This document shows positions 1 through 64,000 of a DNA stretch of 64,000 nucleotides, one piece after another. This DNA comes from Paracoccaceae bacterium (GTDB lineage Bacteria; Pseudomonadota; Alphaproteobacteria; Rhodobacterales; Rhodobacteraceae), in the NCBI GenBank assembly GCA_007694945.1, contig REER01000077.1, forward strand, positions 108,165 through 172,164, given 5' to 3'. The notes below the pieces were generated by a model. It had not been told where the DNA came from, ran no database searches, and saw only the letters and a list, made by a program, of their open reading frames with translations. Position 1 is the first letter of the stretch. Every line of letters starts with the position of its first letter. The position numbers and the translations under genes are program-made.

Positions 1-1176
1 GGCGGTGGCCGTCAGGACCCGCCCGACCTCGCGCAGGACGTGATCGCCAGCCTCATGGCCGAACTGGTCATTGAACGCCTTGAAATGGTCCACATCGAGC
101 GAGATCAGTGCCAGCGGGCGATCCTCATGGGCGGCGATGCTGAATTCGCGTGTCGCGCGCTCGATGAACCAGCGGCGGTTCCACAGCCCGGTGAGCGGGT
201 CACGAACTGATCGGTCATGCAATTCCTGCCGCAAGCGGACATTGGCAATCGCGAGGCTTATCTGTTCGCCACAGATCAGCGAGATATCCCAGCGGTTGCG
301 CAGCACTTCGTCGCGCATGTGCCGCATGATGCCACCTTCCTCGAACCCTTCGAACACAACATGCATCAAGCCGATGGTTTCACCATGTGCGATGATCGGC
401 AGGCAGAAATAGGGGGCGCCTTTGCTGCGCACATGATCGCAGGTGAACTGAATCGGTTTCATGCCAAAGGCATAGGCTCGCCCCCGGCGCAGCGCCCAGC
501 AATCGTCAGGGAGGATATGGGGCGCAAAATCGGGCATGGTGCCCCAGCTTGCCGCCAGTTTGAGGCTCGTGCGGTTGTCGTCATAGATGTACAGCGCACC
601 CTCGGCCTCGGGGATAAGTGTGTGCATGGCGCGCTGGATCACCATCAGCAATTCATCGATGGATTTCGCCGAATAGAGCCATTCGCTGGTCAGCGCGAGC
701 AACTGGCGCTCGGACTGGCGCAACTGCTCGGAATGGCGCATCTCTTCATTCTGCTCTTCCAGCGCCTTACGCTCGGTGATGTCGCGCATAGTCGAGATGA
801 ACTGCGTGTGCCGCCCGTTGGCATCATAGACGGGCATGACTTTCAGATCGACCCAGAAGGGCTCGCCCGACTTGGTGTAACACAGGATATCGGCGCGAAT
901 CTCGCGCCGTTGCGCGCAGGCCTGGCGGATCTTGCGCATCGTCTCCAAGTCGGTGTCCTGCCCCTGAAGGACAGTCCCGGGTTCCTTGCCCAGAACATCC
1001 GCCAGAGCGTAGCCCGTCTGGGCGATGAAGGCCGGGTTCACCCAGAGCGCGCACCGCTCGGGGTCGGCAATCACCACTCCATCCGAAGAGTGGCGCATGA
1101 CCAGATCGGCGTAAAAGCTCTCGGTATCCGGTATCGGCTCTGGCACGATTTGCGGCACGGTCTGACTGGCGCTCAT
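1..1176 (-). CDS. PAS-GAF-GGDEF signalling protein, 3' end outside window
   Basis: Reading the minus strand from the ATG at 1176 (AAGGA six bases upstream) gives 392 codons open to the window edge, so the ORF track misses it. A PAS domain lies at about residues 25-125 (ending in the DITERK linker), a GAF-like segment at about 150-310, and a GGDEF domain begins at about 330 with DPLTGLWNRRWF and LDVDHFKAFNDQFGHEAGD. The GGDEF signature itself would fall beyond the edge, so catalytic competence for c-di-GMP synthesis cannot be judged. The PAS domain has LOV-like sequence (LQGQDTD) but no cysteine at the flavin-adduct position. No signal peptide or membrane segment is seen. Most likely a cytoplasmic diguanylate cyclase. 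Confidence 0.85.
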   Translation of the reverse strand, partial: MSASQTVPQIVPEPIPDTESFYADLVMRHSSDGVVIADPERCALWVNPAFIAQTGYALADVLGKEPGTVLQGQDTDLETMRKIRQACAQRREIRADILCYTKSGEPFWVDLKVMPVYDANGRHTQFISTMRDITERKALEEQNEEMRHSEQLRQSERQLLALTSEWLYSAKSIDELLMVIQRAMHTLIPEAEGALYIYDDNRTSLKLAASWGTMPDFAPHILPDDCWALRRGRAYAFGMKPIQFTCDHVRSKGAPYFCLPIIAHGETIGLMHVVFEGFEEGGIMRHMRDEVLRNRWDISLICGEQISLAIANVRLRQELHDRSVRDPLTGLWNRRWFIERATREFSIAAHEDRPLALISLDVDHFKAFNDQFGHEAGDHVLREVGRVLTATA

Positions 1177-1364
1177 GGCATGTCCTTGTCGCTCTGCAGG
1201 CAGATTAGGCCAGAGAGCTTAACAATTTCTTTCGCCCGGGCCTTTGCGGGGCGCCCATGCGCAGCGCGTGACACTCCCGCGCAAAGGCGATAGGTTGCCG
1301 CCAGAATCTGCAATGAGGCAAAGACCTCCATTGCAAGGGACATCTCACCAGGAAAGGAGAGACC

Positions 1365-2843
1365 ATGCTCGATACGACAACCGATCTGAAATCCATGCTC
1401 AGCGACCCGTCACTGCTGGAAACCCGCGCATTTGTGGCCGGGGAATGGGTCGATGCCGATGACGGCGCCACTTTTGATGTGCGCAACCCCGCGCGCGGCG
1501 ATGTCATTGCCAAGGTCGCCGATCTGGGCCGCGCCGAGACCTCGCGCGCCATTGCCGCTGCAGAAGAGGCGCGCCATGCCTGGGCCGCGCGCACGGGCAA
1601 GGAGCGTGCGGGCGTGCTGCGCAAATGGTATGATCTGATGATCGAGAATACCGAGGATCTCGCGCTGATCCTGACGGCCGAAATGGGCAAGCCGCTGGCC
1701 GAGGCGCGGGGCGAGGTCGCTTATGGCGCTGGCTTCATCGAGTGGTTCGGCGAAGAGGCCAAGCGCGTCTATGGCGAGACCATCCCCGGCCACCAGCCCG
1801 ACAAGCGCATCACAGTGCTGCGCCAGCCGATTGGCGTGGCGGCTTCGATCACGCCCTGGAATTTCCCTAATGCGATGATCGCGCGCAAGGTCGGTCCCGC
1901 GCTGGCCGTGGGCTGTGGCTTTGTGGCGCGCCCTGCGGCAGAAACCCCCCTTTCGGCGCTGGCCATGGCGGTGCTGGCCGAGCGGGCGGGTGTGCCCAAG
2001 GGCGTGCTGTCGATGATTACGTCCTCGCGGTCCTCGGATATCGGCAAGGAATTCTGCGAAAACCCGGTGGTGCGCAAGCTGACCTTTACCGGCAGCACGG
2101 AAGTTGGGCGCATCCTCCTGCGCCAGGCCGCAGATCAGGTGATGAAATGCTCGATGGAGCTGGGCGGGAATGCACCTTTCATCGTCTTTGATGATGCCGA
2201 TCTCGACAAGGCGGTCGAGGGTGCGATGATGTCCAAATTCCGCAACAACGGCCAGACCTGCGTCTGCGCGAACCGCATCTATGTACAGGCAGGCGTCTAT
2301 GACGCCTTTGCCGAGAAGCTGGGCAGGGCCGTTGCGGCGCTCAAAGTGGGCGACGGGCTTGCGGACGGGGTGCAGGCCGGGCCGCTGATCAATTCCGAGG
2401 CCGTGGACAAGGTCGAAGAGCATATCCGCGATGTTCTGGACCATGGCGGGCAGGTCGTCACTGGTGGCCAGCGTCACGAGCTGGGCGGCACCTTCTTCGA
2501 GCCCACTGTCGTGACAGGGGTCACGCAATCGATGAAGGTCGCGCAGGAAGAGACCTTCGGCCCGCTGGCACCGCTCTTCCGCTTCGAGAGCGAGGACGAG
2601 GTCATCGCGATGGCCAATGACACGATCTTCGGGCTGGCCTGTTATTTCTATGCCCGCGATGTGGGTCGGATCACGCGCGTGCAGGAAGCGCTTGATTACG
2701 GCATTGTCGGCGTGAATACCGGCATCATCTCGACCGAGGTCGCGCCCTTTGGAGGCGTCAAGCAATCGGGCCTTGGGCGTGAAGGGTCGCGCCACGGGAT
2801 CGAGGATTATCTCGAGATGAAATATGTCTGTCTGAGTATCTGA
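1365..2843 (+). CDS. gabD: NAD(P)-dependent succinate-semialdehyde dehydrogenase
   Basis: A 492-residue aldehyde dehydrogenase, close to the usual GabD length. It oxidises succinate semialdehyde to succinate, the last step of 4-aminobutyrate breakdown. Family motifs are present: ITPWNFP near residue 163, FTGSTEVG, the catalytic Glu in MELGGNAPF and the catalytic Cys in [11 protein letters not shown]. The start is supported by AAGGAGAG just upstream. The gene stands alone, and no GABA aminotransferase is adjacent (a class III aminotransferase lies 39 kb away). Substrate is inferred from overall similarity to GabD; related semialdehyde dehydrogenases cannot be excluded. Confidence 0.88.
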
Positions 2844-2857
2844 CCGGCAGGGTCGGG

Positions 2858-2875
2858 CACTGCGCATGCGCAGTG
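2858..2875. terminator. 18-bp perfect palindrome after gabD
   Basis: CACTGCGCATGCGCAGTG is self-complementary and extends with one wobble pair into flanking CGGG/TCCG, giving an 11-bp stem with a CATG loop 15 bases after the gabD stop. No T-run follows, so it is either a non-canonical terminator or a 3'-end stabilising hairpin. Confidence 0.4.
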
Positions 2876-3019
2876 TCCGGCCACCTTCACGGCAGAGGGG
2901 TGCTTGTCGCAAGCGCAGGGTTTGCGCTTGTGGAGATTCCTGTAGGCCTCGCCGGAAAAGATTTATCTAACATTGATTTTTTTGTTGCCGGGCATCCCGG
3001 CCAGCCCTACTTTTTCAAA

Positions 3020-3093
3020 GCAGGCAGGAAAAGGCCGTTAGCCGGAAGACTTACTCCTCGTTCCCTCCTTTCGGTGGACCCTTTCCTGCCTGC
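3020..3093 (+). promoter_or_regulatory. Long-stem leader hairpin before complex I subunit gene
   Basis: GCAGGCAGGAAA (3020-3031) is the exact reverse complement of TTTCCTGCCTGC (3082-3093), enclosing 50 nt. The enclosed part contains GCCGTTAGCCGG and a pyrimidine run with CCTCCTTT. That run can pair with the AAGGAG Shine-Dalgarno about 85 nt downstream. It could be a cis-acting leader structure or a small RNA on either strand; the function is inferred only. Confidence 0.45.
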
Positions 3094-3173
3094 ACCCGCA
3101 ACTGATGCGTCCCATCGCTTGCATATGGCCCCGTTTTTTCGGATAAGACAGCAGAGTAAGGAGAGGTCACGCC

Positions 3174-3485
3174 ATGCGCGCCCGGATTTATCGCCCGTCC
3201 CGTAACGCAATGCAGTCCGGCAATGCCAAGACCCATCACTGGGTGCTTGAATTCTCCCCCGAACAGGCGCGGCGGATCGATCCGCTGATGGGCTGGACGT
3301 CTTCTGGCGACATGAAATCGCAGGTGCAACTGCGGTTTGAGGACCGAGCTGCGGCAGAAGCCTACGCCGAGGCACATGGCATCGACGCTATTGTGATCGA
3401 GCCCAAGAGCCGCCGTCCCAACCTCCGCCCGGGTGGCTATGGTGACAATTTCGCGACCAACCGGCGGCAGGTCTGGACGCATTGA
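3174..3485 (+). CDS. ETC complex I subunit, NDUFS4-like
   Basis: A 103-residue protein with the conserved core of the NDUFS4/ETC complex I accessory family: an N-terminal [16 protein letters not shown], then [21 protein letters not shown] and the C-terminal [15 protein letters not shown]. In alphaproteobacteria this small protein binds the peripheral arm of NADH:quinone oxidoreductase, as in mitochondria. It is usually encoded away from the nuo operon, as here. Start chosen at the ATG behind AAGGAGAGG. Length is typical of the bacterial form without a transit peptide. Confidence 0.9.
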
Positions 3486-3591
3486 GTCGGCGTCCGGACC
3501 CGGGACAGGCGCTGTCCAGGCGGTGCGTCACTTCTGCATTGCGACGGTGGGAAAAAAGGGCCCTGAAGCCAGCACAGAGCCCTCAGGATGG

Positions 3592-3867
3592 TCAATTGTT
3601 CCCGCGCAGCGCCTCCGGGTGCTCGGCCAGAAAAGTCTTTAACGCCTTGTAGAGTGCGCGCGCGTTCGTCAGATCATCGTGGTGCAGGGCATCGGCGATG
3701 TCCTCGCAGATCATCTGCTGCACTTTCTGCGGTCCGTGATGGATGTGCATCAGATATTCGCCCAGTTCTGCTGCTGAGACGGCGTCCAGATGCTCGTGAA
3801 CTGCAATGGCCTCAATTTGTTCGCGGCTCAGGCATGTCATGTCCAGGATGTCGTTTTCATTGATCAT
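3592..3867 (-). CDS. Small conserved hypothetical protein
   Basis: A 91-residue acidic, probably helical protein beginning MINENDILDMTCLSREQIEA, with a Gly-Glu-Tyr-rich middle (GEYLMHIHHGPQKVQQMIC) and an alanine/leucine-rich C-terminal helix. GGAGGA lies about 8 bases upstream of the ATG, and third-position G+C bias fits the genome, so it is likely expressed. No signal peptide or membrane segment is seen. I do not recognise the family; the mix of His, Cys and Glu residues could bind a metal, but no defined motif supports that. Confidence 0.65.
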   Translation of the reverse strand: MINENDILDMTCLSREQIEAIAVHEHLDAVSAAELGEYLMHIHHGPQKVQQMICEDIADALHHDDLTNARALYKALKTFLAEHPEALRGNN

Positions 3868-4241
3868 GGTTCAATCCTCCTCCAACCGCAGAGAATACCA
3901 CGCAAAGCCGATTTAGCACATTGCTTTGAGTCAACCGACGTACGACGCCGCCTGAATGCTGATCTGGTCTCCGGATATCGCTTTCCTCCAACTGATCGCG
4001 GGCAAGCAGGATGCGCATCTGATGGAGGTCACTGCCGTCAAACTCGCTTAGAACGGTGCCGCGCGGGCCATCGGCTGGTATCTTGATGCCGAGGACGGGC
4101 CTGTGCTGCTGCTCCATCCCGATCAGGAGAAATGCGTGATGCCATCGCCCGGAGTAATCCGACCCAGGCCTCGGTTGGGGATTGTGCGCCGCCTCGCGTA
4201 GCAGGCGGCGCGTTGAAGTTGGCCAATCAAGGGCGCGGCGC
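3868..4241. other. Gene-poor stretch, possible decayed ORF
   Basis: No intact gene is supported in these 374 bp. One forward frame starting near 3956 reads MLIWSPDIAFLQLIAGK up to a stop and then continues as NGAARAIGWYLDAEDGPVLL, which looks protein-like. It may be a remnant broken by a stop, but no family was recognised. The 147-aa minus-strand ORF here is not convincing. Confidence 0.35.
4186..4211. terminator. G+C-rich hairpin after LOG-family gene
   Basis: GCGCCGCCT and AGGCGGCGC are perfect inverted repeats around an 8-nt loop, 31 bases beyond the stop of the minus-strand gene that ends at 4242. No T-run follows on either strand, so terminator function is probable but not certain. Confidence 0.45.
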
Positions 4242-5063
4242 TCAGCATTCCGCCTCAAACCCGTCGATGATCGCAATCGCGTCATCGGCGGTTTCGGCAT
4301 AATGGAACAAGTTCAGATCCTCCGGGCTTATGGTGCCTGCCTCGGCCAGTGCTTCCCAGTTGATGATCCTGGTCCAGAAATCACGCCCGAACAGGATGAA
4401 GGGCATCTTGTGCATCCGGTCGGTCTGGATCAACGTCAGCGTCTCGAAAAGTTCGTCCATTGTGCCGAAGCCGCCTGGAAAGACCGTGATCGCCTTGGCG
4501 CGCATCAGGAAATGCATCTTGCGGATGGCGAAATAGTGAAAGTTGAAGCACAGATCGGGTGTGACATAGTCATTCGGAGCCTGCTCATGCGGCAGCACGA
4601 TATTAAGGCCGATGGAAATCCCGCCTGCCTCCTTCGCACCCAGATTACCCGCCTCCATCACGCCTGGCCCGCCGCCTGTCACGATCACATCCTCGCGCCC
4701 GTAGCTCTGGACCGAGCGCAGGGTCATCGCGTGGGCAAACTCGCGCGCGACTTGATAGAAGCGTGCAAGGTCTTTCATCATTGGCGTGCGCGGGGGGCTG
4801 GGGTCGTCGGGGCGGCGAATGCGCGCGCCACCGAACATGACAATGGTGGACTGGATGCCGCGCTCGTTCATCAGCAGGTCGGGCTTGAGCAGCTCCAGTT
4901 GCAGCCGTACCGGGCGCAGCTCGTCGCGCAGCATGAAATCGCCATCGGCAAAGGCCAGACGATAGGCCGGATGGCGCGTCTGGGCGGTGTCCGGCGCCTC
5001 GTCCCAATGGCGGATATCTTCCTGTGCATCGGGGAAGGGCCGGAACTTGCTCTGGTCTTTCAT
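4242..5063 (-). CDS. LOG-family (TIGR00730-type) protein, long form
   Basis: A 273-residue protein from the ATG at 5063 (MKDQSKFRPFPDAQED). The 365-aa ORF of the track runs upstream across dapD and is rejected. It carries the Rossmann-like LOG signature: VIVTGGGPGVMEAGNLGAKE at about 130-150 and PGGFGTMDELFE at about 200. LOG enzymes remove ribose phosphate from cytokinin nucleotides or related nucleotides, and family members were long misannotated as lysine decarboxylases. The N-terminal ~80 residues are an extension absent from short LOGs such as the one at 15232. It is divergent from dapD with 88 bp between starts. Confidence 0.82.
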   Translation of the reverse strand: MKDQSKFRPFPDAQEDIRHWDEAPDTAQTRHPAYRLAFADGDFMLRDELRPVRLQLELLKPDLLMNERGIQSTIVMFGGARIRRPDDPSPPRTPMMKDLARFYQVAREFAHAMTLRSVQSYGREDVIVTGGGPGVMEAGNLGAKEAGGISIGLNIVLPHEQAPNDYVTPDLCFNFHYFAIRKMHFLMRAKAITVFPGGFGTMDELFETLTLIQTDRMHKMPFILFGRDFWTRIINWEALAEAGTISPEDLNLFHYAETADDAIAIIDGFEAEC

Positions 5064-5151
5064 GCGGGGGGCGTCCTTGCGTGAATTGCAGTCTCTCGCG
5101 CCCGAGGCTATAGCGAGGGCCAACAGATGACCAGAGCCATGGAGCCCGCCA

Positions 5152-5982
5152 ATGACCGACACAGCCGCACTGGAGACTGCCATCGAGGCCGCATGGGAGG
5201 CGCGCGACAGCATCACGCCCGCAACGGGCGGCGCAATGCGCGAGGCGATCGAGGCGACGCTCGAGGCGCTTGACTCGGGCGCGCTGCGCGTCGCCGAGCG
5301 GCAGGTTAATGGTGATTGGCATGTCAACCAGTGGGCCAAGAAGGCCGTTCTTCTAGGGTTTCGCCTTCATGACATGGAGAAGCACTCGGGCGGCCCGCAG
5401 GGCGGCCATTGGTGGGACAAGGTCGACAGCAAATTCGCGGACTGGAAAAAGAAGGACTGGAAGGCCGCCGGCTTTCGCGCCGTGCCCAACTGCGTGGTGC
5501 GCAAATCGGCCTATATCGCACCCGGTGTGGTGCTGATGCCCAGCTTCGTAAATCTCGGCGCATATGTCGACAGCGGCACGATGGTCGATACCTGGGCCAC
5601 GGTGGGGTCCTGCGCGCAGATCGGCAAAGGCGTGCATCTCTCGGGCGGTGTAGGTATCGGCGGCGTGCTGGAGCCGATGCAGGCGGGGCCGACGATCATC
5701 GAGGACAACTGCTTCATCGGCGCGCGCTCGGAAGTCGTCGAGGGCTGCATCGTGCGCGAAGGCTCGGTACTGGGCATGGGCGTGTTCATCGGCAAATCCA
5801 CCAAGATCGTGGATCGCGAGACCGGCAATGTCTCCTATGGCGAGGTCCCGCCCTATTCGGTTGTGGTGTCGGGCTCGATGCCCTCGAAGAACGGCATCAA
5901 TCTCTATTGCGCCGTGATCGTCAAACGCGTGGACGCGCAGACCCGTTCCAAGACCGGCATCAACGAGCTTCTGCGCGACTGA
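5152..5982 (+). CDS. dapD: Tetrahydrodipicolinate N-succinyltransferase
   Basis: 276 residues, the normal DapD length. It transfers succinyl from succinyl-CoA to tetrahydrodipicolinate in the diaminopimelate branch of lysine and peptidoglycan synthesis. An N-terminal helical domain (about 1-100) is followed by left-handed beta-helix hexapeptide repeats ([36 protein letters not shown]) and a C-terminal segment ending [12 protein letters not shown]. The gene stands alone here, without dapE, and ends at a double hairpin shared with the convergent tsaC gene. Confidence 0.96.
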
Positions 5983-5988
5983 GCCTTT

Positions 5989-6010
5989 ATCTTGCCGTGA
6001 AATACTCACG
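5989..6010 (+). repeat. Dispersed ~20-bp element, copy 1
   Basis: ATCTTGCCGTGAAATACTCACG starts 7 bases after the dapD stop. It matches copies at 15195 (reverse orientation), 33622 and 39165 over the core CTTGCC-N3-AATACTCA. All copies are intergenic. Confidence 0.7.
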
Positions 6011-6013
6011 GGG

Positions 6014-6043
6014 TGTCTCAAGGGGGCACGCCCCCTTGAGACA
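6014..6043. terminator. 13-bp perfect hairpin after dapD
   Basis: TGTCTCAAGGGGG and CCCCCTTGAGACA form a perfect 13-bp stem with loop CACG. It lies between convergent dapD and tsaC and probably ends dapD transcription. Confidence 0.6.
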
Positions 6044-6045
6044 GA

Positions 6046-6075
6046 GAGTTTGAGGGATGTCAGTCCCTCAAACTC
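6046..6075. terminator. 12-bp perfect hairpin before tsaC end
   Basis: GAGTTTGAGGGA and TCCCTCAAACTC form a perfect 12-bp stem with a 6-nt loop, immediately beside the first hairpin and 5 bases beyond the tsaC stop codon. It is the likely terminator for tsaC on the minus strand. Confidence 0.6.
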
Positions 6076-6079
6076 CCTC

Positions 6080-7045
6080 TCAGGTCAGCCGCGGCGCAGC
6101 GGCCCGGCGCAACCGGTCATTGATTGCCACCCCCAGCCCAACCTCCGGCACAGGCGCCACGGCAATCGGCCTTCCCATGGCGTCAGCGGCATGCAGCACT
6201 GCAAAGAGCCGCGCCGCCGCCTCTTCCAGATCGCCTGCCTCGGAGAGCGTCAGCTCCGCCCCAGCGCAGCCTGGCCCGAAGCCGATCCAGACCTCGCCCG
6301 GCGCTGGCTCGTGCGCCCCGAGCCGCAGCGCCGCGCGCGGGGCGTAATGCGAGGCAAGCTGCCCCGGCGCCGTCACCCTGTCATCTGTAACCCGCGCCGC
6401 AGGCGCGGCCCCCAGAACGCGCGCGAGCGCCTCCTCGCTGACCCCTCCCGCGCGCAACAGCACCGCGCGCCTGTTCTCAAACCCGAGGATTGTCGACTCC
6501 ACTCCCACCGGGCAGGGCCCGCCATCGAGCACGGCTGCAATCCGTCCACCCAGGCCCTCAAGCACATGCCGCGCTTCGGTCGGGCTGATCCGCCCCGAGG
6601 GATTGGCCGACGGCGCGGCCAGCGGCCCGCCAAACTCGGCAAGCACCGCTTGCGCCAACGGATGCGCGGGGACGCGCAGCGCGACTGTGGGCAGGCCTGC
6701 TGTCACCGCCTCGGCCAGACCATGGCCCGTCCGCAAGGGGGCGACGAGCGTGAGCGGGCCGGGCCAGAAGGCGCGGGCGCAAGCCCGCGCTTCATCGGAA
6801 AGATCCGCCAATTCCTCAACGGCCTCGAGCGAGGGCAGATGCACAATCAGCGGGTTATGCGCGGGCCGCCCCTTGGCCGCAAAGATCGCAGCCACTGCCG
6901 CCGTGTTCCGGGCATCCCCGGCCAGCCCGTAGACTGTCTCTGTCGGCAGCGCGACCAGTGCACCGTCGCGCAACAGCGCGCAGGCGCGCGCCACCCCTCG
7001 GGCATCGGGGTGCAGCTCTTCGGTGGCAATGGGCGCGACATGCAT
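6080..7045 (-). CDS. tsaC: L-threonylcarbamoyladenylate synthase, Sua5 type
   Basis: A 321-residue protein with an N-terminal YrdC domain (LPTETVYGLAGDARNTAAVA, then the KGRPAHNPLIVHL nucleotide site) and a C-terminal Sua5 domain of about 110 residues (SHYAPRAALRLG). It makes threonylcarbamoyl-AMP from threonine, bicarbonate and ATP for the t6A37 modification of ANN-decoding tRNAs. The two-domain length is that of Sua5 rather than the shorter E. coli TsaC. Divergent from the acyl-CoA dehydrogenase gene, with 124 bp between. Confidence 0.92.
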   Translation of the reverse strand: MHVAPIATEELHPDARGVARACALLRDGALVALPTETVYGLAGDARNTAAVAAIFAAKGRPAHNPLIVHLPSLEAVEELADLSDEARACARAFWPGPLTLVAPLRTGHGLAEAVTAGLPTVALRVPAHPLAQAVLAEFGGPLAAPSANPSGRISPTEARHVLEGLGGRIAAVLDGGPCPVGVESTILGFENRRAVLLRAGGVSEEALARVLGAAPAARVTDDRVTAPGQLASHYAPRAALRLGAHEPAPGEVWIGFGPGCAGAELTLSEAGDLEEAAARLFAVLHAADAMGRPIAVAPVPEVGLGVAINDRLRRAAAPRLT

Positions 7046-7169
7046 CGGGTGACGTGGCGTTTCAGTTCAGATATGCGCCCCGAGGCTTTATGACGGAGGC
7101 TGGACTTGCCATAGGCGCTTGCGCTGATCTTGCCAAGTCCTGCCCGATACAACCTCACGGAGCTCCGCC

Positions 7170-8876
7170 ATGCCCTATCGCGCGCCCCTCACCGATTTCA
7201 GCTTCCTGCTCGATCAGATCGTCGATTTCGACAAGGTTCGCGCGACTGAGCGCTTTGCCGAGGCCACGCCCGAGACCACCGATGCGATCCTGACTGAAGC
7301 CGCACGGCTCTGCGAAGAGGTCATGGCCCCGCTCAACCGCACAGGCGATCTGCACCCGGCGAGATTGGAGAACGGGGTGGTACGGACCCCACCGGGCTTT
7401 GCCGAGGGCCATCGCGCCATTGCCGAGGGCGGCTGGCTGGGCATCGCCGCGGCGCCCGAGTATGGCGGCATGGGACTGCCGCAGACACTCGCCAGCGCGG
7501 TCAACGACATGATGTCGGCGGCCTGCCTAGCTTTGCAGGTCAACCCCTTGCTGTCGCTGGGGCAGATCGAGGCGCTGGAGCATCATGCCAGTGACGAGAT
7601 CAAGGCGCTCTATCTGCCCAAGCTGATTTCTGGCGAATGGACCGGCACGATGAACCTGACCGAACCTGAAGCTGGCTCTGATGTGGGGGCGCTGCGGACC
7701 AAGGCCGAGCCCAATCAGGACGGCAGCTATGCGATCACGGGGCAGAAGATCTACATCACATGGGGGGACCATGATTTCGGCGGCAATGTCTGCCATCTGG
7801 TGCTCGCGCGCCTGCCCGACGGAGCACCGGGCACCAAGGGGATCAGCCTCTTCATGGTGCCCAAGCTGCTGCCAGATGCGAATGGCAATCCGGGCGAGCG
7901 GAATGCGCTGCGCGTGGTCTCGCTCGAGCACAAGCTGGGCCTGCATGGCTCGCCCACGGCGGTAATGGCATATGACCGCGCCACAGGCTGGCTTGTCGGC
8001 GAGGAACATGGCGGCATGGCGGCGATGTTCACCATGATGAATAATGCCCGCGTCGGTGTGGGAGTGCAGGGTATCGGCATTGCCGAAGGTGCCTATCAGC
8101 ACGCGCTGCATTACGCGCAGGAACGTCGACAGGGCCGCACGCCGTGCTCGGCCAAGGGCGCGATCATCGAACATGTCGATGTGCGCCGGATGCTGGCGGT
8201 CATGAAAGCCGAGATTTTCGCAATCCGGGCCATCGCGCTGGCCAATTCGGTCGCAATCGACATGGCCACAGCCACCGGCTCGGAGGACTGGGCCGCGCGG
8301 GCAGCATTCTTGACTCCGATCACCAAGGCCCATGGCACGGATATCGGCATCGAAGTGGCAAATCTGGGCATCCAGATCCATGGCGGGATGGGCTTTGTCG
8401 AGGAAACGGGTGCCGCGCAATATCTGCGAGATGTCCGAGTGACGGCGATCTATGAGGGCACCAATGGCATTCAGGCCATGGATCTGGTCGCGCGCAAGAT
8501 GATGGACAGCGGAGAGGCCGCCTTCCGCCTGTTGCAGGAGATCGAAGACTGCGCAGAGGCCGCCCGCGCCGTGCTGCCCGATCTGGCCGAAGAGGTCTGG
8601 CAGGCCGCCGAATCACTGCGCGAGACTACCGAATGGCTTCTGGCCCAGGAGCTTAATGAGCGTTTTGCAGGTGCGACCGCCTATCTGCGCGCCTTCGCCC
8701 GCGTTCTGGGGTCTCATTACCACCTGAAAGCTGCGCTGACCGAGGATGGCGCGCGCCGGGCTCTTGCGCGCGTGTTCATATTCCGTATTCTGCCCGAGCA
8801 TGTCGGGCTCCTGGCACAAGCACGCGCCGGGGCCGATTGTCTCTATGCCCTTTCGGATGATGATCTCGCAGCATGA
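7170..8876 (+). CDS. Acyl-CoA dehydrogenase, DmdC-like
   Basis: A 568-residue FAD-dependent acyl-CoA dehydrogenase with the extra C-terminal domain seen in long family members such as 3-methylmercaptopropionyl-CoA dehydrogenase DmdC. It starts MPYRAPLTDFSFLLDQIVDF, typical of that group. FAD/substrate motifs TMNLTEPEAGSDVGALRTKA (about residue 155) and the segment YEGTNGIQAMDLVARK with the predicted catalytic Glu (about 428) are present. Its stop overlaps the start of the MBL-fold gene (ATGA), so the two are co-translated. Rhodobacterales carry several DmdC paralogs, so the substrate could be another short or branched acyl-CoA. Confidence 0.85.
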   Translation: MPYRAPLTDFSFLLDQIVDFDKVRATERFAEATPETTDAILTEAARLCEEVMAPLNRTGDLHPARLENGVVRTPPGFAEGHRAIAEGGWLGIAAAPEYGGMGLPQTLASAVNDMMSAACLALQVNPLLSLGQIEALEHHASDEIKALYLPKLISGEWTGTMNLTEPEAGSDVGALRTKAEPNQDGSYAITGQKIYITWGDHDFGGNVCHLVLARLPDGAPGTKGISLFMVPKLLPDANGNPGERNALRVVSLEHKLGLHGSPTAVMAYDRATGWLVGEEHGGMAAMFTMMNNARVGVGVQGIGIAEGAYQHALHYAQERRQGRTPCSAKGAIIEHVDVRRMLAVMKAEIFAIRAIALANSVAIDMATATGSEDWAARAAFLTPITKAHGTDIGIEVANLGIQIHGGMGFVEETGAAQYLRDVRVTAIYEGTNGIQAMDLVARKMMDSGEAAFRLLQEIEDCAEAARAVLPDLAEEVWQAAESLRETTEWLLAQELNERFAGATAYLRAFARVLGSHYHLKAALTEDGARRALARVFIFRILPEHVGLLAQARAGADCLYALSDDDLAA

Positions 8877-9913
8877 TGGACGGCTCTGACGCAGCAGGCA
8901 TTCGCCACCCCTTCTCGGACGCGCCCGAGGAGGGCTGCGTCACGCGTATCGCCAAAGGTGTGTTCTGGGCGCGGCTGCCGCTGCCGATGGCGCTTGATCA
9001 TGTCAATGTCTACATCCTTGACGAGGGCGATAGCTGGACCGTCTTCGACACTGGCGTCGACACCACCCGCGCTCGCGGCATCTGGGTCAAACTGTTGGCG
9101 GGGCCGTTGCGCGGCAAGCAGGTCCGCCGAGTAATTGCAAGCCACCATCACCCAGACCATATCGGGCTTGCGGGCTGGTTTCAGGCCGGGGGTGCCGAGC
9201 TTGTGACGACGCGTACCGCCTGGCTCTTTGCGCGGATGCTGACACTCGATGCGCAAGCCACACCGCCACCCGAGATGCTCACCTTCTGGCGCCGTGCGGG
9301 CATGCCATCCGAGATGATCGAGACCCGCACCAAGGAGCGTCCGTTCAATTTCTGCGACACGGTCGCGCCCCTGCCGCTGGGCTATCGGGCGCTGCGCGAG
9401 GGCGATGTTCTGCATGCGGGGGGGCGAGATTGGGATGTGCGCCTGGGTCAAGGCCACGCGCCCGACCAGATCACACTCTGGAGCCGCGACTGCAATCTGG
9501 TGCTGGGTGCGGATCAACTCTTGCCCAGTATCTCGCCCGTTCTGGGGGTCTATGCGACCGAACCCGAGGCCGATCCGGTGGCCGACTGGTTGGAGAGTTG
9601 TGCGCAACTGCAAGAACATGCGCGGTCGGATCATCTGGTGCTTCCGGGTCACAAACTGCCCTTTACCGGCCTTCCCCAGCGCCTCAGTCAGAAAATCGAG
9701 AACCATCTCGGCGCGCTCAAGCGGCTGGAGGCGCATCTGTCCACACCGCGCGTGGCGAGTGAGTGCTTCGAGATGTTGTTCAAGCGCCGTGTGACCGAGG
9801 CCAGCTATGGCCTCGCACTGGCCGAGACAATCGCGCATCTGAATCACCTGCACGCGCGTGGACGCGCGCGGCGCTGGCTGCGCGATGACGGGGTCTGGAT
9901 TTGGCAGGCATGA
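8873..9913 (+). CDS. MBL-fold metallo-hydrolase
   Basis: A 346-residue metallo-beta-lactamase-fold protein. The metal signature HHHPDH is near residue 90, further ligands occur in the GQGHAPDQ and LPGHKLPF segments, and a C-terminal domain of about 100 residues is typical of glyoxalase-II-like family members. Start overlaps the acyl-CoA dehydrogenase stop. Given the partner, a thioester or other acyl-derived substrate is plausible, but this is inference. Its own stop overlaps the following lipoprotein start (ATGA), so three genes form one translationally coupled run. Confidence 0.85.
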   Translation: MMDGSDAAGIRHPFSDAPEEGCVTRIAKGVFWARLPLPMALDHVNVYILDEGDSWTVFDTGVDTTRARGIWVKLLAGPLRGKQVRRVIASHHHPDHIGLAGWFQAGGAELVTTRTAWLFARMLTLDAQATPPPEMLTFWRRAGMPSEMIETRTKERPFNFCDTVAPLPLGYRALREGDVLHAGGRDWDVRLGQGHAPDQITLWSRDCNLVLGADQLLPSISPVLGVYATEPEADPVADWLESCAQLQEHARSDHLVLPGHKLPFTGLPQRLSQKIENHLGALKRLEAHLSTPRVASECFEMLFKRRVTEASYGLALAETIAHLNHLHARGRARRWLRDDGVWIWQA

Positions 9914-10533
9914 TACGCGCAAGCCGCGGCTTTGCCGCGGCGCTGTTGACGGTCTTTTCTGTCGCTTTGGCTGGCTGCGCAGCGCTGTTCATGGGGGTGG
10001 CTGGCAGTGATGGGCTGGGCTATGCCGGGGACGGGCCATCAAAATTGCGTATCGCCATCTATGAGCCGCGGCGCCCGCTTCTCGTGCCCCATGCGGCAAT
10101 GGTGATACACGCGCCGGAGGGGCATCTGATCTATGACCCTGCTGGCTGGACTCCCGATCCGCGCGGGCATCGCCGCGCAGATGTGACCTATTCGGTCACG
10201 CCCGAGATCGAGCGCGCGTTTCTTCTGCGCGAAGAGGCGCCGATGGCACTCGCGGTGCTGCGGTCGGTCGTGCAGCCCGAGTCGTGGGAGTTATACCTGT
10301 TCGAGACCGAGGTGAGCGACGAGGTCGCGAGCGAGGCTGCGCGCCTCGCCCGCGACCGTCCGGCGCTGCCGAAGACCGGCTGCGCCTTAGGGGTTTCGAC
10401 GCTTCTGCGTCAATTGCCGGGCTATGAGGACATCAACCCCTGCTGGTTGCCCTCCACGCTTCTGAGGGCCCTCAAGGGGCGCGACGATCTGACCTTGACC
10501 CAGACGCTTGTGCCCCTCGCGCAAGGGGGGTGA
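9910..10533 (+). CDS. Lipoprotein, candidate permuted papain-like enzyme (copy A)
   Basis: A 207-residue protein from the ATG overlapping the MBL-fold stop; the TTG three codons earlier in the ORF track is not needed. A signal peptide ends in a lipobox (LAGC), placing it at the periplasmic face of a membrane. It is a paralog of the protein at 10759: both share a His-centred strand (PHAAMVIH), a YDPAGW segment and a Cys-containing helix (GCALGVSTLLRQLPGYE). His before Cys is the order expected in circularly permuted NlpC/P60-like enzymes, so a peptidase or amidase role is suggested, not shown. The oxidase subunit IV gene follows. Confidence 0.7.
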   Translation: MIRASRGFAAALLTVFSVALAGCAALFMGVAGSDGLGYAGDGPSKLRIAIYEPRRPLLVPHAAMVIHAPEGHLIYDPAGWTPDPRGHRRADVTYSVTPEIERAFLLREEAPMALAVLRSVVQPESWELYLFETEVSDEVASEAARLARDRPALPKTGCALGVSTLLRQLPGYEDINPCWLPSTLLRALKGRDDLTLTQTLVPLAQGG

Positions 10534-10587
10534 CAGCGGGCATGCGATCGGCTATCGACACAATATCAATGCGTTCAGGAGCGTCCC

Positions 10588-10722
10588 ATGGCTGAGTATG
10601 AACACGGAAAGATGGATATCACCGAGCAGGAGAAGACTTTTGCCGGTTTCATTCGGTTCGTTATCTGGGGTATCGCGATTAGTATCGCTGTTCTGATCTT
10701 TCTGGCGCTGGTGAATGCCTGA
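10588..10722 (+). CDS. aa3-type cytochrome c oxidase subunit IV
   Basis: A 44-residue protein, too short for the ORF track: MAEYEHGKMDITEQEKTF, then one membrane helix (FVIWGIAISIAVLIFLALV). This matches the small subunit IV of alphaproteobacterial aa3 oxidases, which packs against the catalytic core in the inner membrane. AGGAG lies 7 bases upstream of the ATG. It is not beside the other cox genes in this window; instead it sits between two paralogous lipoprotein genes. Confidence 0.85.
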   Translation: MAEYEHGKMDITEQEKTFAGFIRFVIWGIAISIAVLIFLALVNA

Positions 10723-10758
10723 GCCGCACGGCGCGCGCCGCTGATCCGGAGCCTTTTC

Positions 10759-11403
10759 ATGATCCCAAGGATGACGCGCCGCTTGATGGCGCTGTTGCTG
10801 CTGTTGTCGCTCGCGATCACCACGCTCTCTGCCTGTGGTGACAGGGGTGCGTGGGCCAGTGACGACGTTATCCAGGCCGCGCGCCATGTCCATGGCGGAC
10901 AGCCCGAGTTGACTTTGGTCACGATCCTGCACCGCGAAACCCATCGCGGCGAACATACCGGCCTTTTTATAAACGGTCGTGAGCGTGTGATCTTCGACCC
11001 CGCAGGCAGCTGGCGGCTGCCGGATCACGCGCTGCGCGGCGATGTGGTCTTCGGCATGACCAAGGGCGCGGGACTGTCCTATTACATGACCCATGTCCGC
11101 GAGACGCATTACGCTGTCGTCCAGCGGGTGCCGGTCAGTGACGAGGTGGCCGAGCAGGCGCTGGCCCTTGCGCTGGAGACCGGATCGGTCAGCGCAGGGT
11201 TTTGCGCTGCCTCGACCTCGGGGGTGCTGCGGCAATTGCCAGGCTTTGAGACTGTGCGCCGAACCTTCTTTCCCCAGACTCTGATGCGCAGTTTTGCCGA
11301 GATCCCGGGCGTGCAGACTCATGAGCTTCACCATAATGACCCGGATGTGCAGCGCAAGGCTTGGCGCGTGCAGGAACCGTTAAGCACTGTCGCCGCGTTC
11401 TGA
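10759..11403 (+). CDS. Lipoprotein, candidate permuted papain-like enzyme (copy B)
   Basis: A 214-residue paralog of the protein at 9910. The signal peptide ends in a lipobox (LSAC). Shared blocks are EHTGLFINGRERVIFDPAG (His strand), VSDEVAEQALALALETG and FCAASTSGVLRQLPGFE (Cys helix). Conservation of the His and Cys in both copies despite low overall identity argues for a catalytic dyad of the permuted papain-like type. The C-terminal ~40 residues (HELHHNDPDVQRKAW) are less alike. Function is unknown. It probably sits in one transcript with the oxidase subunit IV gene 36 bp upstream. Confidence 0.68.
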   Translation: MIPRMTRRLMALLLLLSLAITTLSACGDRGAWASDDVIQAARHVHGGQPELTLVTILHRETHRGEHTGLFINGRERVIFDPAGSWRLPDHALRGDVVFGMTKGAGLSYYMTHVRETHYAVVQRVPVSDEVAEQALALALETGSVSAGFCAASTSGVLRQLPGFETVRRTFFPQTLMRSFAEIPGVQTHELHHNDPDVQRKAWRVQEPLSTVAAF

Positions 11404-11449
11404 ACGGGCGCCGCTTGCCTTCGCCCGCGCATTGGCGCAAGGGCAGAGC

Positions 11450-12100
11450 ATGAGCGATTTTACATATGCCCCGCCCGATGCCGCCCCGGTCATCCTGCAC
11501 GAGGACCATGAGCTTGTCTTCGCGGACAAACCCTCTGGGCTGCTGTCGGTGCCGGGCAAGGGCGCGCATCTGGCCGATTGCATGATCGCGCGGTTGCGCG
11601 ATGTCTTCCCTGAAATCCTGCTGGTGCACCGGCTCGACCTCGACACCTCGGGGGTGATGGTCTTTGCGCGCACGCCCCATGCGCAGCGTCACCTCGGGTT
11701 GCAATTCGAGAAACGCCAGACCCGCAAATTCTATATCGCCCGCGTGCAGGGCTGCCCCGAGGAACCCAGGGGCCAGGTTGACCTGCCACTCACCGTGGAT
11801 TGGCCCAACCGCCCGCGCCAGATGGTCTGCCACGAGACGGGCCGCCCCGCGCAGACCGATTGGCAGGTGATCCGCCGCGAAGCGACCGGCGCACGGATGA
11901 GGCTGATGCCGCTGACCGGGCGCAGCCATCAGTTGCGGGTGCATATGCTGGCCATCGGGCACCCGATCCTTGGCGACCCGCTTTATGCCAGTGGTGCGGC
12001 GCGGGCGCATCCGCGGTTGATGCTCCATGCCCAGAGCCTGCGCCTGCGCCACCCTGATGGCGGGCGCGGGCTGACCGTCAGCGCCCCGGTGCCGTTCTGA
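11450..12100 (+). CDS. RluA-family RNA pseudouridine synthase
   Basis: From the ATG at 11450 (MSDFTYAPPDAAPVILHED) the protein has 216 residues; the TTG six codons upstream is less likely. It has the RluA catalytic motif HRLDLDTSGVMVFA (about residue 63, Asp nucleophile), the RKFYIARVQG strand and LTGRSHQLRVHMLAIGHPI. No N-terminal S4 domain is present, as in short RluA-type enzymes acting on 23S rRNA and some tRNAs. The exact RNA target is not readable from sequence. Confidence 0.88.
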   Translation: MSDFTYAPPDAAPVILHEDHELVFADKPSGLLSVPGKGAHLADCMIARLRDVFPEILLVHRLDLDTSGVMVFARTPHAQRHLGLQFEKRQTRKFYIARVQGCPEEPRGQVDLPLTVDWPNRPRQMVCHETGRPAQTDWQVIRREATGARMRLMPLTGRSHQLRVHMLAIGHPILGDPLYASGAARAHPRLMLHAQSLRLRHPDGGRGLTVSAPVPF

Positions 12101-12127
12101 CGCGCAGCATTCCGGCACTGCCGGTTT

Positions 12128-12142
12128 GTTCGTTAAATGTTC
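12128..12142 (+). promoter_or_regulatory. LexA (SOS) box upstream of uvrA
   Basis: GTTCGTTAAATGTTC is an exact GTTC-N7-GTTC direct repeat, the known alphaproteobacterial LexA operator. It lies 67-81 bp before the uvrA start codon, in the right place for promoter repression. The track start at 12137 would lie inside the box. Confidence 0.85.
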
Positions 12143-12208
12143 CTTCATTTCGCTTGGAGACTCAGGCGCGGCGGTCTATGTTGCTTATCACCAGCCTTGG
12201 GGGTGCGG

Positions 12209-15085
12209 ATGTCCGAGCAGAAATTCATCGAAGTGCGCGGCGCGCGCGAGCATAATTTGAAGAATATCGACGTGATCCTGCCCCGCGACCAGTTGGTGGT
12301 GATCACTGGACTGTCGGGTTCGGGCAAATCCTCGCTGGCCTTTGACACGATCTATGCCGAGGGGCAGCGGCGCTACGTCGAGAGCCTCAGCGCCTATGCG
12401 CGCCAGTTCCTCGACATGATGCAGAAGCCCGATATGGACCATATCTCGGGCCTCTCACCCGCGATTTCGATCGAGCAGAAGACGACGTCGAAAAACCCCC
12501 GCTCGACGGTCGGTACCGTGACCGAGATTTACGATTATCTGCGGCTGTTATTCGCGCGCGCGGGCACGCCCTACAGCCCTGCCACGGGTCTGCCGATCGA
12601 GGCGCAGCAGGTGCAGGACATGGTCGACCGCATCATGGCGCTGGAAGAGGGTACCCGTGCCTATCTGCTGGCCCCCATCGTGCGTGACCGCAAGGGCGAG
12701 TATCGCAAGGAGTTTATGGAACTGCGCAAGCAAGGCTTCCAGCGCGTCAAAGTGGATGGGAAGTTCTACGAGCTGGATGAGCCACCCACGCTCGACAAGA
12801 AGTTCCGCCATGACATTGATGTGGTGGTGGACCGGCTGGTCGTGCGTGAAGGCATGGAGACGCGGCTGGCCGATTCACTGCGCACGGCGCTGGATCTGGC
12901 GGACGGCATTGCCGTGCTGGAAGAGGCGAAGGAAGAGGGTGAGCGCATTACCTTTTCCGAGAAATTTGCCTGTCCGGTCAGTGGGTTCACCATTTCCGAG
13001 ATCGAGCCGCGGCTGTTCTCCTTCAACGCGCCGACAGGGGCCTGCCCGGCCTGCGACGGGCTGGGGGTGGAGCTTTTCTTTGACGAAAGGCTTGTCGTGC
13101 CGGACCTGTCCCTGCGGCTGGCCGATGGCGCGATTGCGCCGTGGCGCAAGGGCAAATCGCCCTATTTCCTGCAAACCATCGAGTCGCTCGCCCGCCATTA
13201 TGAGTTCGACGCGAAAGCCCCCTGGAAGGACCTGCCCGCGCATGTGAAACAAGTGCTGCTCTATGGCTCCAATGGTGAAGAGCTGCCCTTCCGCTATGAT
13301 GAGGGCGGTCGGGTCTATAACGTGACGCGCGCTTTCGAGGGCGTCATCCCGAATATGGAGCGGCGCTATCGCGAAACGGATTCGGCCTGGATTCGCGAGG
13401 AGTTCGAGCGCTACCAGAACCAGCGCGCCTGTGGCGTCTGCGAGGGGCATCGTTTGCGGCCCGAGGCGCTGGCCGTGAAGATCGGTCCCGCCAAAGGCGG
13501 GCCTGACAAACTTCTGCATATCGGGCAGGTCACCGAAATGTCGATCCGCGAGGCGCTGACATGGGTGGAGGGCGTGCCAGAGGCGCTCTCGAAGCAGAAG
13601 AACGAGATCGCCCGCGCGATCCTTAAGGAAATCCGCGAGCGGCTGGGATTTCTGGTCAATGTGGGGCTGGATTACCTGACGCTCGGGCGGCATGCGGGCA
13701 CGCTCTCGGGGGGTGAGAGCCAGCGGATCAGGCTTGCGAGCCAGATCGGGTCGGGGCTGACCGGGGTGCTCTATGTGCTCGATGAGCCCTCGATTGGGCT
13801 GCACCAGCGCGACAATGACCGCTTGCTGACCACACTCAGGAACCTGCGCGATCAGGGCAACACCGTGATCGTGGTCGAGCATGACGAAGAGGCGATTCGC
13901 ACTGCTGACCATGTGCTTGATATCGGCCCTGGTGCAGGCGTTCATGGCGGTCAGATCGTGGCCGAAGGCACGCCGGATCAGATCATGGCCGACCCGGCGA
14001 GCCTGACGGGGCAGTATCTGAGTGGCACGCGCGAGATCCCGGTGCCGAAAACGCGGCGCAAGGGCAACGGCAAGAAACTTACTGTGGTCAAGGCGAACGG
14101 GAATAATCTGCGCGATGTGACCGTCGATTTTCCGCTGGGCAAATTCGTCTGCGTGACCGGGGTGTCAGGGGGCGGTAAATCCACGCTAACCATCGAGACC
14201 CTGTTCAAGACCGCCTCGATGCGGCTCAACGGCGCGCGCCAGACGCCCGCGCCCTGCGAGACGATCAAGGGACTGGAGCAACTCGACAAGGTGATCGATA
14301 TCGACCAGCGCCCTATCGGACGCACACCGCGTTCTAACCCGGCGACTTATACTGGCGCGTTCGGCCCGATCCGCGACTGGTTCGCCGGGCTGCCGGAAGC
14401 GCGGGCGCGCGGCTACAAGCCGGGACGGTTTTCCTTCAACGTCAAGGGCGGGCGGTGCGAGGCCTGTCAGGGTGACGGGGTGCTGAAGATCGAGATGAAT
14501 TTCCTGCCTGATGTCTATGTCACCTGCGAGACCTGCAAGGGCAAGCGCTACAACCGCGAGACGCTGGAGGTTTTGTTCAAGGGTAAATCAATCGCCGATG
14601 TGCTGGACATGACTGTGGAAGAGGCGCAGGGGTTTTTCGAGGCTGTGCCGTCGATCCGCGAGAAGATGGACGCGCTGATGCGGGTGGGCTTGGGCTATAT
14701 CAAGGTGGGCCAGCAGGCGACCACCCTCTCGGGGGGCGAGGCGCAGCGGGTGAAACTGTCGAAGGAGTTGTCGCGCCGCTCAACGGGCCGGACATTGTAC
14801 ATTCTCGATGAACCCACAACCGGGCTGCATTTCGAGGATGTCCGCAAGCTTCTGGAAGTGCTGCACGAATTGGTTGAGCAGGGAAATACGGTCATCGTGA
14901 TCGAGCACAATCTCGATGTGATCAAGACAGCGGACTGGATCATCGACATTGGCCCCGAGGGCGGCGATGGCGGTGGGCAGATTGTGGCCACCGGCACGCC
15001 CGAAGAGGTGGCGGCAGTCGCGGCGAGCCATACCGGGCGCTATCTGGCGCCGATGCTGGGCGCGCGCCGCGTGGCGGCGGAATAG
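12209..15085 (+). CDS. uvrA: Excinuclease ABC subunit A
   Basis: 958 residues from the ATG at 12209 ([20 protein letters not shown]); the ORF-track extension to 12137 is rejected because it reads through the promoter. It has two ABC ATPase modules: Walker [13 protein letters not shown] (about 34) and [10 protein letters not shown] (about 651), with signature [12 protein letters not shown] and [12 protein letters not shown]. Zinc-binding cysteines occur in CPACDGLG and CEACQGDG...[10 protein letters not shown]; the first finger starts CPVSG, with Ser for the usual second Cys. UvrA finds bulky lesions and loads UvrB in nucleotide excision repair. The upstream LexA box implies SOS induction. Confidence 0.97.
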
Positions 15086-15095
15086 GTGCGAGGGG

Positions 15096-15131
15096 GCCGC
15101 CCTCGGGGGCATCGAGCCCCCCTCGGGCGGC
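15096..15131. terminator. Hairpin after uvrA
   Basis: GCCGCCC pairs with GGGCGGC and GGGGGC with GCCCCC across a small internal loop, starting 11 bases after the uvrA stop. No T-run follows. Likely transcription end or 3' stabiliser. Confidence 0.5.
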
Positions 15132-15194
15132 GCTGCCGCGGCTATATGTTCGGGGCCGGGCGTAAGATTGACAGGGTCCGTGACCGCAAGGTTC

Positions 15195-15220
15195 GCGTGA
15201 GTATTTTCGGCAAGATGAAG
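15195..15220 (-). repeat. Dispersed ~20-bp element, copy 2
   Basis: The reverse complement reads CTTCATCTTGCCGAAAATACTCACG, matching copy 1 over the core and flanks. It lies between the convergent uvrA and LOG genes, 12 bases beyond the stop of the latter. Confidence 0.7.
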
Positions 15221-15231
15221 CCGGAGTAGTC

Positions 15232-15789
15232 TCAGCGGTCGTGTTGCCTGAGCTTCATGTCAAGTTCGGCGACGCTCGTGACGCTCTGAAAGAAGCCGCG
15301 CAGCGACGGGTCGGCGAAGCCCTGCGCGATGACGTGGTCTACAAGGGTGATCAGGGGTTGCCAGACGTCATCCACATCCAGCAAATAGATGGGTTTTTCG
15401 TGCAGCCCGATCTGGCGCCATGTCAGCACTTCGAAGAATTCATCAAGCGTGCCGGCCCCGCCCGGCAGCACGACCACAACATCGGAATTGGCGAACATCA
15501 CCTTCTTGCGCTCGTGCATCGTCTCGGTCACGACCAGCGTGCCGATATTGCGCTTGCCCTGTTCAGCCTGCATCAGATGGGTGGGAATCACCCCGAAGAC
15601 ATCGGCCCCCGCGCCCTGGGCTGCGCGCGCGACCTCGCCCATGATGCCGATATCGCCCGCGCCATAGACCAGCCGCCAGCCGCGCTCGGCGATGAGGGCG
15701 CCCAGCGCCCGCGCTTCGGCGGCATAGGCCGGGGAGAAGCCAGCGCGAGAGCCGCAGAAGACACAGACAGACAGGGTGGGAACGGGCAT
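15232..15789 (-). CDS. LOG-family protein, short form
   Basis: 185 residues from the ATG at 15789 (MPVPTLSVCVFCGSRAGFSP). The 711-aa ORF extends antisense through the LysM gene and is rejected. It has the classical LOG nucleotide-binding motifs: CVFCGSRAG at the N-terminus, GAGDIGIMGEVARAA near 50 and PGGAGTLDEFFEVLTWRQ near 110. Family members hydrolyse the ribose 5-phosphate of cytokinin nucleotides or related nucleoside monophosphates. It is a distant paralog of the long form at 4242. The divergent neighbour is the LysM gene. Confidence 0.88.
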   Translation of the reverse strand: MPVPTLSVCVFCGSRAGFSPAYAAEARALGALIAERGWRLVYGAGDIGIMGEVARAAQGAGADVFGVIPTHLMQAEQGKRNIGTLVVTETMHERKKVMFANSDVVVVLPGGAGTLDEFFEVLTWRQIGLHEKPIYLLDVDDVWQPLITLVDHVIAQGFADPSLRGFFQSVTSVAELDMKLRQHDR

Positions 15790-15888
15790 CAGGGCAGCCT
15801 TGCAAGGATTTGTTTTGCGACCCGTTACCGGGCTTGCTATGGTCTTGCAAGTTCGCACGGGGCCGGGACGGGCCTTTATGGGTAAGCC

Positions 15889-17130
15889 ATGCTGAAATAC
15901 CTCCCCAAGGAGACGCTCGCACAATGGGCGGTTGGAAGTATCGCTGTCGCTGGTGCGGCAAGCGTGGCCTATATCGTGATCTTCCCGTCCGAGACGCCTG
16001 AGCCCGAGCCGGTATTCGACCCGCCGTCGCTGGTGCTGAGCGAACCTGCCGAGATGGCGGTGCCCGCAGAGGAGGTCGCTCCCGATGTGCAGCTTGCCAT
16101 GGCCGCGCCGCATGCCGAGCTCGCGCCCGCATTCGATATCGTGCGCGTGACCGATCTGGGGGATGTGCTGATCGCGGGCCAGGCACCTGCGACCAGCACT
16201 GTCGCTGCGCTGATCGATGAGGATCCTGTAGCGCAGACCGTCAGCACGGCGGCGGGCGAATTCGTGCTGATGTTCGAGGTCGCGCCCAGCCCGGCACCGC
16301 GTGTGCTGGAACTGGAAGTCCGCCTGCCGAGCGGAGACCGGGTGCGGTCGATGAATACGGTGATGCTGGCGCCGCGCAGCGGGGTCCTGGCAGCGGGCGA
16401 CGACCCGGCCGCTCCACGGCAGATGGCGCGCCCGGTCGAGGTGGCGCCGCTCTTTCCCGACATGGACGATCCGGCCCAGCCTCAACTTGCGTTGCCTGGT
16501 GGGACCGCGGCTGTTCCCGAGGAGGACACCGAGATCGCTGCGCTGCCCGAGGGCGACCGGCCTGTCAACGACATGCCCGAGCTTGAGAGCCGCGACACCC
16601 TCGCGCCGCTGGCCATGCTGATGCGCGCGGATGGCACGGTGACCATGCTGGGCGAAGCGCCACGACTGCCGCAGAATGGTGGTGGTGTCAGCATCGACAC
16701 AGTGGTCTATGACGCGGAAGGTGATGTCTCGCTCAGCGGGCGGAGTGTACGCAGTTCGGCGGATATCCAGATCTATATCGACAATCAGCCGATCATCCGC
16801 GCGCGCGCCACGGCCGATGGCAACTGGCAGGCGCAACTCGCCGGGATTGAACGCGGTGTCTATCGCCTGCGCGTCGATGAGCTGGACGAGGCCGCGCAAG
16901 TCGTCTCGCGTGCGGAAATTCCCTTCGAGCGGATGACGCCCGAGATCGCGCGAGAGGCCAGCGGGCCAGAGGCGCTGATCGTGCAGCCCGGCAACACGCT
17001 CTGGGGCATGTCGGTCGAGCAATTCGGGGATGGGCGGCGCTATATGCGGATTTTCGACGCCAATCGCGACCAGATCCGTGACCCTGACCTGATCTATCCG
17101 GGGCAGGTCTTCGTTCTGCCCGAGGACTAG
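15889..17130 (+). CDS. LysM-domain envelope protein
   Basis: A 413-residue protein with an N-terminal membrane anchor or uncleaved signal (WAVGSIAVAGAASVAYIVIF) and a long acidic Pro/Ala-rich region. Two Ig-like modules follow (VTDLGDVLIAGQAPATS at about 85; VYDAEGDVSLSGRSVRSSAD at about 270). A C-terminal LysM domain (PGNTLWGMSVEQFGDG ... LIYPGQVFVLPE, about 365-412) should bind peptidoglycan. This architecture is common in Rhodobacteraceae but has no fixed function; a cell-wall-associated structural role is inferred. Confidence 0.8.
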   Translation: MLKYLPKETLAQWAVGSIAVAGAASVAYIVIFPSETPEPEPVFDPPSLVLSEPAEMAVPAEEVAPDVQLAMAAPHAELAPAFDIVRVTDLGDVLIAGQAPATSTVAALIDEDPVAQTVSTAAGEFVLMFEVAPSPAPRVLELEVRLPSGDRVRSMNTVMLAPRSGVLAAGDDPAAPRQMARPVEVAPLFPDMDDPAQPQLALPGGTAAVPEEDTEIAALPEGDRPVNDMPELESRDTLAPLAMLMRADGTVTMLGEAPRLPQNGGGVSIDTVVYDAEGDVSLSGRSVRSSADIQIYIDNQPIIRARATADGNWQAQLAGIERGVYRLRVDELDEAAQVVSRAEIPFERMTPEIAREASGPEALIVQPGNTLWGMSVEQFGDGRRYMRIFDANRDQIRDPDLIYPGQVFVLPED

Positions 17131-17237
17131 CCACCCGTCTTTCTGGCGACTCGGGTGTTGGGCTGCGTGGCAGCGCGCCTCTGGTCTTTCCCCATTGGCG
17201 GGCCTAGATTGCGCCTTATCCAGCCAGAAAGCCAGAC

Positions 17238-19073
17238 ATGACCGCAACAGACCCCGCCGCTGCCGATACGGTGCCCCCTGCAACGCCCACGGCTGCGCAG
17301 GAACGTGCCAGCGGATGGCGCACGATCCGGCGTGTGGTGCCGTATCTCTGGCCCGATTCCCTGCCATGGGCGCGTAGGCGGGTGGTTCTGGCGCTGGTGG
17401 CGTTGGTGCTTGCCAAGTTGGTCGCGGTGGCCACGCCGTTTTTCTACAAGGCTGCCGTGGATGCGCTGGCCGGTGAGGGCGCGGCCTGGATGCTTGCTGT
17501 TGGTGCCGTCGGATTGACTGTGGCCTATGGCATTGCGCGGCTGATGGAAATCGGGTTTCAGGAATTACGCAATGTACTGTTTACCCGGGTGGGCCAGCGC
17601 GCGCTGCGCCAGCTTGCGCTCGAGACCTTCGGCCATATCCACAGCCTGAGCCTGCGCTATCATATCACGCGCAAGACCGGGGGGCTGAGCCGGATCATCG
17701 AGCGCGGCGTCAAGGGCGTCGATTTCCTGCTTCGCTTCATGCTCTTCTCTATCTTCCCGCTGATCCTGCAACTTTTCATGATCGGGGTCATCTTCTTCTG
17801 GCTGTTCGATTTCTGGTATCTGGCCGCGGTGGTAGTCACGATCTCGCTGTATGTCTGGTTCACCTTTCGCGTGACCGAATGGCGGGTGAAACAGCGCCGT
17901 ATCATGAACCAGCAGGACACCGACGCAAATCAGAAGGCCATCGACTCGCTGCTGAATTTCGAAACAGTCAAGTATTTCAACGCCGAAGACATGGAAGCGC
18001 GGCGCTATGATGGCGCGATGGCGAAATATGAGGAAGCTGCTGTCAGCACCAACTATTCGCTGGCCTTTCTGAATTTCGGGCAGGCGATGATCATCACCAC
18101 GGGGCTTGTGGTGGTGATGGTGCTGGCCGCGACAGGCGTGCAGCGGGGGGATCTGACCGTGGGCGATTTTGTCATGGTCAATGCCTATATGATCCAGATC
18201 ACCATGCCGCTGAACTTCCTCGGCACGGTCTATCGCGAAATCCGGCAGGCGTTGGTGGATATGGCCGAGATGTTCGACCTGCTCGACCAGCCTTCCGATG
18301 TTCGCGATGCCGAAGGCGCGCAGCCGCTCGAGGTGACGGAAGGGGAGGTAGTGTTCGACAATGTGGCCTTCGGCTATGACCCGGCCCGGCCCATCCTCAA
18401 GGGCATCGACCTGCCTGTGACTGGGGGCGAGACGGTGGCGATTGTCGGACCCTCGGGGTCGGGGAAATCGACCATCGGTCGGCTCCTGTTCCGCTTCTAT
18501 GACGTGACCGGGGGGGCGATCCGGATCGATGGGCAGGACATTCGCGAAGTCACGCAAGCGAGTCTGCATGCCGCGATCGGTGTGGTGCCGCAGGACACAG
18601 TGCTGTTCAATGACACGATTGCCTATAACATCGCCTATGGCCGCGAGGGCGCGATGCAGGCCGAGATCGAGGCGGCCGCGCGGGCGGCGCGAATCCATGA
18701 TTTCATCATGAGCCTGCCCGAAGGTTATGAAACAGCAGTGGGTGAGCGGGGGTTGAAGTTGTCGGGCGGGGAGAAGCAGCGTGTGGGGATTGCGCGGACG
18801 CTATTGAAAAACCCGCCGATCCTGCTGCTGGACGAGGCGACAAGTGCGCTCGATACCCAGACCGAGCAGAGCATTCAGGATTCCTTGCGCGCGATGGGGC
18901 AGGGGCGCACAGTGCTGACCATTGCGCATAGGCTATCGACCGTCGTCGATGCCGACCGGATCATTGTCCTGGAAGAGGGGCGCATCAGCGAGGAAGGCAC
19001 GCATGAGGCGCTATTGGCACGGGGCGGGCGCTATGCGCAGATGTGGGCGCGGCAAAGAGCCGAAGAGGCGTGA
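17238..19073 (+). CDS. ABC exporter, Atm1/HMT type
   Basis: 611 residues with six membrane helices fused to an ATPase domain. Walker A is GPSGSGKSTIGRLL (about 405), the signature is LSGGEKQRVGIA (about 507) and Walker B is ILLLDEATSALD. The membrane part has the block typical of bacterial Atm1 homologs (NQQDTDANQKAIDSLLNFE, KYFNAEDMEARRYD). These export glutathione persulfide or metal-glutathione conjugates and support Fe-S and metal homeostasis. The gene stands alone between the LysM gene and a flavoprotein gene. Confidence 0.88.
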   Translation: MTATDPAAADTVPPATPTAAQERASGWRTIRRVVPYLWPDSLPWARRRVVLALVALVLAKLVAVATPFFYKAAVDALAGEGAAWMLAVGAVGLTVAYGIARLMEIGFQELRNVLFTRVGQRALRQLALETFGHIHSLSLRYHITRKTGGLSRIIERGVKGVDFLLRFMLFSIFPLILQLFMIGVIFFWLFDFWYLAAVVVTISLYVWFTFRVTEWRVKQRRIMNQQDTDANQKAIDSLLNFETVKYFNAEDMEARRYDGAMAKYEEAAVSTNYSLAFLNFGQAMIITTGLVVVMVLAATGVQRGDLTVGDFVMVNAYMIQITMPLNFLGTVYREIRQALVDMAEMFDLLDQPSDVRDAEGAQPLEVTEGEVVFDNVAFGYDPARPILKGIDLPVTGGETVAIVGPSGSGKSTIGRLLFRFYDVTGGAIRIDGQDIREVTQASLHAAIGVVPQDTVLFNDTIAYNIAYGREGAMQAEIEAAARAARIHDFIMSLPEGYETAVGERGLKLSGGEKQRVGIARTLLKNPPILLLDEATSALDTQTEQSIQDSLRAMGQGRTVLTIAHRLSTVVDADRIIVLEEGRISEEGTHEALLARGGRYAQMWARQRAEEA

Positions 19074-19202
19074 TCCGATGGCGGGGGAACGGCCCGGCTT
19101 TGGCACCCCCGGCCCGCGGGTGCTGTGGCGTTGTATCAGGCATGAGGGGGTGCGCGCGCCGGGCCGTGCCCGGCTGCGCGGGCGGGCTTTGCCGCGAGTG
19201 TC

Positions 19203-20381
19203 ATGATGCGCCGATATGATGTGATCATTCTGGGCGCGGGCGCTGCCGGCATGTTCTGCGCCATCGAGGCGGCGCGTCGGGGTCGGCGGGTCGCGCTGAT
19301 CGACCATGCCAAGGCCCCGGGCGAGAAGATTCGTATCTCCGGGGGCGGTCGGTGCAATTTCACCAATCTCCATGCGCGGCCCGAGTGCTTTCTGTCGCAG
19401 AACCCGCATTTCGCCCGATCGGCGCTGAGCCGGTACACGCAGCATGATTTCATCGACCGCGTCGATACGGCAGGCATTGGCTGGCACGAGAAGACGCTGG
19501 GGCAGCTTTTCTGCAATGGCTCGGCGCGCGAGATCATCGCGATGCTGGTGGCGGATATGAATTCGGCCGCGGTGGATTTGCATCTTGCCACGCAGGTGGG
19601 CGAGGTAACGCATGGTGACGGGTTCCGGGTCGAGACCAGCGCGGGCGCGATGCAGGCTGAAAAGCTCGTGGTGGCGACGGGCGGCAAATCGATCCCGAAA
19701 ATGGGGGCCACTGGCTTTGGCTATGACCTTGCACGGCGTTTCGGGCTGCGCGTGACCGAGACTCGCCCGGCGCTGGTGCCGCTGACCTTCAGCGATGCGC
19801 AGCTTGACGAGATCCGCCCGCTGGCGGGTGTGTCGCTGCCCGCAGAGGTCTCGGCCGGGGGCACCAGTTTCCGCGAGGGATTACTGTTCACACATCGCGG
19901 GCTTTCGGGGCCCTCGATCCTGCAGATCTCGAGCTATTGGCGCGAGGGAATGCCGATAACGCTCGATCTTGCACCGGGCAGTCATATCGCAGCGGCGCTG
20001 GCGCAGGCCAAGGCGCGCCGCGGGCGACAGGCCGTGTCCATTTCTTTGGGCGCCTATCTGCCCGAGAAACTTGCGCGGCAGGTGATCGGCCGTCTTGGTC
20101 TGAAGGGGAATCTGGCCGATCAGTCGAAAGCGGCGCTGGCACACATCGAGGCCGCAGTTCAGGGCTGGCAGATGCGGCCGGTCGGGACCGAGGGGTATCG
20201 CACCGCTGAAGTGACGCTGGGCGGGGTGGACACCGATGGCCTCGACGCACGGAACATGGCCAGCCGCACCTTGCCTGAGCTCTATTTCATTGGCGAGGTA
20301 GTGGATGTGACCGGCTGGCTGGGCGGGTACAACTTCCAATGGGCCTGGTCATCGGGTTGGGTGGCCGGGCAGGCCGCGTGA
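19203..20381 (+). CDS. FAD-dependent oxidoreductase, HI0933/YhiN family
   Basis: A 392-residue flavoprotein with an N-terminal Rossmann FAD motif (ILGAGAAGMFCAIEAARRG), the family block GEKIRISGGGRCNFTN at about 40-55, and the C-terminal FAD-binding end GEVVDVTGWLGGYNFQWAW. The physiological substrate of this widespread family is unknown. Start is one of two adjacent ATGs (19203 or 19206). The 129 bp upstream encode no credible gene. Ends convergently with kpsE across a small hairpin. Confidence 0.88.
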   Translation: MMRRYDVIILGAGAAGMFCAIEAARRGRRVALIDHAKAPGEKIRISGGGRCNFTNLHARPECFLSQNPHFARSALSRYTQHDFIDRVDTAGIGWHEKTLGQLFCNGSAREIIAMLVADMNSAAVDLHLATQVGEVTHGDGFRVETSAGAMQAEKLVVATGGKSIPKMGATGFGYDLARRFGLRVTETRPALVPLTFSDAQLDEIRPLAGVSLPAEVSAGGTSFREGLLFTHRGLSGPSILQISSYWREGMPITLDLAPGSHIAAALAQAKARRGRQAVSISLGAYLPEKLARQVIGRLGLKGNLADQSKAALAHIEAAVQGWQMRPVGTEGYRTAEVTLGGVDTDGLDARNMASRTLPELYFIGEVVDVTGWLGGYNFQWAWSSGWVAGQAA

Positions 20382-20385
20382 GGGG

Positions 20386-20404
20386 GCGCGGGCTTCGCCC
20401 GCGC
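20386..20404. terminator. Hairpin between convergent genes
   Basis: GCGCGGGC-TTC-GCCCGCGC starts 5 bases after the flavoprotein stop and lies about 30 bases beyond the kpsE stop. No T-run is present. Confidence 0.5.
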
Positions 20405-20432
20405 ACAGCATCTGCGCGATGATATTCGATCA

Positions 20433-22211
20433 TCAACCCGAAATCTGCTCGCGCAGCACCGAGGCTGTCATCGACATGAACAGATAGATCCCGAGAAAGA
20501 TCAGGAACGCCAGCGCCGAATTCTCGAGCTTGCGCGGATAGGTCGGCTGGTCAGGCGCCACAGGCTCGACCGAGAGCGCCAGATAACGCACCTGACGGCT
20601 GACCTCGAGCCGCGCATTCTCGAGCTGCTGCATGGCCTGCGCGCGCATCATCTCGCGCGTCTGTACCTCGGCCTCGGCCATGATCAACTGGCTCTGGATC
20701 CGTGCCAGCGAGGTGCCTTCATCCGTGCCGCGGGTCATCATGTTTCGCAGGTCGTCGATTTCTTGGCGCAGCGCTTCTTCCCGGCGCTCCAACGGCTGCA
20801 CGCGGGCCGGGTTTGGGCGCGGGTTCGAGCGCCACTCCTGCAGGCTCAGCCGCGTCTGGGTCAGTTCGGCGTCGAGCACCGCAATCTGCTGCGAGATCAG
20901 CGATACCTCGACCTCGCTCGAGAGCACAGACGACTGCTCCTGCAACTCGACCACAGCTGTCCGGGCATCGATCAGCTGTTGTTGCGCTTCTTCAAGGCTC
21001 GCCCGCGCCTCGCCCAACTGGCTGTCGCGCAAGCGCTGGGTCATCATGTCGACCTGTTCCTCGGCATAGCGGATCAGAGCACGCGAGAAACGCTCGCTGT
21101 CTTCGGGCGAGGCAGCGATGACTTCCAGCCGCACCACGCCCTCGGTCGGGTCATAGCCGATCTGGACGTGGCGCTGGTAGAGTCGGAACGCATCTTCACT
21201 GCTGGCATCCTCGCTCAGACGCCGCAGGATATCGATTTCGGGCTGGCTGAAATGCTCCTTGAAGCCCTCTTCGGCATCGAGCCGCCGCATGGCCGCGCGC
21301 GACTGCAGAAAGGCCTGCACCGAGGCTGCTTCGCTCTGCCCGCCAATGCCCATGCCGGCGGCTGATGGCAACAGCCCCCCCATCGCGCCCACGCCGCCCT
21401 GACTATCGGCTTGCTGGATGATGAACTGACTTTCCGTGCCATACATCGGCGTGGCGATGACATAGAAATACCAGGTCGCGAGAAAGGTTGGCAGGGTCAC
21501 GAAGACCAGCAGACGCGCACCCAGAAGCGCCATGCGCTTGCGGCGGCGCTTGACGATCTCGCGCCGGACCTTCTTGAGCTCGCGCTCCCGCTCGGCCGCG
21601 ATCCGGGCCATGCGCTCTTTCGCAGCCGAGACAGGGTCACCCTCATCCTGTTTGGCGGGGGCCGTGTCAGCCCGCGGGGCAAGGGCGCGCCCCGTGGTCT
21701 CTTTCTCATCCTTCTCGACCAGTTCGAGCAGGGTGGCGCGTGCAAAGGGGTCGACACCGCGCTGGCGCAGCACCAGCACTGCCTCATAAGCTGAGCTTGG
21801 CCGGATCCCGTGCTTCTGGGCCACGCGCATCGCCATGCGCAACTGGCGCGCGGTGAGTCCTTCGGCGCGGATGGACTCGATGGTGTCTTCGACCTTGGCA
21901 GGGGCTTCGAGATCGGCACCATGGGCCGGGTGTGGCTCGGGCGGCTCTTTGGCGGGCATGGTCTGGGAAGCGGGAGCCTTGCCACCTGTTTTGCCGGCAT
22001 CCTTGGGCTTGCGTGCAACCACCACGCTCGGGGCGGCTGTGCTGCCTTGCGATTTATCATCGAGCGCGGGGGTTGCGGCGTCCTTGGCTGGCCGATCCTT
22101 GGCCGAGGGGCGCGCTTCGTCCGCCTTCGCAGTGTCGGGACTCGCCGGTGTTGTGCCGATCTGCGCGCTGCGTCTGAGCCGGAAGCGCTTGGGTTTAATT
22201 GGTGTAGTCAT
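20433..22211 (-). CDS. kpsE: Capsule polysaccharide export inner-membrane protein, KpsE-like
   Basis: 592 residues from the ATG at 22211 (MTTPIKPKRFRLRRSAQIG), overlapping kpsT by 17 bp; the 658-aa track version extends into kpsT. A charged Ala/Pro/Lys-rich cytoplasmic region (about 1-240) contains a helical block (SIRAEGLTARQLRMAMRVAQ). Then come a membrane helix (LLVFVTLPTFLATWYFYVIA), a periplasmic coiled-coil domain of about 300 residues and a C-terminal helix (ALAFLIFLGIYLFMSMTAS). This is the polysaccharide co-polymerase topology of KpsE/BexC. It links the KpsMT exporter to the outer-membrane channel. The extended N-terminus is longer than in E. coli KpsE. Confidence 0.85.
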   Translation of the reverse strand: MTTPIKPKRFRLRRSAQIGTTPASPDTAKADEARPSAKDRPAKDAATPALDDKSQGSTAAPSVVVARKPKDAGKTGGKAPASQTMPAKEPPEPHPAHGADLEAPAKVEDTIESIRAEGLTARQLRMAMRVAQKHGIRPSSAYEAVLVLRQRGVDPFARATLLELVEKDEKETTGRALAPRADTAPAKQDEGDPVSAAKERMARIAAERERELKKVRREIVKRRRKRMALLGARLLVFVTLPTFLATWYFYVIATPMYGTESQFIIQQADSQGGVGAMGGLLPSAAGMGIGGQSEAASVQAFLQSRAAMRRLDAEEGFKEHFSQPEIDILRRLSEDASSEDAFRLYQRHVQIGYDPTEGVVRLEVIAASPEDSERFSRALIRYAEEQVDMMTQRLRDSQLGEARASLEEAQQQLIDARTAVVELQEQSSVLSSEVEVSLISQQIAVLDAELTQTRLSLQEWRSNPRPNPARVQPLERREEALRQEIDDLRNMMTRGTDEGTSLARIQSQLIMAEAEVQTREMMRAQAMQQLENARLEVSRQVRYLALSVEPVAPDQPTYPRKLENSALAFLIFLGIYLFMSMTASVLREQISG

Positions 22212-22848
22212 AGAGTTCCTTGGCCTCTTCGAGCGTGTCGAAGAAATACAGTTTGCCATCATGCAGAACGGCGGCGGACCGGCAGAATTTCGCAAGAATA
22301 TCCGCCTGATGCGACACGATGACAAGCGTGGAGCTTTCGAAACGCTCGCGCATGACCGATCCGGCGCGGCGGTTGAAGCCCACATCGGTCGTGCTGGGCA
22401 TGCCCTCATCGATCAGGTAGAGGTCGAAATTCATCGCCAGCATCAGCGACAGCGCCAGCCGCGAGCGCATCCCCTGACTGTAGGTGCCGATGGGCATGTC
22501 GAAATATTCTTCGATATCGCAGAGCCAGCGGCAGAAGGCCTCGACCTCGTCCGGGTCGAGGCTGTAGAGCGCGGCGATATAGCGGACATTCTCGGTCGCG
22601 GTGTGCTTGGTATTCAGCCCGCCCATGAAACCCAGCGGAAACGAGACCGAGCAATTGCGGGTGATCTTGCCATCATCGGGCTTTTCAAGCCCGGCCATCA
22701 TGTTGATGACTGTCGTCTTGCCCGTGCCATTCTTGGCGAGGATGCCGAGATTCATACCTTCGCGCACGTCAAAGCTGGCACCGTCAAGAATGACCTTGCG
22801 CTGGACCCCGGTCCAGAAGGACTTGCTGACATTCTCGAACTGCAGCAT
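22195..22848 (-). CDS. kpsT: Capsule polysaccharide ABC exporter ATPase, KpsT-like
   Basis: 217 residues, the KpsT length. Signature is YSQGMRSRLALSLMLAMNFD and Walker B YLIDEGMPS. The Walker A loop reads LAKNGTGKTT, so the usual first Gly of GxxGxGK is Ala. It energises capsule polysaccharide export through the KpsM channel, but no kpsM lies in the window; upstream is 351 bp without a gene, so the partner must be elsewhere. Translationally coupled with kpsE. Confidence 0.85.
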   Translation of the reverse strand: MLQFENVSKSFWTGVQRKVILDGASFDVREGMNLGILAKNGTGKTTVINMMAGLEKPDDGKITRNCSVSFPLGFMGGLNTKHTATENVRYIAALYSLDPDEVEAFCRWLCDIEEYFDMPIGTYSQGMRSRLALSLMLAMNFDLYLIDEGMPSTTDVGFNRRAGSVMRERFESSTLVIVSHQADILAKFCRSAAVLHDGKLYFFDTLEEAKELYDYTN

Positions 22849-23199
22849 GCCTCAGTACCCCGATACCAGCGAATGGACCTGCGCGTGGGGTTCTGATGCC
22901 GCACCCTGCGCAATCTTGTTTCACCACCCTTTATGCGCGGAAAACGCTTTTCGGGCAATGGTAACGCGGTATCGGTAAAGGTGGTGTGAAGACGCGTTGC
23001 GACAATGTGGTTCACGCCCTTGCTGGACAAGAGCGCTCGCTGCTGCTCACACGGGCGGAACTGCAGTTGTCAAAAGCGAAAGGCGCCTCGCCGCTCTCGC
23101 AATGAGATTGCTCGAGCCGCGAGCGATGGAACGATGATCATGTGCCCGAGTGAGCACCGATCCGGGCGCGTGTCCCTGTCCCGAAACATCGCGCCGCGA
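22849..23199. other. 351-bp intergenic region upstream of kpsT
   Basis: No gene with family similarity or good coding bias was found on either strand. It should hold the kpsTE promoter (minus strand) and the end of the MepK-like gene. I could not fix a promoter or terminator with confidence. Confidence 0.5.
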
Positions 23200-23769
23200 T
23201 CAGCGCCCCCAGTTGCGGACGGCACCGCAGTCCAAGTGCACGAAATCCGACCTGGAATAGCGCCCGACACCACCAGCATTGCAGGCAATCGCCGCCTGGG
23301 CGATCTGGTTGACCGTGCGCGAGCGCAGGCGAACATCGGCGGCCTGTCCGCGCGTGTGCAGCGAGTTCTGCGCAACGTTCCGTGAGCGCGCGCGGAGCAT
23401 GGCGTTGGTCTGGGGTGAGCGGTAGCCCGAGAGCAGCATGTAGGGCTCACTCACCCGCAGGATGTTGTGAGTCGCAGATAGAAAATCAATTGTGCGGGTG
23501 TCGATATTGTGGACCTGATTATTCCGCCAGTCACGGAAGAAATGATTAATCTCGGCCAGCGACTCGGGCACGTATTCGCCGTCGATCCAATAGATGAGGT
23601 TGATGCTTTCACCCGTGCGACCGGAATAGAAGCGCAGCCGTCGCACATCGCCGGAACGGCGGGCATAGGCGGGGGCAGCGGAGAAGATTGGGGCTGCACA
23701 AATCGCGGTGGCGGCAAAAGCGCCAAGGAGGTCGCGGCGGTTCATCGGTGCTGAGCTTGGAAAAGACAT
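23200..23769 (-). CDS. DUF882/MepK-like murein endopeptidase
   Basis: 189 residues from the ATG at 23769; an internal Met (MNRRDLLGAFAATAI) at 23745 is an alternative start. A twin-arginine-type signal peptide (NRRDLLGAFAATA ... APAYA) exports it. The M15-type zinc ligands are visible: HTRGQAADV (His and Asp) and DFVHLDCG (His). The E. coli homolog MepK (YcbK) cleaves 3-3 cross-links in peptidoglycan. It is divergent from an L,D-transpeptidase that makes such links, echoing the ycbB-ycbK pairing of E. coli. Confidence 0.86.
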   Translation of the reverse strand: MSFPSSAPMNRRDLLGAFAATAICAAPIFSAAPAYARRSGDVRRLRFYSGRTGESINLIYWIDGEYVPESLAEINHFFRDWRNNQVHNIDTRTIDFLSATHNILRVSEPYMLLSGYRSPQTNAMLRARSRNVAQNSLHTRGQAADVRLRSRTVNQIAQAAIACNAGGVGRYSRSDFVHLDCGAVRNWGR

Positions 23770-24188
23770 CAGTCGCTTGGTCCCTCGTTCTGTTCTGCTG
23801 TGCCCGTGCCTTGCATGGGTCGGTGCGCTGCTGAGACTGGCTTGGCTTTCCTGTCGCGAATGCAGTCTGGCGCATCGCATCTGCCAATGTTGTTTGTTGG
23901 AAAACTGACATAGAAGACGCGCGAGCCCAAGAGGCGTTCGCTGTGCAGTGAGGTCCCATGCAGATTTTGAGCGGAAAACTGCCAATCTGCCGCCAGAAGC
24001 GGTGTCGGCCAAGCATGTGATCCGGAGGTGCCACGAGGGCTGCGCGTTCTGTGCATGCCGGAAGACTAGACAGTATTTACTAAGAAAGCATGAAAACCGC
24101 ATTCCATGCCCTTCAGAGGGTGCCCTCAAGCTTGTGAATCGACCTGCTTGGCGATAACATGATTGATATATCGGGGTTTTAGGGGGTC
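23770..24188. other. 419-bp divergent promoter region
   Basis: No gene is supported. It is more A+T-rich than its surroundings and separates the divergent endopeptidase and L,D-transpeptidase genes. One promoter candidate for the latter is listed separately. Confidence 0.5.
24132..24160 (+). promoter_or_regulatory. Candidate sigma-70 promoter for L,D-transpeptidase gene
   Basis: TTGTGA, 17 bp, TAACAT, with the gene start 28 bp after the -10 box. The hexamers match the consensus partly (4/6 each), so this is a suggestion. Confidence 0.35.
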
Positions 24189-25808
24189 ATGATGGCAAGT
24201 TGGATGGCCGCAATGCTTCGCAGCGGTTTTCGGCATGGTTTATTCGTTACTGGTATTGTCTGCCTGCTTGGCACCGCCACGCCGAAACTGGCCACGGCCC
24301 AGCAATTTCCGGCCTTCCGGCAGGCCGTCGCTGAAAGCGTCTCATCCAGTGAAGCGATTTCGGCTTTCTATCGCGCCCATGACTATGAGCCACTCTGGAC
24401 CGGACCCGACCACGCGCCACGCCGCGAGGCGCTGATCAATGCGCTGTCGCGGGCGGCGGATCACGGGCTGCCGGAGGCCCGGTATGACCTGCCGGGACTG
24501 ATCGCCGCCTTCGAGGCTGTGGAAAGCGAGCGTGACCGCGGCCAGCTCGAGGCCCGCGTCACAAAGGTCTTTCTGCAATTCGCGCGCGATCTGCATAGCG
24601 GTGTGATCGACCCCCGCCAGGTGGATCGCGGAATCGTTCGGCTCCTGCCGCGCCCTGACCCCAAGAAATTGCTGACCGACTTTGCGCAAGCACCGGCTGC
24701 CGCTTTCATCCGCAATCTGGCCCCTTCCGCGCCGGAATATGCGCGCCTGTTCAGGGTGCGCGAAGGCCTGGTGCGCGTGATTGCCGAGGGCGGCTGGGGC
24801 CCGCGCGTGCCGGAAGCGCGCTTTTCGCCCGGCACTTCGGGAGATGGTGTGATCGCGCTGCGCAACCGATTGATCGCAATGGGCTATCTGGAGCGCTCGG
24901 CAAGTGCGAGTTATGACGCGGCGCTGCAGGCGGCGGTCATGGCGTTCCAGACCCATCATGGCATCGAAGCCGACGGTATTGCCGGACAGGCGACGATCCG
25001 CGCGCTAAATGTCCCTCCCGAAGAGCGACTGAAATCGGTGATCGTGGCGATGGAGCGCGAGCGTTGGCTGAATATCCCGCGTGGCGATCGGCATATCTGG
25101 GTCAACTTGACCGATTTTCATTCACGCATCGTCGACAATGATCAGGTGACCTTCGAGACCAAGTCGATCATTGGCGCGCAGGCAAACGACCGGCAGACCC
25201 CGGAATTCTCCGACCGCATGACCTATCTCGAGATCAATCCGGACTGGACCCTGCCGCGCTCGATCCTCGCGCGGTCCTACTGGGGTGCGCTGGCCTCGGG
25301 CGGGGCGCGGCATCTGGAGGTCGTGGATGCGCGCGGGCGGGTGGTGCCACGCGCGGCGATCGATTTTTCGCGCTACACACCGGCCAATTTCCCCTTCAAC
25401 GTTCGCCAGCCCCCGGGGCCGAGCAACGCGCTGGGGGAAGTTAAATTCATGTTCCCCAACCCCTATGCAATCTATTTGCACGACACGCCTGAGAGGCATC
25501 TGTTCAACACGGTCGTGCGGACGCATTCCTCGGGCTGCGTCCGGCTGAATGACCCACGTGAATTCGCCTATGAGCTGCTGTCGCGCCAGAGCGATGACCC
25601 GCGCGGCCTGTATCATTCGGTGCTGAACACGCGCCAGCAGACACGGGTCTATCTGGACGAGCCTGTGCCGATCCATCTCGTCTATCGCACCGCTTTCACC
25701 GATGCGAGCGGCGCTCTGAATTTCCGCGCGGACATCTATGGCCGCGATGCACGCATCTTCGATGCGCTGCTGCGCGCCGGTGCTGTGGCGAACGGCTTGC
25801 GGATGTAA
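24189..25808 (+). CDS. L,D-transpeptidase, YcbB (LdtD) type
   Basis: 539 residues: an N-terminal signal segment (HGLFVTGIVCLLGTATP), a large N-terminal domain, a peptidoglycan-binding domain at about 215-275 (ALQAAVMAFQTHHGIEADGI) and a YkuD catalytic domain with HSSGCVRLNDPREFAYELL around residue 448 (Cys nucleophile). These enzymes form 3-3 diaminopimelate cross-links in peptidoglycan in the periplasm. The divergent MepK-like gene encodes the matching hydrolase, so the pair likely balances 3-3 cross-linking. Confidence 0.9.
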   Translation: MMASWMAAMLRSGFRHGLFVTGIVCLLGTATPKLATAQQFPAFRQAVAESVSSSEAISAFYRAHDYEPLWTGPDHAPRREALINALSRAADHGLPEARYDLPGLIAAFEAVESERDRGQLEARVTKVFLQFARDLHSGVIDPRQVDRGIVRLLPRPDPKKLLTDFAQAPAAAFIRNLAPSAPEYARLFRVREGLVRVIAEGGWGPRVPEARFSPGTSGDGVIALRNRLIAMGYLERSASASYDAALQAAVMAFQTHHGIEADGIAGQATIRALNVPPEERLKSVIVAMERERWLNIPRGDRHIWVNLTDFHSRIVDNDQVTFETKSIIGAQANDRQTPEFSDRMTYLEINPDWTLPRSILARSYWGALASGGARHLEVVDARGRVVPRAAIDFSRYTPANFPFNVRQPPGPSNALGEVKFMFPNPYAIYLHDTPERHLFNTVVRTHSSGCVRLNDPREFAYELLSRQSDDPRGLYHSVLNTRQQTRVYLDEPVPIHLVYRTAFTDASGALNFRADIYGRDARIFDALLRAGAVANGLRM

Positions 25809-25934
25809 GATTGGCGAGAGCCTTTACAGTGGCGCGCGCTTTGCGGCGCGCGCCGATTTGAATTGCTCATCGTTGTGAAACTGTTACATTTGGTTGCAAT
25901 ACCGGCACAGACCGGATCGCAAGAGGCATGTCCA

Positions 25935-26222
25935 ATGGGGCGCAATGTCATGCAGCACAATCCTTCGATTGCACAAGGCGTTATCGAAATTATCGCCGAA
26001 CAGGCTCTTATCGACCCGTCCGAGGTCAAGCTTGAGAGCACGCTGGCCGATCTGGGGCTCGACAGCCTCGGCCTTGTCGAATGCATCTTCGGGATCGAGG
26101 AACGATTCGGTATCACGGTGCCGTTCAATGCCAATACACCCGAGCAGCCGGGGTTCGATATCTCTTCGGTCGGAGCCATCATTGCCGAGGTTGAAAAGCT
26201 GGTGGCCCGACAGGCTGCATGA
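25935..26222 (+). CDS. Dedicated acyl carrier protein
   Basis: 95 residues from ATG 25935 (90 from the Met at 25950). The phosphopantetheine site is in LADLGLDSLGLVECIFGIEE. It is longer and less acidic at the C-terminus (FDISSVGAIIAEVEKLVARQ) than the housekeeping AcpP, and resembles specialised carriers such as NodF. Its stop overlaps the start of the ketosynthase gene (ATGA), so the two are translationally coupled and probably work together on one acyl chain. Confidence 0.85.
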   Translation: MGRNVMQHNPSIAQGVIEIIAEQALIDPSEVKLESTLADLGLDSLGLVECIFGIEERFGITVPFNANTPEQPGFDISSVGAIIAEVEKLVARQAA

Positions 26223-27427
26223 GGCGCGTTGTCATCACGGGTGCGGGCACGCTGAACCCGCTGGGGCATGATGTCGCATCAACTCTGACGGCAATGCACG
26301 CGGGTCATTGTGCGATTGACCGGCTGACCTGCCGCGATGTCGAGCGGCTGACCGTCCAGATCGGAGCCGAGATCCGCGGCTTCGCGCCCGAGCAGCATTT
26401 CGAGCGCAACCGGCTGAGCCTGCTCGACCGCGCGACCCAGATCGCACTGGTTTCGGCGCGACAGGCAATGGCGCAGTCGGGGCTGGAGATCACTGAAGAA
26501 TTGGGGCTGCGCGCGGGCGTTGTGATGGGCACGGCGGGCGGCGGCAATACCACGGTCGATGACAATTACCGCGCTGTCTATGCAGAAGGGAAGAACCGCG
26601 TGCATCCCTTCGTGGTGCCCAGACTGATGCATAACGCAGGAACCTCGCATGTGGCGATGGAATATGGCCTGCGCGGTCCGGCCTACACGGTCTCGACAGC
26701 CTGCGCCTCGGCCAACCATGCCATCGGGCAAGCCATGCAGATGATCCGCGCGGGCCAGGCCGATGTGATGCTGACAGGCGGGGCAGAGGCGATGCTCTGT
26801 TTCGGCGGCATCAAGGCCTGGGAAGGGCTGCGGGTCATGTCGACCGATACCTGCCGCCCGTTCTCGCGCGACCGCTCGGGCATGGTGCAGGGCGAGGGCG
26901 GGGCGGTCTTTGTGCTGGAAGAGTATGAGCATGCCCGCGCGCGCGGCGCAGAGATTCTGGCCGAGCTGGCGGGTTTCGCGATGACCTCGGATGCCTGCGA
27001 TATTGTCCTGCCGGACCTTGATGGCCCTGTGCGCGCGATGCGGGCGGCGTTGGCGGATGCAGGCATTGCGCCTGATACGGTGGGCTATGTCAATGCGCAT
27101 GGCACTGCCACAGCGGCCAATGACAGGATCGAGGCGCAGGCGCTGGGCGCGGTCATGGGTGCACACCTGGCCGGGCTGCCGGTGTCATCGACGAAGTCGA
27201 TGCATGGCCATCTGATCGGCGGCACCTCGGCAGTGGAGCTATTAGCCTGCCTGATGGCGCTCCGTGAGGGTGTCATTGCGCCGACCGCGAATTTTTCCGA
27301 GCCCTGCCCGGATTGCCCGATTGATGCCGTGCCAAACACAGCGCGCGACGCGCGCGTGGATGTGACGATGTCGAATGCCTTTGCCTTTGGCGGGCTGAAC
27401 GCGGTCACGTTGCTGCGCCGCGTCTGA
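26219..27427 (+). CDS. Beta-ketoacyl-ACP synthase, NodE/FabF-like
   Basis: 402-residue condensing enzyme with the Cys-His-His triad visible: STACASANHAIGQAM (Cys near 162), VNAHGTATAANDRIEAQ and KSMHGHLIGGTSAVELLA. It elongates an acyl chain using malonyl-ACP. Fused in translation to the ACP gene, it looks like the NodF/NodE arrangement that makes special acyl chains, though no nodulation genes are here. No ketoreductase or dehydratase is adjacent, so the FAS II housekeeping enzymes would have to finish each cycle. The product is unknown. Confidence 0.88.
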   Translation: MRRVVITGAGTLNPLGHDVASTLTAMHAGHCAIDRLTCRDVERLTVQIGAEIRGFAPEQHFERNRLSLLDRATQIALVSARQAMAQSGLEITEELGLRAGVVMGTAGGGNTTVDDNYRAVYAEGKNRVHPFVVPRLMHNAGTSHVAMEYGLRGPAYTVSTACASANHAIGQAMQMIRAGQADVMLTGGAEAMLCFGGIKAWEGLRVMSTDTCRPFSRDRSGMVQGEGGAVFVLEEYEHARARGAEILAELAGFAMTSDACDIVLPDLDGPVRAMRAALADAGIAPDTVGYVNAHGTATAANDRIEAQALGAVMGAHLAGLPVSSTKSMHGHLIGGTSAVELLACLMALREGVIAPTANFSEPCPDCPIDAVPNTARDARVDVTMSNAFAFGGLNAVTLLRRV

Positions 27428-27540
27428 TGCGCCTGATCGAGAAGGTTAAGCGTGGGGCTGCCGCCCCCCGGCCCGCCCTTCGGCCCAGAACCTCCCCACG
27501 TCAAAGGAGCCTTGGCCCCCCCGAATACCCCAACGCGCGC

Positions 27541-28044
27541 TTAGCGCATTCCGGCGATCTTGCGCATCTCCGGCGCGGTCGCCGGGGAGTCGTCCTGCAT
27601 CTGCTGCACAGTGTCGCGCAACTCGTTGAGCAGGTCGAGCAGCGTGTCGAGCCGCTCTGCACCGAAGGCGTCGGCAAGCTGACGATAGGTCGGCTCCGAC
27701 TCCTGTACGACCTGTTCGAAGAGAGCAAGGCCATCAGGCGTCAGCCGGACCATGTGGCGGCGCGCATCGGTGCAGGGCACCTGCTCGATCAGGCCGCGTT
27801 GCGTCAAGCCACGAAAGATCCGCGTCAGCGATGGCGGGAGGATCACGCAGCGCTCTGCCAGCGCCTTGGCATCGAGAGCATCGGCCTCTGCCAAGGCGCG
27901 CAGCACACGCCATTGCGGCATCGTCAGATCATGATCATCGATAAAGGGTTTGAACAGGCGCGTCGTGACTTCGCGCGTGCGCAAGAGCGAGATCGGCAGC
28001 GACTTCTCGAACTTGCGCAGCTCTTTCTTGCATGATGTGGGCAT
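27541..28044 (-). CDS. MarR-family regulator, HpaR-like
   Basis: 167 residues from the ATG at 28044 (MPTSCKKELRKFEKSLPISL); the longer track ORF crosses its promoter. The winged helix-turn-helix is LTMPQWRVLRALAEADALDA ... LAERCVILPPSLTRIFRGL. The N-terminal KSLPISLLRTREVTTRLFKP is characteristic of the homoprotocatechuate-operon regulators HpaR/HpcR. No aromatic catabolism genes are nearby, so the target is unknown. An inverted repeat 52 bp upstream may be its operator. Confidence 0.82.
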   Translation of the reverse strand: MPTSCKKELRKFEKSLPISLLRTREVTTRLFKPFIDDHDLTMPQWRVLRALAEADALDAKALAERCVILPPSLTRIFRGLTQRGLIEQVPCTDARRHMVRLTPDGLALFEQVVQESEPTYRQLADAFGAERLDTLLDLLNELRDTVQQMQDDSPATAPEMRKIAGMR

Positions 28045-28095
28045 CGGCTTCCTTGCAAGACCGCATTTGGAAGACGTTAACAGAGTGGTGGCTGC

Positions 28096-28107
28096 TTTCA
28101 AATGAAA
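28096..28107. promoter_or_regulatory. Candidate MarR operator
   Basis: TTTCA-AA-TGAAA is a 5-2-5 inverted repeat in an A+T-rich patch between the divergent hpaR-like and gapR genes, of the kind MarR dimers bind. Autoregulation is inferred from position only. Confidence 0.35.
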
Positions 28108-28219
28108 ACTATCTTGCGCGTGCAGCGCAGGCCCACCCTCGAGCGTCAAGCGAAGGGCTTGCATGCCCGCGCGCGATTGGGCATCACCGCGCCTCAGGCA
28201 GACCAAGCAGGACACACCC

Positions 28220-28477
28220 ATGAGCAATATGACCCCTGACGCCTATAACGTCACCGCCGATGAGCTGCGCCAGTTCATTGAACGCTATGAGCATCTCGAC
28301 GCCGAGAAGAAGGATATCACCGACCAGCAGAAAGAGGTGATGGCCGAGGCCAAGGGGCGCGGCTATGACACCAAGGTGCTGCGCAAGATCATCGCGCTGC
28401 GCAAGCGCAAGCCGGATGAGATTGCCGAAGAGGAAGCCGTGCTCGAACTCTACAAGACCGCGCTTGGGATGGAGTGA
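28220..28477 (+). CDS. gapR: DUF2312 nucleoid-associated protein GapR
   Basis: 85 residues from the ATG at 28220; the track start 19 codons upstream lacks support. The family core is EHLDAEKKDITDQQKEVMAE, AKGRGYDTKVLRKIIALRKR and EEEAVLELYKTALG. In Caulobacter, GapR binds A+T-rich overtwisted DNA ahead of replication and transcription machinery and is essential. Length and sequence match the family throughout. Confidence 0.92.
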   Translation: MSNMTPDAYNVTADELRQFIERYEHLDAEKKDITDQQKEVMAEAKGRGYDTKVLRKIIALRKRKPDEIAEEEAVLELYKTALGME

Positions 28478-28480
28478 GGC

Positions 28481-29356
28481 TCAGGGCTGCAGCACCTGCA
28501 CGCCTTCCATTCGCGCGATCTGGGTGACATCATCCTCGTAAAGCTGGGTCAGCACATCGAGCTGGGCTTCCTCCCAGCCGGTGGCGCCGATATCGACATC
28601 GAGCTTGGCATCATCACAGAACTTGTCCAGAAAGGCCGCAATAACCTTCTGGCGATGCTCTTCATCGACCGGCGGGGAGGCGCCCAGATAGGCTTCAAGC
28701 TTCTCGGCGCCACCCTCGACCATGACGCTATCGAACCATTGGTAGCTGCCCGCAAAGCCACCCTCCGGAGCAACGCCCGCGACCTTTTCCAGCAGTGGGT
28801 GCCACAGGAAGGGCGTGTCCTCGTCGCACCAGATAGTCAGCCTTGCCTCGGGCCAGAACATGCGGAAATCGGTCACCAGTTGCGACCAGCGCAGCGCCTC
28901 GCCCGCGAGGTTCTGCTGCACCTTCGCGGCATGTTTCGCTTTGGCATTGGCCAGAAAGGCCGGCACATAGGTCGCCGGATTGCGGATGCAGAAGAAGATC
29001 TCGACCCTCTGCCCCGCGAACAGCTTCCGTAGCGCCTGCAGTCGCGGCCCTGCCTGCGGGTAGAGCACGCGGCCATCGAGCACCTCGGGCAGGCGGGCGA
29101 GCAACCCCGGCGCGGCAAGCACGAGGCGGCGGGTGCCCTCATCCGCGCCGACCGCGCTGCACAGGCTAGGCATGAAATCGGGCGCCTCTTCCCCCTCGGA
29201 GACCTGATTCGCGGCCTCTACGACGGGTGCCAGGCAGTCGCGCGGGCGAGGGACCACGACGCCAGCGCGGGACAGGCTGCCCTGATTGGCGCGCAGGCAG
29301 TTGCGAAGCTGCCCCTCGTCAGTCAGATGCGCACCGAGATGCAATGCGATATCCAT
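28481..29356 (-). CDS. Sulfotransferase-like hypothetical protein
   Basis: A 291-residue cytoplasmic protein. The start MDIALHLGAHLTDEGQLRNC, followed by LRANQGSLSRAGVVVPRP, resembles the P-loop opening of bacterial sulfotransferase-like proteins (LHIGxHKTGTTxLQ), but the phosphate-binding Lys/Thr residues are replaced (AHLTDEGQ). A later strand EIFFCIRNPATYVPAFLANA looks like the 3'-phosphate site of that fold. I infer a degenerate P-loop sulfotransferase-fold protein, probably not able to bind PAPS in the usual way. Convergent with gapR with 3 bp between. Confidence 0.6.
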   Translation of the reverse strand: MDIALHLGAHLTDEGQLRNCLRANQGSLSRAGVVVPRPRDCLAPVVEAANQVSEGEEAPDFMPSLCSAVGADEGTRRLVLAAPGLLARLPEVLDGRVLYPQAGPRLQALRKLFAGQRVEIFFCIRNPATYVPAFLANAKAKHAAKVQQNLAGEALRWSQLVTDFRMFWPEARLTIWCDEDTPFLWHPLLEKVAGVAPEGGFAGSYQWFDSVMVEGGAEKLEAYLGASPPVDEEHRQKVIAAFLDKFCDDAKLDVDIGATGWEEAQLDVLTQLYEDDVTQIARMEGVQVLQP

Positions 29357-29494
29357 GATGCTCTTGCCTCTTGTGTTTGCGCTACGCTATGCGCCTATTA
29401 TGACATGGAATGGACGCAATTCCGACCAGACTGGGGCGATTGTTGCCCGCGTGCCGGGGTTCGGGCGCAGGATGCAAAGAAATACGATCCTGTA

Positions 29495-29523
29495 TTGAGC
29501 GTGGCAGCGAATGCTCTTATGTA
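29495..29523 (+). promoter_or_regulatory. Candidate promoter of tRNA-Thr
   Basis: TTGAGC, 17 bp, TATGTA, with the mature tRNA 5' end 8 bp after the -10 box. Spacing and position are what a tRNA promoter needs. Confidence 0.55.
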
Positions 29524-29531
29524 GGCATCAG

Positions 29532-29607
29532 GCCGGCTTAGCTCAGTTGGTAGAGCAGTGGTTTTGTAAACCGAAGGTCGGGGGTTCGAGTCCCTCAGCC
29601 GGCACCA
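29532..29607 (+). tRNA. tRNA-Thr (anticodon TGT)
   Basis: 76 nt folding as a cloverleaf: acceptor GCCGGCT/AGCCGGC, D arm GCTC-AGTTGGTA-GAGC, anticodon loop TTTGTAA (anticodon TGT, reading ACA and related Thr codons), T arm GGGGT-TCGAGTC-CCTCA region and an encoded CCA end. The sequence is close to bacterial tRNA-Thr(TGT). The anticodon stem has one weak outer pair. Confidence 0.95.
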
Positions 29608-29658
29608 GCAGTCTCGATCAGGGTTTGGGCGAACGCGCGGTTGTGCCGTTTGGGCTGG

Positions 29659-29892
29659 TCAGGCGGCGTGCGTGGCGGGTTTGCCTGCCAGCAGGGCGGG
29701 GATCGAGATGTCTTCATCCCGTTCTGGCCAATGCAGGCCGAAAGGGGTGGTTTCCACCGCCGCGCGCTGCTCCGGTGTGGCGTTCAACAGGCGCGGGAAC
29801 CAGACCAGCGGCACGCCAAGAATGCGGCCATCGGTGAGGGCGAGCCAGAGCGTGTCGTCGTCGAAGCTGACTTTATGCGCTGAAATGGTCAT
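29659..29892 (-). CDS. DUF2442 domain protein
   Basis: A 77-residue protein, MTISAHKVSFDDDTLWLALTDGR ... VPLVWFPRLLNATPEQRAA, matching DUF2442. Such genes usually follow a DUF4160 gene and the pair has been viewed as toxin-antitoxin-like. Here the upstream DUF4160 gene is reduced to a fragment overlapping this start codon, so this protein may be an orphan antitoxin-like partner. Confidence 0.8.
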   Translation of the reverse strand: MTISAHKVSFDDDTLWLALTDGRILGVPLVWFPRLLNATPEQRAAVETTPFGLHWPERDEDISIPALLAGKPATHAA

Positions 29893-29974
29893 GCCATGCC
29901 TTTTCGATGCGTGCCTGGTTGAAGTGCATCACCCTTGCGATCTGGCGCAAGGTTCTGGCGTCAAAGCCATGGTT
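29873..29974 (-). pseudogene. DUF4160 remnant (C-terminal fragment)
   Basis: The minus strand encodes NHGFDARTLRQIARVMHFNQ followed by ARIEKAWHDHFSA and a stop, which looks like the C-terminal end of DUF4160 proteins. Upstream the frame runs into the lepA stop codon with no start codon, so about half the gene is missing. It overlaps the DUF2442 start as intact pairs do. Confidence 0.6.
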
Positions 29975-30013
29975 TCGGTGTAGCTTAGAAGAGGTTGAAT
30001 ACCATATTTTGGT

Positions 30014-31813
30014 TCACCCATCCATCTTCAACGCCGAGATAAACGCCTGCTGCGGGATCTCCACCTTCCCGAACTGGCGCATCCTCTTCTTGCCGGCCTT
30101 CTGCTTCTCCAGAAGCTTCTTCTTCCGCGTCACGTCGCCGCCGTAGCATTTCGCCGTCACATCCTTGCGCAGGGCGGCCAGCGTCTCGCGGGCGATGACC
30201 TTGCCGCCGATGGCCGCCTGGATCGGGATCTTGAACATGTGCCGCGGGATCAGGTCTTTCAGCTTCTCGCACATCGCGCGGCCCCGCCCCTCGGCCCGGT
30301 CGCGGTGGACCATCATCGACAGCGCGTCCACCGGCTCGTCATTGACGAGGATCTGCATCTTGGCCAGATTGTCCTGGCGGTAGCCGATGATCTCGTAATC
30401 GAAACTTGCATAGCCCTTGGTGATGGACTTCAGCCGGTCGTAGAAATCGAACACCACCTCGTTGAGCGGCAGGTCATACACCACCATCGCGCGGCTGCCG
30501 GCATAGGTCAGTTCCAGCTGGATCCCGCGCCGGTCCTGGCAGAGCTTCAGCACGTCGCCGAGGAAGTCGTCGGGCACAAGGATCGTGGCCTTGATGCGCG
30601 GCTCTTCGATATGGTCGATATGGGTCAGGTCGGGCAGGTCGGCGGGGTTGTGCAACTCGCGCATCTCGCCGTCGCGCATATGGACGTGATAGACCACGCT
30701 GGGCGCCGTGGTGATCAGGTCGATGCCGTATTCCCGCTCCAGCCGGTCGCGGATGACTTCGAGATGGAGGAGGCCGAGAAACCCGCAGCGGAAGCCGAAG
30801 CCCAGCGCGGCGGAGCTTTCCATCTCGTAGCTGAACGAGGCGTCGTTAAGCGCCAGTTTCTCGATGGCGTTGCGCAGATCTTCGAATTCATTGCTGTCAA
30901 CCGGGAACAGGCCGCAGAACACCACCGGCACCGAAGGTTTGAAGCCGGGCAGCGGTGTCTCGCAGCCTTTCTTCTCATGCGTGATCGTGTCACCCACCTT
31001 GGTATCACGCACCTGCTTGATCGAGGCGGTGAGCACGCCGATTTCACCGGGGCCGAGTTCGGGCACATCGACCATGGCGGGTTTCAGGACGGCAAGCTTG
31101 TCGATGCTGTATTTCGCACCAGTCTGCATCATCTTGATGGCGTCACCCTTGCGGATGACGCCATCCATGACCCGAAACAGCACGACGACGCCGAGATAGG
31201 GGTCATACCAGCTATCGACCAGCATGGCCTTGAGCGGTGCCTCGCGCGTTCCTTTTGGGGCGGGCAGGCGCTGCACGATGGCCTCCAGCACATCGGGGAT
31301 ACCAAGGCCGGATTTGGCCGAGATCAGTACGGCCTCGGAGGCATCAAGCCCGATCACATCCTCTATCTGCTCTTTCACCCGCTCGGGCTCGGCGGCAGGC
31401 AGGTCGATCTTGTTGAGCACTGGCACGATCTCGTGGTCGGCCTCGATGGCCGTATAGACATTGGCGAGCGTCTGGGCCTCCACCCCCTGGCTGGCATCGA
31501 CCACCAGCAGTGAGCCCTCGACCGCGCGCATGGAGCGGCTGACCTCATAAGCGAAATCGACATGGCCCGGCGTGTCGATCAGGTTGAGCACATAAGTGTG
31601 GCCGTCCTTCGCCGGATAATCGATCCGCACCGTGTTGGCCTTGATGGTGATCCCGCGCTCGCGCTCGATATCCATCGCGTCCAGCAACTGCTCCTTCATG
31701 TCGCGGTCTGAAACGGTCCCCGTCATCTGGATCAGCCGGTCGGCCAGCGTGGATTTGCCGTGGTCGATATGCGCCACGATCGAGAAATTGCGGATATGCG
31801 AAAGCTCTGTCAT
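30014..31813 (-). CDS. lepA: Elongation factor 4 (LepA) GTPase
   Basis: 599 residues from the ATG at 31813 ([20 protein letters not shown]); the track version adds an unsupported 71-residue extension. G motifs are [26 protein letters not shown] and NKIDLP; domain IV and the LepA-specific C-terminal domain follow ([20 protein letters not shown]). LepA is a ribosome-bound translational GTPase acting during initiation or back-translocation. Length equals the family norm. Confidence 0.97.
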
Positions 31814-31844
31814 GCGCTTCGTATGTAGGGGAAACGGGCGGGGG

Positions 31845-32705
31845 TCAATATATCTCGCGCGGGTCCCCATGGCTGCGCGAATAGCCGTTCGGGGCGGGGC
31901 TCTGCCAGCCCTCCAGCGCGCCCTCTGGCGAGTGTAGAACAGTGACCTCCAGCGGATGGCAGATGGCGCTATCCGAGGAATGCTCGGCCCCGCAATCGCC
32001 CCCCGGACAGGCCGATAGAACCCCAAGCAGGTCGATCTCGGCGAAGAGTTCCAGATAATCGCCCGCCCGCGACGGGCTTGCTTTCATGAAATACTGGCCC
32101 GTGTCGCGGGTAAAACCAGTGCACATGAAGACATTGAGCACATCATGGACATGATGCTCGACCCCGCGCGCAGGGCGGCCCAGATGCCCCCCCAGCGCGC
32201 GGGCTAGGTTCGAGTGGCAACAGTGGTGATACTCGCCCCCGCTCAGCAGATGATGGGTATATGGGTCGCAGCGTGTGCCAATCACATCATGCACGCGGCC
32301 CCCGTCCGCATCGACACCGTACCATGCAAGACTGTCAGCCGTGACCGTCGCCATCGGGCGTAGCCATGGAAAGCACGACCAGAGCCGCGCCCCGGTCGTG
32401 ACATGGCTGCCATGCAGCGCGCGCGTCTTGCCCGAGAAGAAGCGCTCCGACAGGTCCTGCGCTGCGAACAGGTTCAGATCGCCCACCTGCGCTCCTTCGG
32501 GGCAGGCAATCCGGAAGAAATGCCCCGCTGGAACCTCGAATGCCCGTGCGTCGCGCGGCGGGATGATATGGCGCGCCACCTTGATTGCCCTGCCCCGGGC
32601 AGTGGCATAGAGCGCCAACGGAGCGTCGGGCAGTGTCGCGTTCGGATAACAGACGACAGCGGGCGCCCGACGCCGCGCCGCAGCATCAGCGGGCTCAGTG
32701 CTCAT
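31845..32705 (-). CDS. Urea carboxylase-associated (DUF1989) family protein
   Basis: 286 residues from the ATG at 32705, which overlaps the stop of the preceding small gene (ATGA). Conserved DUF1989 segments include [19 protein letters not shown], the [14 protein letters not shown] block and the C-terminal CPGGDC. Family members accompany urea or allophanate metabolism genes, and some bind metal; none of those genes is present here. The Cys/His-rich middle could form a metal site. Function in this setting is unknown. Confidence 0.8.
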
Positions 32706-32902
32706 TGCTCGCCTGCCAGACATTCGCGCGGCTCGCGCCCCTTGGGCAGCGCGATTTCGGCACCGCAACTGGCGCAGGTGAAAAGCACGCGACCATCGGC
32801 CAGCTTGCGCGCATCCTGCCGCCAGCGACAGTCGCGCCGCTTCCACGGTTGCCACACGAGGATCACGATGAAAACGATCAGAAGGCCGAGAATCAACAGC
32901 AT
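32702..32902 (-). CDS. Small membrane protein with zinc-ribbon-like tail
   Basis: 66 residues: one N-terminal membrane helix (MLLILGLLIVFIVILVWQPW) followed by a basic stretch and a CASC motif plus a later Cys (CLAGEQ), suggesting a small metal or redox site on the cytoplasmic side. Overlaps the DUF1989 gene start by 4 bp, so the two are coupled. I do not recognise the family. Confidence 0.65.
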   Translation of the reverse strand: MLLILGLLIVFIVILVWQPWKRRDCRWRQDARKLADGRVLFTCASCGAEIALPKGREPRECLAGEQ

Positions 32903-32944
32903 GCGATAGAAGTGGCGGTCCCGTCCCTTCGCGTCAAGAGGGCA

Positions 32945-33559
32945 TCAGGGCGCAGTTATCATGTGCGCAGCCAGCAATTCAGCGCGGTCCGGATACCACA
33001 TCGGGGCTTGTGGCAGCTTGGCCAGCCTCAGGACGAACGCTTCGTCGATACCCTGCGCGCGATAGATCGCCAGATCGCGCTGCATCTCGACTTCCGGGTC
33101 GATCATGCCGAAATGGCGATCCTCGCGAAGGCTGTATCCATACAGCCCGATCCGCGCGTCTGAGGCCAGTGTGCGCGTGGCCCCGCCTGCAAAGATCAGC
33201 GCGCAGGCCGACGCACAATGGCGCTCGACATGCGTTGCAATGCCATGCGCTCGCAGCACTGTGACCACGCCGCGCGCCTCGGCGATATAGCCACCATGGC
33301 TGTCGAGCCTGAGCTTCCGTACCTCCGGATGCGCGGCGACCAGTTTGCGAAATGCTGCTGTCAGGCCGAAATCAACGCGCCCGCCCATCTCGAAACTCTG
33401 ACCATCCTCCGCCAGCCGCAATTCGAATTCAGGGGGCGGCGGGATGCGGACGGGCAGGGGGCGCGTCTCGGTCCGCGCCATGGCGATGCTCACCACGCTC
33501 AACCCGACCAGCGCCAGCGCCAGCAGCAATTTGAGGACAATCAGATCAATCGCGCGCAT
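32945..33559 (-). CDS. ClpP-like-fold envelope protein
   Basis: 204 residues with an N-terminal membrane segment (LIVLKLLLALALVGLSVVSIA). The body resembles the ClpP/crotonase-fold periplasmic group: KLRLDSHGGYIAEARGVVTV, then HCASACALIFAGG, where Ser in SAC is the candidate nucleophile, and RIGLYGYS with no obvious His partner nearby. Role unknown; a membrane-anchored serine hydrolase in the periplasm is possible. It is upstream of, and probably co-transcribed with, the two preceding minus-strand genes. Confidence 0.7.
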   Translation of the reverse strand: MRAIDLIVLKLLLALALVGLSVVSIAMARTETRPLPVRIPPPPEFELRLAEDGQSFEMGGRVDFGLTAAFRKLVAAHPEVRKLRLDSHGGYIAEARGVVTVLRAHGIATHVERHCASACALIFAGGATRTLASDARIGLYGYSLREDRHFGMIDPEVEMQRDLAIYRAQGIDEAFVLRLAKLPQAPMWYPDRAELLAAHMITAP

Positions 33560-33621
33560 ACGACATCATGTCAGATAAAGCGCCAAAAACCAAAGGGGCA
33601 GATGGTCCCACCCGCCCCTTC

Positions 33622-33640
33622 GTCTTGCCAAAGATACTCA
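33622..33640 (+). repeat. Dispersed ~20-bp element, copy 3
   Basis: GTCTTGCCAAAGATACTCA lies between sdhB and the ClpP-like gene, 55 bases beyond the sdhB stop. Confidence 0.65.
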
Positions 33641-33695
33641 TTGCAAGGCTGCCAGTATCGCTGCACGGCTGACCAAAGACCTACAGCCACTCGCT

Positions 33696-34475
33696 TCAGA
33701 GCACCCGCTCGACCATCTGTTTCTTGATCTCGGTGATCGCCTTGGCCGGGTTGAGACCCTTGGGGCAGGTCTTGGCGCAATTCATGATCGTGTGACAGCG
33801 ATAGAGTTTGAAAGGATCGTGCAGATCGTCCAGCCGTTCGCCTGTCGCCTCGTCGCGCGAATCGATGATCCAGCGATAGGCATGCAGCAGAGCGGCGGGC
33901 CCAAGGTAGCGGTCGCCATTCCACCAGTAAGACGGGCAGGCGGTGGAGCAGCAGGCGCACATCACGCATTCATAGAGCCCGTCGAGTTTCTCGCGATCCT
34001 CAATCGACTGCTTCCACTCTTTTGCGGGTGTGTTCGACTTGGTCTCGAGCCAGGGTTTGATCGAGGCATGCTGCGCGTAGAAATGCGTCAGGTCCGGTAC
34101 CAGATCCTTGACCACCGGCATATGGGGCAGGGGGTAGATCTTCACATCGCCCTTAACCTCATCCATGCCGAAGATGCAGGCGAGATGGTTCTGCCCGTCG
34201 ATATTCATCGCGCAGGAGCCGCAGATCCCCTCGCGGCAGGAGCGGCGGAAGGTCAGGGTCGGGTCGATCTTGGTCTTGATATAGATCAGCGCGTCCAGAA
34301 CCATCGGCCCACAATCGTCGAGATCGACGAAATAGGTATCCACCTGCGGGTTCTTCCCGTCATCCGGGTTCCAGCGATAGATCTGGAACTTGCGCAGCTT
34401 GCCCCCGGTCTCGGGTTTCGGCCAGGTCTTGCCGGTGCGCATCTGGCTGTTCTTGGGAAGGGAAAACTGAACCAT
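33696..34475 (-). CDS. sdhB: Succinate dehydrogenase iron-sulfur subunit
   Basis: 259 residues. The N-terminal 2Fe-2S domain has [21 protein letters not shown]; the C-terminal domain has [12 protein letters not shown] and [11 protein letters not shown] for the 4Fe-4S and 3Fe-4S clusters. It carries electrons from SdhA flavin to ubiquinone in the inner membrane. Last gene of the sdhC-sdhD-sdhA-(lipoprotein)-sdhB operon on the minus strand. Confidence 0.97.
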
Positions 34476-34484
34476 CTTGCTACC

Positions 34485-34799
34485 TCATATCAGGAACGGG
34501 GCGAGCCCGTCTTTCGCTAGACATCTAATCGTTTCCGGCCGCGTGGCAATCTCGGTCACGAGCGCCTGAGTCTCGGGGCTGAACGTTTGCTGACCTGCGG
34601 CCATTGCAAGGCGCGTGATCTCACCCGCGCTGGCATTGTCGATCACGCAATCGCTTGCAGGCTCCAACGGCACGCCGGGGAAGCGCTCGGCGAGCACTGG
34701 CCGGACCGAAGCGCGCGCAGCATCGCGTGCGATCTGATCCTGCACATCGGCGCAGGCTACCAGCGCCAGAAGCGCTGAGAGCGCGGCGAAGCGGCTCAA
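34485..34799 (-). CDS. Small lipoprotein embedded in sdh operon
   Basis: 104 residues from a TTG start that overlaps the sdhA stop (TTGA). The longer ATG version in the track would read antisense-like sequence inside sdhA. The signal peptide ends in a lipobox (ALVAC), and the mature part has two Cys (DCVIDNAS and TIRCLAKDG) that may form a disulfide. Position inside the operon suggests a link to complex II, but no function is known. sdhB starts 9 bases downstream. Confidence 0.7.
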
Positions 34800-36601
34800 T
34801 AGACCCGCGCCTTCGGCGCGATTTTCTTCAGGTCGATCCCGCCCTCTTCCAGCTTCGTCAGCGGCTCGGTCACAACAGGCCGATAGTCGAGCGAGACTTT
34901 CGCGCCATCGACCCAGGCCAGCGTATGCTTGCGCCATGTCTTGTCGTCGCGCTCGGGGTGGTCCTCCTGCGCATGCGCGCCGCGGCTTTCCTTGCGCGCC
35001 TCAGCCGAGACGATGGTCGTGAGCGCGCAGGGCATCAGGTTGTCGAGCTCCAGCGTCTCCATCAGATCCGAGTTCCAGATCAGCGAACGGTCAGTCACTT
35101 TCAGATCGCTCATATTGCCTGCAACTTCAGCCATCTTCTTGCAGCCCTCAGCCAGCGTCTTGTCAGTGCGGAAGACAGCGGCGTCTTCCTGCATCGTCTT
35201 CTGCATATCCGCCCGCAACTCAGCTGTTGGGACGCCACCATCCATATGGCGGAAACGGTCAAAGCGCTCTATGGCCTTGTCCACACTGGCCTTGTTCAGC
35301 GTCGGGTTGGGGGCCTGCGGGTCCACCACCTGACCGGCACGGATGGCCGCCGCGCGGCCAAACACCACAAGGTCAATCAGCGAGTTCGAGCCCAGCCGGT
35401 TCGCGCCATGTACGCTGGCGCAGGCGGCTTCACCCACGGCCATCAGACCAAGGGCGACGCGAGTCGGGTTCTCGGCATCGGCATTCAGCACCTCGCCCCA
35501 GTAATTGGTCGGAATCCCGCCCATGTTGTAATGCACGGTGGGCAGCACCGGGATCGGTTCCTTGGTGACATCCACCCCGGCAAAGACACGCGCACTTTCG
35601 GAAATGCCGGGCAGACGCAGCGCCAGCGTCTCGGGCGGCAGATGCGACAGGTTGAGGTGGATATGGTCCTTGTTCGGCCCAACGCCGCGCCCTTCGCGGA
35701 TTTCCATGGTCATGCAGCGTGACACCACATCGCGCGAGGCCAGATCCTTGTAGGTCGGCGCATAGCGCTCCATGAAGCGCTCACCCTCGGAATTGGTAAG
35801 ATACCCGCCCTCACCACGCGCGCCCTCTGTAATCAGACAGCCCGCGCCATAGATGCCGGTCGGGTGGAACTGCACGAATTCCATATCCTGCAGCGGCAGC
35901 CCTGCCCGCGCGATCATGCCATTGCCATCGCCGGTACAGGTATGCGCCGAGGTGGCCGAGAAATAGGCCCGCCCATAACCACCTGTCGCCAGCACCACCA
36001 TCTTGGCGCTGAACAGATGCAGCGAACCATCATCGAGCTTCCACGCCAGCACGCCCTGACACACGCCATCCTCGGACATGATCAGGTCGGTCGCGAAATA
36101 CTCGATATAGAACTCGGCCTTCTGCTTCAGGCTCTGCCCATAGAGCGTGTGCAGCATCGCATGGCCGGTCCGGTCAGCGGCGGCACAGGTGCGCTGCACC
36201 GGGGGGCCTTCGCCGAATTCGGTGGTGTGCCCGCCAAAGGGACGCTGATAGATTTTCCCTTCTTCAGTGCGCGAGAAGGGCACGCCGTAATGTTCGAGCT
36301 CATAAACCGCCTTGGGCGCCTCGCGGGCCAGATACTCCATCGCATCGGTGTCGCCCAGCCAGTCCGACCCCTTGACCGTGTCATACATATGCCACTGCCA
36401 GTGATCCGGCCCCATATTCGACAGCGAGGCGGCAATCCCGCCCTGCGCTGCCACGGTATGCGAGCGTGTCGGGAAAACCTTGGTCACACAGGCCGTCTTC
36501 AGCCCCTGTTCGGCCATGCCCAGAGTGGCGCGCAGCCCTGCGCCGCCAGCGCCCACGACCACCACATCATAGCTGTGTTCTTCGATTGAATATGCAGACA
36601 T
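34796..36601 (-). CDS. sdhA: Succinate dehydrogenase flavoprotein subunit
   Basis: 601 residues from the ATG at 36601 ([20 protein letters not shown]). FAD motif [19 protein letters not shown]; covalent flavin His in SHTVAAQGG; active-site blocks [20 protein letters not shown] and [18 protein letters not shown]. It oxidises succinate to fumarate in complex II and the TCA cycle. The track's 621-aa version adds 20 unsupported residues. Confidence 0.97.
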
Positions 36602-36611
36602 TTCTCTTCCT

Positions 36612-36992
36612 TCAGGCGCTGAACAGGACAGTGGCAACCGAGAGAACCCCGGCCACACCAAGGGCCCAGCACAGCAGGGTATTGACCAACAGCGCCGCCG
36701 TGCGCGCGACCTTCCCAGAGAGGTAGTCTTCGATCACGACCTGCAAGCCCTGTTGCAGGTGACTGAATGCCGCAATGATGAAGAGCACTGCCACCAGCGC
36801 ATGCCAGAGGTTGGAATAGGTGGCAACGAACGCCTCATGCCCGCCCCCCAGTGCGCGCCCGAAAGGGAAGATGAACAAAAAGGTCAACGGAATTAGCGCG
36901 ATCGACGTAATGCGCTGGCTCCACCAGTGATGCAGCCCCTCTCCAGCAGCGCCGTGGCCGTGAACGCGGGCGTAATCGGTCTTGAATCCCAT
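36612..36992 (-). CDS. sdhD: Succinate dehydrogenase membrane anchor subunit
   Basis: 126 residues with three membrane helices. [17 protein letters not shown] carries the haem-ligand His and quinone-site Asp-Tyr of SdhD. It anchors complex II with SdhC. 10 bp separate it from sdhA. Confidence 0.95.
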
Positions 36993-37005
36993 GGTTTCGG
37001 CCTCC

Positions 37006-37389
37006 TCAGACGATGATGATGGTCAGAAACGTCAGCACAACCGTGCCGGCAAAGACGGCATAGCTCGATTTTTCAACCGTCTCGACATCCATGAAGCGGC
37101 CCGTATCCCAGACCAGATGGCGGATGGAGTTGAGCATGTGATACCAGAGCGCCGCCAGCGAGCCGATCAGGATCAGATGGCCGAGGATCGAGGTCAGCAG
37201 CCCATCAACGAAGTTGAAATATTCCGCACTGAACGCGCCCGCCGCAAACCACCACACAATCAGCACGGCGGCCAGCGTCATACCCACACCCGTGATCCGG
37301 TTCAGGATCGAGGTGATCGCCGCCATTGGCAGGCGATAGACTTGCAGATGGGGGGATAGCGGGCGATTGCCCCGGTTTACATCGGCCAT
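37006..37389 (-). CDS. sdhC: Succinate dehydrogenase cytochrome b556 subunit
   Basis: 127 residues from the ATG at 37389 (MADVNRGNRPLSPHLQVYRL); the track extension to 37464 is not needed. Family signatures RPLSPHLQVYRLP, SILNRITGVGM and WYHMLNSIRHLVWDTG (haem His) are present, with three membrane helices. First gene of the sdh operon. Confidence 0.95.
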   Translation of the reverse strand: MADVNRGNRPLSPHLQVYRLPMAAITSILNRITGVGMTLAAVLIVWWFAAGAFSAEYFNFVDGLLTSILGHLILIGSLAALWYHMLNSIRHLVWDTGRFMDVETVEKSSYAVFAGTVVLTFLTIIIV

Positions 37390-37544
37390 GGATGGCTCCC
37401 TTCGCTCTGGTGCGGCTGCGCTCACGCAGCCTTGCTCCGTATGCCTTGACATACTGGTTTTCACAGCAATGTCACGCCTGCAGGTGCCCTAATCGCGCAA
37501 AAAAACGAAAAACCATGGGCTGGCTTGGCAACTGAATGGGGTTT

Positions 37545-37595
37545 GTGATCACGCCAGCAAATTTCGTGATCACAATCTAAACCGGGCGTGATCAC
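37545..37595. promoter_or_regulatory. Three GTGATCAC palindromes upstream of sdhC
   Basis: Perfect copies of GTGATCAC at 37545, 37566 and 37588, spaced 21 and 22 bp, so all face one side of the helix. They sit 156-206 bp before the sdhC start codon, in the only intergenic gap of the operon. This looks like a cooperative operator for a dimeric regulator; the protein is not identified. Confidence 0.6.
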
Positions 37596-37632
37596 CCAGC
37601 TTCAAGTTGCCCGACTCAACCCTATGCGTAGC

Positions 37633-38067
37633 TTATCTCAATTCGTCCAGAACAGCGGTCACGGTCGAGTTGTAATTGAAATACACGAGCTGCATCGAGC
37701 CGCGTATCATGACTCCGGTCAGCAGCAAAGTAATCGGCCCGCGCATGTCGTCGCGGAAATACATCGTGATCTCCTGCCTAAAGGCCGGTTTTTCGTCGCG
37801 TACCAGAACAGTCTGACAGCGATGGAATCCCTCGGGAAACAACTCGTCCATGACCCCGAAATAGGCCTCATAATTCTCGACCTCGTGCTCCAGCATCGGC
37901 CCCGAGGATTCCAGAAAGGTCATGTATTCGCCTTTCTTGAAATACGTTTTCAACTGCTCGAACAAGGGCCAACTATCCGGTGCCGCGCCGCAACTGAGTG
38001 TGCCTTGCCCGATGGCAGGCGCAGCGCTCGAAAGCGTCAGCACCGCTGCAAGAAAAAATGCCCTCAT
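37633..38067 (-). CDS. Secreted hypothetical protein
   Basis: 144 residues with a signal peptide (MRAFFLAAVLTLSSAAPAIGQ). The mature protein of about 123 residues has two Cys (LSCGAAP and FHRCQT) and an alpha/beta pattern ending MQLVYFNYNSTVTAVLDELR. I do not recognise the family. Located between mch and the sdh operator region on the same strand. Confidence 0.65.
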   Translation of the reverse strand: MRAFFLAAVLTLSSAAPAIGQGTLSCGAAPDSWPLFEQLKTYFKKGEYMTFLESSGPMLEHEVENYEAYFGVMDELFPEGFHRCQTVLVRDEKPAFRQEITMYFRDDMRGPITLLLTGVMIRGSMQLVYFNYNSTVTAVLDELR

Positions 38068-38129
38068 GATATCCTCCTTTGTGAAAACCCCCGTAGTCTA
38101 GCACGCGGAACGACCATCACGAGCGGAAA

Positions 38130-39155
38130 TCAAAGCGGCATCAGCACCCAGTAATCCAGATCGAGCAGCACATCAGGGTGGTATTTTCCATCCACCTTCA
38201 GCACTTCCGCCGCGCCCTTGGTCGCCACCAGCCGCAATCGCAGTGCCCCCACGCCCGGCGCTCCTGTTTCGGCACGGTCCAGAACCTCGGACCAGGCGCG
38301 GATCGTGTCGCCCGCGAAACAGGGGTTCGCATGACTGCCCGCGTTGATTGCCGCGATCATCTGCGCATTGGCGAGCCCGTTGAACGACAGTGCCCGCGCC
38401 ATCGAGATCACATGCCCGCCATAGATCAGCAGCTTGCTGTCCGGGCGCTGCGTGCGGTCGAAATGCACTTTCGAAGTGTTCTGCCATAGCCGCGTCGCCA
38501 GCATATGCTCTGCTTCCTCGACGGTCACACCATCGACATGGTTGATCACCTCACCGACAGAGTAATCGCCCCAGCGATGCGGCTCTCCAGCCTGCGCGAA
38601 GTCATAGCCCGTGAAATCCAGCCCCTCAGGCACCACCAGATCCGCCGCGGCCACTACCGGCGCAAGCTCCGGCACGACAGGCTCCGGGGCGGGCGCCGCT
38701 ACATCGCGCTTGCGCACCATCACCCAGCGGACATAGTCCAGTACCACTGCGCCGCGCTGGTTCTCACCCCGAGTGCGCACCCAGACCACGCCAGTCTTGC
38801 CATTCGAGTTCTCTTTCAGCCCGATCACCTCGGACCGGCTCACCAGCGTGTCGCCGGGATAGACCGGGGTATGAAACCGGCCCTCGGCATAGCCCAGATT
38901 GGCCACGGCATTCAGGCTGACATCGGGCACTGTCTTTCCAAAGACGACATGAAACGCGATCAGATCATCGACCGGGCTGGCTGGCAGACCACAGGCGCGC
39001 GCAAAAGCATCCGAGGAATAGAGCGCCCCGCGCGCCGGATAGAGCGCATGGTAAAACGCCCGTTCTCCGCCGGAGATGGTCCGGGGCACAGCATGCGCGA
39101 TCACCTGCCCGACCCGATAATCCTCGAAAAACCGCCCCGGATTCGTCTTGCTCAT
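38130..39155 (-). CDS. mch: Mesaconyl-CoA hydratase
   Basis: 341 residues, a double-hotdog MaoC-type hydratase: KTNPGRFFEDYRVGQVIAHA at the start, the ALYSSDAFARACGLPASPVD block and GGHVISMARALSFNGLANAQ in the second half. The sequence closely follows the Rhodobacter mesaconyl-C1-CoA hydratase. It interconverts mesaconyl-CoA and beta-methylmalyl-CoA in the ethylmalonyl-CoA pathway for acetyl-CoA assimilation without isocitrate lyase. Co-located with mcl2 and sdh, an arrangement I recall from Rhodobacter. Confidence 0.92.
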   Translation of the reverse strand: MSKTNPGRFFEDYRVGQVIAHAVPRTISGGERAFYHALYPARGALYSSDAFARACGLPASPVDDLIAFHVVFGKTVPDVSLNAVANLGYAEGRFHTPVYPGDTLVSRSEVIGLKENSNGKTGVVWVRTRGENQRGAVVLDYVRWVMVRKRDVAAPAPEPVVPELAPVVAAADLVVPEGLDFTGYDFAQAGEPHRWGDYSVGEVINHVDGVTVEEAEHMLATRLWQNTSKVHFDRTQRPDSKLLIYGGHVISMARALSFNGLANAQMIAAINAGSHANPCFAGDTIRAWSEVLDRAETGAPGVGALRLRLVATKGAAEVLKVDGKYHPDVLLDLDYWVLMPL

Positions 39156-39164
39156 CCCCGCCTC

Positions 39165-39186
39165 ATTTTCTTGCCAAAAATACTCA
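39165..39186 (+). repeat. Dispersed ~20-bp element, copy 4
   Basis: TTTTCTTGCCAAAAATACTCAT lies between mch and the DUF1737 gene and is the copy closest to a consensus of CTTGCCAAAAATACTCA. Confidence 0.7.
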
Positions 39187-39242
39187 TTTCCCGGCCGCTT
39201 ACTATCGCCCGGTTTGCAATAGCGCCGTCCCGCCCGTCGCGC

Positions 39243-39446
39243 CTAGAGGCTCCCGAGCTTCAATTCGGGGGAATAGGTCGCCTCGACTTCCTTCACGACG
39301 GCCTGCGCGCAATACATCTCGAACTTGTTGGCGTGGAAGCTGTAGGCCGGGCTGCCATAGAGCTCCCAGCCGTTGGCCAGCGCCTCGGTGACCCTGTGGC
39401 AAAAGGATGCGTCGTCCGGGCCGGTCAGCAATCGATAGGCTTTCAT
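39243..39446 (-). CDS. DUF1737 protein
   Basis: 67 residues from the ATG at 39446 (MKAYRLLTGPDDASFCHRVT), matching the small DUF1737 family (EALANGWELYGSPAYSF). Function unknown; single compact domain without signal peptide. Its start overlaps the stop of the NnrU-like gene (TAATG), so it is co-translated with it. Confidence 0.8.
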   Translation of the reverse strand: MKAYRLLTGPDDASFCHRVTEALANGWELYGSPAYSFHANKFEMYCAQAVVKEVEATYSPELKLGSL

Positions 39447-40003
39447 TATCCCCCCGCGAATGGCCATGGTCCGAGCCAGCCATGAATCTGACCTACGACC
39501 AGCGTCGCAAAGAGTGCGCCGACCAGCGCCACACCCTCTTTCCAGCCTGCAGCTTCCGGCGGGCGGGTCCATTGGCGCTCGGCACGGTTGATCAGGATCA
39601 CCGAGACCACTGCCCAGGCCAGCAGCCCGCCGAACAGGATCACCCCCTGCACTGTGCCCACGACCAGCAAATGCGCCACGGCCCACGCCTTGAAGCCCGA
39701 AAGCTGCGGATGGCGGATGCGCTGGTGCAGGTTTGTCTTCATGCCCGAGACGGCGAAAAGGTAGAAGCCGATGAACACCAGCAGGTTGTTCACATGCACC
39801 ATCCAGTGCGGCGAGACCCAGAGCCAGATCGGGTCGGCCATGCGGTAGCCGATGGTCATCAGCACGATCGAGGCCACCAGCGCAATCGCCACCGGCCCCT
39901 TGGCGGCCTCGCCCATGGAAGCGCGCCGTTCGGGCGCCAGCCGCTTGAACAGATGTGCCCCCGCCCAAAGCGCCACACCGAGGATGAGGATCAGTGTTCC
40001 CAT
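39446..40003 (-). CDS. NnrU-family membrane protein
   Basis: 185 residues with about five membrane helices (GTLILILGVALWAGAHLF, IALVASIVLMTIGYRMADP, MVHVNNLLVFIGFYLF, KAWAVAHLLVVGTVQGVILF). It matches NnrU, a protein first linked to nitric oxide metabolism and related to the isoprenoid methyltransferase-like NnrU/15-cis-zeta-carotene isomerase group. No denitrification genes are nearby. It sits 4 bp after mcl2, so the operon is mcl2-nnrU-like-DUF1737. Confidence 0.85.
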   Translation of the reverse strand: MGTLILILGVALWAGAHLFKRLAPERRASMGEAAKGPVAIALVASIVLMTIGYRMADPIWLWVSPHWMVHVNNLLVFIGFYLFAVSGMKTNLHQRIRHPQLSGFKAWAVAHLLVVGTVQGVILFGGLLAWAVVSVILINRAERQWTRPPEAAGWKEGVALVGALFATLVVGQIHGWLGPWPFAGG

Positions 40004-40007
40004 ATCG

Positions 40008-40874
40008 TCACTCCGCCATTGCAGCGATGGCCTCGGCCCTCGCCAGAACCTGTTTCGCGGTCACAATATGCAGATTTTCGACGATCTTGCCATCCACAAC
40101 TGCCACGCCCTCGCCGCGCTCGGTTGCCGCGTCGAAGGCCGCGATCTGGCGGCGGGCAAGGTTGATCTCGCCCTCGGAAGGGGCAAAGACCTCATTGGCG
40201 ATTGCCAGTTGCGCAGGGTGGATCAGCGTCTTGCCGTCAAAGCCCATGTCGCGCCCCTGTTCGCATTCAGCGCGCAGACCCTCCGCGTCCTTGAAGGCGT
40301 TATAAACCCCGTCCACCGCGACAATCCCCGCCGCCTTGGCCGCGATCAGCGGCAGCTGCAGCGCCGTCAGCAGGGGCAGGCGATCAGTGCGGAAGCGCGC
40401 GCCCATGTCCTTGGCCAGATCATTCGTGCCCATGATGAACCCCGCCATGCGCGGCGCGCAGGCGATGGAATGGGCATTGAGCACGCCCATAGGCGATTCC
40501 ATCATCGCCCAGATCCGGGTTTCGGCGGTCTCGGGGCGGGCATCAAGCAGACGGGACAGCGCATCGACATCCGCGGCCTCGTCCACTTTCGGCAGCAGGA
40601 TCGCCTCGGGTCGGGTGCTGGCGATGACATCGAGATCGTCCGCCCCCCATTCGGTCGAGAGCGCGTTGATCCGGACCAACCGTGCCCGCGTGCCATAATC
40701 CAGTGTCTCGAGCGATTCAGCCAGCAGCTTACGGGCATTGGATTTTTCTTCGATGGCGACTGCGTCTTCCAGATCGAAGATGATGGCATCGGCGGCCAGT
40801 CCTGTGGCTTTCTCCAGCGCGCGCTCTTTAGAGCCGGGAATATACAGCACGGATCGGAACGGGCGCGTCTCCAT
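40008..40874 (-). CDS. mcl2: (3S)-malyl-CoA thioesterase, CitE-like
   Basis: 288 residues of the HpcH/HpaI-CitE family: RSVLYIPGSKERALEKATGL, IIFDLEDAVA (Mg site), RINALSTEWGADDL, MMESPMGVLNAHSIA and FIMGTNDLAKD. Length and neighbourhood (mch, sdh) fit Mcl2, which hydrolyses (3S)-malyl-CoA to malate in the ethylmalonyl-CoA pathway. The lyase Mcl1 is longer (about 318 residues). Assignment as thioesterase rather than lyase rests on context. Confidence 0.82.
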   Translation of the reverse strand: METRPFRSVLYIPGSKERALEKATGLAADAIIFDLEDAVAIEEKSNARKLLAESLETLDYGTRARLVRINALSTEWGADDLDVIASTRPEAILLPKVDEAADVDALSRLLDARPETAETRIWAMMESPMGVLNAHSIACAPRMAGFIMGTNDLAKDMGARFRTDRLPLLTALQLPLIAAKAAGIVAVDGVYNAFKDAEGLRAECEQGRDMGFDGKTLIHPAQLAIANEVFAPSEGEINLARRQIAAFDAATERGEGVAVVDGKIVENLHIVTAKQVLARAEAIAAMAE

Positions 40875-41047
40875 GATTCTGCTCCTTCGGAAATTTTATG
40901 TCGTCTGTCGATCATTTTCAGTCACAAATGGCAAGACGGAATTGCCGCGCTGCAGCGCAAACATGGCCCCGGACGCGGCGTTAACCTTGTTTTCGTCGCT
41001 CGCTGGCAGGCTCGATCCATCCGCCATCTGCCCAAGAGGATCTGCCC

Positions 41048-41341
41048 ATGCGTGCCCTGAGCCTTGCTGCCTGCCTTACGCTGACTTCGCTCCCCGCCAT
41101 AGCCCAGGGCTTGCAATGCGGCCCGCGTGAGGGTGTCCTCGAACAGCTTTCGGCGCAGGACCAGACGCGGCGTGCCATGGGCCGGGCCGGGTCTGCGATG
41201 ATGGAGCTTTATTCTCAGACCGAGGGCGGGCGATGGATCATCACGGTCACCTTGCCGGATGGGCGCATGTGCCTGCTGGCGCATGGTGTCCAGTTCGAGA
41301 TGCGCGAGGAGGTCTTTCCCGCCCGCGGCATCCCGTCCTGA
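41048..41341 (+). CDS. Small secreted hypothetical protein
   Basis: 97 residues with a signal peptide (MRALSLAACLTLTSLPAIAQG). The mature part of about 77 residues contains two Cys (LQCGPRE, GRMCLLAHG) and a WIITVTLPDGRMCLL strand pattern. AGAGGA precedes the ATG. The family is not recognised. A disulfide-stabilised periplasmic protein is likely. Confidence 0.7.
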   Translation: MRALSLAACLTLTSLPAIAQGLQCGPREGVLEQLSAQDQTRRAMGRAGSAMMELYSQTEGGRWIITVTLPDGRMCLLAHGVQFEMREEVFPARGIPS

Positions 41342-41427
41342 CGCGGCAGGGGGCATTGCACCCCCCATTGGCGCTTTGCTAAGGCTGAAAGGGCACTCTT
41401 GCCCCTGTCCCCTGCAAGGCCCTGATC

Positions 41428-42753
41428 ATGACCCGTCTGCTGCACCGTTCCATCCACTCGCCCCCGCGCCGCGCCGTCTCGGCCTCGGGCATCCATTTCA
41501 CTGACGCTGAGGGAAAAAGCTATATCGACGCCTCGGGCGGTGCGGCTGTCTCCTGCCTCGGCCATGCGCATCCGGATGTGATCGCCGCCTTGCACGCGCA
41601 GTTGGACCGGCTGGCCTATGCGCATACCGGGTTTTTCACGACCGAAGTGGCCGAAGCGCTGGCCGACAAGCTGATCGCAGGCGCCCCCGAAGGGCTGAGC
41701 CATGTCTATCTCGTCTCGGGCGGGTCGGAAGCGGTGGAAGCCGCGCTGAAGATGGCGCGGCAGTATTTCACCGAAACCGGCCAGCCCCAGCGCCGCCACA
41801 TCATCGCGCGGCGCCAGAGCTATCACGGCAACACCTTGGGTGCGCTTGCCGCGGGCGGCAATGAATGGCGCCGCGCCCAGTTCAAGCCGCTCCTGATGGA
41901 GGCGCACCACATCGCGCCTTGTTTCGCCTATCGCGAGCAGCGGCTTGGCGAATCGGATGCCAATTACGCCGCGCGCGCGGCCGGCGAACTGGAGGCCAAG
42001 ATCTGCGAGCTCGGCCCCGACACGGTCGCGGCCTTCATTGCCGAGCCTGTAGTGGGGGCGACGGCGGGGGCGGTGCCCGCCATGGCCGATTATTTCAAAC
42101 GCATCCGCGCAATCTGCGACAAATATGGTGTGCTGTTGATCCTCGATGAGGTGATGTGCGGCATGGGCCGGACCGGGTATCTCTATGCCTGCGAGGCTGA
42201 CGGTATCGCGCCGGACCTGCTGACCATCGCCAAGGGGTTGGGCGGGGGATATCAGCCCGTCGGCGCGACGCTGCTGAGTCAGAAGATTTACGACGCCTTC
42301 GCGAATGGCACCGGGTTTTTCCAGCACGGCCATACTTACATGGGCCACCCGATGGCGGCCGCGGCAGGGCTGGCGGTGCAGGAGGTCATCGCACGCGACC
42401 GGCTGCTGGAAAATGTGCAGGCCATGGGCGCTCATCTGCGCGCAGGGCTGGAATCCGCTTTCGGGCAGCATCCGCATGTCGGCGACATTCGCGGTCGTGG
42501 GTTGTTTCAGGCCATCGAACTGGTGGCCGACCGCGAGAACAAGACGCCTTTCGACCCGGCGTGCAAGCTGCATGCCAAGATCAAGGCCGAGGCGATGGCG
42601 CGCGGGCTGATGGTCTACCCGATGGGCGGCACGATCGACGGAGTGCAGGGTGACCATGTGCTGATGGCGCCCCCCTTCATCGTCAACGAGGCGGATCTGG
42701 AGGAGATCACTGGACGGCTCGCCGAGTCGGTGGAGGCGGCGCTGGCAGCATGA
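41428..42753 (+). CDS. PLP-dependent class III aminotransferase
   Basis: 441 residues with class III motifs: GGSEAVEAALKMARQY, the ILDEVMCGMGRTG block with the PLP-ring Asp and the Schiff-base Lys in TIAKGLGGGYQPVGA. Omega-amino acid:2-oxo acid transaminases of this type act on beta-alanine, 4-aminobutyrate, ornithine derivatives or amines; the sequence does not decide which. Overlaps the next gene by 4 bp (ATGA). Confidence 0.88.
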   Translation: MTRLLHRSIHSPPRRAVSASGIHFTDAEGKSYIDASGGAAVSCLGHAHPDVIAALHAQLDRLAYAHTGFFTTEVAEALADKLIAGAPEGLSHVYLVSGGSEAVEAALKMARQYFTETGQPQRRHIIARRQSYHGNTLGALAAGGNEWRRAQFKPLLMEAHHIAPCFAYREQRLGESDANYAARAAGELEAKICELGPDTVAAFIAEPVVGATAGAVPAMADYFKRIRAICDKYGVLLILDEVMCGMGRTGYLYACEADGIAPDLLTIAKGLGGGYQPVGATLLSQKIYDAFANGTGFFQHGHTYMGHPMAAAAGLAVQEVIARDRLLENVQAMGAHLRAGLESAFGQHPHVGDIRGRGLFQAIELVADRENKTPFDPACKLHAKIKAEAMARGLMVYPMGGTIDGVQGDHVLMAPPFIVNEADLEEITGRLAESVEAALAA

Positions 42754-43307
42754 GCCGCGTGTTCGCACCCTTGAGCGATAGAGACTGGCCCGCCGAGATC
42801 GCGGATATGCGCGGCGGCTTTGCGGGCCAGTTGAACGTATATCGCGTGATGGCGCATCACCCCGCGTTGCTGCGCGCCTGGGAAGCGCTGCGGATGCATG
42901 TGGTCACGCAGAACGCGCTGGGCCGGGTTCGGGCCGAGATCGTGATCCTGCGCCTCGCGCACAGACTTGGGTCAAGCTATGAATGGAACCAGCATGTCGT
43001 GCGGGGGCTGCGGCTGGGTCTGAGCGCGGCGCGTATCACCGCGCTGGAAGGGCCGCTATCCGGAATGCCTGAAGAAGATGCGCTGCTGGCAGGTGCAGTC
43101 GATAGCTTGCTGGACACGGCGCATCTGGATAAGGAACATTTGACGAGGCTGGAGGCGCGGGTCGGGCGCGAAGGCGTGCTTGATCTGATGGCGACAGTGG
43201 GGATGTATATGACGCTGGGATTTCTGTTGCGGACCACGGATGCGCCACTGGATGCGGATATCTGTGCCGAAATCGACACACGCGCGCCGCAGTTGCGGCG
43301 CGGGTGA
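42750..43307 (+). CDS. Carboxymuconolactone decarboxylase/AhpD-like protein
   Basis: 185 residues with the all-helical CMD fold pattern: RAEIVILRLAHRLGSSYEWNQH, where the His corresponds to the conserved CMD residue, but the CxxC of AhpD is absent (SSYEW instead). It is therefore unlikely to be a thiol peroxidase reductase. Translationally coupled to the aminotransferase, so a shared catabolic pathway is possible. Confidence 0.82.
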   Translation: MSRVFAPLSDRDWPAEIADMRGGFAGQLNVYRVMAHHPALLRAWEALRMHVVTQNALGRVRAEIVILRLAHRLGSSYEWNQHVVRGLRLGLSAARITALEGPLSGMPEEDALLAGAVDSLLDTAHLDKEHLTRLEARVGREGVLDLMATVGMYMTLGFLLRTTDAPLDADICAEIDTRAPQLRRG

Positions 43308-43384
43308 CTGCGTGTCCGCACCCCCGCGACCTCGCGCCCACCCTCCCCGCCCTTGCGCGACGTCGCGGGGGTGCGGACACGCAG
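43308..43384. terminator. 23-bp perfect inverted repeat between convergent genes
   Basis: CTGCGTGTCCGCACCCCCGC plus GAC (43308-43330) repeats inverted without mismatch at 43362-43384, around a 31-nt C-rich loop. It starts directly after the plus-strand stop and ends 37 bp before the infC stop, so it can serve as a bidirectional terminator. The stem is unusually long for that role. Confidence 0.65.
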
Positions 43385-43421
43385 GGAAATGGGTAGCGTT
43401 CTGATCAGTAACTGTTGCTGA

Positions 43422-43961
43422 TCAGCGCGGCGCGATCATCATGATCATCTGCCGACCTTCCATCTTGGGCATGTTCTCGACCTTGCCCACTTCCTCGATA
43501 TCGGCGGCCACGCGATGCAGAAGGTCGGCGCCGATATTCTGGTGCGCCATCTCGCGGCCACGGAAGCGCAGTGTGACCTTGACCTTGTCGCCCGCCTCCA
43601 GAAAGCGCAGCACGTTGCGCATCTTGACCTCGTAGTCATGCGTGTCCGTATTCGGGCGGAACTTGACTTCCTTGACCTCGATGATCTTCTGCTTCTTGCG
43701 GGCCTCGGCCTCGCGCTTCTGCATCTCGTATTTGTATTTCCCGAAATCCATGATCTTGCAGACCGGCGGGGTCGCATTGGGCGAAATCTCGACAAGATCC
43801 AGCCCGGCCTCCGCGGCCAGCATCAGGGCCTGTGAGGGCTTGACCACCCCCAAATTCTCTCCTTCAGCCCCGATCAGGCGGATTTCAGTCGCCCGGATGC
43901 GGTCATTGACGCGCGGTCCGGTATCACGTTGCGGCGGGGCATTATGCGGTCTTCGGGCTAT
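43422..43961 (-). CDS. infC: Translation initiation factor IF-3, ATA start
   Basis: The track shows only 143 residues from an internal TTG. Extending the frame gives [20 protein letters not shown], the normal N-terminus of alphaproteobacterial IF-3, starting with ATA at 43961 behind AAGGAAG (6-nt spacing), for 179 residues. No ATG, GTG or TTG can supply this N-terminus. IF-3 binds the 30S subunit, blocks 50S joining and proofreads start codons. In E. coli infC starts with AUU and is autoregulated by this proofreading; ATA here implies the same loop. Confidence 0.93.
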
Positions 43962-43997
43962 GGGAAGCTTCCTTGTGTTATTTCGAGAGACAGATTA

Positions 43998-44026
43998 AAT
44001 CTAGACGCGCGCCATGTGCGATTCAA
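43998..44026 (-). promoter_or_regulatory. Candidate infC promoter
   Basis: On the minus strand TTGAAT, 17 bp, TAGATT, 37 bp before the ATA start codon. Both hexamers match the sigma-70 consensus at 4-5 of 6 positions. Confidence 0.5.
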
Positions 44027-44164
44027 GCGCGAAGATCAAGCCCTGCAGAGCTGATTCCGGCTGTAACGCGCTTGTTTTCGGCGATTGAGCCGAGTCTGCC
44101 TTGCAACGCGTGTGTTTTCTGTCATAGCCACGCGCAGAGTAATTCTGTTTGGAAGGATGGAACG

Positions 44165-44896
44165 ATGAACAAGTCCCTTCTTGTCGTGATTGCGGCGGCA
44201 GTGGCCGCGGTTGGCATCTGGCTCGGGATCCAGTCGCGTCAGGCCCCCGAAGTGATCGAGCCGGTCATGGACACACCCGAAACCCCTGAGATCGATCCCG
44301 AGGTTGAGGAATTGCTGGCGGAGCCGGAGCCGGTCGAGCCCGATATCGGTGACGTGGCCGAGGAAGAGCCATTGGTCGAAGAGGAGCCCATCGTCGAGGA
44401 AGAGCCCGCGATTGAGGAAGAGCCCGCGATTGAGGAGGAGCCTGCGGTAGAGGAAGAAGCTGCCGTAGAGGAAGAAGCCTCGGTCGAGGAGCTGATGGAG
44501 GAGGTCGCTGACGAGGCTGCCGAAGCGGTCGAGGAAGCCGTCGAGGGCGCGGTCGATGCAACCACCGAGACCGTCGACGAAATGACCCAAGAGATTCTTG
44601 GCGAAGAGGCTGTCGAGACGCCGGGCGAAGAGGCGGTTGAGGAAGCCGTCGATGCCGCCGAACAGGAGCTTTCGCCTGAGGCCGCCGAGGAAGCCGCCGA
44701 GGCGATCGACGAACAACTCGAGGTGCAGGATCTGGGTCTTGACGTGTCAGTCGAGGCAATCCGCGCACGGATCGAGGCCGCCGGGCTGAGCATGGCGGAC
44801 CGGGCGGTTATCGAGGGTCTGCTACAAGCTGCGGGCGACAACCCGGAAATGCTTGAGGGTGTCATGGAGCGTCTGCGCGAGATGGCGGGCAACTGA
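44165..44896 (+). CDS. Membrane-anchored acidic repeat protein
   Basis: 243 residues from the ATG at 44165 (MNKSLLVVIAAAVAAVGIWL); the track start 64 codons upstream crosses the promoter region. After one membrane helix the protein is dominated by Glu, Val and Ala, with tandem EEEPAIEEEPAVEEEAAVEE-type repeats (about 75-120) and then a helical Ala/Glu stretch. The C-terminal 50 residues (LSMADRAVIEGLLQAAGDNP) look folded. Net charge is extremely negative. Function unknown; a periplasmic spacer or cation-binding role is conceivable. Followed by a good terminator. Confidence 0.72.
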   Translation: MNKSLLVVIAAAVAAVGIWLGIQSRQAPEVIEPVMDTPETPEIDPEVEELLAEPEPVEPDIGDVAEEEPLVEEEPIVEEEPAIEEEPAIEEEPAVEEEAAVEEEASVEELMEEVADEAAEAVEEAVEGAVDATTETVDEMTQEILGEEAVETPGEEAVEEAVDAAEQELSPEAAEEAAEAIDEQLEVQDLGLDVSVEAIRARIEAAGLSMADRAVIEGLLQAAGDNPEMLEGVMERLREMAGN

Positions 44897-44927
44897 CATT
44901 CGCCCCCGACGACGACAATACTGTGAG

Positions 44928-44957
44928 CGCCCGGATGCATCCGCATCCGGGCGTTTT
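44928..44957 (+). terminator. Rho-independent terminator
   Basis: CGCCCGGATGC-ATCC-GCATCCGGGCG followed by TTTT, 32 bases after the acidic protein stop. Also lies a few bases beyond the stop of the convergent ASKHA gene. Confidence 0.85.
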
Positions 44958-44960
44958 CCA

Positions 44961-47000
44961 TTATGCGCGTCGCCGCCTGCGCCGCCCGCCATCGCTTTCG
45001 CTGCCACCCGTGTTGAAGCTGACATCTGGGAGTGTGACCAGGCGGGCGAGTTCAGGAAAGGTATCAACCGCATGGGGCAGTGCATTGGCGTTGACGAAAT
45101 GCTCCTGAAAACGCGGCTCGATGGCGGTCTCGACCTTGTGGATGCAGTGCACATTGGCCTCGATGCTTTGCCGGGCTGCGATGCTGCATAGCGCGATCCG
45201 CGCGCCGGTGCCTGCGGCATTCCCCGCACTTGTCACCTTGTCGAGCGCGGCATCGGGGATCATGCCCAGCACCATCGCATGTTTCGGGCTGATATGGGCA
45301 CCGAAGGCCCCCGCCAGCACCACCCTGTCCACGTGGTCGGTGCCGATCTCGTCCATCAACAGCCGCGCGCCGGCATAGAGTGCCGATTTCGCAAGCTGGA
45401 TCGCCCGGATATCGCCTTGTGTGACGCTGATGCGCGGCCCGCCCGTGGCGCTGGCATCATGCAGCAGATAGGCGAAGGTGCGCCCCTCGGGCTGGCTGCG
45501 CCAGGTGCCGGTCTGCTCGGGCCCGCCGATCAGACCCGAACGATCCAAAATCCCCGCCATGCGCATCTCGGCTACGGCCTCGATGATGCCCGAGCCGCAG
45601 ATGCCGGTGATGCCCGTCGCCTCGGTGGCCTCGGCAAAGCCCGGCTCATCGGACCACAGATCGCAACCGATGACGCGGAAGCGCGGTTCCTTGCTTGCGG
45701 GGTCGATCTCGACGCGCTCGATGGCGCCAGGGGCCGCGCGCTGGCCCGAAGAGATCTGCGCGCCCTCAAAGGCCGGGCCTGTGGGCGAAGAACAGGCGAG
45801 CACGCGATGCTTGTCGCCCAGCAGGATTTCGGCATTGGTGCCAACATCGACGATCAGGACCAGATCGTCGGAGGTCTCGGGCGCCTCTGACAGCGCGACG
45901 GCGGCCGCATCCGCGCCGACATGGCCCGCGATACAGGGCAGCAGATAGGCGCGGGCGGCGGGGTTCAGGCTGGAGAGGTTCAGGTCGCGCGCATCTATCG
46001 AAAATGCATCAGAGGTTGCCAGCGCAAAGGGGGCCTGACCCAGTTCCACGGGGTCGATGCCCAAGAGCAGATGATGCATCACCGGGTTGCAGACAATCAC
46101 CGCCTCGACAATGGCGCGCGGAGGAATCGCGGCCTCGTCTGCCAGTGCGCGGATCAGCGCATCCAGTCCGTCGCGCACAGCGCGCGTCATCTCGACGTCG
46201 CCGCCGGGGTTCATCATCGCGTAGCTGACGCGGCTCATCAGATCCTCGCCAAAGCGGATCTGGGGGTTCATCACACCCGAGGAGCCGACGACCTCGCCCG
46301 TGCGCAGATCGCAGAGATGCGCGGCGATGGTGGTCGAACCGAGGTCGATGGCAAGGCCGTAAAGCCCGCCCTCGTAAAGCCCCGGCCAGATGTCGAGCAG
46401 CCGGTGGGCGCCGGGTCTGTGGTCCTTGTGGAGCGCCACGGTGACCTGCCATTTGCCCGCGCGCAATGCGGGTTGCAGTTTTCGCAGCACCTCGAGGCCG
46501 GCGCTGATCTCGGGGATCTTCCATTGCTTGCGCAGCGCTCGGGCCAGCCGCTCCAGATCACCCGAGGGCTCGTGCATGTCGGGCTCTTCCACCTCGACCA
46601 GATAGAGCCGCGTCGCCGGGTCCATGCTGACCGCGCGCACTGACGCGGCCTTGCGCACGACCTGACGGTGCACCTGGCTTTCGGGCGGCACGTCGATGAC
46701 GACATCGCTCATGACCTTCGCCTGACAGCCAAGCCGCCGCCCGTCGATCAGGCCGCGCTTGTCCTTGTAGCGCTGCTCGACCGCGTTCCATTCGGAAAGC
46801 GCGCCATTGCCAACATGCACCCCATGCTTGGAGAATTCGCCATAGCCCGGCGTGATCTGGCATTTCGAACAGATGCCGCGGCCGCCACAGACCGAGTCGA
46901 GATCGACCCCGAGTTGGCGGGCCGCTGTCAGCACGGGCGTGCCAAGCGCAAAACGCCCGCGCTTGCCCGACGGCGTGAAGATCACCAGTGCATCTGACAT
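44961..47000 (-). CDS. Ferredoxin-ASKHA protein, corrinoid activator (RACo/RamA)-like
   Basis: 679 residues: an N-terminal 2Fe-2S ferredoxin domain (SVCGGRGICSKCQITPG, then LGCQAKV), a linker and an actin-like ATPase domain (YGLAIDLGSTTIAAHLCDL; LIVDVGTNAEILLG; ITGICGSGIIEAVAEM). It matches activators that reductively reset Co(II) in corrinoid methyltransferase proteins. No corrinoid protein or methyltransferase gene is in the window. The C-terminus ends in an arginine run. Upstream neighbours are universal stress genes on the same strand. Confidence 0.85.
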   Translation of the reverse strand: MSDALVIFTPSGKRGRFALGTPVLTAARQLGVDLDSVCGGRGICSKCQITPGYGEFSKHGVHVGNGALSEWNAVEQRYKDKRGLIDGRRLGCQAKVMSDVVIDVPPESQVHRQVVRKAASVRAVSMDPATRLYLVEVEEPDMHEPSGDLERLARALRKQWKIPEISAGLEVLRKLQPALRAGKWQVTVALHKDHRPGAHRLLDIWPGLYEGGLYGLAIDLGSTTIAAHLCDLRTGEVVGSSGVMNPQIRFGEDLMSRVSYAMMNPGGDVEMTRAVRDGLDALIRALADEAAIPPRAIVEAVIVCNPVMHHLLLGIDPVELGQAPFALATSDAFSIDARDLNLSSLNPAARAYLLPCIAGHVGADAAAVALSEAPETSDDLVLIVDVGTNAEILLGDKHRVLACSSPTGPAFEGAQISSGQRAAPGAIERVEIDPASKEPRFRVIGCDLWSDEPGFAEATEATGITGICGSGIIEAVAEMRMAGILDRSGLIGGPEQTGTWRSQPEGRTFAYLLHDASATGGPRISVTQGDIRAIQLAKSALYAGARLLMDEIGTDHVDRVVLAGAFGAHISPKHAMVLGMIPDAALDKVTSAGNAAGTGARIALCSIAARQSIEANVHCIHKVETAIEPRFQEHFVNANALPHAVDTFPELARLVTLPDVSFNTGGSESDGGRRRRRRA

Positions 47001-47086
47001 CCACGACTCCTGTGAAACCTGTCCTCAGATAACCGCCCTTGCGGCAGAGGGAAGGCCGGATCGCGGCATGTTGCAGGAAAAATCCG

Positions 47087-47503
47087 TCAGCGTGCGACCA
47101 GAACCGAGACTGGCGAGTGCCGCACGATCCGCGCCGCTGTCGAGCCGATGAAGTAATCGCTCATGCCGGGCTTGTGGCTGGCGATCATGATCAGCTCGGC
47201 ATTGCAATCCTTCGCACAGGCAAGGACATTTTCGGACGGCTTTCCGCCCCGAATGTCGATATCCACATTCTTGGCCTTGGCTCTCGATGCTAGCGAGTCG
47301 AGCTGTTCTCGGATCGCCTTGCGATGCTCCATCAACTGCTCGCGGGCAATGGCCGCAGCCAGATAGGCCGGGACCTCATCCAGCACATGCACCAGCGTTA
47401 TGCTGCCATCGGGGTCAACCAGCTTGTTCGCCTTCTCGATCAGCGTGCGACTGGTTGCGCCGTTGTTGAACAATGCAACTGCAATAACGATGGATTTGTA
47501 CAT
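47087..47503 (-). CDS. Universal stress protein (tandem copy 1)
   Basis: 138 residues, single UspA domain: MYKSIVIAVALFNNGATSR, ITLVHVLDEVPAYLAAAI and the C-terminal nucleotide-binding block IMIASHKPGMSDYFIGSTAA, then SPVSVLV. Likely ATP or AMP binding. Third of three tandem paralogs on the minus strand, but separated from copy 2 by a terminator, so it probably has its own promoter, near a 12-bp palindrome. Confidence 0.9.
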   Translation of the reverse strand: MYKSIVIAVALFNNGATSRTLIEKANKLVDPDGSITLVHVLDEVPAYLAAAIAREQLMEHRKAIREQLDSLASRAKAKNVDIDIRGGKPSENVLACAKDCNAELIMIASHKPGMSDYFIGSTAARIVRHSPVSVLVAR

Positions 47504-47534
47504 CTGGCCTCTCCCTTGTGACTCACCGGATTTT

Positions 47535-47546
47535 CAAACCGGTTTG
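47535..47546. promoter_or_regulatory. 12-bp palindrome CAAACCGGTTTG
   Basis: A perfect palindrome 32 bp before the start of universal stress gene copy 1, between that start and the upstream terminator. Candidate operator; binding protein unknown. Confidence 0.35.
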
Positions 47547-47589
47547 GCGGAAGATTGCACAGCCGCGCGGCCAAGGCAAATGCTACGCG

Positions 47590-47615
47590 AAAAGGGCAGG
47601 CGGCGTGGCCTGCCC
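47590..47615 (-). terminator. Rho-independent terminator after usp copy 2
   Basis: On the minus strand GGGCAGGC-CACGCC-GCCTGCCC followed by TTTT, 24 bases past the stop of copy 2. Confidence 0.8.
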
Positions 47616-47638
47616 CTGTTGCTGTGCCTTATCGACGG

Positions 47639-48049
47639 TCAGCGTGTGACCAGGACCGAAACTGGCGCGTGACGCACGATCCGCGCAGCGGTCGAGCCGA
47701 TGAAATAGTCGCTCAGCCCGGGCTTGTGACTGGCGATCATGATCAGATCGGCGCCCGCTTCCTTTGACGCGCCAAGGATCGAGGCAGCAGGCTGCCCTTC
47801 CCGGATCACGACATCCACGTTATCGGCCCCGCCCGCGATAGCGGCAAGCTGGCTCTCGACCTCCTGACGGCGCGCGGACATATGTTCCTTCGGGATCGAG
47901 GCGGCGACATAGCCTGGGATCTCGTCGATCACATGGACCAGTGTAATCTTGCCACCGTCATCCAGAAGCATGCGTGCCTTTTCCAGCGCGGCGCGGGTGG
48001 TTGCCCCTTCATTGAAAAGGGCTGCGGCAATGACGACGGATTTATACAT
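47639..48049 (-). CDS. Universal stress protein (tandem copy 2)
   Basis: 136 residues from the ATG at 48049 (MYKSVVIAAALFNEGATTRA); the track start upstream crosses the gene before it. It has the same UspA block IMIASHKPGLSDYFIGSTAA as copy 1, the closest of the three. 26 bp after copy 3, so both are likely in one FNR-controlled transcript ending at the terminator that follows. Confidence 0.9.
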   Translation of the reverse strand: MYKSVVIAAALFNEGATTRAALEKARMLLDDGGKITLVHVIDEIPGYVAASIPKEHMSARRQEVESQLAAIAGGADNVDVVIREGQPAASILGASKEAGADLIMIASHKPGLSDYFIGSTAARIVRHAPVSVLVTR

Positions 48050-48075
48050 GACGTGTTTCCTGTTGTTATCTGATT

Positions 48076-48489
48076 TCAGCGTTCTACCAGCACAGAGCAC
48101 TGTGCGTGCCGTATCACGCGCGCAGCGGTCGAGCCAATGAAATAATCCCGCAGCCCGGGCTTGTGGCTGGCGATCATGATCAGATCGGCGCCACTGTCTT
48201 CGGCGGCTTGCAGGATCTGCCCAGAGGCCGCGCCGTGGCGGACCTCATGCGCGACGCGCAGGTCTTGCACAGGCTCGATCATCGCCTTGAGTTCGACCAC
48301 GGCCTCGGCGCGCCGGCGCTCCGAGACATCGCTGGGCAGTTCTGCCGCGACAAAGCCCGGCAATTCCTCCAGCACATGCAAGAGCCGAATCTCGCCACCG
48401 CCATCAACAAGCGAGGCCGCGCGGCTGAACAGCGCACGGGCCTGATCAAGGTGTTCAAGGTCTACGGCAACGATAATCCGAGCATACAT
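48076..48489 (-). CDS. Universal stress protein (tandem copy 3)
   Basis: 137 residues from the ATG at 48489 (MYARIIVAVDLEHLDQARAL). It keeps the nucleotide-binding end IMIASHKPGLRDYFIGSTAA but is the most divergent copy (VAVDLEHLDQARALFSRAAS). First gene of the array, with an FNR box 58-71 bp upstream of its start, implying induction when oxygen is low. Confidence 0.9.
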   Translation of the reverse strand: MYARIIVAVDLEHLDQARALFSRAASLVDGGGEIRLLHVLEELPGFVAAELPSDVSERRRAEAVVELKAMIEPVQDLRVAHEVRHGAASGQILQAAEDSGADLIMIASHKPGLRDYFIGSTAARVIRHAQCSVLVER

Positions 48490-48546
48490 GGGGTCCCTCC
48501 TCCTGTCATGATGCGGGCATCGTGGCAGGACGCGCGGCATCTGACG

Positions 48547-48560
48547 TTGATTTCAATCAA
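48547..48560. promoter_or_regulatory. FNR/FnrL box
   Basis: TTGATTTCAATCAA matches TTGAT-N4-ATCAA exactly. Its centre is 64-65 bp before the usp copy 3 start codon, consistent with a class II site at -41.5 and a leader of about 22 nt. The divergent glmU gene is 130 bp away on the other side. Confidence 0.82.
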
Positions 48561-48690
48561 ATCGGACGCAGTGGGCGCAGAATTGCCTGTGTTACGCGTT
48601 GAAACCAGAAGTGACCCTTGCGCCCCTTGCGAGTGACACGCTAACTGCGCGAAAAATCAGCGTCCAGAGGCAAGAGCAAGAGAGCATGGC

Positions 48691-50040
48691 ATGAATGTTT
48701 CGCTGGTCATCCTGGCTGCCGGTCAGGGCACACGCATGGGCTCGGATCTGCCCAAGGTGCTGCACCGGCTGGCGGGCGTGCCCTTGATCCTGCACGCGAT
48801 GCGCGCAGGGCGCATTCTGGAGCCTGCGCGCGTGGTGGTTGTGACAGGCCATGGCGGCGCGCAGGTGGCGCAGGTCGTCGCAGATGAGGACGAGACCGCG
48901 CTCATCGTCACGCAGGAAGAACAACTCGGCACTGCCCATGCCGTAGCCCGGGCGCGCGACGCGCTTGCGGGGCAGGCGGGGGATGTGGTCGTGCTCTATG
49001 GTGACACACCCTTCATCAGCCCCGAGACGCTGGAGGCCATGCTGGCCGCGCGGGGCACGTATGATCTGGTGGTGCTGGGCTTTGAGGTCGCTGATCCCGG
49101 CCGCTACGGACGACTGGTGGTGCAGGGCGAGACGCTGGAGCGGATTGTCGAGTTCAAGGACGCGACCGAGGAAGAGCGCGCAATCCGGCTGTGCAACAGT
49201 GGTGTGCTTTGCGCCGACCGTGCGCTTCTGTTCGACCTGATTGCCGAGGTCGGCAGCGACAATGCCTCGGGCGAGTATTACCTGACCGATATCGTGGCGC
49301 TGGCGCGTTCACGTGGTCTCTCGGCAGGCGTCGTGCGCTGCGACGAAGCCGAGACGCTGGGTATCAACACCCGCACCGAGCTGGCCCGCGCAGAGGCCGC
49401 CTTTCAGACTCGCGCCCGAGCAGAGGCGCTGGACAACGGCGTCACCCTCACCGCGCCGGACACGGTCTTTTTCGCGCAGGATACTGTCATCGGCCGCGAT
49501 GCCGTGGTCGAGCCCTATGTTGTTTTCGGCCCCGGTGTGACAGTCGAGAGCGGCGCCACCATTCGCGCCTTCAGCCATCTGGAGGGCGCCCATGTCAGCC
49601 GCGGCGCTATCGTCGGCCCCTATGCCCGGCTGCGCCCCGGCGCGGAACTGGCGGAGGATGTGCGCATCGGCAATTTCGTCGAAGTGAAATCCGCCCAGAT
49701 CGACGAGGGTGCGAAGATCAACCATCTGAGCTATGTCGGCGACGCGCATGTCGGCGCGCGCGCCAATCTGGGTGCGGGGACTGTCACCTGCAATTACGAC
49801 GGGGTGTTCAAGCACCAGACTCAAATCGGCGAGGGGGCCTTTATCGGTTCCTCTACGATGCTGGTGGCCCCTGTGCGGGTCGGGGCCGGCGCCGTGACCG
49901 GCTCGGGCTCGGTCATCACGCAGGATGTCGACAACGACGCGCTGGCGCTGGGCCGCGCGCGACAGGAAACCAAGCCGGGGCTGGGCAAGCGCCTGATGGA
50001 CCGGCTGCGCGCAGCCAAGGCTGCGCGAGTGAAAGGGTAG
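48691..50040 (+). CDS. glmU: Bifunctional GlcN-1-P acetyltransferase/GlcNAc-1-P uridyltransferase
   Basis: 449 residues. The N-terminal pyrophosphorylase domain starts LAAGQGTRMGSDLPKVLH; the C-terminal left-handed beta-helix acetyltransferase has GNFVEVKSAQIDEGAKINHL and GAGTVTCNYDGVFKHQT. It makes UDP-GlcNAc for peptidoglycan and lipopolysaccharide. glmS follows after 4 bp, so the two hexosamine steps are one operon. Confidence 0.97.
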   Translation: MNVSLVILAAGQGTRMGSDLPKVLHRLAGVPLILHAMRAGRILEPARVVVVTGHGGAQVAQVVADEDETALIVTQEEQLGTAHAVARARDALAGQAGDVVVLYGDTPFISPETLEAMLAARGTYDLVVLGFEVADPGRYGRLVVQGETLERIVEFKDATEEERAIRLCNSGVLCADRALLFDLIAEVGSDNASGEYYLTDIVALARSRGLSAGVVRCDEAETLGINTRTELARAEAAFQTRARAEALDNGVTLTAPDTVFFAQDTVIGRDAVVEPYVVFGPGVTVESGATIRAFSHLEGAHVSRGAIVGPYARLRPGAELAEDVRIGNFVEVKSAQIDEGAKINHLSYVGDAHVGARANLGAGTVTCNYDGVFKHQTQIGEGAFIGSSTMLVAPVRVGAGAVTGSGSVITQDVDNDALALGRARQETKPGLGKRLMDRLRAAKAARVKG

Positions 50041-50044
50041 CGCG

Positions 50045-51862
50045 ATGTGTGGCATTGTCGGCGTGCTGGGCAAGCACGAGGTCTCTCCCATCATTCTCGA
50101 CGCGCTCAAACGCCTGGAGTATCGCGGGTACGACTCTGCGGGTATCGCCACGGTAAACCGTGGACAACTTGACCGGCGCCGCGCGGTCGGCAAGCTGATC
50201 AACCTGTCGGACACGCTGGTGCATGAACCGCTGCCGGGGCGGGCGGGCATCGGTCACACGCGCTGGGCCACTCATGGCGGCCCCTCGGTCGCCAATGCGC
50301 ACCCGCATCAGGCCGGGCGTGTGGCCGTCGTGCATAACGGGATCATCGAGAATTATCGCGCGCTGCGCGAGGAACTGGCTGCGGCGGGTGCACATTTCAG
50401 CAGCGAGACCGATACCGAAACCATCGTGCAGCTTGCCAGCCACTACCTCGATCAGGGCTTGACCCCGGTGCAAGCTGCCCGCGCGACGCTCAAGCGGCTC
50501 GAAGGGGCCTTTGCCCTGGCCTTTCTGTTCGAGGGCGAAGAAGACCTGATCGTCTGCGCGCGTCGCGGCTCGCCGCTCTGCATCGGGCATGGCAAGGGTG
50601 AGATGTATCTCGGCTCGGACGCGATTGCGCTGGGTGAGTTGACCGACCGTATCACCTATCTGGAAGAGGGCGATTGGGCCATTTTGACGCGCAGCGGCAT
50701 GCAGCTTTTCGATGCCGAAGACCAGCAGACCTCGCGCCCGATGACGCGGATCAATGCGGCGCAGGCGCGCGTTGACAAATCCGGCCACCGCCACTTCATG
50801 GCCAAGGAAATGGCCGAGCAGCCCGCTGTCCTGAACGCTGCGATGGAGGCCTATGCCGGGGCCGGACCCGAGACGCTGGACCTGCCCGAGGGGCTTGATT
50901 TCGCCAAGGCGGACCGCTTGATCATGGTCGCATGCGGCACCGCCTATTATGCCTGCCAGGTGGCGAAATACTGGTTCGAGCAATTCGCGGGCCTGCCGGT
51001 CGAGATCGATATCGCATCGGAATATCGTTACCGCGCGCCAGTGCTCGGCCCCGCGAATATGGCGCTGTTCGTCAGCCAGTCGGGCGAGACCGCCGACACT
51101 CTGGCCGCGCTGCGCCATGTCGCGCCGCATGTCGGGCAGGTGGTGGCCGTGGTCAATGTGCCCACCTCCTCGATCGCGCGCGAAGCGTCGGTCGTGCTGC
51201 CGATCCATGCAGGGCCGGAAATCGGCGTGGCCTCGACCAAGGCATTTACCGCCCAATTGCAGGTGTTGGCGCTTCTGGCCCTGCGGGCCGGGCTTGCCCG
51301 CGGGCGGCTGAGCGCAGAGGACTTTCGCGCAAGGCTAAGCGAGTTGCGCGCCGCCCCCGGTTTCGTGGCGCAGGCGCTTGACCGTGAGGAAGAGATCCGG
51401 CGCATGACCGAAGTGCTCGCCAAGGCGCGCGATGTGCTGTTTCTGGGGCGCGGCGTGATGTATCCTCTGGCGCTGGAAGGTGCATTGAAGCTCAAGGAAA
51501 TCAGCTACATCCATGCCGAAGCTCATGCGGCGGGCGAACTCAAACACGGCCCTATCGCGCTGATTGACGAAGACCTGCCGGTGATCGTCTTCGCGCCGCA
51601 TGATGCGCTGTTTGAGAAGACCGTGTCGAACATGCAGGAAGTGATGGCGCGACAGGGCAAGGTGCTGCTGATCTCGGATGCGAGGGGGCTGGTCGAGGCG
51701 GGTGACGTGCCTTTCACGTTGCAGATGCCCACGGTCCCCGATCTGATTGCGCCCATTGTCTATGCGGTTCCTGCACAGCTCATCGCCTATCACACGGCAC
51801 TGCACCGGGGCACCGATGTCGATCAGCCGCGCAATCTGGCGAAGTCGGTGACAGTGGAGTGA
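50045..51862 (+). CDS. glmS: Glutamine:fructose-6-phosphate aminotransferase
   Basis: 605 residues. Cys2 in MCGIVGVLGKHEVSP is the N-terminal glutaminase nucleophile, with GHTRWATHGGPS and HNGIIENY; two SIS domains follow (SQSGETADTLAAL; the end DQPRNLAKSVTVE). It makes glucosamine-6-phosphate from fructose-6-phosphate, feeding GlmU. Its stop overlaps the next gene's GTG start. Confidence 0.98.
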   Translation: MCGIVGVLGKHEVSPIILDALKRLEYRGYDSAGIATVNRGQLDRRRAVGKLINLSDTLVHEPLPGRAGIGHTRWATHGGPSVANAHPHQAGRVAVVHNGIIENYRALREELAAAGAHFSSETDTETIVQLASHYLDQGLTPVQAARATLKRLEGAFALAFLFEGEEDLIVCARRGSPLCIGHGKGEMYLGSDAIALGELTDRITYLEEGDWAILTRSGMQLFDAEDQQTSRPMTRINAAQARVDKSGHRHFMAKEMAEQPAVLNAAMEAYAGAGPETLDLPEGLDFAKADRLIMVACGTAYYACQVAKYWFEQFAGLPVEIDIASEYRYRAPVLGPANMALFVSQSGETADTLAALRHVAPHVGQVVAVVNVPTSSIAREASVVLPIHAGPEIGVASTKAFTAQLQVLALLALRAGLARGRLSAEDFRARLSELRAAPGFVAQALDREEEIRRMTEVLAKARDVLFLGRGVMYPLALEGALKLKEISYIHAEAHAAGELKHGPIALIDEDLPVIVFAPHDALFEKTVSNMQEVMARQGKVLLISDARGLVEAGDVPFTLQMPTVPDLIAPIVYAVPAQLIAYHTALHRGTDVDQPRNLAKSVTVE

Positions 51863-52563
51863 GCAGGGCTGCTGACCTGATTGCGCAACTGCGCGCGATG
51901 GGGGATGCGACCAACGCCGCCGAGATGGCGGTCTATCAAATTACCGACCGCGAGTTTCTGGGTCTCTCGGCGCTTGAGCTCGATGAAATGGCCCGCGACA
52001 TGCACCGCGAGCTTTCCCTTTCTGACCGGCTCAATGTTGCGCAGAGGCTTTGGGGCAGTGACATCCTCGAGGTGCGAATTCTCGCCGCCAAACTGCTGAC
52101 ACAGGCACGCATCCGGCCCGATAATACGCCGGTCTGGGCGATGATTTCAGGCTGGGTGCGCGATTTCGACAGTTGGGCGCTGGCCGATCATGCCGCGATT
52201 GCAGGCGCAAAGCGCCTGCAGGCCAGCCCGTCGCGGCTTGATAAGATCGAGACCTGGACTGGTGACGCCAATCTCTGGATCCGGCGCGCGGCGCTGGTCA
52301 TGACTCTGCCCTGGGCGCGGCTATCGCATCCGAAACCCGCCGATCTCGCAGTGCGTGAGCGTGTGCTGGGTTGGGCGGCAGGATATGTGCCCGATCATGA
52401 CTGGTTCATAGGGAAGGCCATTGCCGGGTGGTTGCGTGAACTTTCAAAGTGCGACCCCGCGCGGGTTGTCGCGTTTCTGGACGGCCCTGGCGCCGGCATG
52501 ATGCGCTTCGCGCGTACCGAAGCACAGCGTAAGATGCGTGCAGGGTCTACGCTGACCGAGTGA
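51859..52563 (+). CDS. AlkD-like DNA alkylation repair protein
   Basis: 234 residues from a GTG overlapping the glmS stop (GTGA). It has HEAT-like repeats of the AlkD DNA glycosylase family (LSDRLNVAQRLWGSDILEVR; WVRDFDSWALADHAAI; PDHDWFIGKAIAGWLRELSK), including the Trp/Asp residues used by AlkD to hold 3- or 7-alkylpurines. Coupling to glmS is probably incidental. Confidence 0.85.
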   Translation: MSRAADLIAQLRAMGDATNAAEMAVYQITDREFLGLSALELDEMARDMHRELSLSDRLNVAQRLWGSDILEVRILAAKLLTQARIRPDNTPVWAMISGWVRDFDSWALADHAAIAGAKRLQASPSRLDKIETWTGDANLWIRRAALVMTLPWARLSHPKPADLAVRERVLGWAAGYVPDHDWFIGKAIAGWLRELSKCDPARVVAFLDGPGAGMMRFARTEAQRKMRAGSTLTE

Positions 52564-52574
52564 ACTGGTGCTGG

Positions 52575-53474
52575 TCAGGGCGTGGCGATGGCGCGGCGGG
52601 CTTCGCGGCGCAGTACGGCTTCGCGCCAGGTAATGACCAGCACCGAGGCCATGATTACCAGCCCGCCGATGATGACGAAGACATCCACCGCCTCGCCGAA
52701 GACCAGCGCACCGAGTGTGACCGCCCAGACAAGTTGGAGGAAGGTGACGGGTTGGGTGACGGTGATCGGGGCGGCGGCGAAGGCCAGTGTCATGCTGTAA
52801 TGGCCCGCCGTGGCGAAGGCTGCGACCCAGAACAGCCAGAAGAGTTGCATCGCGGTGGGGGGCTCCCAGACAGCATAGGCGATTGGTGCGAGGCAGATTG
52901 TTACCGTGATCGACAGCATGCCGACTACGACCGAGGCATTGACCTCGCCCGACATCCGCTTGGCCATCAGATAAGAGGCAGCGAAGAGCATCGCCGTGCC
53001 CAGCATCGCCAGATGCCCTGGCGAGATTTCGCGCAGGCCGGGGCGCAGGATGATCAGCGCACCGATGAAGGCTGCGAGCACAGCGAGCACGCGGCGCAGG
53101 GCGATGCGTTCGCCAAGGAACAGCGCCGCGCCGAGGGTGACATATATTGGTGAGAGGTAGTTCATGGCCGTGACTTCAGCGAGCGGGATTTGGGTCATCG
53201 CGTAGAACCACAGGATGACGCCAAGCGCATGCACCACCCCGCGCAGGCTGTAGAACCCCAGGCTGCGGCGCGTGAAGCTTATCGCGCGCAGCGATGATAT
53301 CATGGGTAGCAGAAACACCAAGCCCAGCAGGTAGCGCAGAAAGGCCGATTGGGCCGCCGGCATGTCATCGCCGAGATACTTCACCAGCGCGGTGACAGCC
53401 ACGAAACACAGGCCAGTCACGATCATCCAGAAAATGCCGAGAACGGGGTTGGGCGCGGGTGAGTTTGTTACCAT
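52575..53474 (-). CDS. DMT-family (EamA) transporter
   Basis: 299 residues from the ATG at 53474 (MVTNSPAPNPVLGIFWMIVT). Ten membrane helices form two EamA repeats (FVAVTALVKYLGDDMPAAQS; AEVTAMNYLSPIYVTLGAAL; TQPVTFLQLVWAVTLGALVF). These export amino acids or other metabolites across the inner membrane; the substrate is not predictable. The track start 40 codons upstream is not supported. Confidence 0.87.
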   Translation of the reverse strand: MVTNSPAPNPVLGIFWMIVTGLCFVAVTALVKYLGDDMPAAQSAFLRYLLGLVFLLPMISSLRAISFTRRSLGFYSLRGVVHALGVILWFYAMTQIPLAEVTAMNYLSPIYVTLGAALFLGERIALRRVLAVLAAFIGALIILRPGLREISPGHLAMLGTAMLFAASYLMAKRMSGEVNASVVVGMLSITVTICLAPIAYAVWEPPTAMQLFWLFWVAAFATAGHYSMTLAFAAAPITVTQPVTFLQLVWAVTLGALVFGEAVDVFVIIGGLVIMASVLVITWREAVLRREARRAIATP

Positions 53475-53695
53475 GTTCAATATCTCGCACGCCGCTGCAC
53501 GCGAGGCAAGTGGCGCTTGCCGAGTGGTCGGAAAAAGGGGTCGTGTGTGAGAAGAAGGGGCAGTCCGACATGCAGGCCCATCAAGCCCGCGCAATGGGGT
53601 TTGTTACACGGCGTTGGTAGAGTGGTGTTGCAAGGCGAGATATTGCGTTGCGCGCTCTGGGCAATGCAAGTTTTCGCGAACCGCGAACGACTTTG

Positions 53696-56038
53696 CTATG
53701 CGGCTTTGTTGGGCGCGCGCAGCTTGTCTGCAACTGTGCTGGTGAATTCCGCCAACGAAAACGGTTTGTTCAGGAAACTGGCATTGCTGATCCGGGCGCG
53801 TGCGGCCACGCGGCTGTCCTCGGCATAGCCTGACATGAACAGCACGGGCGTGTCGGGGAACCGGTCGCGGACCTGAGCGACCCATCCCGGACCGTCAATG
53901 CCAGGCATCACGACATCGGTCACGAAGAAATCGGGCTCGATGGTCGGATCCTCGAGGATTTCGAGCGCGGATTCGCCGCAATCCGCCTCTATCACCCGGT
54001 GGCCCTGCAATTCGAGCGCGCGCGCCGCGAAAGACCTGACCGGCGCCTCATCCTCTACCAGCAGGATCAATGCGCGTTGCTCAAGCATGGGCAGGCTTCT
54101 GAATCCAACGCGCGGCTCGGGCAAGGCCGGCACCTCTTCTTCCTGCGCTGCAAAATAGAGCGTGAAGGTGGTTCCGACCCCTTCCTCGCTATCGGCGAAG
54201 ATATAGCCGCCGGATTGCTTGACGATCCCATACACGGTGGACAGGCCGAGCCCGGTCCCCTCACCCTGACGTTTGGTAGTGAAGAAGGGATTGAAGACCT
54301 TGTCGAGATTGCCGGGTGCGATACCCGTTCCGTCATCACTGACTCGGACACAGGTATAGTCCCCGGGTGGCAGGGTTACCTCGGGGCGTTGCAGGCCGTC
54401 GGGCAACGCGACAGTTTCGGTCGTGATGCGGATCTCGCCGCCCATGGGCAAGGCATCGCGCGCATTGACGACAAGGTTCATCAGCACCTGCTCGAACTGG
54501 CGCCGATCCGAGCGTATTGGCGCGACATTGTCGCCATGTTGAAGGGTCAGGGTGATTTTCTCGCCGACCAGACGGTTGAGCAGATGGATCACATCGCCCA
54601 TCGTCTCTTCCAGATCGAGTGTGACGAATTTCAGCGTCTGCTGACGTGACAATGCCAGCAACTGGCGCACCAGCGCCGCCGCCCGGTTGGTGTTCTGCTG
54701 GATCTGCATCAGGTCGGGGTAATCCAGATCGCTGCGGTCATGGCGCAGCAGGATCAGATCGCAATGCCCCGAAATCGCCGTCAGAAGATTGTTGAAATCA
54801 TGTGCCACACCGCCCGCGAGTTGGCCGATCGCCTGCATCTTCTGGCTCTGGGTATATTTTGCCTCGAGTGATTTCAGTTCCGTCGCATCACTGAAAACGG
54901 CAACAATATGAGATGGTTCGCCGTTATTCTGGTCGGACAGGGTCAGGGTCACCTTGAGATAGGCCTCGCAGTCGGGGCGGTTGAGGCTGAGGACTTCGGT
55001 CGATGTGGTGGGCCGTCCGGCGGCGATATCGCCGAGCCACTCCATGACCGGACGCCCCAACCCTTCGAGCGTTTCGCATAACACCGGAAGCGGCCCGCTG
55101 CCCAATCGCAGCAGGCGCCGCGCTTCGCCATTGGCGAAGCTGATCCGGCCACTGGGCTCGATATGGGCGATGGCAATCGGCAGGTCCAGAAGATCGGCAT
55201 GCGTGTTGGGTCGTTGTTGCGACCCGACCGGTTCGGCTTCTGGCGCAGCCGGCAGGAGCAGCACGGTTGCGCTACCTTCCGTTTTTGCGCCTTGCTGAGG
55301 CAAGAGCAGCGCCCCACGCTGCTTGCCCGAGACGCTAACCTTGTGAAGGACACCGGGGGGTGGGGGGCGCCCGGAGAACAGCGCCGAGAGCGTCGGCGGC
55401 AGGTCGAGATCTTCGCGACGCAGGCAGGGAGCGATGTGGAGCAGAGTGCCATCAAGCGCAAAGCGAATCACCGGCAGATCGTCCGATGTCTCTTCCCCCA
55501 GCTGTTCAAGTTGCCAAAGAAACCTGTCTTCAGACAGGGCTTCGACCCGGATCAGCAGGCTGCCGCGATCAAGCTCATAACGATAAGTGGTGCGCCCTTT
55601 CGCGCGCGCAAGATCGAGCAGCCGTTCCAGCCGGGCGGCAGGGGATGCGCTCTGCGCAGCGAAGAGCGTCGCGCATCCGATATCGACGGTTTCGGGAAGG
55701 AGACTGCGAGCGACGTTGTTCGCCCAACAGACATGGCCCTGCGCATCACAGATCAGGCAGGCAGTGCTGGAATTGCCGTAGAGATGTTCCAGCAATGCGA
55801 GATCACGTCGCAGCAGCCAGTAGCGCCCGGCGCGCAGCAAAATTGCAAAACCCGCAAGCATCAGGAGCGCCACCCCCGCGGTCAGACTGACCAGCCGCAA
55901 TGGCAGCGGTGCCAGCAGCACACCAAATCCCGACAGCAGCAGCCCTGCGCCGGTGGCGAGCAGGATCACGCGCCATGTGATCGGAACGAGGGAAAGGCTG
56001 GACAGGCCCAGCACCGAGGCAGGGGCGATCAGGGACAA
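53696..56038 (-). CDS. cckA: CckA-type hybrid histidine kinase
   Basis: 780 residues from a TTG start (GGAG 7 bases upstream; an in-frame TAG lies just before). Two membrane helices (about 17-70), PAS-like domains (about 80-190 and 280-400), a HisKA domain with [20 protein letters not shown] (His about 411), an HATPase domain ([28 protein letters not shown]) and a receiver domain with Asp in [11 protein letters not shown] (about 706). CckA feeds phosphate through ChpT to CtrA and CpdR; in Rhodobacteraceae this controls motility, gene transfer agents and related traits. A CtrA box lies in its promoter. Confidence 0.92.
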
Positions 56039-56089
56039 GCGGTCGCTCCGGTTCTACGAAACATATTGCCTATCGATGGCAGAGGCGAG

Positions 56090-56104
56090 TTAAGTACGCG
56101 TTAA
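56090..56104 (-). promoter_or_regulatory. CtrA box upstream of cckA
   Basis: The minus strand reads TTAACGCGTACTTAAC, a perfect TTAA-N7-TTAAC CtrA motif, 52-66 bp before the cckA start codon. It suggests that CtrA controls the gene for its own upstream kinase. Confidence 0.78.
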
Positions 56105-56153
56105 TTCAAGCGTAGCAGCTTTGCACAGCCGCGCAACCCTTGGTTGCAAATGT

Positions 56154-57311
56154 CTACAATGACTTACGGGTCAAAATTGCAAGAAAGAACCCGTCACCAC
56201 CGTCGAGTGGTGTGAAGCGGTGCTCGGCCGCGCGCTCAAACTCTGGCGCGCGTGACAGGAATGCCGCGATCTGCCCGGCATTCTCGGAGTTTAGCAGCGA
56301 GCAGGTGGCATAGGCGAGACTGCCTCCGGGTCGGACTCGGGGCGCGACTTGATCGAGGATTGCGGCCTGGAGGCGGTGCAACTCGGAAAGTCTCGCTGGG
56401 GTCAGGGACCATTTCCCGACCGGGCTGCGCCGCCAGGCCCCCGAGCCTGAACAGGGCACATCGGTCAGCACGAGGTCGAAGGGGCCGCTAGGGGCATTGC
56501 TGAGCGTGATACGGGCCCGCGCGCGTGCGGCGCGCGCAGGCAGATCGGCCATACGCTGCGGATGAGCGTCATGCGCTATCACATCGGCGCCCAGCGCGGC
56601 CATGGCAAGGGCCTTGCCGCCCCCACCGGCGCAGTAATCGAGCACGCGCGCACCCTTCAGCTGAGGCAGGGCAGCGATGACGGCCTGAGAGGCAGCATCC
56701 TGCAACTCCACTAGCCCGTCGCGATAGAGATGTGACCGGCGCAAGGCGCGCGGGTTGGCGGTGATTTCGAGCGCGGTCAGGGCGAGCGGGTGGGGGGTGG
56801 TCGTGATCCCGTCTTCGTTTAGTGCCTTGATGGCTTCTGCACGTGTCATGCGGCCGGTGTTGATGCGGAGAAAGACCGGAGCGCGATGGCGCAGCGCTTG
56901 CATGATCGGAGCGAAGGCCTCGCCAAGGCTTGCACGCAGGGCCGGGGCGAGCCAGTCGGGGCAATCGAGGGCAACCAGTTCCGGCATCGGGTCGGGGGAA
57001 TGGTGGGCCTCTTCCTCGGAGAGCGGGGCAGGGGCGTGGCCCTCGCCTGTGAAGAGTGTCGCGGGGTCCTGACCGCTCTGGCGCAACCGCCCGAGGATCA
57101 GCCCGCGCCCAGTCTCGGACCCGCCCAGATGCGCGCAGGAGCGTTTGCACCGCAGTACGTCGAAGACATGATCGCGAATGGCAGCGCGGTCCTTGGACCC
57201 GGCAAAGCGACTGGCGCGTGCCCATGATGTGAGCGCCTGTTCGGCCGGGGTGCCTGCGAGGATGCGGTCGAGGATGGTGATGGCGGCATCGAGCCGGGCC
57301 GCGGGGGTCAT
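56154..57311 (-). CDS. RsmB-like RNA (cytosine-5) methyltransferase
   Basis: 385 residues from the ATG at 57311 (MTPAARLDAAITILDRILAG). An N-terminal NusB-like region is followed by the SAM domain: VLDYCAGGGGKALAMAALGA, TDVPCSGSGAWRRSPVGKW (helper Cys) and LAYATCSLLNSENAGQ (catalytic Cys). It probably methylates 16S rRNA C967 or a similar site. The last ~50 residues keep DGGDGFFLAILTRK. Confidence 0.88.
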   Translation of the reverse strand: MTPAARLDAAITILDRILAGTPAEQALTSWARASRFAGSKDRAAIRDHVFDVLRCKRSCAHLGGSETGRGLILGRLRQSGQDPATLFTGEGHAPAPLSEEEAHHSPDPMPELVALDCPDWLAPALRASLGEAFAPIMQALRHRAPVFLRINTGRMTRAEAIKALNEDGITTTPHPLALTALEITANPRALRRSHLYRDGLVELQDAASQAVIAALPQLKGARVLDYCAGGGGKALAMAALGADVIAHDAHPQRMADLPARAARARARITLSNAPSGPFDLVLTDVPCSGSGAWRRSPVGKWSLTPARLSELHRLQAAILDQVAPRVRPGGSLAYATCSLLNSENAGQIAAFLSRAPEFERAAEHRFTPLDGGDGFFLAILTRKSL

Positions 57312-57417
57312 GGGACATTTCTCTGGCGCTGGGCCGTGCCGCCCGGGGCCGCCGCACGAGGCGCCCACCCGCCCACCCCGTCGGCCCGCCCGGCTGACGC
57401 CGTCCGGACCTCGCGCC

Positions 57418-57855
57418 TCATGCGGTGGCCCCTTGCGACGGAGGGTCACGGGGGATGGAATAGGTCAGCGACGCGCGGGCCACCGGGGCTTCCATGCCCT
57501 CGGAATAGATGAGGCAATCGCCCACGGCCAGCGCGCGGCCCAGTTTCAGCAGCCGCGCGTCGCAGATCAGATCCACCCCGGCGGCGGGTTTGCGCATGAA
57601 ATCGATGCTGCAATTCGTCGTCACGCTCAGCGCCTTGGGGCCGATCATGGCGAGGATCGCCAGATAGACCGAGACATCGGCCAGCGCGAACATCGCCGGC
57701 CCGGAGACCGTGCCACCGGGGCGCAGATGGCGGGGGTGGTGCAGGAGACGCACGGTCACGGCCATGGGCTCGACCCCGTCGATGGCGAACATCTCGGCCA
57801 CCTCGGCAAAGTCGCTGGCGAGAAATCTGGTCAGGGCGTCACGGTCCATCTGCAT
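57418..57855 (-). CDS. PaaI-type hotdog thioesterase
   Basis: 145 residues from the ATG at 57855 (MQMDRDALTRFLASDFAEVA). The hotdog core is LRPGGTVSGPAMFALADVSV and NCSIDFMRKPAAG, as in PaaI/YbgC acyl-CoA thioesterases. It is divergent from the enoyl-CoA hydratase gene by 59 bp, so the two may share control and act on one acyl-CoA route. Not overlapped by the downstream methyltransferase. Confidence 0.85.
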   Translation of the reverse strand: MQMDRDALTRFLASDFAEVAEMFAIDGVEPMAVTVRLLHHPRHLRPGGTVSGPAMFALADVSVYLAILAMIGPKALSVTTNCSIDFMRKPAAGVDLICDARLLKLGRALAVGDCLIYSEGMEAPVARASLTYSIPRDPPSQGATA

Positions 57856-57914
57856 GGGGTTTTCCTCGGGGCTTGACGCGCCTACACTCGGGCAAATTGC
57901 AGGAGGATGGCAAG

Positions 57915-58709
57915 ATGGCGGATGAATTGGTGCTCTGTGACGTTGCGGAAGGGGTGGCGCGGCTGGTGATGAACCGTCCCCAGTCGCTGAACGCGCTCTC
58001 GGACGGGATGCTGGCGGCATTGTCGGAACACTTGGAGGCGATTGCCGAGGATGCGTCGGTCGGGGTGGTGATCCTTGCGGGCGCGGGCAAGGCGTTCTGC
58101 GCCGGGCATGATCTGCGCGAAATGCAGGCAGGGCGCGCGGAAGAGGACAAGGGCGCGGCCTATTTCGCGGACCTGTTTGCGCGCTGCTCCGGCCTGATGC
58201 AACTGATTACTGCCATGCCGCAGCCGGTGATTGCCGAAGTGCATGGGATCGCCACCGCCGCCGGGTGCCAGTTGGTGGCGTCCTGCGACATGGCGGTGGC
58301 GGCGGAGGGGACGCGGTTCGGGGTGAACGGGGTGAATATCGGGCTGTTCTGCTCGACGCCCATGGTGGCGCTCACGCGCAATATCGGGCGCAAACCGGCC
58401 TTCGAGATGCTGACGACCGGCGGGTTCATCGAGGCGGACCGGGCGCGGGAGCTGGGGCTGGTGAACCGGGTGGTGCCCATGCAGGCGCTGGAGGCCGAGG
58501 CGCGGGGGCTGGCGCAGGTGGTGGCAGGCAAGCTGGGTGGGGCCGTGCGGATCGGCAAGCAGGCGTTTTACCGGCAGGCCGAGATGGGGCTGGCCGAGGC
58601 CTATGCCTATACCGGCGCGGTGATGGTCGAGAACATGCTCTGGCGCGATACGGAGGAGGGGATCGCGGCGTTTCTGGAAAAGCGCAAGCCGGATTGGGCG
58701 GCGGAGTGA
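57915..58709 (+). CDS. Enoyl-CoA hydratase/isomerase
   Basis: 264 residues from the ATG at 57915 behind AGGAGG. Crotonase motifs: LNALSDGMLAALSEHLEAI, the oxyanion-hole strand AGKAFCAGHDLREMQAG and HGIATAAGCQLVASCDMAVA. The first catalytic Glu of classical hydratases is not in the usual position (GCQLVASC), so substrate and reaction are uncertain; isomerase or hydrolase activity is possible. Confidence 0.86.
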   Translation: MADELVLCDVAEGVARLVMNRPQSLNALSDGMLAALSEHLEAIAEDASVGVVILAGAGKAFCAGHDLREMQAGRAEEDKGAAYFADLFARCSGLMQLITAMPQPVIAEVHGIATAAGCQLVASCDMAVAAEGTRFGVNGVNIGLFCSTPMVALTRNIGRKPAFEMLTTGGFIEADRARELGLVNRVVPMQALEAEARGLAQVVAGKLGGAVRIGKQAFYRQAEMGLAEAYAYTGAVMVENMLWRDTEEGIAAFLEKRKPDWAAE

Positions 58710-58732
58710 AAGGGGCGTTTGCGGGCGGCCAG

Positions 58733-58986
58733 GCGCCGTCCAGCGCCCGCTCCAGCGCTTCGCGGATCAGGCGTTGATAGGGTGCTGGGGGCTTTCGCCT
58801 GGGCTTTCAGGGCCGTGATCAGGGGGTCTGGCGGCACTTGGGTGTGGGGGCGGGTTTGGGCAGGGATTCAAGGCGCATGGGTTTGAACTGGGTGTAGTCG
58901 AGGGTTGAGAGGTCCTGGGCGAGAAAATCCTCGGCCTCCGCGTCAGTGGTCAGGACGGGGACGGAGGTGGGGGAAGGCTTCGGCAT
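58733..58986 (-). pseudogene. Frameshifted CopG/BrnA-like antitoxin
   Basis: From the ATG at 58986 the minus strand reads MPKPSPTSVPVLTTDAEAED and LDYTQFKPMRLESLPKPAPT to a premature stop. A second frame continues PPDPLITALKAQAKA and a third gives YQRLIREALERALDGA. Joined, these are a complete CopG-family antitoxin with its ribbon-helix-helix end, broken by two frameshifts. No intact toxin gene is adjacent. Confidence 0.7.
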
Positions 58987-59037
58987 AGCGGGCAACCTCG
59001 CAGGTGTTTATAAAAGACGTTTTTAGATTGCGCTTTG

Positions 59038-59937
59038 CTAAGAGGGAAACTCAAGTTGCATGTCTTTCCAGCTTCCATAGGTGATATTCTTCCCTTCCAA
59101 CAACCAGTCTGTGCGACCGTTTCTGCTTGTTCCAAATAAGAAAACCGCCGCCGCGCTGGGGCTGCTGAATGCAACATCTTCCAAGACAGTGAAATGCTCA
59201 GCATCGTTGCGGTGGATTCTACCGCTTTCCATTGCTTGATCTCTGATGATTTTAATTCGTTCGTGAAATGATGGTGCTTCATTCAGATTGCCGGTTGAAC
59301 CAGCGAGAACCACGAATTCACCGTCAACCTCTGTTGCCCGTGCAGAAATACCTTTTCCGGAATTCTGTACGCTAAAAAAAACTTGTGCGTCTTCTTCGCG
59401 CTTTTCGAGCACATTTAGTTTAGGTCTGCGTAGGAAGTCTACTCCCACAACGGGAAGGATTAGTTGAAGTTCATCGAGAAAGCTCTCCATGTCTGATATG
59501 TCTGCTTCAGGGAGCCTCTCGAATATAGGCTCAGTTCGATTCATCAGACTACATTTTTTTGCTTCTAGAAGTATCTTTATTAAGCGCGCCTCCAAGTACT
59601 TCACATGTGCTTTGGTGAGGTTCATATCTTTACTAGTGATTGCGACAAACCGATCCCAGAAGTCCTTGGAGTCATCTCTTGAGTGTGAGCGCAGCCGTGA
59701 GGCGATTTCGTCGCCCTCTCCGACATACACAGAGGGTAAGTCGCCTCCAAATGTGTCGCTATAGAGGATGTAAACACCCGTCTTTTTAAGCTCTTCTCGT
59801 TTTAGTGCCGCTTCAAGCCGAGTCCGCGGTGCTGCGAGCATATGGCCAGTCCAGTTAACAATCTCTGCCGTGAGAATACCCGTGGACGAGCCTTCCGCCA
59901 AATACAACCTCACTGAACGGCCACGCTGTTCGGACAT
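59038..59937 (-). CDS. GIY-YIG nuclease-like protein with DUF4357 domain
   Basis: 299 residues. The GIY-YIG motif is TGVYILYSDTFGGDLPSVYVGEG at about 53-75, with Arg in RLRSHSR and the metal-binding Glu in VKYLEARLIK. The C-terminal DUF4357 domain has VVLAGSTGNLNEAPSFHER and FSSPSAAAVFLFGTSRNGR. Base composition is markedly more A+T-rich than every neighbour, with unlike codon use, pointing to recent transfer. Such proteins are often found in defence and mobile islands; the target is unknown. Confidence 0.82.
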   Translation of the reverse strand: MSEQRGRSVRLYLAEGSSTGILTAEIVNWTGHMLAAPRTRLEAALKREELKKTGVYILYSDTFGGDLPSVYVGEGDEIASRLRSHSRDDSKDFWDRFVAITSKDMNLTKAHVKYLEARLIKILLEAKKCSLMNRTEPIFERLPEADISDMESFLDELQLILPVVGVDFLRRPKLNVLEKREEDAQVFFSVQNSGKGISARATEVDGEFVVLAGSTGNLNEAPSFHERIKIIRDQAMESGRIHRNDAEHFTVLEDVAFSSPSAAAVFLFGTSRNGRTDWLLEGKNITYGSWKDMQLEFPS

Positions 59938-59942
59938 AAATA

Positions 59943-61598
59943 CTACCTCGCAAACTTCTTATACTTCACCCGCTTCGGCTCCAGCGCATCCGGCCCGAGC
60001 CGCCGCTTCTTGTCTTCTTCATAGGCCTCGAAATTGCCCTCGAACCATTCGACATGCGCCTCGCCTTCAAACGCGAGTATATGCGTGCACAGCCGGTCAA
60101 GGAAGAAGCGGTCGTGGCTGATGATCACGGCGCAGCCTGCGAAATCTTCCAGCGCCGCTTCCAGCGCCTGCAGGGTTTCCACGTCCAGATCGTTGGTCGG
60201 CTCGTCCAGGAGCAGCACGTTCCCGCCCGCGCGCAGGAGCTTCGCCATATGCACGCGGTTGCGCTCGCCGCCGGATAGCAGCCCCACTTTCTTCTGCTGG
60301 TCGCCGCCCTTGAAGTTGAACGCGCCGACATAGGCGCGGGAGTTCACCTCGGCATCGCCAAGCTGGATCACGTCCAGCCCGTCGGAGATTTCCTCCCACA
60401 CGGTCTTGTTCGCATCCAGCGCATCGCGCGACTGGTCCACATAGGCCAGTTTCACCGTGTCGCCGAATTCGATACTGCCTTCGTCCGGCTGTTCCTGCCC
60501 GGTCAGCATGCGGAACAGGGTCGATTTGCCCGCACCATTGGGGCCGATCACGCCGACAATGCCGCCCGGCGGCAGGGCAAAGGTCAGGTCCTCGATCAGC
60601 AGCCGGTCGCCATAGCCCTTTTTCAGCCCCTCGATATCGATCACCTTGCCGCCCAGACGGGGGCCGTTGGGGATGATGATCTGCGCGCGGCTGATCTTTT
60701 CACGCTCGGATTGGCTCGCCTTTTCCTCATAGGCCTGAATCCGGGCCTTGGATTTGGCCTGCCGGGCCTTGGCACCGGCGCGGATCCATTCCAGCTCGCG
60801 TTCGAGCGATTTCGTGCGCGCCTTGTCCTCGCGGGCCTCCTGCGCCAACCGCTTGGCCTTCTGCTCCAGCCATGCGGAATAATTCCCCTCATAGGGAATG
60901 CCGCGACCGCGGTCGAGTTCCAGGATCCAGCCGGTGATGTCATCGAGGAAATAGCGGTCATGGGTCACGATCAGGATGGTGCCCTTGTAGTCGATCAGGT
61001 GCTTTTGCAGCCAGGCGATGGTTTCGGCGTCCAGATGGTTGGTCGGCTCGTCTAGCAGCAGCATGTCGGGCGCTTCCAGCAGAAGCTTGCACAAAGCCAC
61101 GCGGCGCTTTTCGCCGCCCGAGAGCGTTTCGACCGAGGCCTCATCGGGCGGGCAGCGCAGGGCCTCCATCGCCACGTCGATCTGGCTGTCGAGATCCCAC
61201 AGGTTTTCCGCGTCGATCTGGTCCTGCAGTTCGGCCATTTCCTCGGCCGTCTCGTCCGAGTAATTCATGGCGAGTTCGTTGTAGCGCTCAAGCTTGGCCT
61301 GTTTCCGTGCCACGCCCAGCATGACATTGCCGCGTACATCAAGCGCAGGGTCAAGCTCGGGCTCCTGCGGCAGGTAGCCGACCTTGGCACCCTTGGCGGC
61401 CCAGGCCTCGCCAGTGAAATCCTTGTCCTGCCCCGCCATGATGCGCAAAAGCGTAGATTTGCCTGCGCCGTTCACGCCGACCACACCGATCTTGACGCCG
61501 GGCAGGAAGTTCAGCCGGATATTCTCGAAGCACTTCTTGCCACCGGGATAGGTCTTGGACACACCATCCATATGATAGACAAACTGATAGGACGCCAT
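59943..61598 (-). CDS. ettA: Energy-dependent translational throttle protein EttA
   Basis: 551 residues from the ATG at 61598 ([20 protein letters not shown]); the upstream extension is rejected. Two soluble ABC domains ([34 protein letters not shown]; signatures [14 protein letters not shown] and [14 protein letters not shown]) are joined by a charged linker with the P-site tRNA interaction motif. This ABC-F protein binds the ribosomal E site and slows elongation when energy is low. Length equals E. coli EttA. Confidence 0.95.
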
Positions 61599-61762
61599 GG
61601 CTCGCTCCGCGTGTATGAGGGGTTTGTCTTCCCCTACAGGGGGCGGCGAAAGCGTGCAAGGCTTGGGCAAAGCGCAGGGAATCGACAGCGCAAAGCATTC
61701 TGAGGCTTGCCAAACCCGATTCGCTTCGTCCTAATGGCGAAAATCTGATCAAACCGGATGCC

Positions 61763-62536
61763 ATGGCCCAGACACCCGTTATCGAGATCCGCGACCTTCA
61801 CAAGGCCTATGGCACACTCGAAGTGCTCAAGGGCGTCACTATCAATGCGAAGAAAGGAGATGTGGTCTCGCTGATCGGGTCCTCCGGGTCAGGCAAATCG
61901 ACGCTTCTTCGATGTTGCAATCTGCTCGAGGACAGCCAGCAGGGCGAGATCCTGTTCAATGGCGAGCCCGTGCACTGGCGCGGGCAGGGGCCGGGGCGCC
62001 ATCCGAGCGACCGTGCGCAGGTGACGCGAATCCGCACCAATCTCAGCATGGTCTTCCAGAGCTTCAATCTGTGGTCGCATATGACGGTGCTGCAGAATGT
62101 GATGGAGGCGCCGGTCCATGTGCTCAAGCAGGATCGCGCCGAGGTCGAGACGCGCGCGCGGTCACTGCTGGCCAAGGTCGGGATCGGTGACAAGGCCGAT
62201 GTCTACCCGGCGCAGATGTCCGGTGGCCAGCAGCAGCGCGCGGCGATCGCGCGGGCGCTATGCATGGAGCCCGAGGCGCTTCTCTTTGATGAGCCCACCT
62301 CGGCGCTCGACCCAGAACTGGAACAGGAAGTGGTGCGCGTGATCAAGGCGCTGGCCGAGGAAGGGCGCACCATGCTGATCGTGACCCATGACATGCGCAT
62401 GGCGGCGGATGTCTCGGATCATGTCGTGTTCCTGCACAACGGGCTGATCGAGGAACAGGGTCCGCCCGAGTCGCTCTTCAAATCGCCGCAGACAGTGCGG
62501 CTCAAGCAATTCCTCAGCCACTCTGCAGCGGCCTGA
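61763..62536 (+). CDS. Polar amino-acid ABC transporter ATPase
   Basis: 257 residues of the HisP/GlnQ class: IGSSGSGKSTLLRCCNLLED (Walker A), the insert RHPSDRAQVTRIRTNLSMVF typical of basic amino-acid importers, signature QMSGGQQQRAAIARAL and Walker B ALLFDEPTSALDPE. First gene of an importer operon with the binding protein and permease that follow. Confidence 0.93.
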   Translation: MAQTPVIEIRDLHKAYGTLEVLKGVTINAKKGDVVSLIGSSGSGKSTLLRCCNLLEDSQQGEILFNGEPVHWRGQGPGRHPSDRAQVTRIRTNLSMVFQSFNLWSHMTVLQNVMEAPVHVLKQDRAEVETRARSLLAKVGIGDKADVYPAQMSGGQQQRAAIARALCMEPEALLFDEPTSALDPELEQEVVRVIKALAEEGRTMLIVTHDMRMAADVSDHVVFLHNGLIEEQGPPESLFKSPQTVRLKQFLSHSAAA

Positions 62537-62571
62537 GGCAATAACCAGAACCACCAACACGGGAGATGAGA

Positions 62572-63306
62572 ATGAGAAAAAACCCAATCATAATGGCCGC
62601 CGCGATTGCCCTGATGGCATCAGGCGCGATGGCACAGGATGTGGTCCGGATCGGCACCGAAGGTGCTTACCCTCCGTGGAACTTCATCGATGACAATAAC
62701 AACGTGGTCGGCTTCGAGATCGACCTCGGCAATGAGATCTGCCGCCGGGCGGAACTCGAATGCGAATGGGTCCTCAATGACTGGGATACCATCATTCCCA
62801 ATCTCGTCGCGGGCAATTACGATGTGATCATGGCCGGCATGAGCATCACTGAAGCACGCAGCCAGGTGATCTCCTTCACGGAAAACTATCTGCCCTCCGA
62901 CCCTTCGGCCTATATGGCACTGGCGGGCACGGACGAGTCGGTCATCATGGATGGGGTGATCGCAGTACAGTCCAACACAGTACAGGCGGGGCTTGTTGCC
63001 GATAGCGATGCAGCCGGGCTTGAATTCCCGACGCCGGATGAGACTATCTCGGCGGTGCGCAATGGTGAAGCCGATGCCGTGCTCGCCGACAAGAACTTCC
63101 TGCAACCCTATGTCAACGACTCGGGTGGCGAACTGGTCTTCATTGGCGAGGATATGTATCCCGGGGAGGGCACAGGTGCGGGTATCCGTCAATCCGACAA
63201 CGAGTTGCGCGAGACATTCACCGCCATCATCATGGAGATGCGTGAGGATGGCTCGATCAACGAGTTGATCGAAGAATGGTTCGGCGACGGCATCGCCAAA
63301 TTCTGA
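62572..63306 (+). CDS. Periplasmic amino-acid binding protein
   Basis: 244 residues from ATG 62572, chosen because GGGAG then sits 6 bases upstream; the ATG at 62566 abuts it. Signal peptide (IIMAAAIALMASGAMAQ) and the SBP family 3 signature GFEIDLGNEICRRAE follow. GTEGAYPPWNFIDDNNN is the ligand-site opening of lysine/arginine/ornithine-type proteins. It delivers the amino acid to the permease below. Confidence 0.92.
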   Translation: MRKNPIIMAAAIALMASGAMAQDVVRIGTEGAYPPWNFIDDNNNVVGFEIDLGNEICRRAELECEWVLNDWDTIIPNLVAGNYDVIMAGMSITEARSQVISFTENYLPSDPSAYMALAGTDESVIMDGVIAVQSNTVQAGLVADSDAAGLEFPTPDETISAVRNGEADAVLADKNFLQPYVNDSGGELVFIGEDMYPGEGTGAGIRQSDNELRETFTAIIMEMREDGSINELIEEWFGDGIAKF

Positions 63307-63323
63307 GACCTGTGTGACATCCG

Positions 63324-63350
63324 CAGCAGGCCCGCTCAGCGGGCCTGCTG
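63324..63350 (+). terminator. 12-bp hairpin between binding protein and permease genes
   Basis: CAGCAGGCCCGC-TCA-GCGGGCCTGCTG, a perfect 12-bp stem starting 17 bases after the binding-protein stop. Without a T-run it likely stabilises the upstream mRNA end or partly terminates, giving more binding protein than permease. Confidence 0.6.
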
Positions 63351-63374
63351 TCCCCTAGGGCACGGCCAGACCCC

Positions 63375-64000
63375 ATGTTCAGCTTCTGCACAGATCCCTC
63401 CACCCTGCCGCAATGGCAATGGTTCGCGTGTTACCTGACAACACCGACCCATTTCGCGTTCTATCGCTCCTTTTTCATGGTGATGCTGCTTTTGGTCATC
63501 ACCGCGCCTATTGCGCTGGGCATGGGGTTGATTGGCGCGATCGCGGCGCGCTCGACTGTTTTGCCCGTCTCGTGGCTGGGCAAGGGTTATGTCAATATCG
63601 TACGCGGTGTGCCTGATATCGTCTTCTTCATGTTCGTGCCGATTGCACTGGGTCAGGGCATCGAATGGATCATGCACCATATCAACTGCCCCGACTGGGA
63701 CCAGCCGATCCGGCAGGGCAATGATTTCATCGTCTGCCGCGAGGCGAAGGTACCCGCTGTCGGATCTCCAGCCTGGGTGCGCGATCTCTACGCCTTCACC
63801 ATGGCCGTGATCGCCTACGCGCTCGTGTTCGGGGCCTTTGCCGCCAATACGCTTTTCGGCGCCATGCAAGCAGTGCCGCGTGCCCAGATCGAGACTGCCG
63901 AGGCCTATGGCATGAGCCGCGCGCAGGCGTTTCGCCGGGTGGTCATGCCGCAGATGTGGGTCTATGCGCTGCCGGGCCTGTCGAATATCTGGCAGATCCT
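63375..64000 (+). CDS. Amino-acid ABC transporter permease, 3' end outside window
   Basis: 208 codons are present before the edge, starting MFSFCTDPSTLPQWQWFACY. Membrane helices (FFMVMLLLVITAPIALGMGL; IVRGVPDIVFFMFVPIALGQ) and the EAA loop EAYGMSRAQAFRRVVMPQ that contacts the ATPase identify a HisM/HisQ-type permease. About 60-70 residues should lie beyond the window, probably followed by a second permease gene. Confidence 0.9.
   Translation, partial: MFSFCTDPSTLPQWQWFACYLTTPTHFAFYRSFFMVMLLLVITAPIALGMGLIGAIAARSTVLPVSWLGKGYVNIVRGVPDIVFFMFVPIALGQGIEWIMHHINCPDWDQPIRQGNDFIVCREAKVPAVGSPAWVRDLYAFTMAVIAYALVFGAFAANTLFGAMQAVPRAQIETAEAYGMSRAQAFRRVVMPQMWVYALPGLSNIWQI

Follow-up and report, generated by a model that had tools for sequence, protein, structure and literature searches.

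Genes at the locus

We analyzed a 64,000-nucleotide stretch of contig REER01000077.1 from a Paracoccaceae bacterium (hereafter, the window). Positions 7170 to 12100 of the window form one co-directional run, in which an acyl-CoA dehydrogenase gene is followed by genes for a metallo-beta-lactamase-fold (MBL) hydrolase, a predicted lipoprotein (LipA), subunit IV of the aa3-type cytochrome c oxidase, a second predicted lipoprotein (LipB) and a pseudouridine synthase. The features are as follows.

7170–8876, + strand: acyl-CoA dehydrogenase (Pfam Acyl-CoA_dh)
8873–9913, + strand: MBL hydrolase (Pfam Lactamase_B, E = 4e-18)
9910–10533, + strand: LipA, predicted lipoprotein, 207 amino acids (ORF and translation)
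9976–9978, + strand: LipA lipobox Cys23, motif ALAGC (translation)
10090–10092, + strand: LipA His61 (translation)
10135–10146, + strand: LipA block Asp76-Pro-Ala-Gly (translation)
10381–10383, + strand: LipA Cys158 (translation)
10588–10722, + strand: aa3-type cytochrome c oxidase subunit IV, 44 amino acids (Pfam COX4_pro_2, PF07835)
10759–11403, + strand: LipB, predicted lipoprotein, 214 amino acids (ORF and translation)
10834–10836, + strand: LipB lipobox Cys26 codon (LSAC motif)
10954–10956, + strand: LipB His66 codon, presumed catalytic, at the start of strand 64–72 (conservation and AlphaFold2)
10996–11007, + strand: LipB block Asp80-Pro-Ala-Gly83, with Asp80 the presumed third catalytic residue (conservation)
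11203–11205, + strand: LipB Cys149 codon, presumed catalytic, at the N terminus of helix 149–158 (conservation and AlphaFold2)
11432–12100, + strand: RluA-type pseudouridine synthase (Pfam PseudoU_synth_2, E = 1e-29)

As originally predicted, two lipoprotein genes surround a gene for aa3 oxidase subunit IV; both ORFs and the 44-residue ORF between them were found. The small ORF matched COX4_pro_2 with E = 7e-15 (55.4 bits, cut-off 22) and also matched the solved subunit IV chains PDB 1m56_D, 5weh_D and 1qle_D. Within the run, ATGA overlaps join the acyl-CoA dehydrogenase stop to the MBL start and the MBL stop to the LipA start, while 54 bases separate LipA from subunit IV, 36 bases subunit IV from LipB, and 28 bases LipB from the pseudouridine synthase. 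A search of the 7170–12100 run found no consensus promoter and gave no promoter or terminator support for an operon. Since the junctions are tight and the run has no internal consensus promoter, subunit IV and LipB are likely co-transcribed. Judged by LipB, the closest named relatives of this bacterium are soda-lake bacteria of the Roseinatronobacter/Natronohydrobacter type.

Relationship of LipA and LipB

LipA and LipB are 30% identical over 128 residues (E = 3e-14), a likeness beyond chance, and on this alignment they are paralogues. Each begins with a signal peptide and a lipobox (ALAGC with Cys23 in LipA; LSAC with Cys26 in LipB). The lipobox Cys is present in all 148 LipB rows that span this column and in 152 of 152 spanning rows when homologues are counted. 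The residue that follows it in LipB is mostly Gly or Ala and never Asp; by the E. coli +2 rule, which may not apply in these bacteria, LipB is probably sorted to the outer membrane and faces the periplasm. The motifs listed in the original prediction are all present: PHAAMVI, DPAG and CALGVSTLLRQLPGY in LipA, and EHTGLFI, DPAG and CAASTSGVLRQLPGF in LipB.

Neither protein belongs to a family in Pfam or NCBIfam as judged by hmmscan, and no convincing family emerged when 76 homologues were scanned one by one against the same collections. LipB had no match among PDB sequences, and an alignment of 34 members had none in PHROGs. Where the lipoprotein downstream of subunit IV is annotated, it is only as a hypothetical protein.

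Conserved residues and predicted fold

His66 and Cys149 do not vary in any of 154 distinct homologues, and the same holds for Pro81, Gly83 and Ala131 (each 154/154). Asp80 is found in 153, the single exception being Asn. The His/Asp/Cys trio is also kept in LipA and in the copies carried on the copper islands described below. As aligned, this conservation is far above chance.

The order His-Asp-Cys is that of permuted papain-like enzymes. The 14-residue spacing from His66 to Asp80 resembles that in the permuted NlpC/P60 enzyme BcPPNE, where His49 and Glu64 are 15 residues apart (PMC3142127). The Tyr that is conserved before the Cys in this superfamily is absent from LipB, as no Tyr exceeds 50% at residues 109–148 and position 117 is a mixture of Tyr, His and Phe. 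LipB does have Tyr or Phe at positions 98 and 108 and Tyr or His at position 43, none of them invariant.

AlphaFold2 yielded models with pLDDT 93.8 and pTM 0.86 for LipB, from an input of 76 aligned sequences, and pLDDT 84.7 and pTM 0.78 for LipA. The LipB model consists of strand 50–58, strand 64–72 (with His66 near its start), strand 76–79 followed by Asp80, helix 102–112, strand 117–125, helix 128–141, helix 149–158 (with Cys149 its first residue), helix 172–180 and strand 186–191. Comparing by eye, without superposition, we take this to be the order of elements in LRAT-like enzymes, with extra elements added.

Comparison with YiiX/YaeF-type enzymes, which had been proposed as a check on the permuted fold, returned nothing significant with either Foldseek or profile-profile alignment. 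Against the PDB, the best Foldseek E values were 0.2 for LipB and 0.05 for LipA, and no YiiX/YaeF-type, BcPPNE or LRAT/PLAAT structure was among the 50 matches listed. The PDB matches of both proteins, mostly MHC-like and other beta-sheet/helix proteins, are at chance level and were rejected. Nothing fell below E = 0.02 among the viral models of BFVD, and none of those matches was significant. The viral matches likewise rejected as fold relatives include a protein of Terrestrivirus, at TM 0.42, probability 0.93 and E = 0.04, and a "cysteine peptidase" from a phage, at TM 0.43 and E = 1.

With hhalign, Peptidase_C92, DUF2459 and NLPC_P60 scored P values of 0.09–0.37, comparable to reversed and unrelated controls, and a doubled NLPC_P60 profile that allows for permutation was also not significant. 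In all three families the best local stretch aligns the catalytic His with the His motif of LipB, at these non-significant scores. Thus, the suggestion of a His-before-Cys, permuted NlpC/P60-like enzyme stands as to residue order, Asp spacing and strand/helix placement, but is not supported by fold match, profile match or the signature Tyr. The mechanism of LipB may be that of a permuted papain-like enzyme, but we do not assign the protein to NlpC/P60. Judged by their conserved residues and models, the two lipoproteins resemble cysteine enzymes of a kind not yet described.

Distribution of LipB and its linkage to subunit IV

We detected LipB in 217 of 249 Rhodobacteraceae genomes (~87%), a sample with nearly always one genome per genus, and in 22 of 23 congeners. 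It was found in none of 284 genomes from other families of the class, even when a profile search was included, and in no phage record. LipA is rare, occurring in one of the 249 family genomes and, by second hits, in 4 of the 24 congeneric genomes (its own included). A Pararhodobacter MAG has a LipA, 40% identical, at the corresponding position ahead of subunit IV. LipA is thus a rare extra copy, a local duplicate of LipB. Since LipA is rare, we rejected the notion of paired lipoproteins as a unit; it is LipB alone that as a rule accompanies subunit IV.

That link is strong. In every one of 40 further genera, drawn from the lower-ranked matches listed, the gene immediately preceding LipB in the same orientation is subunit IV, which bears out the proposed conservation of the neighborhood. 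Among the best 80 LipB loci in the GTDB collection, subunit IV lies just upstream in 65. The 15 exceptions comprise 11 loci of island type, two at contig ends, one (L121) with a divergent subunit IV detected by tblastn, and one remaining locus (L099). Ten of the island-type loci have Lgt together with DUF302-type and EF-hand-type genes, and the other (L095) was placed by its grouping in the tree. At the sampled loci, the conserved unit is subunit IV plus LipB, not the lipoprotein pair.

The flanking genes vary more. Of the 40 genera, 35 have the dehydrogenase/MBL block (one merged ORF cluster) upstream of subunit IV, and downstream blocks are kept in at most ~30. Elsewhere, the place downstream of LipB is mostly taken by other genes, as in Ruegeria TM1040, where azlDC and then fdhD/mobA/mobB/glp follow.

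One explanation, which we regard as possible, is that the subunit IV link reflects regional synteny only and that LipB is unrelated to the oxidase; this would be compatible with the function we favor below. The frequent retention of the upstream block argues for it, as does its presence at 10 of 18 subunit IV loci that lack LipB. A downstream block is also often conserved, with molybdenum-cofactor genes in the Ruegeria TM1040 example. Against synteny alone, subunit IV and LipB stay together in all 40 genera despite changing flanks, including the different downstream gene in the window.

Genomes without LipB bear on the converse question. Subunit IV is retained in 18 of 20 sampled family genomes that lack LipB and is therefore not dependent on LipB. 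In these genomes subunit IV is followed by, for example, what we take from our own reading of the sequence to be the transhydrogenase gene pntA, and in some by a gene on the opposite strand. We saw no substitute lipoprotein downstream of subunit IV in the LipB-less genomes.

LipB on copper islands

LipB is also carried by plasmids. There are 39 plasmid records with LipB, 31 of them predicted to be conjugative, and the hosts among the records listed are all Rhodobacterales. The copy on the Ruegeria TM1040 megaplasmid is an ordinary subunit IV-LipB locus, whereas the copies on copper islands stand without subunit IV.

These islands are of two types. In the first, found in D. shibae, Phaeobacter and Marinibacterium, the neighbors of LipB are copper ATPases, a multicopper oxidase, CueR/CsoR, Lgt, L,D-transpeptidases, DUF302 and DUF305 proteins and a glutaredoxin, joined in D. 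shibae and Phaeobacter by DsbB and CcdA. The second type, in Gemmobacter, Tabrizicola and Neotabrizicola, has in its fuller copies Lnt, L,D-transpeptidases, two Sco proteins, PCuAC, DUF411, a multicopper oxidase, TlpA/DsbA and PBP2; one such island adds LspA and DsbB. M23 peptidase and PBP2 occur in some islands. Thalassococcus halodurans contains both an island copy and a normal chromosomal copy (L087 and L140).

In the LipB tree, copies from the first island type and a Sulfitobacter plasmid copy nest with Marivita chromosomal copies (support 100/96), and copies from the second type nest with Gemmobacter/Rhodobacter-type copies (97/95). A single origin of all island copies was rejected (p-AU = 3.6e-8). 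Since the two groups nest in different chromosomal lineages and a single origin is rejected, the tree indicates that plasmid-borne copper islands have captured LipB at least twice independently. Recombination between the two island types could blur the number of captures, not the different origins of the LipB copies.

Several companions of LipB on the islands belong to pathways that copper is known to disturb. In E. coli, copper impairs lipoprotein acylation in a way that mimics Lgt depletion, and lnt is the same gene as cutE (PMC6538781). LD-transpeptidases and the related DpaA are inhibited by copper (PMC8263019). In Listeria, the lipoprotein-acylation gene lit2 is carried on copper islands, and LnsA of S. 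aureus, a permuted NlpC/P60-type protein, is required for lipoprotein N-acylation (PMC7387801). Capture by copper islands suggests that LipB does copper-sensitive envelope work. By analogy, these observations are most simply explained if the islands hold spare copies of copper-poisoned periplasmic enzymes, LipB among them.

A proposed function for LipB

We propose, with moderate confidence, that LipB is a periplasmic envelope enzyme, either a thiol hydrolase or a thiol acyltransferase, and a lipoprotein with a Cys-His-Asp site that copper would poison. From residue conservation and the model, Cys149 would form an acyl-thioester, His66 would activate it and Asp80 would orient it. The reaction would be the hydrolysis or transfer of an acyl or amide group, with an envelope component as substrate. 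Our first guess at the substrate is a lipid or lipoprotein acyl group, as for LnsA, LRAT and YiiX, and our second is a peptidoglycan amide. In most Rhodobacteraceae the LipB gene is probably co-transcribed with that of subunit IV, with the oxidase subunit independent of LipB. Because the essential residue would be a periplasmic thiol, copper should poison the enzyme, and since copper would poison LipB as it does the other periplasmic enzymes and pathways carried, mobile islands would carry a spare.

Alternatively, LipB could be a maturation or assembly factor of the aa3 oxidase, such as a protease or chaperone for a periplasmic domain or the copper site. This is what the near-universal adjacency to subunit IV, tighter than that of either flank, would lead one to expect, and in one island type LipB is accompanied by oxidase-metallating proteins (two Sco proteins and PCuAC). 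We nevertheless consider it unlikely. Subunit IV persists in most LipB-less genomes, Marivita-type islands have LipB and no oxidase genes in the stretch read, and LipB is predicted to be sorted to the outer membrane. Moreover, subunit IV is a small subunit that is usually dispensable for activity. The literature searched yielded nothing on C-terminal processing of oxidase subunit II in Rhodobacter, and a link of LipB to such processing is a guess. Of the two roles first suggested for the lipoproteins, oxidase assembly is therefore weakened by the LipB-less genomes, and an envelope role is strengthened by the copper-island context.

Within the envelope, a peptidoglycan amidase or endopeptidase like the canonical NlpC/P60 enzymes would fit the Cys-His-polar residue pattern and the islands with L,D-transpeptidases, some of which also have PBP2 and M23 peptidase. 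We judge this quite unlikely, as LipB has no peptidoglycan-binding domain, the PF00877 profile gave no match, and members of the permuted superfamily have a hydrophobic pocket and links to lipids (PMC3142127). It is improbable that LipB is instead a non-enzyme copper-binding lipoprotein or metallochaperone acting through His66, Cys149 and possibly His112: the copper islands, the adjoining copper-enzyme gene, the invariant His and Cys and the presence of His112 in 141 of 150 LipB sequences point that way, but His112 is missing in LipA, the two proteins share Cys, His and Asp, unlike the Cys/Met/His sets of copper chaperones, and a Cys at a helix N terminus with a His on a strand appears enzyme-like in the models.

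A more specific version of the proposed thiol hydrolase/acyltransferase is that LipB is a copper-sensitive enzyme of lipoprotein or outer-membrane maturation, tied to respiration by sharing an operon with subunit IV. The islands would then be spare-part kits, containing Lgt or LspA/Lnt, L,D-transpeptidases, Dsb proteins and LipB. We offer this version tentatively and regard it as doubtful in its full form.

Comparison with known systems

A gene found in ~87% of sampled Rhodobacteraceae genomes, beside a textbook aa3 oxidase subunit, has neither a family name nor a function. Its repeated, independent capture by copper islands on plasmids, many of them conjugative, alongside genes for lipoprotein maturation (Lgt, or Lnt with LspA) and for L,D-transpeptidases provides a lead, that of an envelope enzyme disabled by copper. 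If this is true, LipB would be a new thiol enzyme for envelope biology, and a simple rule would follow: besides pumps, metal-resistance islands carry spare copies of the targets.

The permuted papain-like group (Peptidase_C92, PF05708) has in common with LipB a strand His, a polar residue 12–15 positions later and a Cys on a C-terminal helix; the group is bacterial, and several members act on lipid-like groups. LipB differs in having no sequence, profile or Foldseek match to this group and no conserved Tyr; it is also a lipoprotein and has DPAG, RxD and LRxLPGF motifs of its own. LRAT/PLAAT enzymes (PF04970) agree with LipB in the order of elements and residues, by our own comparison, and their acyl-thioester chemistry is the model for the function we favor. 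They have no detectable sequence similarity to LipB, which has FCAxSTS or NCTxAxS rather than an NCE-type Cys motif.

DUF2459 lipoproteins (PF09601) are secreted proteins or lipoproteins with an NG[VW]H motif followed by a TCN[ET]W Cys motif, the same order as in LipB, but the profile comparison was not significant (P = 0.087). LnsA resembles our reading of LipB in being of permuted NlpC/P60 type and acting in lipoprotein acylation, and the same study links lit2 to copper islands; LnsA depends on LnsB, however, and has no lipoprotein nature described for it, unlike LipB (PMC7387801). Finally, in the subunit IV neighborhood of Rhodobacteraceae, the fixed upstream neighbor of LipB is a known small subunit of the aa3 oxidase (PDB 1m56_D).

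LipB loci with other gene arrangements

The gene order of the window, LipA-subunit IV-LipB, was also present in a Pararhodobacter MAG (L128:7152-8597), whose LipA is only 40% identical to the window LipA. At loci L106, L115, L132, and L045, LipB is duplicated in tandem immediately downstream of subunit IV. The LipB of the Rhodobacterales MAG DOLJORAL78 (L099:8025-8627) lies outside any copper island, and no recognisable subunit IV gene adjoins it.

Elsewhere in the window, we noted two features:

24189-25808, L,D-transpeptidase
20433-22409, minus strand, open frame of 658 amino acids

The L,D-transpeptidase contains scaffold as well as peptidoglycan-binding domains, and its position is unrelated to the LipA-subunit IV-LipB locus. 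The open frame had no Pfam matches and could be the shadow frame of a gene encoded on the opposite strand.

Lipoprotein-processing and copper genes in plasmid islands

In the plasmid copper islands of marine Rhodobacterales (L029, L030, and L031), the copper ATPases are accompanied by Lgt and by one to three L,D-transpeptidases. The LipB protein of these islands is identical or near-identical between several genera. For the Dinoroseobacter shibae plasmid LipB (WP_306315108.1), annotated at L029:11653-12543, the annotated start is probably too far upstream, with the lipoprotein start near position 11926.

A second island type, found on Gemmobacter and Tabrizicola plasmids (L252, L256, and L257), contains Lnt alongside Sco, PCuAC, and DUF411; one of these islands additionally contains LspA. 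In this type, a DUF411 gene follows LipB on the same strand.

Follow-up and report, generated by a model that had tools for sequence, protein, structure and literature searches.

Three perfect copies of the 8-bp palindrome GTGATCAC lie upstream of sdhC, the first gene of the sdhCDAB operon, in the genome analysed here (G000) and are very probably operators. We put the probability at about 0.88 that these palindromes are operators for a Rhodobacteraceae orthologue of AkgR, an FCD-type GntR regulator of TCA-cycle operons, whose dimers would be paired at whole helical turns and act on RNA polymerase. This reading draws on four things seen in the genome sequences themselves: the palindromes, how they are conserved, the way in which they and one GntR gene occur or are missing together, and the rule that governs their spacing. 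Within the window, by which we mean the whole 64 kb stretch of DNA that was analysed, the following features are of particular interest.

37545..37552, no strand assigned: proximal GTGATCAC palindrome, putative operator 1 of the ancestral pair; AAA follows on the minus strand and is kept before sdhC
37566..37573, no strand assigned: middle GTGATCAC palindrome (putative operator 2), 21 bp from the proximal copy, with which it forms the ancestral pair
37588..37595, no strand assigned: distal GTGATCAC palindrome, the third site, 22 bp from the middle copy and largely restricted to the Roseinatronobacter/Natronohydrobacter clade
37470..37475, minus strand: GTGACA, the predicted -35 element for sdhC; the block is conserved when the clade is aligned and lies 77 bp from where the proximal palindrome begins
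37448..37453, minus strand: TATGTC, the predicted -10 element for sdhC, also a conserved block, after a 16-bp spacer
37006..37389, minus strand: sdhC, succinate dehydrogenase cytochrome b subunit (Pfam Sdh_cyt, 1.9e-28), with its ATG at 37389
36612..36992, minus strand: sdhD, membrane anchor subunit (Pfam Sdh_cyt, 5.2e-14)
34796..36601, minus strand: sdhA, flavoprotein subunit (Pfam FAD_binding_2 and Succ_DH_flav_C)
33696..34475, minus strand: sdhB, iron-sulfur subunit (Pfam Fer2_3, 3.8e-33)

The three copies follow one another at start-to-start steps of 21 and 22 bp and reside 156-206 bp upstream of the sdhC ATG, a distance that the first-pass annotation had given correctly. Its claim that three perfect palindromes within 51 bp at such spacing are improbable by chance is borne out, as GTGATCAC occurred on average 1.13 times in shuffled windows, three copies within 51 bp are expected only about 3e-7 times per window, and not one of 100 first-order Markov windows (0/100) packed three copies of an 8-bp palindrome, of whatever sequence, into 60 bp. 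The sole further copy in the window is, as had also been noticed, the one in the uvrA region (12299-12306), where it reads as in-frame Val-Ile-Thr within a 982-codon open frame, and coding therefore accounts for it. Such capacity to encode Val-Ile-Thr, together with a genome frequency about twice that suggested by the window shuffles (a total of 114 copies in 3.18 Mb and 145 contigs), would be in keeping with a common 8-mer that recurs by chance or through coding. We regard that explanation of the array as vanishingly improbable, since the sdhC cluster is intergenic and far above chance, and since conservation at fixed spacing across the family and loss together with one gene, both presented below, already refute it.

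The surroundings of the array include, directly upstream on the minus strand (37633-38067), a gene whose 144-aa product has an N-terminus resembling a signal peptide and matches no Pfam family. Further sdh neighbours on the minus strand are mesaconyl-CoA hydratase-like and HpcH/HpaI (malyl-CoA lyase-like) genes (38130-39155 and 40008-40874), and a mesaconyl-CoA hydratase-like gene likewise adjoins sdhC in genome G103.

Nearly all of 80 Rhodobacteraceae sdhC loci carry the pair upstream of sdhC, with AAA after the proximal palindrome and T before the distal one of the pair. The spacing of the pair, measured in 73 loci, is 21 bp in 63 of them, 20 bp in 7, 22 bp in 2 and 23 bp in 1. Across 290 alphaproteobacterial genomes, the pair was found in all of the Rhodobacteraceae sampled (5/5) and in just two others. 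The array highlighted in the first-pass annotation is, thus, conserved in relatives, but the ancestral unit comprises two sites (37545 and 37566), the third being mostly lineage-specific. This third site is present in 12 loci of the Roseinatronobacter/Natronohydrobacter clade, within which named relatives place G000, with all three sites perfect in 8 of these, and in a degenerate form in two loci outside the clade; in G000 it would serve to lengthen the sdh array. Additionally, four loci (L051, L053, L062 and L066) have a proximal site that is one base off and a perfect distal site, and this combination of decayed and perfect sites suggests partial replacement.

Elsewhere in G000, where the regulon was sought by sequence pattern only, GTGATCAC pairs no more than 30 bp apart number four in the whole genome, including two at sdhC, one at sucC and one in a coding frame. 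The sucC pair sits in the mdh-sucC spacer with a spacing of 21 bp, as at sdhC, and its complete unit, TTTGTGATCAC-N13-GTGATCACAAA, is the same composite as the sdhC pair and is likewise found upstream of sucC among the Rhodobacteraceae sampled; it would serve sucC (succinyl-CoA synthetase) in the same manner. The coding-frame pair, with its copies 12 bp apart on contig C101, was rejected as an operator because of that location.

The candidate regulator is encoded at G000:C83:17435-18094, a gene for a protein of 220 aa with GntR and FCD domains, for which the closest solved structure by sequence is McbR (4p9f, 1.6e-19). We take RSP_0981 of R. sphaeroides to be AkgR, and we infer that the G000 protein is an AkgR orthologue that would bind at sdhC, perhaps cooperatively. 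Its start codon is directly preceded by TGTGATCACA, and of 73 GntR/FCD orthologues, 50 carry such a self-site palindrome (23 are without it), mostly 7-10 nt ahead of the start codon, with the next in-frame start called being nearer, or another codon, in a few orthologues. This lone palindrome would probably mediate autorepression. Three other copies of TGTGATCACA were rejected as operators, all being inside open frames and likely coding. In the light of these sites, the dimeric regulator of complex II put forward in the first-pass annotation stands in part: a palindrome binder, presumably dimeric and in helical register, is strongly supported, but its likely regulon also takes in sucC and the regulator's own gene.

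In G103, the GntR/FCD gene adjoins sdhB within the sdh/suc neighbourhood, an arrangement that agrees with the R. sphaeroides locus tags. With the 14 GntR-domain proteins of the genome as queries, no GntR gene was found in the DNA flanking the 80 sdhC loci, which was covered for up to 10 kb. A locus from another alphaproteobacterial family (L158; G049:C1:1120000-1139000) carries a 33%-identical GntR gene (approximately 7642-8256) about 2.5 kb from a 22-bp-spaced GTGATCAC pair (approximately 10809-10838) beside other genes; this gene is possibly a paralogous regulator retaining the same motif.

Orthologues of the GntR/FCD gene were found in 184 of 200 family genomes, a sample that holds nearly one genome per genus and in which sdhA was detected in 199. 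Gene and pair are both present in 182 genomes and both absent from 15, with the gene only in 2 and the pair only in 1, giving concordance in 197/200 (Fisher 1.5e-19, a value that ignores descent), and the count covers the AkgR-like gene alone among the GntR genes of the genome. The discordant genomes are G092 and G221, with the gene but without an exact pair, and G156, with the pair but without a detected gene. SdhA of G092 is in two pieces, with 92% vs 77% identity, on two contigs (G092:C17:94681-95778 and G092:C5:167683-168441), which suggests that the contigs are misassembled or the genome is mixed. No perfect site occurs within 400 bp upstream of sdhC in the 15 genomes that lack both gene and pair. 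Some genomes, among them G158, G136, G192 and G196, are pair-positive yet have no perfect site upstream of sdhC, and their pair therefore lies elsewhere. For two loci with no sites at either sdhC or sucC (L099 and L117), absence of the gene from the genome was predicted beforehand, and neither genome had a match, against 15/15 others.

The history of these absences was followed on a tree of SdhA and SdhC from 69 genomes, the SdhA-only tree being too poorly resolved. Joint absence takes 9 changes, of which supported branches account for at least 5, and the supported independent contrasts comprise 5 for, 0 against and 1 tie (sign test, p approximately 0.06, limited by the few losses). As reconstructed from these sequences, gene and paired sites have been lost jointly, several independent times.

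With 14 GntR-domain matches in the genome, the palindromes could instead be bound by another regulator of G000, such as the PdhR/LldR-like GntR protein at G000:C22:57978, the AkgR-like gene being merely a fellow target lost with the regulon. This is quite improbable in our view, as the AkgR-like gene alone has a palindrome right at its start that is conserved across genera, as it is this gene that neighbours sdhB in G103, and as the literature connects GTGATCAC with a GntR/AkgR protein (PMC6365646) and the R. sphaeroides GntR protein RSP_0981 with these operons (PMC4344238). CceR (RSP_1663), a LacI-family protein, is another predicted regulator of sdh in R. sphaeroides (PMC4344238); it was rejected as the sdhC regulator here, its motif GTT-N6-8-AAC being absent from 37390-37640.

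How an AkgR orthologue would act from these sites is suggested by their position relative to the predicted promoter. A block CGTGACA ... TATG upstream of sdhC is conserved in the clade and looks like a sigma-70-type promoter, and transcription would be expected to start near 37441. Measured from the proximal palindrome to the -35 element in 93 loci, the distance takes only the values 55, 65-68, 76-78, 86-88 and 97-98 bp; in 17 further pair-bearing loci, the same rule predicted no promoter. The 97-98 bp class proved to be mostly an artefact of measuring the middle and distal pair where the proximal site is degenerate, and after correction of such loci the distances in 68 loci are 55, 65-68, 76-78 and 86-88 bp, with one at 98 bp; the 93- and 68-locus samples may share genera, and the Rayleigh test on the spacing ignores descent. 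On the tree, the number of turns changes 13 times, with approximately 6 changes forced by supported branches for each of two main classes. No comparable periodicity was found in the operator-to-ATG and promoter-to-ATG distances. The distance from the sites to the predicted promoter is, thus, kept in whole helical turns across the family, and the simplest reading of this spacing is contact from one face of the DNA, such that the protein, once bound, has to be turned towards RNA polymerase. Across 70 sdhC loci, the DNA separating operator from promoter shows weakly conserved A/T tracts with a period of ~10 bp; they fall ~18-52 bp beyond the point where the proximal palindrome begins, are possibly phased and may aid bending.

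The first-pass annotation had raised looping in view of the distance to the start codon. What evolution has kept is the distance to the promoter (77 bp to the -35 element here) rather than that to the ATG, and it can therefore be explained without looping. The array might still act mainly via repression or longer-range DNA looping, for example through the third site, and not by same-face activation: three in-register sites could hold several dimers, some looping repressors are also expected to show whole-turn spacing, and the self-site ahead of the regulator's start codon looks repressive. We nevertheless consider this unlikely, given that the predicted promoter lies downstream of the sdhC sites and is not overlapped by them, that the third site is missing from most of the family, and that AkgR is termed an activator in PMC6365646. 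Activation rather than repression is what we infer for the source species.

Under the favoured reading, each 8-bp palindrome would be the site of one dimer, and two dimers 21 bp, or two helical turns, apart would occupy the same face of the DNA. The paired dimers, located whole turns upstream of the sdhC promoter, would then act on RNA polymerase there. We further lean towards a more specific version, in which an AkgR-type activator works from dimer sites in tandem, and evolution alters the distance between these sites and the sdhC promoter only by whole turns (~55, 66, 77 and 87 bp), the Roseinatronobacter clade having gained a third site two turns farther out and the proximal site having since decayed in some members. 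If true, nature would thereby have supplied a graded set of spacings on which to test whether a GntR protein activates at a distance in a face-dependent way.

Both the type of site and the kind of regulator are already known, and the sdhC array adds another case. AkgR of R. sphaeroides is described as an activator with GTGATCAC among its sites (PMC6365646), and RSP_0981 is a GntR regulator predicted to control sucCD, sdh and sucAB (2-oxoglutarate dehydrogenase) (PMC4344238). The present system resembles this regulon in having GTGATCAC upstream of the regulated operon (in three copies at sdhC), in paired sites at sdhC and sucC that match the predicted sdh and sucCD/sucAB targets, and in a GntR-family gene, here with an FCD domain, that travels with the sites. 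Unlike the AkgR regulon as described there, it features a clade-specific third sdhC site, a putative self-operator and whole-turn promoter spacing; no mention of these was found in the literature consulted, the primary AkgR paper may report some of them, and the whole-turn rule at sdhC is possibly unreported. PS417_07240 of Pseudomonas simiae, a GntR regulator of deoxyribonate catabolism that is 32% identical to AkgR, is likewise a proposed binder of GTGATCAC (PMC6365646), but there a catabolic cluster has one site only, at -47 to -40, and both the genes and the bacteria are different.

The whole-turn series makes it possible to test directly how RNA polymerase is reached by a regulator of this type. 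Further, these results indicate that the GntR regulator and its putative paired operators form a conserved module that has been lost whole several times, and that would link the expression of succinyl-CoA synthetase and succinate dehydrogenase across the Rhodobacteraceae.
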